From the IMG/VR virus record IMGVR_UViG_3300006754_000189, positions 1 through 22,962 of that record: a stretch of DNA of 22,962 bases; one strand, written 5' to 3'. Each line of letters begins with the position of its first letter. The first letter of the stretch is position 1. The notes under the pieces were generated by a model. That model worked only from the letters and a program-made list of their open reading frames with translations, was not told where the DNA came from and made no database searches. The translations under genes were made by a program, and so were the position numbers. This document shows positions 1 through 22,962 of the stretch, in pieces. The DNA comes from a virus.

Positions 1-2
1 AG

Positions 3-362
3 GCCCTGGCCGCAGGTGCAGATTTTGTTATGGTTGGGTCTTTATTCGCAGGGACAAAGGAGACACCGGGAAATGTTTTTACATCAAACAAAGGAAAGAA
101 GTATAAAATCTACAGAGGAATGGCATCAACAAAAGCACAAGAAGACTGGAGGGGGAAATCTTCCACCCCGGAAGGAGTTTCAACTACAGTTACCTACAAA
201 GGGAAGGTTGCTTCTATATTGGATAATCTTTTGGGCGGTATTAGGAGTGGATTTAGCTATTCTGGTGTGCGATCTTTGAAAGATCTACAAATTAAAGCTA
301 AGTTTATTCGGCAAACCGCCGCTGGCCAAGTAGAAAGCTCTACTCATATTATGAGAAAATAA
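3..362 (+). CDS. IMP dehydrogenase / GMP reductase family protein, 3' end only
   Basis: This is the C-terminal part (about 119 residues) of a purine-nucleotide oxidoreductase; the gene starts before the window. Seen: A-G-A-D-x-V-M-x-G-S-L-F-A-G-x-x-E-x-P-G, which matches the phosphate-binding/flavodoxin-like end of the IMPDH/GMPR barrel; then Y-R-G-M-A-S, a P-E-G-V segment, Y-K-G-K-V, and L-G-G-I-R-S-G-F-S-Y-S-G-V, and a tail K-F-I-R-Q-T-A-A-G-Q-V-E-S-S-T-H resembling the IMPDH C-terminus. The catalytic Cys loop lies upstream, so IMPDH (IMP to XMP) and GMP reductase (GMP to IMP) cannot be separated with certainty. The role is probably adjustment of purine pools during infection. The next gene starts one base after the stop codon. 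Confidence 0.8.
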   Translation, partial: ALAAGADFVMVGSLFAGTKETPGNVFTSNKGKKYKIYRGMASTKAQEDWRGKSSTPEGVSTTVTYKGKVASILDNLLGGIRSGFSYSGVRSLKDLQIKAKFIRQTAAGQVESSTHIMRK

Positions 363-363
363 G

Positions 364-690
364 ATGTCTGAATATGGTTACGATAAAAAACAAATTTGTT
401 TTGATAGTGTGGTAAAATTACACGCTGATCTTAAAATAAGGTTACACCACGATAACATAAAAATTAAAGAATTTTTTAATGAAGTAGTAAAAGCCTATGT
501 TGAAAGAGACGAATACCTAACGGAGTTTGTGGAGAAACTAAAAGAAAAAAAGAAAATCTCTCAGAATATCAGAAACAAATCTTTGAAGTCACGTCAAAAA
601 CAAAAAGAAATTATTAATCAATTTGGTTTGAATAAAGATGAAATTGAAAATATATTTGATATAATAGAAAAGGAGAATTCAGAGTTATGA
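364..690 (+). CDS. hypothetical helical protein, possible ribbon-helix-helix N-terminus
   Basis: I do not recognise this 108-aa protein. It is strongly charged and predicted helical. The first half (V-V-K-L-H-A-D-L-K-I-R-L-H-H, then K-E-F-F-N-E-V-V-K-A-Y) has the spacing of a short beta strand followed by helices, as in ribbon-helix-helix DNA-binding proteins, but I cannot confirm this. Residues 55-75 are very basic (K/R-rich) and the C-terminus is acidic. The ATG follows the upstream stop by a single base, and the stop overlaps the next ATG by four bases (ATGA), so translation is probably coupled across three genes. Confidence 0.7.
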   Translation: MSEYGYDKKQICFDSVVKLHADLKIRLHHDNIKIKEFFNEVVKAYVERDEYLTEFVEKLKEKKKISQNIRNKSLKSRQKQKEIINQFGLNKDEIENIFDIIEKENSEL

Positions 691-926
691 GAAAGTGTTT
701 AGAAAAATGTGTTAAAAATAATATAAAATGTAAACAAAAAGAGTGTCGAGTGTGGATAGATTATGAAGTGGATATGAATTGTTCCCTCCTATCGGTACAG
801 AAACACGGTGACTTAACATTAGAAGAAACAGCAAAGAGATTAAATTTAAGTATTGTGCGTGTAAAACAGTTACAGGACCGAGCCATACAAAAATTGCAAA
901 AAAACAGACGTTTAAAGGTATTGTAA
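687..926 (+). CDS. small Cys-rich sigma-region-4-like DNA-binding protein
   Basis: A 79-aa protein. Residues about 43-72 (L-T-L-E-E-T-A-K-R-L-N-L-S-I-V-R-V-K-Q-L-Q, then A-I-Q-K-L) match the helix-turn-helix of sigma-70 region 4, the part that reads the -35 box. The N-terminal half has five cysteines (C4, C8, C15, C20, C32) and the motif C-R-V-W-I-D-Y-E-V-D-M-N-C, suggesting a metal site. Regions 1-3 of a sigma factor are absent, so it cannot replace one. A role as a promoter-recognition accessory or anti-/co-sigma factor for late genes is inference. Similar stand-alone proteins are, to my recollection, common in marine myophages. It overlaps the upstream gene by ATGA. Confidence 0.75.
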   Translation: MRKCLEKCVKNNIKCKQKECRVWIDYEVDMNCSLLSVQKHGDLTLEETAKRLNLSIVRVKQLQDRAIQKLQKNRRLKVL

Positions 927-988
927 CTATTTATTAAAGGAAACGCCAGAGGTGCTGGCACACGGATCATAACAAGGAGATTTTTCCA

Positions 989-1588
989 ATGAGCAACAAA
1001 AAGAACTTACTAAAAGAAAACACAGTTCGGCGCTTTATGAAACTGGCCGGTACACAGGCTATCGGAAGTGGCTTTTTACAAGAGAATTATGAGGAGCTTA
1101 CTGAGGCTCCCGAAGATGAACTTGAGGCTGAAGTCGAAGTCGAAGAAGAGTTGCCTGGTGAGCCAGAAGGCGTTGAACTAGAAGCAGAAGAAGAAGTTGA
1201 AGAAGAGCCGGAAGACGAAGGCTCTATTGAAGCGTTTGCACGAGATACTTTAGATGCAGTTGCGCGCGTTGCTGAAAAGCATGGCGTCGACATTGAAGTC
1301 GAAGAAGGTGAAGAGCCTGAAGAAGTAGAAGTCGGTGAAATGGAAGTTGAAGAAGATGACCTGGAAGGGGAGCTTGGGCCTGGAGACGAAGAAGTTGAAG
1401 CCAAAGAGGAAGATGAGGAGGCGGCTTTAGAAGCCCTCCAAGAGATTACCTATATCGATGAAGACGTCTTGATGGAGAAGGTATATAAACGTGTTTCTTC
1501 ACGACTACTTAAAGAAAAACGTGCAGATGCCGTAGCTGAAAAGTTGGCCCGAAGGCTAGCCAGTCGTGTTTCCAAGAAGCTACGCTAA
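989..1588 (+). CDS. highly acidic protein, possible prohead core/scaffold component
   Basis: 199 aa with a clear Shine-Dalgarno (AAGGAG) nine bases before the ATG. Three parts are visible: a basic N-terminus with the motif K-N-L-L-K-E-N-T-V-R-R-F-M-K-L-A, a long Glu-rich low-complexity stretch (about residues 30-148) built from repeated E-V-E and E-E-E units, and a basic helical C-terminus ending L-A-R-R-L-A-S-R-V-S-K-K-L-R. Acidic proteins with basic ends are typical of phage prohead core proteins (T4 gp67 is an example). Nearby ClpP-like protease and surface proteins fit a morphogenesis block. Function is inferred from composition and context only. The 62-bp gap upstream holds a 5-bp GC hairpin (945-959) of unknown meaning. 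Confidence 0.7.
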   Translation: MSNKKNLLKENTVRRFMKLAGTQAIGSGFLQENYEELTEAPEDELEAEVEVEEELPGEPEGVELEAEEEVEEEPEDEGSIEAFARDTLDAVARVAEKHGVDIEVEEGEEPEEVEVGEMEVEEDDLEGELGPGDEEVEAKEEDEEAALEALQEITYIDEDVLMEKVYKRVSSRLLKEKRADAVAEKLARRLASRVSKKLR

Positions 1589-1593
1589 TATAA

Positions 1594-1971
1594 ATGTATG
1601 AGTTGATATGGTTCGTTGCCGGCGCCATCACTTATAAATTTCTTTCAAAGTTGTTTGCCTTGGGGCAAGCTGCCGTTGTGTTTAAACATATTGAAATTAA
1701 CATTTTAGTTATTTTGGCATCCTTGACGGAAGACATTTCGTTTATCAAGGCCCTTCGATATAAAACAATGAAAGACTCCGGTGTCGATCCCGAGCAAATA
1801 GAAAAGAATCGTGTGCTTGATGATGAATTCTTCGATGCGTGGAAAGTTTCTTGCATTTATAATATGCGTACATCAACACCACGTTATATCAAGCCCTCGT
1901 TTTCTACTTGGAACGAGGGAATGAATCTTATGAACAAATTTTATAAGGACCAGAAGAGTGACAGACTTTAA
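1594..1971 (+). CDS. hypothetical protein with N-terminal membrane segment
   Basis: 125 aa. Residues 1-20 (L-I-W-F-V-A-G-A-I-T-Y, then L-F-A-L-G) form one hydrophobic segment, followed by a mostly helical soluble part with S-G-V-D-P-E-Q-I-E and a Trp at F-D-A-W-K. I believe similar short proteins occur next to structural genes in marine myophages, but no function is known to me. The start is six bases after the upstream stop and has little Shine-Dalgarno, so translation may depend on the preceding gene. The 3' end overlaps the next gene by 14 bases. Confidence 0.7.
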   Translation: MYELIWFVAGAITYKFLSKLFALGQAAVVFKHIEINILVILASLTEDISFIKALRYKTMKDSGVDPEQIEKNRVLDDEFFDAWKVSCIYNMRTSTPRYIKPSFSTWNEGMNLMNKFYKDQKSDRL

Positions 1972-2245
1972 AACAGGTAACAAAGCACTAGAATGGTTTA
2001 TAAAAGAGGGCGCCTTAACTCAGCAGGACAATATTTATACGGCGCCGCGAGTTTTTGTGGCAAATTCAATTATTAATTGGGTTAAAACAGAATCTTCAAC
2101 CTTAAAACAAAAAGAAATAGAGTATATAATGAAAACGGTGAGATTGTTTTTACAAAATCAACTGGAACTAAAATGGGCTGACGGCAGAATAGAAATAGTA
2201 TCAACAACGAGTGCTGACAGTGAGCCATTGTTTGAAGAATTATGA
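1958..2245 (+). CDS. hypothetical protein
   Basis: 95 aa, not recognised. It starts with GTG inside the 3' end of the previous gene (14-nt overlap); AAGGACCAGAAGA just upstream supplies a weak ribosome site. The body is amphipathic helical (A-L-E-W-F-I-K-E-G, I-E-Y-I-M-K-T-V-R-L-F-L) with an acidic C-terminus. Context is the block between the acidic scaffold-like protein and the ClpP-like protease. Confidence 0.65.
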   Translation: MTDFKTGNKALEWFIKEGALTQQDNIYTAPRVFVANSIINWVKTESSTLKQKEIEYIMKTVRLFLQNQLELKWADGRIEIVSTTSADSEPLFEEL

Positions 2246-2263
2246 TCTTAACAGAGGAATTAT

Positions 2264-2950
2264 ATGAAACGCCTGACAGAAGAGAAAGAAGCTCCAGAAG
2301 AGAAAGAGGCGCCCCAAACCGACTCTTCAGTGGAACCAGAGAGATCTCCGATCATTTTGTTAAACTCTCTCAAAGAGGAGCCTCCAAAATTAAGGATGCT
2401 TGGCTTGTTCGGAGACTTAAACGAAGAAAAGGTAACTGACTTAGTTCAGGGTTTTTTTGCTTTGTATCAATGTGGGGCAGAAAATATTCATGAAGACCCA
2501 GAAGATGTAGGATCCCCTATAAAAGAGGTTATTTATAAACCCATTGAATTTAATATTTCAACGTGGGGCGGTTGTGCAAGGGGCATGTTTGCGGTTTATG
2601 ACGCAATGCGAAGCGTGAGAGAGGAGTGTGAGATAATAACTTATGGTTTGGGGAAGGTTATGTCTGCCGGCGTTTTGCTATTGGCGGCAGGTACTAAAGG
2701 TTCACGTAAAATTGGCAAAAATTGTCGAGTGATGATACATAGTGTTCGAGCCGATCAATTCGGAGCAATCCATAATCTTGAAAATGAGTTTGAAGAAACT
2801 AAATGGCTGCAAGAACAGCATATTAATGCCTTGGTAGAGGAATCAGATCTGAGCAAGAAACATCTTAAAAAGCTTTTGGACAGGAAGGTAAACGTTTACC
2901 TTACAGCAAAAGAAGCGGTAGAATACGGCATAGCAGATATTATTGTTTAA
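2264..2950 (+). CDS. ClpP-like serine protease (possible prohead protease), catalytic Asp replaced
   Basis: 228 aa, ClpP/crotonase-type fold. Seen: S-T-W-G-G-C at 99-104 (the oxyanion strand, S-x-G-G-x in ClpP), G-K-V-M-S-A-G with the nucleophile at Ser134, R-V-M-I-H with His159, and V-Y-L-T-A-K-E-A-V-E-Y-G-I-A-D near the end. Aligned with E. coli ClpP (D-R-F-L-S-A-P-E-A-V-E-Y-G), the third catalytic residue Asp171 corresponds to Asn210 here. The first 35 residues are an added Glu/Lys/Pro-rich extension. In phages, ClpP-like proteins often mature the prohead; the acidic scaffold-like gene nearby fits that. AGAGGA lies ahead of the ATG. Being a partner of host ClpX/A is the alternative. Confidence 0.85.
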   Translation: MKRLTEEKEAPEEKEAPQTDSSVEPERSPIILLNSLKEEPPKLRMLGLFGDLNEEKVTDLVQGFFALYQCGAENIHEDPEDVGSPIKEVIYKPIEFNISTWGGCARGMFAVYDAMRSVREECEIITYGLGKVMSAGVLLLAAGTKGSRKIGKNCRVMIHSVRADQFGAIHNLENEFEETKWLQEQHINALVEESDLSKKHLKKLLDRKVNVYLTAKEAVEYGIADIIV

Positions 2951-2963
2951 AAGGGGAATTATT

Positions 2964-3872
2964 ATGGGTTGGAGACAAAATCTTTATAATAAGCGGTCGG
3001 CAAAAAAGTACGGGTGGTACCCTCGCTGGTTTGAAGCCGATGGTTTTAATGATGAACTGACTGAAAATATAAAAAACTTTCAACTGAACCACAGTCAGGC
3101 CCAAGATGGGTTGTGTGGCCCAATCACTTATCGGCTCATATTAGCCGCACGGGAAGCCTCTCAAAATAATATGCCTTCAGAAGACGAATGTAAATATATT
3201 ATTTGCGGTGACCGCAAGGTGCCCATCCAATGGGATAAAGTAAATAATATATATGAGGTTGATAACTATGCGCTCCCTTCCAACTGTTATAAAAAATATA
3301 AACCCAAGAAGAGAGACATCAAAATGATTATTACCCATTTTGATGTTTGTCTGTCGGCCGCATCTTGCAAGCGTGTTTTGGAAAAGAAAGGCATATCCAG
3401 TCACTTTGTTATTGATAATGATGGCACGATTTGTCAGATGGTAGATCCTCAAAACAGCGCTTGGCATGCTGGTAAGAGGGCTGTGAATCGGGCTTCAATT
3501 GGTGTTGATATATCAAATGTATATTACACCAAATATCAGAGTTGGTACAAACGCAAGGGATTTGGTAGTAGGCCAGTCCTTGAGGATGTCAAGGTTCACG
3601 GCGTGAAATTGAGGGATTGTTTGGGCTTCTATCCGATACAAATTGAAGCGTATAAGACTCTAGTAAAAACCCTTTGTGATTTTTATAATATTCCCCTTGA
3701 GATGCCGATGAATGAAGACGGCGACGTCCTGCGTCGCGTCAGCAAAAGTGTTCGCTCTGGCAAATTTTCTGGAATTGCGAATCATTTTCATGTGACGAGA
3801 GGCAAAATTGATACTGCCAATCTTGACTGGGATAAGGTATTGAAAGAATTGCAGGAAAATGGCCATCGTTAA
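2964..3872 (+). CDS. endolysin-type N-acetylmuramoyl-L-alanine amidase with peptidoglycan-binding domain
   Basis: 302 aa from the ATG behind AAGGGGAA; an upstream TTG would add seven residues but lacks that spacing. Residues about 25-60 (G-F-N-D-E-L-T-E-N-I-K-N-F-Q, D-G-L-C-G-P-I-T) are a PG_binding_1-type repeat. Residues about 118-290 are an Amidase_2/PGRP-like zinc amidase: I-I-T-H-F-D (His125), S-S-H-F-V-I-D-N-D-G-T-I-C-Q-M-V, A-W-H-A-G (His169), and H-x-H-x-x-x-x-K-x-D (His274/276, Lys281, Asp283), the last resembling the conserved AmpD H...K.D motif. It should cleave the amide between muramic acid and the stem peptide for lysis or DNA entry. No signal peptide is visible. Confidence 0.88.
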   Translation: MGWRQNLYNKRSAKKYGWYPRWFEADGFNDELTENIKNFQLNHSQAQDGLCGPITYRLILAAREASQNNMPSEDECKYIICGDRKVPIQWDKVNNIYEVDNYALPSNCYKKYKPKKRDIKMIITHFDVCLSAASCKRVLEKKGISSHFVIDNDGTICQMVDPQNSAWHAGKRAVNRASIGVDISNVYYTKYQSWYKRKGFGSRPVLEDVKVHGVKLRDCLGFYPIQIEAYKTLVKTLCDFYNIPLEMPMNEDGDVLRRVSKSVRSGKFSGIANHFHVTRGKIDTANLDWDKVLKELQENGHR

Positions 3873-3948
3873 CGTGGCACTCCTACTATATACTAGTATA
3901 ACAATAAGTTTAGTTTTGTTATTATTATTTTGGTATAGAGGTAAAAAG

Positions 3949-4392
3949 ATGGCAAAAAGAATAGGATTGGCAAGGACACAAGTGCTTTTGGAGCAACTTA
4001 AAAGAGACATGTCTTGGGGCGGTTCAACCTTTCAAAATTATAAGAAAACAATAGAAGCAAAGACCAGTGATTATACAATCACAGCGGCCGATAGCGGGAA
4101 AATACTTACGACTGTAGGTGCAGCGGACACAGTTATATTTACCCTCCCAGCGGCAACCCCTTCACTACAAGGGGTTTGGGTTGAAATTGTGCAAGGGGCA
4201 GAAGAGGGTATGAGGATAACATGCGCCACCGCAGGCAGTATAATTTCTCAAGGTGCCGTTGATTGGGATTATCTTGAAAATGTATCTTCTGTTTTGACTG
4301 GGGCACATGCTGAGTGTGTCTGTACAGGCACAAAATGGATTGTTCGAGTAGCAGCAGTTTCTGTTGGTTATTGGTTGTTTACAAAACTTTAA
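3949..4392 (+). CDS. beta-rich putative virion surface protein, copy 1
   Basis: 147 aa. The ATG behind AGAGGT was chosen because the paralogue downstream begins with the same M-A-K-R-I-G-L-A-R-T-Q. A longer reading from 3859 would add 30 residues with a membrane segment; its 14-nt overlap with the amidase gene makes it possible but less likely. A helical N-terminus (to about residue 37) is followed by a beta-sandwich-like region: T-S-D-Y-T-I-T-A-A-D-S-G-K-I, T-V-I-F-T-L-P-A, W-V-E-I-V-Q. This pattern is common in phage tail-fibre or capsid-decoration modules. The role is inferred. Confidence 0.7.
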   Translation: MAKRIGLARTQVLLEQLKRDMSWGGSTFQNYKKTIEAKTSDYTITAADSGKILTTVGAADTVIFTLPAATPSLQGVWVEIVQGAEEGMRITCATAGSIISQGAVDWDYLENVSSVLTGAHAECVCTGTKWIVRVAAVSVGYWLFTKL

Positions 4393-4411
4393 TATCTAAT
4401 TATATTAGATA
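4393..4411. repeat. perfect AT-rich inverted repeat between the two paralogues
   Basis: TATCTAAT, three bases, ATTAGATA: a perfect 8-bp stem directly after the stop of copy 1. It is followed 15 bases later by a T-rich stretch. The stem is too AT-rich for a convincing terminator; it could be an mRNA end stabiliser or protein site. No counterpart follows copy 2. Confidence 0.5.
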
Positions 4412-4455
4412 ACGAATCTAGTTTTTATTTAATGTATAAGGGGAGAAATAAAAAG

Positions 4456-4917
4456 ATGGCAAAAAGAATAGGATTGGCAAGGACACAAGCGCTTTTGGAG
4501 CAACTTAAAAGAGACATGTCTTGGGGCGGTTCAACCTTTCAAAATTATAAGAGAATAATAGAAGCAAAGACCAGCGATTATACAATCACGCTAGCCGATA
4601 GCGGGAAAATATTTACGACAGAAGGAGCTTCCGGCACTGTGGTATTCACTCTACCTGCCCCCACGACTTCACTACAAGGGGTCTGGGTTGAGATTGTTCA
4701 GGCTGCGGCTCAAGATATGAAAATAACTTGCGCCGCAATTGATAGTATTCTTTCTCAAGGTGCCGTTGATTGGGATTATCTTGAAAACACTTCGGCCACT
4801 AGGATTGGGGCACATGCTGAGTGTGTCTGTACAGGCACAAAATGGATTGTTCGGGTTTCGGGTACTTCCCAAGGCGCCGGCCTCTACTGGACGTTTGCAA
4901 ATCAAAAAAAGAAATAA
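4456..4917 (+). CDS. beta-rich putative virion surface protein, copy 2
   Basis: 153 aa, clearly paralogous to the preceding gene over its whole length. The first 43 residues are almost identical, as are G-A-V-D-W-D-Y-L-E-N and G-A-H-A-E-C-V-C-T-G-T-K-W-I-V-R-V. Differences cluster in intervening segments (A-A-P-T-T versus A-A-T-P-S; Q-A-A-A-Q-D versus Q-G-A-E-E-G) and at the C-terminus, which here ends Y-W-T-F-A-N-Q-K-K-K. GGGGAG precedes the ATG. This is a tandem duplication with divergence in likely loops, as expected for surface-exposed phage proteins. The next gene starts two bases after the stop. Confidence 0.7.
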   Translation: MAKRIGLARTQALLEQLKRDMSWGGSTFQNYKRIIEAKTSDYTITLADSGKIFTTEGASGTVVFTLPAPTTSLQGVWVEIVQAAAQDMKITCAAIDSILSQGAVDWDYLENTSATRIGAHAECVCTGTKWIVRVSGTSQGAGLYWTFANQKKK

Positions 4918-4919
4918 TT

Positions 4920-6602
4920 ATGGTTGATATTAATAAAATGGTTGATGGTTATTCTGGTACTACGGGATTAAGTTTTAATTTCCGTGACCTGTTTCAATTA
5001 ATTGAAGAGGCTTTGGAACAACCTCCCCTTCTTGAACGCAGTGCTCCCGAAGCAAAAAAAACTACTTTTACTGTGTCTATGATCCCAGATATTGAAGTGT
5101 CAGAGCTTGGTTGGTCTGATATACGGACTCCCGATCAGCAAGGGGCAGCAGTGGGTCGCACCGAGCGTGAGATTTTGCAAGCCTATTTGGATAATATTGG
5201 CGGCCCAGGCGGGATTGCGACACTTCCCGAAAAATTATCACAACTTTCTGGTTTGGCGGATAACCCTGCACAGTTTGTGAAGTCGCTACAAGGCTCGGAC
5301 AAAAGCGCCGGCTCCAAAATTAAAACTGTAATTTCTTTTCTTGTTTTTTATAAAACATTGACTAAAATTATTTCAAATTTCAATGCCTCTTCTGCTGGCT
5401 TTAGCTTTGAATCCTTTTTGGCTACCTTATTGGGGGGCCAACAAATACCCGCAGCAGGCGCAAGTACGATTGCCGACTTCACTGATGCTGACGGCGAGAA
5501 AATCAGTTTGAAATTGTATGCAGAGAAAACAGTTGAAGTAGGGGGCAGCTTTGATGCTTTGGTGGGGGATTTGATTAAAAACGGCAAGATGACGTATTTG
5601 GTCGTTACTAAAGATATTCGCGGCAACAGAGAAAAATTAGCTGGCACTTTAACATTTTACCAATTTGATTTTACACTTGATAATGTAATGGATATTTTAA
5701 AAGATTCGAAAGCATTTTCGGCTCGGTGTATTATCCTTCCAACTGGGGAGGAAGGCGAGATAGTAGATGTGGAAGTGCCTGAAAAGATACGCGTCGACTT
5801 TGATAAAATACAGACGCTTTTTAAGCAGAACCTAGCACAGAATTTGAAGAGCCAAGAATTGGCGGATGAGATAACCAGTAATCCTCATTTTGTGTATGGC
5901 ACGGATGAAATGTTGGATATTGCAACCGGAAGTGGTACAATTCGCCCCTATGCTACCCCGATGCGCCGTTCCGACAAAAAAACAGCAATGGAACAAGAGT
6001 TGAGGTCTATGCCTTCGCTTCTCGACGTTGAGAATCTTCAACCTATTGTGGCGGCTGTCTATAATTCTCTTTATTCTATACTGCAAGATATCCACGGGCA
6101 GCGTTCAACGCGCCGAGGCCAGGTGGCAGAGATTGTGCCCTCCTTTGGGATATATACCCTCCCGGGGAAAGCAGACACAACAGAAACTCAAAAACAAAAG
6201 ATAAATAACATTAAAGAAGCTGCCTATAAATCCGCTGATATTTACAGAGAGTTGGATGAGGAAGGTAAAAAACGAGCATTATTAAAAACTAATGGTTATT
6301 TAAATGATCTTCAATTCGCTCTTAACAAAACTGAAATTATTGAGCTAGCGCAGGCACAAGGGGGACCCTTTCCAACAGGTAAAATAAAAATTGGAACCGA
6401 GCATCTTCAAGTTATGTTAGATTCTTGTATCGCAGCTTTAAATACTGATATATTTAGTATTTTTAGTGATTTGGAAACCTTATCTGACAGCCTAAATACC
6501 TTCTTTGCCGGCGGTTTAACGGACACCGACTCCGCTGATAATGCCATTAAAAAAGCGAATAGCATTGAAGGTAAAACAACAGAAATAAAATCTGAAAAAT
6601 AG
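4920..6602 (+). CDS. large hypothetical protein, possible nuclease-like central domain
   Basis: 560 aa from the ATG two bases after the upstream stop; an in-frame extension into the previous gene was rejected. I do not recognise the family. Residues about 162-235 show F-E-S-F-L-A-T-L-L-G-G (Glu164), then T-I-A-D-F-T-D (Asp186), G-E-K-I-S-L-K-L (Lys198) and G-G-S-F-D-A-L. The order Glu helix, Asp strand, x-x-K strand is what a PD-(D/E)XK nuclease core looks like, though the middle acidic position is Ser. The rest is mostly helical, with a Gly/Asp-rich end. As it lies between surface proteins and groEL it could equally be a virion protein. Confidence 0.6.
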   Translation: MVDINKMVDGYSGTTGLSFNFRDLFQLIEEALEQPPLLERSAPEAKKTTFTVSMIPDIEVSELGWSDIRTPDQQGAAVGRTEREILQAYLDNIGGPGGIATLPEKLSQLSGLADNPAQFVKSLQGSDKSAGSKIKTVISFLVFYKTLTKIISNFNASSAGFSFESFLATLLGGQQIPAAGASTIADFTDADGEKISLKLYAEKTVEVGGSFDALVGDLIKNGKMTYLVVTKDIRGNREKLAGTLTFYQFDFTLDNVMDILKDSKAFSARCIILPTGEEGEIVDVEVPEKIRVDFDKIQTLFKQNLAQNLKSQELADEITSNPHFVYGTDEMLDIATGSGTIRPYATPMRRSDKKTAMEQELRSMPSLLDVENLQPIVAAVYNSLYSILQDIHGQRSTRRGQVAEIVPSFGIYTLPGKADTTETQKQKINNIKEAAYKSADIYRELDEEGKKRALLKTNGYLNDLQFALNKTEIIELAQAQGGPFPTGKIKIGTEHLQVMLDSCIAALNTDIFSIFSDLETLSDSLNTFFAGGLTDTDSADNAIKKANSIEGKTTEIKSEK

Positions 6603-6603
6603 C

Positions 6604-6632
6604 TTGACTTTTGGGGTATAATGCATTATAGT
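6604..6632 (+). promoter_or_regulatory. sigma-70 promoter of groEL
   Basis: TTGACT, 17 bp, TATAGT. Transcription should begin about 7 bp further on, leaving a short leader with CGGAGGA before the groEL ATG. It begins one base after the upstream stop, giving the chaperonin its own expression. Confidence 0.75.
6617..6630. promoter_or_regulatory. 14-bp perfect palindrome inside the groEL promoter
   Basis: TATAATGCATTATA reads the same on both strands and covers the end of the spacer and most of the -10 box. Its position is ideal for a repressor operator. It is not the CIRCE element. Part of the symmetry comes from an alternative TATAAT at 6617-6622, so chance cannot be excluded. Confidence 0.45.
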
Positions 6633-6663
6633 TTAGACATGCTGCAAAATAATCGGAGGACCA

Positions 6664-8238
6664 ATGTCACGCAAATATGAGTCTGGTACAAATCTCCACC
6701 AGAAAATATTAAATGGAGCCAACATCTTAGCCGATAATGTTGCTTCGACTTTAGGCCCCCGTGGGAGAAATGTTATTCTTCACCACCCGGAGCAAATGCC
6801 CGTTATCACAAAAGATGGTGTAACTGTTGCAAGATTTGTACAACTTAAAGATCCTTTTGAAAATGCCGGCGCTCAAATTATTAAACAGGCTGCATCTAAA
6901 ACCAATTCAGAAGCGGGGGATGGAACTACCACTTCCACAGTCTTAGCTAGGGCAATTCTCGCCCAAGCTCAGAAGTATTTAATGGCCGGCTCTGCCCCAA
7001 TCGAACTTAAACGTGGAATGGATAAGGCGGTTGAAAAAATTGTTAATAATATCAAGGACATGGCCACGCCGATTAGGTCCATAGAGGAGATAACACACAT
7101 TGCAACAATCTCAGCCAATAATGATGAGAAGATAGGTAAATTAATTGCGAAGGGCGTTGATTTGGCCGGGAAAGACGGCGCGATTACGATCGAAGAAGCA
7201 CGATCCATCGAAACTAGCTTAGAATTGGTAGAAGGATTTAGATTTAATTCAGGATATTTAGCTAGTGCTTTTGTTACTGATGAAAAAAGAGGGGTTGTAA
7301 AATATGATGAGCCCATTATTTTGGTTACTGATGAAAAAATTGATTCTGTAGATGATTTAATGCCTGCTTTGGAAATTGCCGCTAGAGAGGCACGCCCCTT
7401 TATTATTATAGCTGAGAATATTGAAGGACAAGCTCTAGCCGCGCTTATTATGAATGCTCTGCGAGGAACAATGCGAGTGGTGGGAATCAGGGCGCCCGGC
7501 TATGGAGAAGAGCGACGTAACATTCTCAAGGATTTGGCCCTTTCGGTGGGGGCAGCTTTTATTACACGTCAAAACAATTTGAGATTGAGAGACGTAAAAT
7601 TGACCCACTTTGGCAAAGCAAAAACTATTGAAAGCTCAAAGTCTCTGACGACCATTGTTGGAGGCAAAGGAGATTCAGACGATGTGGAAAAAAGAATTGA
7701 CTTGCTAAAGGCAGAGATAAAAGAGGCCCCCAGTATGCAGGAAGCCGAAAAAATTCAAGAAAGAATTACGAGGTTAGCCAGTGGAATTGCTGTAATTAGA
7801 GTGGGTGCCGCTAGCGACGTCGAAATGGTTGAAAAGAAGCATAGAATTGAAGATGCTTTAGAGGCGGTTAATGCTGCACAATTAGAAGGAATTGTTCCTG
7901 GTGGCGGCGTCGCCCTAATTCGCGCTGCAAAAAAATTAAAAATTGATACAAAAAGCTCCGATCAAAAATTAGGAGCTAAAATTATCTGTGAAGCGATCAA
8001 GGAGCCTTTAAAACAGATGGCTTTAAACGCCGGATATTCTCCTGACATATTAATATCATTAGTAGAAAAAGCAAAAGGCGATAAAGGTATTGATTTTAAT
8101 ACCGGCAAATTAACTAATTTGCTTGAAAAGGGAATCATAGATCCAGCCAAGGTAACTCGTTGTGCCATTCAGAATGCAGTTTCTGTGGCTTCAATTTTAA
8201 TTACAACCAACTATGCTATTATCGAGAGTCTAGACTAG
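6664..8238 (+). CDS. groEL: phage-encoded chaperonin GroEL
   Basis: 524 aa, a full-length group I chaperonin subunit that folds proteins in an ATP-driven double ring. Seen: S-T-L-G-P-R-G-R (28-35), T-K-D-G-V-T-V-A (49-56), the ATP motif G-D-G-T-T-T (85-90), G-Y-G-E-E-R-R-N in the apical domain, E-D-A-L-E-A-V-N containing the equivalent of the catalytic Asp398 of E. coli GroEL, and P-G-G-G-V-A-L-I. The Gly-Gly-Met repeat tail is missing; the protein ends I-I-E-S-L-D. No co-chaperonin (GroES/gp31-like) gene is visible in the window, so it would need the host's, one elsewhere, or none. It probably folds phage structural proteins. It is preceded by its own promoter. Confidence 0.97.
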   Translation: MSRKYESGTNLHQKILNGANILADNVASTLGPRGRNVILHHPEQMPVITKDGVTVARFVQLKDPFENAGAQIIKQAASKTNSEAGDGTTTSTVLARAILAQAQKYLMAGSAPIELKRGMDKAVEKIVNNIKDMATPIRSIEEITHIATISANNDEKIGKLIAKGVDLAGKDGAITIEEARSIETSLELVEGFRFNSGYLASAFVTDEKRGVVKYDEPIILVTDEKIDSVDDLMPALEIAAREARPFIIIAENIEGQALAALIMNALRGTMRVVGIRAPGYGEERRNILKDLALSVGAAFITRQNNLRLRDVKLTHFGKAKTIESSKSLTTIVGGKGDSDDVEKRIDLLKAEIKEAPSMQEAEKIQERITRLASGIAVIRVGAASDVEMVEKKHRIEDALEAVNAAQLEGIVPGGGVALIRAAKKLKIDTKSSDQKLGAKIICEAIKEPLKQMALNAGYSPDILISLVEKAKGDKGIDFNTGKLTNLLEKGIIDPAKVTRCAIQNAVSVASILITTNYAIIESLD

Positions 8239-8269
8239 TTAATATTGCACAGAGGGGGGGGAAGTACCA

Positions 8270-8536
8270 ATGTCTGCGGATGCTGTTGTTCATGCCGAGA
8301 TGAATGGAAAATTTGATCAAATTATGCAAAAATTAGAAGTAGTAAATGAAAAACAAGATGAGATGGCACAAGATATTGCTAAAATCAAAGAAGCGGTTTA
8401 CCACCCAGATGAAGGTCTTTACGCTCGCCTGCGTGAACTGGAGGGGTGGCAAGCAACGTCTTCGCGCCTCATATGGATTATAATTACGGCGATCGTTGGC
8501 CTGACCGTGGCTACAGTATATAAAACTTTATTTTAA
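8270..8536 (+). CDS. XhlA-like coiled-coil protein with C-terminal membrane anchor
   Basis: 88 aa. Residues 10-45 form a heptad-rich helix (M-N-G-K-F-D-Q-I-M-Q-K-L-E-V-V-N-E-K-Q-D), followed by E-A-V-Y-H-P-D-E-G-L-Y-A-R-L-R-E-L-E and one C-terminal membrane segment (L-I-W-I-I-I-T-A-I-V-G-L-T-V-A-T-V). This architecture is that of haemolysin XhlA/holin-associated phage proteins. A part in lysis is likely but inferred; the amidase is several genes upstream. The ribosome site is a G-rich GAGGGGGGGGAAG. It shares the groEL transcript, as no promoter lies between them. Confidence 0.75.
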   Translation: MSADAVVHAEMNGKFDQIMQKLEVVNEKQDEMAQDIAKIKEAVYHPDEGLYARLRELEGWQATSSRLIWIIITAIVGLTVATVYKTLF

Positions 8537-8543
8537 TTTTTTC

Positions 8544-8571
8544 TTGACAAATATTTTTTATATGCTATACT
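8544..8571 (+). promoter_or_regulatory. sigma-70 promoter with extended -10
   Basis: TTGACA, 16 bp, TATACT, preceded by a T-rich stretch that can act as an UP element. TATG ahead of the -10 gives an extended -10-like context. It drives the small-gene operon starting at 8592. Confidence 0.8.
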
Positions 8572-8591
8572 TATCAAAAGAAGGAGTTTTT

Positions 8592-8903
8592 ATGCGAGTT
8601 AACGTAACCTATTCAGTCCAACTGGCTGAAATAAGGCAGCTAGTTCAAGAGTTGCTTTTAAAAGTGGAAGATGACATAGAGCAAATTAATGAACTCTTTC
8701 CAGCAATTCAGGAAAGCATTAATAAAGAACAAGAAAGTAAAGCGGTGCAATTGCTTGAAGGGTGCCGGCAGAATATTACGAATGTAGATCATGCGCTTTT
8801 TGATTGTCGAAATATTCTTAATGGCTACCAACAAGCAACTTTGCAGTTGAGGGAAATGGCTGCGACGACCAAAGAAGAGAATATTAATGTTGAAGGTGGG
8901 TGA
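8592..8903 (+). CDS. hypothetical helical protein
   Basis: 103 aa; ATG chosen because AAGGAG sits at the right distance, while an upstream TTG would lie inside the promoter. The protein is all-helical and acidic (L-A-E-I-R-Q-L-V-Q-E-L-L-L-K-V-E-D-D-I), with C-R and C-R-N-I motifs, resembling a helical bundle. Function unknown. Its last residues N-V-E-G-G are encoded by bases that also start the next gene, the same joint format as in the M-K-V-G-D-L-V arrays further on. Confidence 0.75.
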   Translation: MRVNVTYSVQLAEIRQLVQELLLKVEDDIEQINELFPAIQESINKEQESKAVQLLEGCRQNITNVDHALFDCRNILNGYQQATLQLREMAATTKEENINVEGG

Positions 8904-9126
8904 TTTAGTCTATGCGCCTTCTGAAGTTAGATTACTGAAGTTTTATGATGAAGAATATACAGACTATCCACATATCTATTCAGAAACTCCAACAAAAGTT
9001 TACAGACTTAAAACCCCGACCAATCTTTTGTTGACTGAAACTAAGACAGCATATAAAAAATATTTAAAGGTTTTATATGACGGTGATGAGTGGTATGTAG
9101 ATGAGAACGATATAAACACAATATAG
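8887..9126 (+). CDS. M-K-V-G-D-L-V family small protein (isolated member)
   Basis: 79 aa beginning M-L-K-V-G-D-L-V-Y. Either the ATG or the TTG one codon later could be used; from the TTG the overlap with the upstream gene is exactly 14 nt, as in the arrays. The body is beta-rich with many Tyr and Asp residues (Y-L-K-V-L-Y-D-G-D-E-W-Y-V-D-E-N-D-I), consistent with a small SH3-like barrel. It belongs to the family with at least 14 more members in this window. Function unknown. Confidence 0.75.
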   Translation: MLKVGDLVYAPSEVRLLKFYDEEYTDYPHIYSETPTKVYRLKTPTNLLLTETKTAYKKYLKVLYDGDEWYVDENDINTI

Positions 9127-9134
9127 GGGATATT

Positions 9135-9410
9135 TTGATTAAATTAATAGAAATTCATGAAACGTCTAAAGGACATATATTAAGAGAGGTATATGTGAGC
9201 CCAAAGCACGTTGTGTCATTAAGGGAAGACATGAGGTTCCGACAAAAACTTGAGGAAGGGAGGCTTCCTCCCGAGTTAGATGATAGTCACCTTTTCACAA
9301 GGTTGACGTTAGATAAGGGATTTACTGGGCTGGAAATAGTTGTGGTGGGAGCCCCAGCTTTAATTGAGTCTAAGCTCAAAAGCCCCCAAAAAGAGTTGCT
9401 ACATGGATAA
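9135..9410 (+). CDS. hypothetical protein, TTG start
   Basis: 91 aa starting at TTG behind AGGGGAT; no in-frame ATG gives a complete domain. Sequence features: M-I-K-L-I-E-I-H, Y-V-S-P-K-H-V-V-S-L-R-E-D, then F-T-R-L-T-L-D-K-G-F-T-G-L-E-I-V-V-V-G. The layout of alternating beta strands recalls small FlbD-like phage proteins, but I cannot assign a function. The 3' end overlaps the glutaredoxin gene by eight bases. Confidence 0.7.
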   Translation: MIKLIEIHETSKGHILREVYVSPKHVVSLREDMRFRQKLEEGRLPPELDDSHLFTRLTLDKGFTGLEIVVVGAPALIESKLKSPQKELLHG

Positions 9411-9675
9411 ACATATTACTATGTATATTAAATCGGAGTGTCCATCCTGCATTAAGGCACAACATGAACTTTTGAAGCACAAAATAAATCATACGACTTA
9501 TATTATGGATAACAATTTGGATGAGTTAGAATCTGTAAAAGAAAAATGGGACCACCCCACAGTTCCCATAGTTCTGCGTAGTCCGGGCGCAGGGGAAGGC
9601 CCAGCGCTGTTAATTGGAGGCTATACAGAATTAAAAATTTATTTTACCGACAAACTAGGGGGAGTTAAGGAATAA
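9403..9675 (+). CDS. glutaredoxin
   Basis: 90 aa thioredoxin-fold protein with active site C13-P-S-C16 (host glutaredoxins usually have C-P-Y-C), cis-Pro loop T-V-P at 53-55 and the glutathione-site G-G-Y-T-E-L at 72-77. It should reduce disulfides, classically those of ribonucleotide reductase, supporting dNTP synthesis in infection. The loop R-S-P-G-A-G-E-G-P-A between the cis-Pro and G-G-Y is a little longer than usual. The ATG was chosen over an upstream in-frame TTG because all family residues follow it. Confidence 0.88.
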   Translation: MDKHITMYIKSECPSCIKAQHELLKHKINHTTYIMDNNLDELESVKEKWDHPTVPIVLRSPGAGEGPALLIGGYTELKIYFTDKLGGVKE

Positions 9676-9683
9676 GGCTGCTC

Positions 9684-10031
9684 ATGTCGTCCAACAAAGA
9701 AAACAATGTAGTATTTACTCTGGAAGAACACAGATGGCTCACATATGTGCAAAAGATAGAGAGCGACAGAGCAATTCTTGATGATCTTTTATTTACAAGC
9801 AATGACTCTCTTTCATTATATAATAAAAGCAAACTATGTGAATATTACAGCATCCTCTATTGTTTGGAAGATATAATTCACAAAATGGCTGATGACGAAA
9901 ATTATGATGCAGCAACAGAAAGTTTTATTGTTTCAGAGGGCTTAGCTTTTCAATTTTCCCTCTTTATGCAAGCGTTAGTCCTTTCTAAAGAGATCGTTAC
10001 TGAGAATAATTGTTCTATTTCGCTGCACTGA
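9684..10031 (+). CDS. hypothetical helical protein
   Basis: 115 aa, acidic, helical throughout (E-E-H-R-W-L-T-Y-V-Q-K-I, then L-C-E-Y-Y-S-I-L-Y-C-L-E-D-I-I-H-K-M). No motif recognised. It follows the glutaredoxin by eight bases and a weak AAGG, and lies in the 8544 operon. Confidence 0.65.
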   Translation: MSSNKENNVVFTLEEHRWLTYVQKIESDRAILDDLLFTSNDSLSLYNKSKLCEYYSILYCLEDIIHKMADDENYDAATESFIVSEGLAFQFSLFMQALVLSKEIVTENNCSISLH

Positions 10032-10045
10032 GGTCTATTTAAAGT

Positions 10046-10432
10046 ATGATTAAATTTATGTATATCGGGGTGTGGATCGCGCTAGCATTTGTTTATGCGT
10101 TCGCGTGGACCCGTGCTTATGAGGCTCACCAAAGAGAGGCGCAGCACTCCAAAAAAGAAATATTTGCCCCATCCATGTTGATATGGGCACATGCAATTTT
10201 TTTGTTTATTCAACCGGCCTTTTTTATAGGCGTCGTTCTTTATTTTTGTGGGAATTTTTATTGGCGCACCAATCAGGGACATTTACAAGAGGGGAGGGAG
10301 GCTGTTTTTTGGTTGCGTAGTTATTATGCAAATGAATTCCCCAATATTAACGGGATAATTGTTGAATGGCCTGTTAAAGTGGTTAGCAGTCAAGTAATTT
10401 GTTGGGAGGGTCAGTGGTATAAAACAAAATAA
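10046..10432 (+). CDS. hypothetical membrane protein with two membrane segments
   Basis: 128 aa. Two hydrophobic helices (about residues 4-21 and 43-68) are linked by a charged loop with H-Q-R-E-A-Q-H-S-K-K; a Trp-rich C-terminal part (R-E-A-V-F-W-L-R-S-Y-Y, V-I-C-W-E-G-Q-W-Y) follows. It is the first of three consecutive membrane-protein genes. Function unknown. Confidence 0.7.
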   Translation: MIKFMYIGVWIALAFVYAFAWTRAYEAHQREAQHSKKEIFAPSMLIWAHAIFLFIQPAFFIGVVLYFCGNFYWRTNQGHLQEGREAVFWLRSYYANEFPNINGIIVEWPVKVVSSQVICWEGQWYKTK

Positions 10433-10442
10433 ATCATTTTTA

Positions 10443-10709
10443 ATGTTATTGGGCTTTTATATTTTTATTTTAATAATAGCCTTTGCATTTCTTATTTTTT
10501 TTGTTGGGTCGCCACGGGCAGCTTCCAAGTCTTCCGCTAAATCAAAATTTTATGATTTCAGCGAACAGCTAGTAGATGGCCAGATTAGTAAGCCTACTGC
10601 GCTCTATACAGATGCCAGACAGAAGGTGAAATTTGATAGGCTGTTAAGATTAAAAAGATCATTTTTAAAAGATCTTTTTTCGACAGCTAAAGAAAAAGTT
10701 TTAAAATAA
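10443..10709 (+). CDS. hypothetical single-span membrane protein
   Basis: 88 aa with one long N-terminal hydrophobic segment (about residues 2-23, very Phe/Ile-rich) followed by a basic cytoplasmic-type tail with R-A-A-S-K-S-S-A-K-S-K and L-L-R-L-K-R-S-F-L-K. The positive charges after the segment predict N-out, C-in topology. The start codon is ten bases after the previous stop, with little Shine-Dalgarno. Function unknown. Confidence 0.6.
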   Translation: MLLGFYIFILIIAFAFLIFFVGSPRAASKSSAKSKFYDFSEQLVDGQISKPTALYTDARQKVKFDRLLRLKRSFLKDLFSTAKEKVLK

Positions 10710-10758
10710 ATAATATTTTTTTCTTTTTTGTAAATTTATGCATATGTATGAATAAGGG

Positions 10759-10808
10759 GTGTGAATTGTTTTTCACACTTTTCGATGTTTTGGAAGTCCC
10801 TTCCAAAA
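10759..10808 (+). promoter_or_regulatory. two tandem hairpins in the leader of the PAP2-like gene
   Basis: First hairpin: GTGTGAA, six bases, TTCACAC (10759-10778), followed by TTTT, so it may act as a weak terminator for the upstream genes. Second hairpin: TTTTGGAA, five bases, TTCCAAAA (10788-10808). The symmetry argues that this stretch is leader RNA and not the N-terminus of the next protein. Confidence 0.5.
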
Positions 10809-10844
10809 TCTTTGGGGGAGTGGTTTGTATACAGGGAGGTATGT

Positions 10845-11531
10845 ATGTCGTTGGGTGTGAAAGCTAAATATCTTATCTTAGCCTTTGTACCTTATTCTAT
10901 CATCTACTTCTTATTTCAAACCGGAATCATTGCACACGAATATGATTTATTAATGGGGGTCGATACTCAAATTCCTTTTGTTCCTGAGTTTGTGTGGATA
11001 TATCATACACTAATTCCGGTGACGGCTGCTAGCTGTTTTATGCTGTTTCACGACAAAAAGCTATTTTCTTTAATGACGTATGGCAATTTGGCTGCGGGAG
11101 TGGTGCTTTGTATATTTTATGTTCTCATACCTTCCTACTATCCACGTGCGGCTTACGTTGATACCAACACTATTTCTGGTCTGTTGGTTGAGCTTACGAG
11201 AGGAATTGACGGAGCGAACAATACTTTTCCCTCTGGGCATGTTACATTTTCATGGTTGCTAGCATATTTTGTGGGACTGTCCAAAAGAGGTAAACAATAT
11301 TTAAGTCTTAGATTAGCCTATCTAGGCTGGGCAGCTTTAATCGCCGCTTCTACTTTAATGCTCAAACAACATTATTTGATTGATGTTATTTCTGGAATCA
11401 CCCTAGCTTCAATTATTTTTTATATATCTCGCAAGATGTATTTGTTTCGCCGCACCTCGAAGCTAGTTATAACAGATGTTGACTTCATACCCCGAGGAAC
11501 TTCTGCAAAAGAAGTGCCAGTTGATTGTTAA
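10845..11531 (+). CDS. PAP2-superfamily membrane lipid phosphatase/phosphotransferase
   Basis: 228 aa with about six membrane segments. The ATG follows GGGAGGT by five bases; an upstream GTG would extend the protein over the hairpin region. Seen: Y-P-R at 99-101 (motif 1 region), F-P-S-G-H-V-T-F-S-W with Pro129-Ser-Gly-His132 (motif 2), and S-T-L-M-L-K-Q-H-Y-L-I-D-V with His176 and Asp180 (motif 3, the usual Arg after Ser being Thr). The K-Q-H-Y form of motif 3 is typical of the inositol-phosphoceramide/sphingomyelin-synthase-like branch (PAP2_3). It would act on lipid phosphates or headgroups at the membrane. An unusual phage gene; substrate unknown. Confidence 0.82.
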   Translation: MSLGVKAKYLILAFVPYSIIYFLFQTGIIAHEYDLLMGVDTQIPFVPEFVWIYHTLIPVTAASCFMLFHDKKLFSLMTYGNLAAGVVLCIFYVLIPSYYPRAAYVDTNTISGLLVELTRGIDGANNTFPSGHVTFSWLLAYFVGLSKRGKQYLSLRLAYLGWAALIAASTLMLKQHYLIDVISGITLASIIFYISRKMYLFRRTSKLVITDVDFIPRGTSAKEVPVDC

Positions 11532-12069
11532 AGAAATATTAAAAGAAAAATATGTTGAATTGTCGGTGAAAGATTTTATTTTGAGAGAAGGTTTGAAAAC
11601 GGAAATTGAATGTAATATTTTTTTTTCTAATGACTGGGAGGATATTTTTATTGTAGGCCATGGAGCCGGCCTTGTCGATGCTCTTTACACCGCCATGATA
11701 GATCATTTTTCACCTAAATTTATTTCCCTCAAAAATGTTTCTTTTGATGACTTTGTTGTGCAAGTTAAATTTAAAAACAGTTCGAGGAAATCAGCATCTC
11801 CAGTAGAGATTAAACTATCCCTGAAAAATGGAAATGATAGGAATATATATTTCTCTTCAGAATCTTATTCGATGGTGGGGGGTGCAATTTCTGTGGTGAC
11901 AACTGCCTGTGAATATTTAATAAACGCTGAGAGAGCTATCCTCCAGTTACGCGATTTTATTGCCGATGCTCGTCAAAGAGAAAGAATAGATGTAATGGAC
12001 GTTTATGTTGATAAGATGGTGAAGTTAGTAGGAATCACCACGTATGAAGAAGTTTTAGATAAATGTTGA
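11476..12069 (+). CDS. stand-alone LeuA-like regulatory (dimerisation) domain protein
   Basis: 197 aa. Residues about 57-155 resemble the C-terminal allosteric domain of 2-isopropylmalate/homocitrate synthases: G-H-G-A-G-L-V-D-A-L-Y-T-A-M (61-74; family form G-x-G-P-V-D-A), then S-L-K-N-V-S-F-D-D-F-V-V-Q-V, and the helix V-T-T-A-C-E-Y-L-I-N-A-E. The TIM-barrel catalytic domain is absent; the first 50 residues are a short charged helical part. It could modulate the host enzyme or have been repurposed. The match is from memory of the family pattern and is moderate. It overlaps the PAP2-like gene by 56 bases, and its TGA stop lies inside the next promoter's -35 box. Confidence 0.6.
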   Translation: MLTSYPEELLQKKCQLIVKEILKEKYVELSVKDFILREGLKTEIECNIFFSNDWEDIFIVGHGAGLVDALYTAMIDHFSPKFISLKNVSFDDFVVQVKFKNSSRKSASPVEIKLSLKNGNDRNIYFSSESYSMVGGAISVVTTACEYLINAERAILQLRDFIADARQRERIDVMDVYVDKMVKLVGITTYEEVLDKC

Positions 12070-12094
12070 CATATTTTAATTTTTGTGTTAGGAT
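12066..12094 (+). promoter_or_regulatory. sigma-70 promoter of the first small-protein array
   Basis: TTGACA, 17 bp, TAGGAT with TG one base before it (extended -10). The TGA of the -35 box is the stop codon of the upstream gene. It is the only promoter seen for the seven genes up to 13333. Confidence 0.75.
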
Positions 12095-12115
12095 GAGAAT
12101 AATAAAAGGTGATTA

Positions 12116-12301
12116 ATGAAAATCGGTGATTTAGTTGAACCTTATGACAAGTTTATGGTAGAGCGCGTTTACTACGGAATCGGTGTGATATTAGATAGTT
12201 ATGAAGATGAAGATGGATTACTTTTTTTTGAGGTGCAGTGGGCTCACTCCCGTCAGTGGTTTGGTCAAGATGAAATGAGGGTCATCAGTGAGAGCAATTA
12301 A
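12116..12301 (+). CDS. M-K-V-G-D-L-V family small protein
   Basis: 61 aa, M-K-I-G-D-L-V-E start, G-I-G-V-I-L-D-S-Y core, F-F-E-V-Q-W, and tail M-R-V-I-S-E-S-N. It is the head gene of the array, with AAAGGTGAT as ribosome site in a short leader. The pattern G-D-L-V, then a central G-I-G-V-I-L strand and V-x-W, is that of a five-strand SH3-like barrel. The last 14 bases are also the start of the GIY-YIG gene. Confidence 0.8.
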   Translation: MKIGDLVEPYDKFMVERVYYGIGVILDSYEDEDGLLFFEVQWAHSRQWFGQDEMRVISESN

Positions 12302-12548
12302 ATGGTTTTTATACGTGGCAAGGTGCGCCGATGGCACCCTTTATACAGGGGTTACTACCGATATAGATAGGCGTTTAAATGAACACAATAGGGGTAATAG
12401 GGGGGCGAAATATACTAAAACCCGACGTCCCATCACCCTAGTTTATTCGACGGTTTTTAAAGGCCGCTCAGAGGCCCAGAAAGCAGAATATGCCTTCAAG
12501 CGGTTGACGCGGAAAGAAAAGTTAAAGGTAATTAATGAAAGTCGGTGA
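12288..12548 (+). CDS. GIY-YIG nuclease of the YhbQ/UPF0213 type inside the array
   Basis: 86 aa, GTG start. Seen: W-F-L-Y-V-A-R-C-A-D-G-T-L-Y-T-G-V-T-T-D-I-D-R-R-L, i.e. strand 1 L-Y-V and strand 2 L-Y-T-G-V-T in place of GIY and YIG, catalytic-helix Arg29, E-H-N-R-G, G-A-K-Y-T-K, R-R-P-I-T-L-V-Y, and the metal-ligand helix S-E-A-Q-K-A-E. All expected catalytic elements appear present, so it may cut DNA. It overlaps the genes on both sides by 14 nt, and its C-terminus V-I-N-E-S-R is dictated by the start of the next cassette. Host YhbQ-type proteins are single-domain like this one. Confidence 0.88.
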   Translation: MRAIKWFLYVARCADGTLYTGVTTDIDRRLNEHNRGNRGAKYTKTRRPITLVYSTVFKGRSEAQKAEYAFKRLTRKEKLKVINESR

Positions 12549-12756
12549 TTTGGTAAAAACATTTCACGAGGGTGAGTGGGCTGGGACACCCAATTATGGT
12601 CTAATTGCGCGCTTGGCCTATAATATTAGTAGTCGTCATGATGATGGGTGGGAATGGAACGCTCGATGCATCGATGTATTGTGGGCGGGTGAAGCCACCC
12701 CTTCGCGAGTTGATTATGTAGCCTTTGAGAACGGCTCTGTGAGGGTGGTAGAATGA
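12535..12756 (+). CDS. M-K-V-G-D-L-V family small protein
   Basis: 73 aa. M-K-V-G-D-L-V-K start, Y-G-L-I-A-R-L, R-C-I-D-V-L-W and end S-V-R-V-V-E. AAGGT lies five bases before the ATG, inside the GIY-YIG gene's C-terminal codons. It lacks the usual I-S-E-S-R tail, because the next gene begins with a different four-base ATGA overlap. Confidence 0.75.
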   Translation: MKVGDLVKTFHEGEWAGTPNYGLIARLAYNISSRHDDGWEWNARCIDVLWAGEATPSRVDYVAFENGSVRVVE

Positions 12757-12944
12757 TAGGATCCCTCGTAAAAGATCCACCTTCGCACCTACTTGGGATT
12801 ATTTTGGGATCGAGGAAGGACTCAGATCCGGTAGAATGGAGGGTTTTTTGGTTCCAGCCAGCAAAAGGAATGAAGCTCTCCACTTATCCATATGTTTCTT
12901 ATCGAGAAACTGATCAGGTGGAGGTCATAAGTGAAGGTGGGTGA
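12753..12944 (+). CDS. divergent array member
   Basis: 63 aa. The start M-I-G-S-L-V-K is a degraded form of the family's M-K-V-G-D-L-V, but the rest fits: L-G-I-I-L-G-S, W-R-V-F-W-F and the tail Q-V-E-V-I-S-E-G-G. The overlap with the upstream gene is four bases, and GAGGGTGG is its ribosome site. The 3' joint with the next gene is the standard 14-nt one. Confidence 0.7.
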   Translation: MIGSLVKDPPSHLLGIILGSRKDSDPVEWRVFWFQPAKGMKLSTYPYVSYRETDQVEVISEGG

Positions 12945-13140
12945 CTTAGTTCAAGTTATAGAACCGCGCGCCTGCGGTGGGATAGATAAGGGTCGTATGG
13001 GGTTAGTTACCCAACACCTTCCCGGCTGGAATCCTGCGGGTCCAGAGCGTTGGATTATAGATTGGATACCAAGTAACCAAAAACCTCTTTCGACTTGCAC
13101 CCTTGGGAAGGGAATAAAGGTTATTAATGAGGGCGGGTGA
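12931..13140 (+). CDS. M-K-V-G-D-L-V family small protein
   Basis: 69 aa, GTG start with GAGGT in the upstream gene's codons. Core G-R-M-G-L-V-T-Q-H and W-I-I-D-W-I-P, tail I-K-V-I-N-E-G-G. Several Pro, Gly and Trp residues, no cysteine pair. Overlaps both neighbours by 14 nt. Function unknown; SH3-like fold is inferred. Confidence 0.75.
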   Translation: MKVGDLVQVIEPRACGGIDKGRMGLVTQHLPGWNPAGPERWIIDWIPSNQKPLSTCTLGKGIKVINEGG

Positions 13141-13333
13141 TTTAGTTAGGATTCACGATCCAGATGAACACAAAATAGATGGAACACCCTATTCTGTTTT
13201 AGGAATTCTTATTAATATAAGACAGAAAACTTTTAACGCTAATGCACATCGTATTTTTACGGTATATATAGAGGGAGAGCAGAGGGTTTTTGATGAACCC
13301 TTTTGGGCTGCAACCGTTATTAGTTCGGCGTAA
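13127..13333 (+). CDS. M-K-V-G-D-L-V family small protein, last of the first run
   Basis: 68 aa, starting M-R-A-G-D-L-V-R at an ATG behind AAGGT. Core Y-S-V-L-G-I-L-I-N-I, tail A-A-T-V-I-S-S-A. The E-S-R ending is missing because no cassette follows directly: a promoter and an RNA gene come next. Confidence 0.75.
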   Translation: MRAGDLVRIHDPDEHKIDGTPYSVLGILINIRQKTFNANAHRIFTVYIEGEQRVFDEPFWAATVISSA

Positions 13334-13357
13334 TTATTTTAATTTTATATTTTTTTG

Positions 13358-13386
13358 TTGACAAGAGAAGATGGAAAGAGTACAAT
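13358..13386 (+). promoter_or_regulatory. sigma-70 promoter of a structured RNA
   Basis: TTGACA, 17 bp, TACAAT, with a long T-tract directly upstream. Predicted start about 13393. Between here and the terminator there is no ORF longer than 15 codons on this strand. Confidence 0.8.
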
Positions 13387-13392
13387 GATCAC

Positions 13393-13550
13393 TATACTAG
13401 GAGAACAGCCTTGAGTAACACTTGGGGGGTCGCTAAACAAAAGGCAATAATGGATTAACCAACCTTCAATGATACTCATGAGGGGAACATAATCGAAAGG
13501 TATCTAGCGATCTGCGGCGAAGACAGCGGAGCGACCCCCCTCTTTTTTTT
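13393..13550 (+). ncRNA. about 155-nt structured RNA with long closing stem and intrinsic terminator
   Basis: GGGGGGTCGCT (13424-13434) is perfectly complementary over 11 bases to AGCGACCCCCC (13530-13540), which is followed by TC and eight T. The 95 bases between can form three more helices: AAGG/CCTT (13441-44 with 13463-66), GATACT/GGTATC (13471-76 with 13499-504, one G-U) and CTGC/GCGG (13512-15 with 13526-29, one G-U). The result is a multi-branched fold closed at its base by the terminator stem. I do not recognise the family (not tRNA, tmRNA, RNase P or 6S by eye). An alternative is a leader-peptide attenuator: AGGAG and a TTG begin a 15-codon ORF (13411-13458) crossing the 5' stem strand. 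Confidence 0.65.
13530..13550 (+). terminator. 3' half of closing stem plus T-tract
   Basis: A GC-rich stem strand is directly followed by TCTTTTTTTT. The partner strand is about 95 bases upstream, which is long for a plain terminator and points to a discrete RNA. Confidence 0.65.
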
Positions 13551-13579
13551 ATATTTGTTTTTATCCATGAGGGGAAAAT

Positions 13580-13789
13580 GTGAAAGTCGGTGATTTGGTA
13601 AAATTTGATTACGTTAACGGGCACACGAGTCATATCAACAACAAAGTGGCCATTTATCTTGGGGAACGCCCCATCCACAGGGAGGACGGTATAACTGTCA
13701 ACAACTTTGAGGTTCATATTGTTGGCGAAGACTGGCCGAGTTTGTGTGATGGCCTGATGAAGCGTTGGTTGAAGCTGGTGACCCAGTGA
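13580..13789 (+). CDS. M-K-V-G-D-L-V family small protein
   Basis: 69 aa, GTG start behind GAGGGGAAA. Start M-K-V-G-D-L-V-K, core N-K-V-A-I-Y-L-G-E, E-V-H-I-V-G, tail W-L-K-L-V-T-Q. No promoter lies between the RNA terminator and this gene, so it relies on read-through. Eleven bases around its ribosome site (CATGAGGGGAA) also occur inside the RNA at 13477-13487. Confidence 0.75.
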   Translation: MKVGDLVKFDYVNGHTSHINNKVAIYLGERPIHREDGITVNNFEVHIVGEDWPSLCDGLMKRWLKLVTQ

Positions 13790-13983
13790 AAATTGGCGAC
13801 CTTGTGATATTTGAAAATGTGACGCCTGGAGATGGTCACTGGGTGGTGGAATTTTGCCAGAATCGCACTCCAATGGTGGTGATTGAACTTGGCCCAGGTC
13901 CATTTCATATGGTGGTTGCCGATCCTACTGGCACCTTACAATTTCCTCGACGTTCGAGCCTAACAGTCTTGAGTAAAATTTAA
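13786..13983 (+). CDS. M-K-V-G-D-L-V family small protein
   Basis: 65 aa from a GTG in a GTGA overlap; an in-frame TTG farther upstream would spoil the family start M-K-I-G-D-L-V-I. Core H-W-V-V-E-F-C, M-V-V-I-E-L-G-P and end S-L-T-V-L-S-K-I. The joint is four bases, not fourteen, and the DNA differs from the consensus (AAAATTGGCGACCTT), suggesting an older or independently evolved cassette. Confidence 0.7.
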   Translation: MKIGDLVIFENVTPGDGHWVVEFCQNRTPMVVIELGPGPFHMVVADPTGTLQFPRRSSLTVLSKI

Positions 13984-14000
13984 TTTTTTCATTTTTTTGG

Positions 14001-14029
14001 TTGACAAAGCTAGTTGTTTATGAGATAAT
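14001..14029 (+). promoter_or_regulatory. sigma-70 promoter, TGAGATAAT class
   Basis: TTGACA, 17 bp, GATAAT with TGA ahead of it. T-rich stretch upstream. First of five promoters sharing the nine bases TGAGATAAT. Confidence 0.85.
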
Positions 14030-14059
14030 ACTTGTATAAACGCTGGAGAGAGAGCCCAC

Positions 14060-14728
14060 ATGAAAGACCAACTCATTTCTCAAATTACTAAAACCCTGGA
14101 CGTTCACCAACAACATTCAGTTTTGTCTGATTGGGAGGTGGGCTTCTGTGAGTCGCTGTTAGATCAGTTAGAGCGCAACCGCACTCTTTCGGAAAAGCAG
14201 CTTGGTTTTGTGAAAAAAATTGAAGAAAAATGTACGCCTGCTGCCGTTGAAACTATTTTGAATTGGGCAGCGATTTATAAAGAAAAATGGCGCGAAGACA
14301 CCCTTGTCATTGCTAAATATTACAGAAATGCTGGCTACTACCTGCGGCTCGCTACTCGAATATTAGAAGACCCGGATTTTGTACCAGAACCGAATAAACA
14401 TAAGAAGATGTGCGAAAATAAATATGCTCAAAAAGTATTGGCTACAGCGAAAGCGCCTGCCGTTTTCCCGGTGGGGACGGATGTCGAATTTCGCCGCCCT
14501 GCGCTGGGTTTCCGCACGCGGCACCTGGCGAATACCCCATGTTTAGTGGTTGAGGTGTTGTCAGAGGTCTTCAGCCCAGCCAAGGGTGCAAAGCGATACA
14601 ATATCCTTCCCTATGGCGAAGGAACGCTCCTCACAGTTGAAGAAAGGCACATTAAAAAGTGTCGCTACAAAAAGATTGTTAAGAGCGACGACAAGGCCGA
14701 TGACAAGACTGCTGAGATCCCTTTTTAA
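14060..14728 (+). CDS. hypothetical helical protein with small C-terminal barrel-like part
   Basis: 222 aa. The first 120 residues are helical, with W-E-V-G-F-C-E-S-L-L-D-Q-L-E and R-T-L-S-E-K-Q-L-G-F-V-K-K-I, a pattern I have seen in phage proteins of unknown role. Residues about 138-200 (F-P-V-G-T-D-V-E-F-R, P-C-L-V-V-E-V-L-S-E-V, Y-N-I-L-P-Y-G) look like an SH3-like barrel comparable to the array proteins. A Lys/Asp-rich linker ends in T-A-E-I-P-F. GAGAGAGAG precedes the ATG. Own promoter. Confidence 0.7.
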   Translation: MKDQLISQITKTLDVHQQHSVLSDWEVGFCESLLDQLERNRTLSEKQLGFVKKIEEKCTPAAVETILNWAAIYKEKWREDTLVIAKYYRNAGYYLRLATRILEDPDFVPEPNKHKKMCENKYAQKVLATAKAPAVFPVGTDVEFRRPALGFRTRHLANTPCLVVEVLSEVFSPAKGAKRYNILPYGEGTLLTVEERHIKKCRYKKIVKSDDKADDKTAEIPF

Positions 14729-14784
14729 AAAAAGTGAAAAAAGTGAAAAAAGTTATTGACAAAAAGTGAATCTTGCGGTATAAT
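14728..14784 (+). promoter_or_regulatory. sigma-70 promoter of the MoxR/VWA block with phased A-tracts
   Basis: TTGACA (14756-14761), 17 bp, TATAAT (14779-14784): a consensus promoter. Immediately upstream are three A6 tracts in a nine-base repeat (AAAAAAGTG), likely an UP element and a bent segment. Predicted to be among the strongest promoters here. Confidence 0.85.
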
Positions 14785-14828
14785 TATGTATATAAAGGTC
14801 GGGAAACACAAAAGGAGCGACACTTACC

Positions 14829-15911
14829 ATGGCAATTGATTTTAAAACTTTTCTTTCTTGTGCGCCGCACGTAGTAGCAGTCCGAAAGCCTATTCTTCTC
14901 CGTGGACGCCATGGAGTAGGAAAATCTGAGGTTGTTTATCAGGTGGCCAAAAGTATGGACCTGCCGGTCGTCGAACGTCGCGCATCTCAGATGACAGAAG
15001 GTGATTTGTTGGGGATGCCTTCTCCTGAGTTGATTGAAATCAATGGAGAGCAGGCTTCTGTTTTTCGCCCTTTCTCCTGGCTCATTCAGTCTTGCACTGA
15101 ACCAGTCGTTCTCTTCTTGGACGAGGTGGACCGGGCAACCCAAGAAGTGCGTCAGGGTATCTTTGAGCTAACCGATAGCCGCAAGATTGCTGGGTGGACT
15201 TTACATAAAGACACGATTGTGATTGCTGCCGTTAACGGTGGTGAACATGGGGACCAGTACCAAGTTAATGAAATGGACCCAGCCGAATTGGACCGATACA
15301 CAGTTTTTGACGTGGAGCCATCCGTTGAAGATTGGTTGGAGTGGGGCAAAAATGAGGTGGCTGGCATCGTTTGGGACTTCATCAACCAGAATCGTATGCA
15401 CCTTGAACACAAGGACGACTACGAGCCAAACAAGGTATACCCTTCGCGACGCTCATGGAAGCGTCTGAGCGACTGTCTCGACCAAGCTGGACTCCTTCAA
15501 GAGTCGTCTCCCCTCCTTTTTAATCTTGCAACTGGGTTCGTTGGATTTGAAGCTGCGGTTTCTTTCAATGACTTCGTAAAGAATTACGAGAGAGTGGTGA
15601 CGACAGAGGATATTCTGGTGCATGGCAAAATCGATGCTACCTCCAAATTTGACCTGAATGAGCATTGTGCGCTTATTGAGAAAATGGAAGCAGAAGATAC
15701 TTTCCAAGAAGAATTGTCTGCGACTGGGATTCAGCATCTAGCTGATTATGCGGTATCGCTACCCTCTGAAGCCTTTATGAAGCTATGGCAACTCATTGGA
15801 AAGGGTGACGTGTTGGAAAACACCAAGCGCCTTCATATGGCAACTGCTGTTACGGGTGTACGTGTCTCTTCTTACATTGTGGAAGTTCTCACAGGAAACA
15901 AAACCGAGTAA
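14829..15911 (+). CDS. MoxR-like AAA+ ATPase
   Basis: 360 aa; ATG behind AAGGAGCG. Walker A G-R-H-G-V-G-K-S (26-33), Walker B V-L-F-L-D-E (94-99), sensor-1 Asn136 in I-A-A-V-N, and an Arg-finger-like D-R-Y (155-157) after A-E-L. Q-M-T-E-G-D-L-L-G-M-P is the typical loop after strand 2 in MoxR proteins. The C-terminal 150 residues are a helical lid of its own type. MoxR ATPases act with VWA partners as remodelling chaperones, and the next gene supplies one. A terminator separates them, so their levels can differ. Substrate unknown. Confidence 0.88.
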   Translation: MAIDFKTFLSCAPHVVAVRKPILLRGRHGVGKSEVVYQVAKSMDLPVVERRASQMTEGDLLGMPSPELIEINGEQASVFRPFSWLIQSCTEPVVLFLDEVDRATQEVRQGIFELTDSRKIAGWTLHKDTIVIAAVNGGEHGDQYQVNEMDPAELDRYTVFDVEPSVEDWLEWGKNEVAGIVWDFINQNRMHLEHKDDYEPNKVYPSRRSWKRLSDCLDQAGLLQESSPLLFNLATGFVGFEAAVSFNDFVKNYERVVTTEDILVHGKIDATSKFDLNEHCALIEKMEAEDTFQEELSATGIQHLADYAVSLPSEAFMKLWQLIGKGDVLENTKRLHMATAVTGVRVSSYIVEVLTGNKTE

Positions 15912-15918
15912 AGAAAAA

Positions 15919-15958
15919 AGCTCCTCACCAAAAAAATGGTGAGGAGCTTCATTTTTTT
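15919..15958 (+). terminator. intrinsic terminator after the MoxR-like gene
   Basis: AGCTCCTCACCA, six A, TGGTGAGGAGCT: a perfect 12-bp stem followed after three bases by seven T. It also has an A-run 5' of the stem, so it may work on both strands. The next promoter starts two bases later. Confidence 0.93.
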
Positions 15959-15959
15959 C

Positions 15960-15988
15960 TTGACATTTTGCTATTTCTATGAGATAAT
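15960..15988 (+). promoter_or_regulatory. sigma-70 promoter, TGAGATAAT class, leaderless start
   Basis: TTGACA, 17 bp, GATAAT. Only six bases separate the -10 box from the ATG at 15995, so transcription should start at or next to that A. Confidence 0.85.
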
Positions 15989-15994
15989 ATCCTT

Positions 15995-17233
15995 ATGAAT
16001 GAGACAAAACGAACGTTTGATTTGAACATGCACACTGCTCGACTTTTGATGCAGGAGCCGTTCTTCGCCTCTCTCAGCCGGCGCGTGACGAAGGCTGCTA
16101 GTAATGCCATTCCCACTGCGGGAGTTCGCGTCAACCCCGAAACTGCTCGATTTGAGATGCTCTACAATCCAGAATTCTTTGAGAAACTGACGGATGAAGA
16201 GCGCACTGCCGTTCTCATTCATGAGTTCTATCATCTCATTTTTCAGCATGTGACGGATCGCAAGCCCTGGACAGGGCAGGATGTGAAGCCCAAAGAGGCT
16301 CGCCAATGGAACATCGCGTGTGACTTGGCAATCAATTCACACATTCAAAATCTTCCAGAGATGGCTTGCAAGCCAGGGGAAGGACCGTTTGTTGATTTTC
16401 AGACTGCCTTGTCAGCGGAAGCATATTTGAACCTCCTCAAAAAGCAAGAGGAAGAAAACAAAGAGCAATCGACTGAGAAAGGGGAGGAAGGGGAGGAAGG
16501 GGAGAAAGGCTCAGGAGAAGATTCTGGGGGGATGCCAGAGGATTCTTTTGACAGTCATGACGGTTGGGGCAAAGGTGACCCCACCTCGACAGAGATTGCG
16601 AAAGAGCGCGTGAAAGAATACTTGAAAGAAGCCGCCACCGATGCTCAGAAGGCTGGAGGCTGGGGTACGGTTACGAGTGCCATGCAACGTGAGATTATGG
16701 CACGTATGACGACAAAGGTTGACTGGAAAAAGGTTCTTCGTTACTTTGTCAAGACTTCGCGCCGCGCTTCCAAACGCAGCACCGTGAAACGACTGAACAA
16801 GCGTTACGCTTACATCCACGCAGGTAAAAAGGTCACTCGACGAGCAAACATCGCGATTAGTATTGATCAAAGCGGTTCTGTCAGTGATAAAATGTTGGCT
16901 GCTTTCTTTAGTGAACTCAACAAGTTAGCTAAGTTGGCGGAGTTTACTGTTATTCCTTTCGATGATAAAGTCTTTGAAGAAAAGGTTTATGTCTGGAAGA
17001 AGGGTGAGAATAAAAAGTGGGAGCGTGTTTTGTGCGGTGGTACTAACTTTGACGCTCCCACGGAATACGTCAATAAGCATGGCTTCGATGGTCATATCAT
17101 CCTTACAGATATGTTGGCTCCCAAACCAAAGGCTAGCAAATGCCAGAGAATGTGGATGACTACTGCTTACTATGCTAATCGCCCTTACTTCAAAACAAAT
17201 GAGCGCACTCTAGCGATTGATTGTGAAGAATAA
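15995..17233 (+). CDS. VWA-domain protein with putative metallopeptidase domain (DUF2201-like), MoxR partner
   Basis: 412 aa. The N-terminal domain has H-E-F-Y-H (76-80), the H-E-x-x-H zinc motif, followed by W-N-I-A-C-D-L-A-I-N as in DUF2201-type proteins. A Glu/Gly/Ser-rich linker (about 150-200) leads to a VWA-like domain with MIDAS residues D291-x-S293-x-S295, Thr350 (G-G-T-N-F-D) and Asp372 (I-L-T-D). MoxR/VWA pairs are known as metal-dependent chaperone systems; here the partner may also be a peptidase. The first ATG lacks a Shine-Dalgarno and sits at the predicted transcript start, so translation is likely leaderless; Met12 is the alternative start. Confidence 0.85.
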   Translation: MNETKRTFDLNMHTARLLMQEPFFASLSRRVTKAASNAIPTAGVRVNPETARFEMLYNPEFFEKLTDEERTAVLIHEFYHLIFQHVTDRKPWTGQDVKPKEARQWNIACDLAINSHIQNLPEMACKPGEGPFVDFQTALSAEAYLNLLKKQEEENKEQSTEKGEEGEEGEKGSGEDSGGMPEDSFDSHDGWGKGDPTSTEIAKERVKEYLKEAATDAQKAGGWGTVTSAMQREIMARMTTKVDWKKVLRYFVKTSRRASKRSTVKRLNKRYAYIHAGKKVTRRANIAISIDQSGSVSDKMLAAFFSELNKLAKLAEFTVIPFDDKVFEEKVYVWKKGENKKWERVLCGGTNFDAPTEYVNKHGFDGHIILTDMLAPKPKASKCQRMWMTTAYYANRPYFKTNERTLAIDCEE

Positions 17234-17248
17234 AAAAGAAAAAACATC

Positions 17249-17277
17249 TTGACAATTTGTCTTTTGTATGAGATAAT
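17249..17277 (+). promoter_or_regulatory. sigma-70 promoter, TGAGATAAT class
   Basis: TTGACA, 17 bp, GATAAT. A-rich upstream sequence; shares the block ACATCTTGACAATT with the promoter at 20034. It serves the zinc-knuckle gene and the second array. Confidence 0.85.
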
Positions 17278-17309
17278 AGTCTTAGAAACAATCGGAGAAG
17301 GGAGAGAAA

Positions 17310-17939
17310 ATGAGTTATCACGGGTCAGTTACTTGTTCCTGGTGCACGCATAGAGGGCACAATAAGGGAGGCTGCGAAAAGCGTAAAACATGGATAAAGG
17401 AAAATCCTGATAGCTACGATGCTCAGCTAGAGGCAGCACGAAAAAGTAAAGTTCAAAATCGTAAGTGTTCTTACTGTAAAGAACCACAACATACTCGTCG
17501 AACTTGCCCGGTCCTGAAAACTGATAAGATAACTTTGAAAGAGCGTCTCACGAATTCGCGCGCCGACATTGGCAAAATTCTCATTGAGCGAGGGATCGGG
17601 GTCGGCTCCCTGGTTTGCCTTCAGGAAGGCTATTGGGATGACCAGAAGGTATGTGGTCTTATCGAAGGTGTGTTATGGTCTGAAACTGATAGGGTAAGCA
17701 TGGTAAAACTTTCAGTGAAAACCGTTGCGGGAAAAACTACCGGATATCGTGAAATTAATATTGAGAGGCTCGACAATAAGGCCTATAATTCATTAATGGT
17801 TCTGTCCCCTATCACTCCCGAATTGGTGGAGGCAGCGCTGCCGATAAGATGGAAAAATGGAAATGATTATAAGGAAGAGGACTATCTCCCCAAAGGACAA
17901 CCGCGACCATGGTGTTTTCAGACCAATGAAAGTCGGTGA
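17310..17939 (+). CDS. double zinc-knuckle (CCHC) protein leading into the second array
   Basis: 209 aa, ATG behind GGGAGAG. Two zinc knuckles of form C-x2-C-x4-H-x4-C: C9, C12, H17, C22 and C53, C56, H61, C66. Such knuckles bind single-stranded nucleic acid, most often RNA. Residues about 95-180 hold a small-barrel-like stretch (I-G-V-G-S-L-V-C-L, G-L-I-E-G-V-L-W) which resembles the array proteins' G-D-L-V and G-I-I patterns, so the gene may be an array protein fused to knuckles. The end Q-T-N-E-S-R overlaps the next cassette by the standard 14 nt. Confidence 0.85.
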   Translation: MSYHGSVTCSWCTHRGHNKGGCEKRKTWIKENPDSYDAQLEAARKSKVQNRKCSYCKEPQHTRRTCPVLKTDKITLKERLTNSRADIGKILIERGIGVGSLVCLQEGYWDDQKVCGLIEGVLWSETDRVSMVKLSVKTVAGKTTGYREINIERLDNKAYNSLMVLSPITPELVEAALPIRWKNGNDYKEEDYLPKGQPRPWCFQTNESR

Positions 17940-18081
17940 TTTAGTAAAATATGTGACAGGCTGCATTAGTGTAGTTTTGTATATCAATGATGCTGGTGGG
18001 ACTGTGAAAGTTGTCAACGACAACGGACGCATCTGTTGGTTAGTTACTTCTGATTGTGAGGTTATAAGTGAAAGTCGGTGA
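17926..18081 (+). CDS. M-K-V-G-D-L-V family small protein
   Basis: 51 aa, ATG start within the zinc-knuckle gene. M-K-V-G-D-L-V-K, core I-S-V-V-L-Y-I-N-D, tail C-E-V-I-S-E-S-R. An in-frame extension upstream (to 17857) was rejected because it lies wholly in the other gene. One of the shortest members and close to a minimal barrel. Confidence 0.75.
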   Translation: MKVGDLVKYVTGCISVVLYINDAGGTVKVVNDNGRICWLVTSDCEVISESR

Positions 18082-18271
18082 TTTGGTTATTTATAAACCC
18101 CATGCCAGCACCTATGAAGGCACAGGCTTGATACACACGGTAGAACGCGCCGCTGGTTTTCCCGGCGGTTATCGTTACAAAATCAGTTGGCCAGCAAAAC
18201 CAGCGCACATTGGGAAAACAATGACTTGGGAAAGTCCACGAAATTTTGAGGTTATCAGTGAAAGTCGGTGA
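18068..18271 (+). CDS. M-K-V-G-D-L-V family small protein (Y-K-P-H-A type, copy A)
   Basis: 67 aa, GTG start with GAGGT six bases upstream. M-K-V-G-D-L-V-I-Y-K-P-H-A, G-T-G-L-I-H, Y-R-Y-K-I-S-W-P-A-K-P-A-H-I-G-K, then F-E-V-I-S-E-S-R. Closely similar to the gene at 18608, two cassettes downstream, in protein and DNA, showing a fairly recent duplication. Confidence 0.8.
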   Translation: MKVGDLVIYKPHASTYEGTGLIHTVERAAGFPGGYRYKISWPAKPAHIGKTMTWESPRNFEVISESR

Positions 18272-18455
18272 TTTAGTTTTAGTGGTGAAGAGGGATTATT
18301 ATTTTTCTGCCACCGGGAAGAAGATGGGCATAATAACCGAGTTGTCGGAACCCACCCCGATGTTTTCACACCAGACGGCAGTTGTGACATTTAATGATTG
18401 CGTCTATGATGGTATCTCAACTCGGTTGTTAGAGGTTATAAGTGAAAGTCGGTGA
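18258..18455 (+). CDS. M-K-V-G-D-L-V family small protein
   Basis: 65 aa, GTG start (a TTG four codons earlier would break the family start). Core K-M-G-I-I-T-E-L, T-A-V-V-T-F, tail L-L-E-V-I-S-E-S-R. Standard 14-nt overlaps on both sides. Confidence 0.8.
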   Translation: MKVGDLVLVVKRDYYFSATGKKMGIITELSEPTPMFSHQTAVVTFNDCVYDGISTRLLEVISESR

Positions 18456-18603
18456 TTTAATTACGGTTCGATTGTATGGAGGATTTTATCAGATTATGAA
18501 AATCTACCGCAACGAACATGGAGGACCGAGATTGAATATTCTGTGTCTAACGACCGGGCAGCGCACTCACAGTGTGCGCCCGTCCAATGTAAAGGTAGTT
18601 TAA
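18442..18603 (+). CDS. M-K-V-G-D-L-V family small protein (53 aa)
   Basis: GTG start at the standard joint. M-K-V-G-D-L-I-T-V-R-L-Y-G-G-F, core L-N-I-L-C-L-T, end S-N-V-K-V-V with a TAA. It does not run into the next start: four bases separate them and the I-S-E-S-R tail is missing. The following cassette has its own AAGGT. Confidence 0.75.
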   Translation: MKVGDLITVRLYGGFYQIMKIYRNEHGGPRLNILCLTTGQRTHSVRPSNVKVV

Positions 18604-18607
18604 ACTA

Positions 18608-18808
18608 ATGAAAGTCGGTGATTTAGTTATTTATAAACCCCATGCCAAGGAGTGGAAAGGCACAGGTTTGATACATGCGGTAGCGGAAAACACGCACCCA
18701 ACTGCCAGCCGTTACAAGATCAGTTGGCCAGCAAAACCGGCGCACATTGGGAAAACAATGACTTGGGAAGCTGCGCGAAACATTGAGGTCTTGAGTGAAG
18801 CCCGGTGA
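18608..18808 (+). CDS. M-K-V-G-D-L-V family small protein (Y-K-P-H-A type, copy B)
   Basis: 66 aa, ATG start. Nearly the same as copy A at 18068 apart from the segment after K-P-H-A (K-E-W-K-G versus S-T-Y-E-G) and the middle loop (A-E-N-T-H-P-T-A-S versus E-R-A-A-G-F-P-G-G). Tail I-E-V-L-S-E-A-R. The variation is confined to two loops around a fixed core. Confidence 0.8.
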   Translation: MKVGDLVIYKPHAKEWKGTGLIHAVAENTHPTASRYKISWPAKPAHIGKTMTWEAARNIEVLSEAR

Positions 18809-18983
18809 TTTGGTTCGTAGGAGAAAGACAGGCAGCACCGACTTTCTAGCAGGCCGGTTCGCACTAGTGGTTGAGATTAGAGAGTCTAATGGATACATTT
18901 ATCCCAGTTTCATGATTTTAGACACTGGCGAGATTGGTTCTTGTTCTGGTACTCTCTTGGAGGTTATCAGTGAAGCTAGTTAG
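18795..18983 (+). CDS. M-K-V-G-D-L-V family small protein
   Basis: 62 aa, GTG start, M-K-P-G-D-L-V-R. Core F-A-L-V-V-E-I-R-E, tail L-L-E-V-I-S-E-A-S. The last residues A-S arise because the next gene begins GTGAAGCTAGTTAG, not GTGAAAGTC; the E-V-I-S-E part is unchanged. Confidence 0.78.
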   Translation: MKPGDLVRRRKTGSTDFLAGRFALVVEIRESNGYIYPSFMILDTGEIGSCSGTLLEVISEAS

Positions 18984-19275
18984 AGACAACATCCCAAAGA
19001 TTATTGAAGATAGTGGTAAATCTTGTAAATATCACGTTGCTGATTGCGACGAATATAAATCACGCCTGTATACAAAAATGGGAGAGGAACTAGCTGAATT
19101 TATCAGCACTCCATGTTACGAAGAAGCTGCCGATATGTGGGAGGTCTTCCGAGCTATTTGCGAACTACACCAGCTTGATCTTGATTACGTTAAATTTGTG
19201 GCCCTCGAAAAAGAAAGAAAACGAGGGGCCTTCAAAGATAAAATTGTGTTGGAAGAAGTAAATGAAAGTCGGTGA
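18970..19275 (+). CDS. MazG-like / phosphoribosyl-ATP pyrophosphohydrolase-like NTP pyrophosphatase
   Basis: 101 aa from the GTG at the standard joint. M-K-L-V-R-D-N-I-P-K-I-I-E-D-S-G is the hallmark start of this all-alpha NTP-PPase group; M-G-E-E-L-A-E-F and Y-E-E-A-A-D-M-W-E-V supply the acidic Mg2+ ligands (E-E-x-x-E and E-x-x-D), and K-R-G-A-F-K-D-K-I-V-L corresponds to the usual R-G-x-F ending. These enzymes hydrolyse (d)NTPs to monophosphate and pyrophosphate; phage MazG-like proteins are often linked to nucleotide control. It ends E-E-V-N-E-S-R, overlapping the next cassette by 14 nt. Confidence 0.85.
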   Translation: MKLVRDNIPKIIEDSGKSCKYHVADCDEYKSRLYTKMGEELAEFISTPCYEEAADMWEVFRAICELHQLDLDYVKFVALEKERKRGAFKDKIVLEEVNESR

Positions 19276-19483
19276 TTTAATAAGAGAAAAAGAATTTCCT
19301 CAAGATGCCTGCGGTATCATCGTGGAAGTTGGAGACTTGAGAAGGAAGAAGCCCTATAAGGTTTTTTGCTCTGCTTGGGGCGAATTATGCTCTTTTGAAA
19401 AGAAATATATTCAGGAAGAGTGCGAGGTTATAAGTGATAGTGCATCATCGTCTGCCCTAAAAAAAAGAGGAAAAAACTCTTGA
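19262..19483 (+). CDS. M-K-V-G-D-L-V family small protein with broken 3' joint
   Basis: 73 aa, ATG start. M-K-V-G-D-L-I-R, core A-C-G-I-I-V-E-V-G-D, Y-K-V-F-C-S. The standard tail begins (C-E-V-I-S) but the joint reads GTGATAG, not GTGAAAG; the frame continues through D-S-A-S-S-S-A-L-K-K-R-G-K-N-S and stops at the TGA inside the next -35 box. This looks like a cassette whose downstream partner was lost and replaced by a promoter. Confidence 0.78.
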   Translation: MKVGDLIREKEFPQDACGIIVEVGDLRRKKPYKVFCSAWGELCSFEKKYIQEECEVISDSASSSALKKRGKNS

Positions 19484-19508
19484 CAACTGGGCATATATGT
19501 GAGATAAT
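19480..19508 (+). promoter_or_regulatory. sigma-70 promoter, TGAGATAAT class
   Basis: TTGACA, 17 bp, GATAAT with TGTGA ahead. The upstream gene's TGA stop lies within the -35 box. Confidence 0.85.
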
Positions 19509-19554
19509 ACCTATATTGAAAACAACAAATGCCCCATGGGCACCGGAGAAAAAA

Positions 19555-19623
19555 ATGGTTCTTTCAGTAGTAATGTCGGTTTTGGTTGGTATGTTCACTG
19601 CCTCTATTGTAACGGTGGGATAA
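19555..19623 (+). CDS. 22-residue hydrophobic small protein
   Basis: ATG behind CGGAGA, M-V-L-S-V-V-M-S-V-L-V-G-M-F-T-A-S-I-V-T-V-G then TAA. It is almost entirely hydrophobic and long enough for one membrane helix. It is the first ORF of its transcript and the next ATG follows one base after the stop. It may be a real micro-membrane protein or a leader for translational coupling. Confidence 0.45.
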   Translation: MVLSVVMSVLVGMFTASIVTVG

Positions 19624-19624
19624 T

Positions 19625-19876
19625 ATGGTACATCCTGAAAATAATGATAGTAACAGATATGAACTAGCATCCAAAATTCTCAGTGGTTGGAGCCGCGAGG
19701 ATTTGGAAGCATATGTAATCACCGAATTTGTGGATGACTATCGCGACGGACTCGGTTGTTTTGAAGAACACTGGGACGATTTTAAGGACTCTTTCGACTG
19801 GTCAGAAGATCTTCGAGAGAGCATGAAAAAAGAAGTACCCAATGAAATTAAAGAGGCACAGGAGGCCCGAAAATAA
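19625..19876 (+). CDS. hypothetical acidic protein
   Basis: 83 aa. Rich in Asp, Glu and aromatics (F-V-D-D-Y-R-D-G-L-G-C-F-E-E-H-W-D-D-F-K-D-S-F-D-W), mostly helical, ending in basic E-A-Q-E-A-R-K. Negative charge on this scale is common in phage proteins that mimic DNA, but nothing specific shows this. The last A of the stop is the first base of the next ATG. Confidence 0.65.
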   Translation: MVHPENNDSNRYELASKILSGWSREDLEAYVITEFVDDYRDGLGCFEEHWDDFKDSFDWSEDLRESMKKEVPNEIKEAQEARK

Positions 19877-20037
19877 TGACAAGAGAAGAAGAATTACGTT
19901 TAATGGATGAGTTTATTAAGAAAAAGGGCGTTACAATGCTGCCGAAAGGTGTTGCGCCTGATCCTGCTTATGTTCAATTTAGTGCATGGGGAAGGAAAAA
20001 GAAGAAAAAAGCTGAAAAAAAGAAAAAAACATCTTGA
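19876..20037 (+). CDS. small protein with lysine-rich tail overlapping a promoter
   Basis: 53 aa: M-T-R-E-E-E-L-R-L-M-D-E-F-I-K-K-K-G, then V-A-P-D-P-A-Y-V-Q-F-S-A-W-G-R and a tail of eleven Lys with A-E and T-S. The tail codons are the A-rich stretch ahead of the next -35 box, and the stop is inside that box. The tail may be a by-product of the promoter, not a functional basic domain. AGGAGG precedes the ATG at a distance. Confidence 0.6.
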   Translation: MTREEELRLMDEFIKKKGVTMLPKGVAPDPAYVQFSAWGRKKKKKAEKKKKTS

Positions 20038-20062
20038 CAATTGTGGTTTAATATGAGATAAT
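20034..20062 (+). promoter_or_regulatory. sigma-70 promoter, TGAGATAAT class
   Basis: TTGACA, 17 bp, GATAAT. Long A-runs upstream. Shares the bases around its -35 with the 17249 promoter. The TGA of the upstream gene is inside the -35 box. Confidence 0.85.
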
Positions 20063-20097
20063 GTATTCATAAACAAATGGCAGAAGGAGCCAACACG

Positions 20098-20244
20098 ATG
20101 AATTCTTTGGAAGATGTTAAAAGCGCATCACGCGACCAACTCGTTGCCTACCTTGAAAGTTGGGGGACGGCATGTTATGACGACGAGTCAACGAGCCTGC
20201 TTCGAGAGGCGGCGATTGAAACCTTTGAGACGGAGGGATGTTAA
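20098..20244 (+). CDS. small hypothetical protein (48 aa)
   Basis: ATG behind AGAAGGAG. M-N-S-L-E-D-V-K-S-A-S-R-D-Q-L-V-A-Y-L-E-S-W-G, ending F-E-T-E-G-C. The first helix (S-R-D-Q-L-V-A-Y-L-E-S) looks like the start of a SAP-like or helix-extended-loop-helix motif, but it is too short to assign. A longer ORF in another frame (from 20114) was rejected in favour of this one, which has the ribosome site. Confidence 0.6.
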   Translation: MNSLEDVKSASRDQLVAYLESWGTACYDDESTSLLREAAIETFETEGC

Positions 20245-20245
20245 A

Positions 20246-20434
20246 ATGAAAACGTTTTATGTTCCCGTTTTTCTAACACGCGCAGCGATCGTCGAGGTCA
20301 AAGCGGATTCCTGGGACAACGCGGTTGACACCGTTGACAAAATGGACTCAGAAGAGGCCAACAATCAAGCCTTACGAAAAGGCGAAGTCTGCTGCGAGGT
20401 CGATACCGACGCCATCGATGGGGAGGATTTTTAA
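20246..20434 (+). CDS. small hypothetical protein (62 aa)
   Basis: M-K-T-F-Y-V-P-V-F-L-T-R-A-A-I-V-E-V-K-A-D-S-W-D-N-A, then a Glu/Asp-rich C-terminal part with V-C-C-E-V-D-T-D-A-I. Start chosen at the ATG behind GGAGGG. The pattern (two beta strands, helix, strand) is like the small 'V-E-A-x-S-x-E-E-A' phage proteins found in many genomes. Function unknown. Confidence 0.65.
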   Translation: MKTFYVPVFLTRAAIVEVKADSWDNAVDTVDKMDSEEANNQALRKGEVCCEVDTDAIDGEDF

Positions 20435-20435
20435 G

Positions 20436-20648
20436 ATGCTAGCATTGAAAAGTGAAGAGGCTGTACTCGAAGATGACTCCTGCTGGATTACAGTCGGAAA
20501 CATGAGTGTTTATATTCAAAAGGGTTCGCTCGGTGTCACTGTCAGTTTGTTTCCACTAGGGGACGAGTTTAGAGAGCCCCTTGCCAGTACATGGTTGTCC
20601 TTTGTTGACGCGATGCGAGAGGAGGATAATAAAAATGCAATCCAATGA
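20436..20648 (+). CDS. hypothetical protein (70 aa)
   Basis: ATG one base after the previous stop, behind GGGAGGA. M-L-A-L-K-S-E-E-A-V-L-E-D-D-S-C-W-I-T-V-G-N-M-S-V-Y-I-Q, beta-rich, then L-A-S-T-W-L-S-F-V-D-A-M-R. Its 3' end overlaps the next gene by 14 nt, with sequence unrelated to the array joint. Function unknown. Confidence 0.65.
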   Translation: MLALKSEEAVLEDDSCWITVGNMSVYIQKGSLGVTVSLFPLGDEFREPLASTWLSFVDAMREEDNKNAIQ

Positions 20649-21141
20649 TTATTTGATGAAAAAATGGTGCTTCGGTTTTGGTCGAGGCAAAACAAAGCCG
20701 CGCCAAGAGGCGTCGATGAACGCGAACGGAGAACTCCAGACATATCAGAGTTATCCCAAGTACCGCACAATCGTCTTTAGGGTAGACAAAGCGATCAAGA
20801 AGGGCTCAGAATGGCATGTTGAGGGCACACAGTTTGCTTCGCTTACTGCAAAACCCAAGAAGTCAAAAATGGTCCTGACCGAAAAAAATGGGGTCTTGTA
20901 TGTGGAAGGACAGAAAAGACCTTTCCTGCGTGTACAAAACCCCGGGATCGTCACAGAAGAGGGTATTCCACCCGTTGGTTCGCTCATCACGGTTGATAAG
21001 AAACACGCTATTGTGACCTCTGTCGAGCGTAACCAGTTAACTGTCTTTGTGAACGGTGCAATTAAAACTATTGTGTGCCGCCCTGGCCAAATTCGTTGGC
21101 ACTCGGACAAGGTACTCATTCACGCAAGTAAGCAGAAATAA
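20635..21141 (+). CDS. hypothetical basic protein
   Basis: 168 aa from the ATG behind GAGGAGG; an in-frame upstream ATG was rejected as lying in the previous gene. Basic N-terminus (F-G-R-G-K-T-K-P-R-Q-E), then a beta-rich body (Y-R-T-I-V-F-R-V-D-K-A, G-V-L-Y-V-E-G-Q, P-P-V-G-S-L-I-T-V-D-K-K-H-A-I-V-T-S-V-E) in which P-V-G-S-L-I followed by A-I-V-T-S-V recalls the small-barrel pattern of the arrays. Not recognised. Confidence 0.65.
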   Translation: MQSNDYLMKKWCFGFGRGKTKPRQEASMNANGELQTYQSYPKYRTIVFRVDKAIKKGSEWHVEGTQFASLTAKPKKSKMVLTEKNGVLYVEGQKRPFLRVQNPGIVTEEGIPPVGSLITVDKKHAIVTSVERNQLTVFVNGAIKTIVCRPGQIRWHSDKVLIHASKQK

Positions 21142-21152
21142 AGGAGAAATTC

Positions 21153-21503
21153 ATGGATGACCCGGCATATGATAATATCATGTTAGATTTGGATGACGCA
21201 CTCTTATCCGAGAGCGACGCAGACAAAGTGCATGGAATCATTGACAGATTTATGTGCGAGAATTCGCCAAAGAGGATAACTAGCACCCCACAAAAGAACC
21301 GGCGAGGTAGGCCCCGAAAACACTTTACAAAGAAGGTGAGTATGATTGAAATGGACCCATCCGGCACCGTTTTGATAAGGGCCGGAAGAGGACGTCCAGG
21401 GAAGTTTGAGAAACGAGTTGAGGTGACCATCCCTTTGGATGTCGAAGTGGGGTTTGAGGGGCTCTACGTATACGCCAACGGCATCCTAGAGGAGCTTAAA
21501 TAA
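21153..21503 (+). CDS. AT-hook-like DNA-binding protein
   Basis: 116 aa. Acidic N-terminal 35 residues (D-L-D-D-A-L-L-S-E-S-D-A-D), then R-R-G-R-P-R-K-H at about 49-56, an AT-hook core R-G-R-P-R-K, and a second related G-R-G-R-P-G-K-F at about 78-85. The C-terminus is beta-like (V-E-V-T-I-P-L-D-V-E-V-G-F-E-G-L-Y-V-Y). AT-hooks bind the minor groove of A/T runs; the A-rich promoter upstream regions in this genome are conceivable targets. AAGGAG precedes the ATG. Stop and next start overlap by one base (TAATG). Confidence 0.65.
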   Translation: MDDPAYDNIMLDLDDALLSESDADKVHGIIDRFMCENSPKRITSTPQKNRRGRPRKHFTKKVSMIEMDPSGTVLIRAGRGRPGKFEKRVEVTIPLDVEVGFEGLYVYANGILEELK

Positions 21504-21727
21504 TGAAACACGTACTTATAACTGAGAGAGAAGTAGACATTCTTTTGGAAGCCGTTCAAGAGGCGCAAGAGGTACGCCAAATATCAATGAAAGAATATAT
21601 CAAAGAGAACGGCAAAAGATTCGATAACGACTTATACTTCCGGCGCATTCAGGTTGATTATAATCGAACCGAACAAGTTATCCAAAACCTTCAAAAAAGA
21701 TTGCATTTTTCTGAAAATAAGTCTTGA
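21503..21727 (+). CDS. hypothetical helical protein
   Basis: 74 aa. L-I-T-E-R-E-V-D-I-L-L-E-A-V-Q-E-A-Q-E-V-R and E-Q-V-I-Q-N-L-Q-K-R-L suggest a two-helix hairpin with a central charged loop. Its TGA stop is inside the next -35 box. Function unknown. Confidence 0.65.
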   Translation: MKHVLITEREVDILLEAVQEAQEVRQISMKEYIKENGKRFDNDLYFRRIQVDYNRTEQVIQNLQKRLHFSENKS

Positions 21728-21752
21728 CACTTGCCTGATATCATGGTATTAT
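21724..21752 (+). promoter_or_regulatory. sigma-70 promoter
   Basis: TTGACA, 17 bp, TATTAT with TGG ahead of the -10. Not of the TGAGATAAT class. The upstream gene's stop lies in the -35 box. Confidence 0.8.
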
Positions 21753-21783
21753 AAGGGCATAAATTAATTCGGGAGAATTTTTA

Positions 21784-21957
21784 ATGGTTGAAGACATCGT
21801 ACGATACGAACAGGGCGAGATGGAAGAGGGCGAGATAGTCAAACTATTTCAAGGACTTATTAACAGTGGGTTGGCTTGGCAATTGCAAGGTCACTACGGA
21901 CGAGTCGCCAATTCTCTGATTGAACAGGGATATTGTGTCGCACCTGGAGGAAATTAA
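21784..21957 (+). CDS. small widespread phage protein (57 aa)
   Basis: ATG behind CGGGAGA. V-R-Y-E-Q-G-E-M, then E-I-V-K-L-F-Q-G-L-I-N-S-G-L-A-W-Q-L-Q-G-H-Y-G-R and L-I-E-Q-G-Y-C. I recognise the F-Q-x-L-I-x-x-G-L-A-W-x-L-Q-G-x-Y-G-R pattern as a common conserved phage/bacterial small protein of unknown function. This strongly supports a phage origin for the region. Confidence 0.85.
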   Translation: MVEDIVRYEQGEMEEGEIVKLFQGLINSGLAWQLQGHYGRVANSLIEQGYCVAPGGN

Positions 21958-22325
21958 TGGGTTATCGTTCTGAGGTTGCATTAGCAATCAGCAAAGATTT
22001 AATGCCTCGTTTTTTGACAGTGTTTGCAAAATGCCCAGAGGCGCAAGCGCTAGTTTTCAAAGATCACGAGACGATGGATCAAGACTACGATGGAGAAAAA
22101 ACATTCTTTGTTTACTGGGGTAGCATAAAATGGTACACGAGTTATCCTGAAATTCAAGCCATTGAGGAGTTTCTTGCAGACTGTGAACTTGATGACTTTG
22201 AGGATTTGGAAAATTCTTATGAGCATTATCGGTTTGTGCGCCTGGGAGAAGAGAACGACGATATTGAGGAAATGGGTGAACTCTGTGCCCGTGATATTAA
22301 TTTTAGGAGGGAATTAGTATTTTGA
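21957..22325 (+). CDS. hypothetical protein, M-G-Y-R-S family
   Basis: 122 aa from the ATG sharing its first base with the upstream stop (GGAGG before it). M-G-Y-R-S-E-V-A-L-A-I, then K-T-F-F-V-Y-W-G-S-I-K-W-Y-T-S-Y-P-E-I-Q-A-I-E-E-F and Y-E-H-Y-R-F-V-R-L-G-E. The M-G-Y-R-S-x-V-x-x-x-I opening with a K-W-Y motif marks a conserved phage family of unknown role. Confidence 0.78.
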   Translation: MGYRSEVALAISKDLMPRFLTVFAKCPEAQALVFKDHETMDQDYDGEKTFFVYWGSIKWYTSYPEIQAIEEFLADCELDDFEDLENSYEHYRFVRLGEENDDIEEMGELCARDINFRRELVF

Positions 22326-22642
22326 GCAAGACAAAGATAAATGAAAAAATTGTCTGTGCAGATGGTTTTGAGATGAGCGTACAGGCTAACTCTTTGGGCA
22401 CACATTCCACTCCCAGCCCCAACGACGCTGCGAGATACACTCACGTTGAGGTAGGGTTTCCGAATCGGGTTGAGCCCCTTTTAGAAGAGTGGGCAGACGA
22501 CCCAGAGCGCCCAACTGACACTGTTTATGGCTACGTGCCCGCTCAAAGAATAGCTTTGGTGTGTGCTAAACATGGAGGCATAATTTCAGGCGAATTACCT
22601 CCTGGCGTTGTATTTCTTGAGTCTTCTAAAAAGGGAGAATAG
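22322..22642 (+). CDS. hypothetical protein, TTG start
   Basis: 106 aa. TTG start in a TTGA overlap behind TAGGAGGGAA. G-T-H-S-T-P-S-P, Y-T-H-V-E-V-G-F-P, V-Y-G-Y-V-P-A-Q-R-I-A-L-V-C-A-K-H-G-G and P-P-G-V-V-F. C-A-K-H-G-G is reminiscent of a metal site but single. Not recognised. Confidence 0.68.
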   Translation: MSKTKINEKIVCADGFEMSVQANSLGTHSTPSPNDAARYTHVEVGFPNRVEPLLEEWADDPERPTDTVYGYVPAQRIALVCAKHGGIISGELPPGVVFLESSKKGE

Positions 22643-22643
22643 A

Positions 22644-22790
22644 ATGGATACGTCAATTTATTGGGAGGCTACAGGAATATTTGTTTTATGTTTGTCTATT
22701 GGGGTCGCGTCCCTTTATCTTCTTAACAAATTGGATCAGCGCTCTCGCGAAAAACAGATTAAAAAGATATCGAGAAGGAAAGACAAGTAA
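22644..22790 (+). CDS. small membrane protein (48 aa)
   Basis: ATG behind AGGGAGA. One membrane segment (A-T-G-I-F-V-L-C-L-S-I-G-V-A-S-L-Y-L-L) and a very basic tail (R-S-R-E-K-Q-I-K-K-I-S-R-R-K-D-K). N-out, C-in predicted. Its last base starts the next gene (TAATG). Confidence 0.65.
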   Translation: MDTSIYWEATGIFVLCLSIGVASLYLLNKLDQRSREKQIKKISRRKDK

Positions 22791-22962
22791 TGAAAGTCGG
22801 TGATCTAGTAAAATTATCTCAGAAAGGTCATGAGACACTTTGGTGTAAGAAATTTCGTGATATGGTGGGCGTTGTAACTGAGATTGTAGAAAGGCAGTTA
22901 ATATATGATCTCGCCGCATCGGTGAAATATTATACAGTTATGTTTACTGGCAAAAAAGGAAC
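22790..22962 (+). CDS. M-K-V-G-D-L-V family small protein, cut by the window end
   Basis: 57 residues are visible: M-K-V-G-D-L-V-K-L-S-Q-K-G, core M-V-G-V-V-T-E-I-V and Y-Y-T-V-M-F-T-G. The DNA start ATGAAAGTCGGTGATCTAGT is one base from the consensus. It suggests a third array or an isolated unit begins here. Confidence 0.75.
   Translation, partial: MKVGDLVKLSQKGHETLWCKKFRDMVGVVTEIVERQLIYDLAASVKYYTVMFTGKKG

Follow-up and report, generated by a model that had tools for sequence, protein, structure and literature searches.

The window is the whole stretch of DNA that was analysed, a 22,962-base virus record (IMG/VR IMGVR_UViG_3300006754_000189). Its proteins include a GroEL-type chaperonin, a ClpP-like protease, an amidase and a PAP2 protein, and an AAA_5 ATPase gene is followed in it by the gene for a DUF2201/VWA protein. 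Relatives of the AAA gene were found in many marine viral contigs, several of them 184 to 190 kb long, and we assign the lineage to large uncultured marine tailed phages. Neither Rfam models nor tRNA scanning found an RNA gene in the window. Two arrays of small genes are present, and all features described below lie on the plus strand. A putative sigma70-like promoter, identified by its match to the consensus, precedes each array (TTGACA-17-TAGGAT at 12066..12094 for array 1 and TTGACA-17-GATAAT at 17249..17277 for array 2). Strong promoter-like sites were found at these two positions and directly after array 2 (19480), and the coding strand of array 2 from 17926 to 19275 held weak 9/12 promoter matches only, with no strong site.

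Array 1 begins with a cassette predicted to encode an SH3/Tudor-like barrel (MKIGDL...VISESN, 12116..12301), which overlaps by an atypical 14-nt joint (GTGAGAGCAATTAA, 12288..12301) a gene with a GIY-YIG endonuclease domain (12288..12548, end -VINESR; PF01541, E = 1.5e-18, 67.3 bits versus a curated cut-off of 22.6) that, from its context in relatives, appears to have been captured. The joint ATGAAAGTCGGTGA (12535..12548), at which the relative L129 carries a one-cassette (157-bp) insertion, opens the cassette MKVGDLVKTFHEG (12535..12756), and this is followed through a 4-nt overlap by the cassette MIGSLVKDPP...EVISEGG (12753..12944), through the joint GTGAAGGTGGGTGA (12931..12944) by the cassette VKVGDLVQVIEP (12931..13140) and through the joint ATGAGGGCGGGTGA (13127..13140) by the last cassette of the array, MRAGDLVRIHDP (13127..13333). 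Further downstream lie an MKVGDL-type gene with the motif at its start and no upstream overlap (13580..13789) and a VKIGDL-type gene joined by a 4-nt GTGA overlap (13786..13983), the start of which is an alternative to that of the listed open reading frame at 13765. Array 2 starts behind a foreign zinc-finger-like gene (17310..17939; PF16588, E = 1.1e-6) that ends in -TNESR through the joint ATGAAAGTCGGTGA (17926..17939); the L129 counterpart of this gene ends by a 4-nt overlap. That joint is the left edge of a three-cassette difference from L129 comprising the cassettes MKVGDLVKYVTGC (17926..18081, with a near-copy in L171), VKVGDLVIYKPHAS (18068..18271) and VKVGDLVLVVKRD (18258..18455), which are linked by joints reading GTGAAAGTCGGTGA (18068..18081 and 18258..18271), and a third joint of this sequence (18442..18455) forms its right edge. 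The cassette VKVGDLITVRLYG (18442..18603) comes next and, after a 4-nt gap, MKVGDLVIYKPHAK (18608..18808), a second copy of the 18068 cassette; homology between the two copies begins within the joint motif. The array continues through the joint GTGAAGCCCGGTGA (18795..18808), the cassette VKPGDLVRRRKTG (18795..18983), an atypical joint (GTGAAGCTAGTTAG, 18970..18983), a captured KLVRDxIPxII gene (18970..19275) and the joint ATGAAAGTCGGTGA (19262..19275) to its last cassette, MKVGDLIREKEFP (19262..19483), the stop codon of which lies within the TTGACA of the next promoter-like site. An isolated joint, TTGAAGGTGGGTGA, is located at 8890..8903, and an additional joint reading ATGAAAGTCGGTGA, overlooked in the sequence-only reading, is located at 22790..22803, where the window ends inside the downstream cassette.

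Twelve joints had been listed in the sequence-only reading as exact 14-nt overlaps of two open reading frames, and each is such an overlap, with the proviso that the joint at 8890 measures 14 nt when a TTG start is used and 17 nt when the ATG at 8887 is used. As that reading also stated, most carry a common motif (10 of 12). Three joints read GTGAAAGTCGGTGA (18068, 18258 and 18442), three of the listed twelve read ATGAAAGTCGGTGA (12535, 17926 and 19262), and four are variants (8890, 12931, 13127 and 18795); the two without the motif, at the starts of the GIY-YIG gene (12288) and the KLVRDxIPxII gene (18970), show no relation to it outside the start region. When up to 3 mismatches are allowed, GTGAAAGTCGGTGA occurs 17 times in the window (1.84 expected), a number reached by no shuffle. 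Starts of the MKVGD/MKIGD type are also present without a 14-nt overlap, at 12116, 13580, 13786 (4 nt) and 18608, and the sequences of three further 14-nt overlaps in the window (1958, 3859 and 20635) are unrelated to the motif, so a joint cannot be recognised by the length of its overlap alone. Across the loci collected, genes with an M-x-x-G-D start overlapped the preceding gene by 14 nt in 990 cases and by 4 nt in 208, and among the other genes (n = 4,233) overlaps of 14 nt were no commoner than overlaps of 8 nt (195 versus 197).

The consensus of 668 joints is (T)TGGAGGTTATCAGTGAAAGTCGGTGATTTGGT. Its earlier part is read in the upstream gene as ...E-V-I-S-E-S-R-stop and its later part in the downstream gene as M-K-V-G-D-L-V. 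The upstream E-V-I-S is written GAG-GTT-AT(A/C)-AGT just before the start codon and resembles, at normal spacing, the ribosome-binding site of the next gene. The shared -SESR tail is the start of the next gene read in another frame. That upstream proteins have nothing else in common, as had been claimed, holds for the GIY-YIG, KLVRD and zinc-finger genes and fails for most of the others, which share membership of the MKVGD...LEVISESR family with the downstream proteins.

At least 120 stretches in IMG/VR matched a degenerate joint pattern, and a reversed control pattern gave zero matches in any virus record searched. All joints were on the same strand in 120 of the 121 loci with at least 4 joints, and in virus records of ~185 to 193 kb they lay on one strand, mostly in 1 to 3 clusters. 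Neither the window arrays at the DNA level nor three cassette proteins in tblastn matched cultured phages, blastn of the joint alone returned just chance-level pieces of 17 to 22 nt in unrelated phages, and a literature search for MKVGDLV gave nothing. The best cultured relative by the AAA gene was the Vibrio phage Va1 group (~30% at the amino acid level), and the 31 kb of Va1 that were inspected contain no 14-nt GD joints. Marine metagenomes commonly contain the array, which was not found in the cultured phages searched.

In an alignment of 52 diverse cassettes, M1, G4 and D5 were invariant. Most cassettes are predicted to be divergent members of one SH3/Tudor-like barrel family. An AlphaFold2 model of the 12116 cassette (pLDDT 90.8) is a five-stranded barrel of ~60 aa with strands at residues 6-9, 23-30, 36-41, 46-50 and 54-58, the first and last of which are encoded at or adjoining the joints. 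The nearest folds in the PDB were PetP, Tudor and the KOW domain of ribosomal eS4, all weak (TM about 0.7) and none with E below 0.001. No Pfam family was matched by more than 2 of the 52 members (best E, 0.002), and neither Pfam nor PHROGs assigned the cassette proteins a named function; we infer that these are fast-turnover accessory proteins that may bind host proteins or nucleic acid. The sequence-only reading had taken fixed bases between differing gene bodies as a sign of exchange at the joint; exchange at the joint stands, and much of the likeness between cassettes is explained by their shared protein family.

Genes of other origin also end through joints. Eighty-two genes in 52 families without an MKVGD start do so, an upper bound because some of these are cassette genes in a long-start form; a DUF3310 gene is among the genes with such ends, as is a 2-thiouracil desulfurase-like gene. 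GIY-YIG genes ending in a 14-nt joint were found in the window, L129, L224, L228 and L230. Where a GD-type gene comes next, the GIY-YIG relatives terminate in -NESR, -DANR, -YEGR or -GEHR by way of the 14-nt overlap, and those without a following GD-type gene have no such tail. In each of four contigs (the window and three others) the KLVRD gene overlaps a different upstream gene by 14 nt; we take its start to resemble that of a MazG-like pyrophosphohydrolase, and the gene at 18970-19275 gave no MazG-like Pfam match. Where foreign genes of at least 80 aa meet MxxGD starts, the overlap was 14 nt in 34%, 4 nt in 26% and absent in 25%. A stop is present there in each of the two alternative frames, which is why overlaps of 14 and 4 nt are both expected.

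The order of genes varies among relatives. At ~90% identity to the window, L129 contains an additional cassette of 157 bp inserted exactly at joint 12535, and the three window cassettes that run from joint 17926 to joint 18442 are missing from it, with the edges of the gap exactly at those joints. Sequence of 17 to 21 nt is shared at these junctions (12535, 17926 and 18442), and cassettes are reordered elsewhere. Among 73 distinct clean indels between marine viral relatives, in pairs that are partly non-independent and all drawn from metagenomic assemblies, 33 fell at 14-nt joints, 8 at other MxxGD starts, 27 at other gene boundaries and 5 inside genes. The number expected at joints among the local gene boundaries was 20.3 (P about 2e-4), and in motif-independent loci, for which the GroEL and AAA genes were the sole means of collection, joints accounted for 14 of 32 boundary events (7.6 expected, P = 0.004). 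Insertions at joints measured 139 to 214 bp, or one cassette, in 20 of 33 cases. Gene boundaries were respected by 68 of the 73 indels, and the enrichment of joints over other boundaries was only ~1.6-fold; selection for intact genes thus explains part of the pattern.

Breakpoints were mapped in pairs of cassettes with at least 82% protein identity and one unrelated neighbour, aligned on the joint, with intervals from a bootstrap over cassette families (37 upstream and 22 downstream). With an unrelated upstream neighbour, identity at the joint stayed at background to -1 (0.56 versus 0.58 at -6 to -1) and reached the ortholog level by +6 to +8 (0.90 versus 0.72). With an unrelated downstream neighbour, identity was at the ortholog level to about +14 and at background at +15 to +17 (0.61 versus 0.62). 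Both edges of the moving unit therefore lie inside the 14-nt overlap, and the ribosome-binding site remains with the upstream gene. Such a profile is predicted by recombination in an identical stretch and, less sharply, by selection for intact open reading frames. Breakpoints are thus not scattered at random, as indels prefer joints and the breakpoints map inside the overlap.

Only at the third base of the valine codon can C and A replace each other in the joint without altering either protein (GTC/GTA in one frame, CGG/AGG, both arginine, in the other). This site, for which the sequence-only reading had proposed a test of excess conservation, was biased, with 531 joints having GTC and 87 having GTA (background in long genes, 24% and 19% of valine codons), and CGG is the rarest arginine codon. 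The bias was kept in motif-independent loci (212 to 27). It was also present, at a weaker level (~55%), in starts lacking the overlap, and so owes something to common descent or to an effect of the start region.

The alternative that survives best is that selection alone shapes the junctions: illegitimate recombination would occur anywhere, survivors would be those with intact genes and coupled translation, and the joint sequence would play no part, the 14-nt overlap being what an M-K-V-G-D start imposes on any gene read into it. GGT-GA necessarily gives TGA in one frame, the foreign upstream genes show the mixed overlaps given above, and the indels fall largely at gene boundaries, all of which this alternative accommodates. 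It does not account for the preference for joints over other boundaries in the same stretch, for breakpoints inside the overlap and not elsewhere near the junction or for conservation of joint bases at a site silent in both frames, and we regard it as unlikely.

Cassettes are also shared horizontally. The same cassette beside different neighbours, which the sequence-only reading had looked to as support, was found in 81 pairs (at least 80% amino acid identity, both neighbours unrelated). A cassette common to L099 and L104 has 100% DNA identity where their other shared DNA has 68%, one common to L025 and L045 has 97% identity with no other shared DNA, and the window cassette 17926-18081 is 89% identical at the nucleotide level to the L171 copy, which has other neighbours, with other shared DNA at 66%. 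Three cassettes common to L170 and L227 lie on the same strand in both contigs, with their order completely reversed. Shared cassette pairs were mostly collinear (440 concordant versus 20 discordant), which indicates that gain and loss are commoner than rearrangement. This collinearity, the membership of most cassettes in one family and the duplicate pair in the window at 18068 and 18608 fit a history confined to single lineages, in which cassettes are duplicated in tandem, diverge and are differentially lost and never pass between phages; the reversed orders and cassettes with 95 to 100% DNA identity in contigs otherwise 68 to 78% identical or without other shared DNA make that account very improbable, and unless those contigs are misassembled the near-identical cassettes contradict it.

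At the level of the assembled sequences, cassettes are gained, lost, reordered and shared horizontally, with breakpoints inside the overlap. Neighbours, order, indels and breakpoints all support the proposal of the sequence-only reading that genes are exchanged by recombination at the joint. We assign a probability of roughly 0.7 to the reading in which the locus is an operon-like array of exchangeable small genes whose whole cassettes recombine between repeated joints. The joint would pack a Shine-Dalgarno sequence, a start codon and the upstream stop codon into one repeated stretch, and recombination between two joints, within or between phages, would swap, add or delete whole genes. Each such event would leave a functional ribosome-binding site, start and stop, since the same repeat stands at both ends of every cassette. 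A foreign gene joining the array would be stopped at base 4 (A/GTGA) or, in the other frame, at base 14 (GG-TGA) and would thereby acquire a 4-nt overlap or an -xESR tail. Exchange would presumably be driven by short-homology recombination, through a phage recombinase or annealing; the array genes are probably translationally coupled, and the promoter-like site that precedes the array may drive their transcription. A stronger version, in which the coding out-of-frame overlap is itself kept by selection as a crossover site, making the array a protein-coding counterpart of an integron with a large shared cassette pool that captures GIY-YIG, DUF3310 and 2-thiouracil desulfurase-like genes, is put forward tentatively, as a possibility that we would not favour over its negation.

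The joint was compared with known systems of modular exchange. Promoter early stem-loops (PeSLs) are located between genes. In T4-type phages they form mobile regulatory cassettes with a stem-loop and an early promoter (Arbiol et al. 2010; Comeau et al. 2014, via PMC4503421). Like PeSLs, the joints are short repeats at gene junctions of large phages that shuffle modules of small accessory genes (PMC4503421), and module shuffling at the element between related phages was found at the joint. Unlike PeSLs, the joint has neither a stem-loop nor a promoter consensus and is coding in two frames, holding the upstream stop and the downstream start; no stem-loop terminator was found in it (consensus fold, -4.2 kcal/mol), and no early promoter was found at each junction, the strong sites preceding the arrays. 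Start-associated sequences (SAS) of cluster K mycobacteriophages (GGGATAGGAGCCC before the start of genes of different families) were suggested by their authors as possible recombination targets (PMC3203893), and the joint likewise includes a short conserved sequence just 5' of many starts in genes of differing families. The SAS sequence GGGATAGGAGCCC was not found before the start, the joint consensus being TTGGAGGTTATCAGTGAAAGTCGGTGATTTGGT. Unlike in SAS, conservation in the joint continues through the start codon to codons 2 to 7, with the upstream stop fixed by it, and comparison demonstrates that exchange takes place at the joint. Lambdoid phages reportedly follow a modular theory due to Susskind and Botstein and are said to have boundary sequences, a description attributed to Clark et al. 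in 2001. As with these, conserved short sequences at gene boundaries permit homologous exchange of modules; lambdoid boundaries are few and each is different, whereas here one standard joint is reused within an array and across dozens of genomes. By analogy, the joint would belong with the known short gene-boundary sequences that mediate modular shuffling (PeSLs, and as suggested for SAS), the new part being a boundary that is a standard protein-coding out-of-frame overlap holding ribosome-binding site, start and stop together.

Integron arrays consist of one-gene cassettes in a single orientation behind one promoter, and these are gained, lost and reordered. The cassettes described here are likewise one-gene units of single orientation, behind a putative promoter, that are gained, lost and reordered; unlike those of integrons, neighbouring genes overlap and are not separated by recombination sites, and no attC-like palindromic site was found between cassettes. 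No integron integrase gene was recognised among the window proteins scanned. A site-specific recombination site at the joint was rejected for lack of a palindrome. A dedicated integron-like system, with a recombinase recognising the joint as its attachment site, would fit the one-ORF units, the one orientation, the uniform joint sequence and the breakpoints in the 14-nt core, and is nonetheless highly improbable given the weak fold of the joint, its longest self-complementary word of 4, the tolerance of variants (K/Q and GTC/GTA/GTG) and the absence of a recognised recombinase gene among the window proteins scanned. The repeats of ~20 to 35 nt that the joints form could in principle produce joining errors in assembly. 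That short-read assemblers joined unrelated array pieces at these repeats is just as implausible an explanation of data that all come from metagenome contigs, since the repeats are shorter than a usual read, single-cassette differences lie within long collinear blocks of 90 to 99% identity from different samples, and identical 13-cassette sets occur in the separate contigs L226 and L227.

Recombination of whole cassettes between joints bears on the old question of how phages gain and reorder small accessory genes with expression intact, for which the usual answer is illegitimate recombination followed by selection. Here a rule is visible at base level, with one short repeat that has the ribosome-binding site, start and stop and with breakpoints seen inside it, and exchange would be safe by design because that one repeat carries all three. 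The array offers a direct handle on homology-driven modular evolution and on the prediction of cassette boundaries. For annotators, -SESR tails are to be taken as the start of the next gene read through, and not as a common protein feature.

The segment at 13390-13552 of the window is likely a structured noncoding RNA. It is preceded by a TTGACA-17-TACAAT site and ends in a GC-rich helix followed by a T-run, and its predicted fold was better than those of shuffled sequences (z = -3.15). Sequence comparison showed the candidate RNA to be conserved in L129, a marine viral relative about 90% identical to the window, and in L139, another of the collected loci; the changes seen in its closing helix appear to be compensatory. 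No match to this candidate was obtained in an Rfam scan of the window. Six strong, near-identical sigma70-like sites (TTGACA-17-GATAAT or TATAAT) are present on one strand at 14001, 14756, 15960, 17249, 19480, and 20034, each followed shortly by a gene start.

At 15995-16029 of L129, the ortholog of the 12535 cassette, downstream of the inserted cassette, carries GTA at the usual start position; an upstream ATG could provide a longer overlap. Four consecutive joints were also observed in record CP070664.1 (L246/L252), inside a 2.8-Mb MAG chromosome labeled WOR-3, for which a prophage, a host gene cluster, and a binning error are candidate readings.

The phage-borne GroEL-type chaperonin (6664-8238; PF00118) has relatives in 11 viral loci. 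Similar genes lie in tandem at 3859-4392 and 4432-4917, both containing MAKRIGLARTQ-LLEQLKRDMSWGGSTFQNYK; the start of the former also falls in a 14-nt overlap, of sequence unrelated to the joints.
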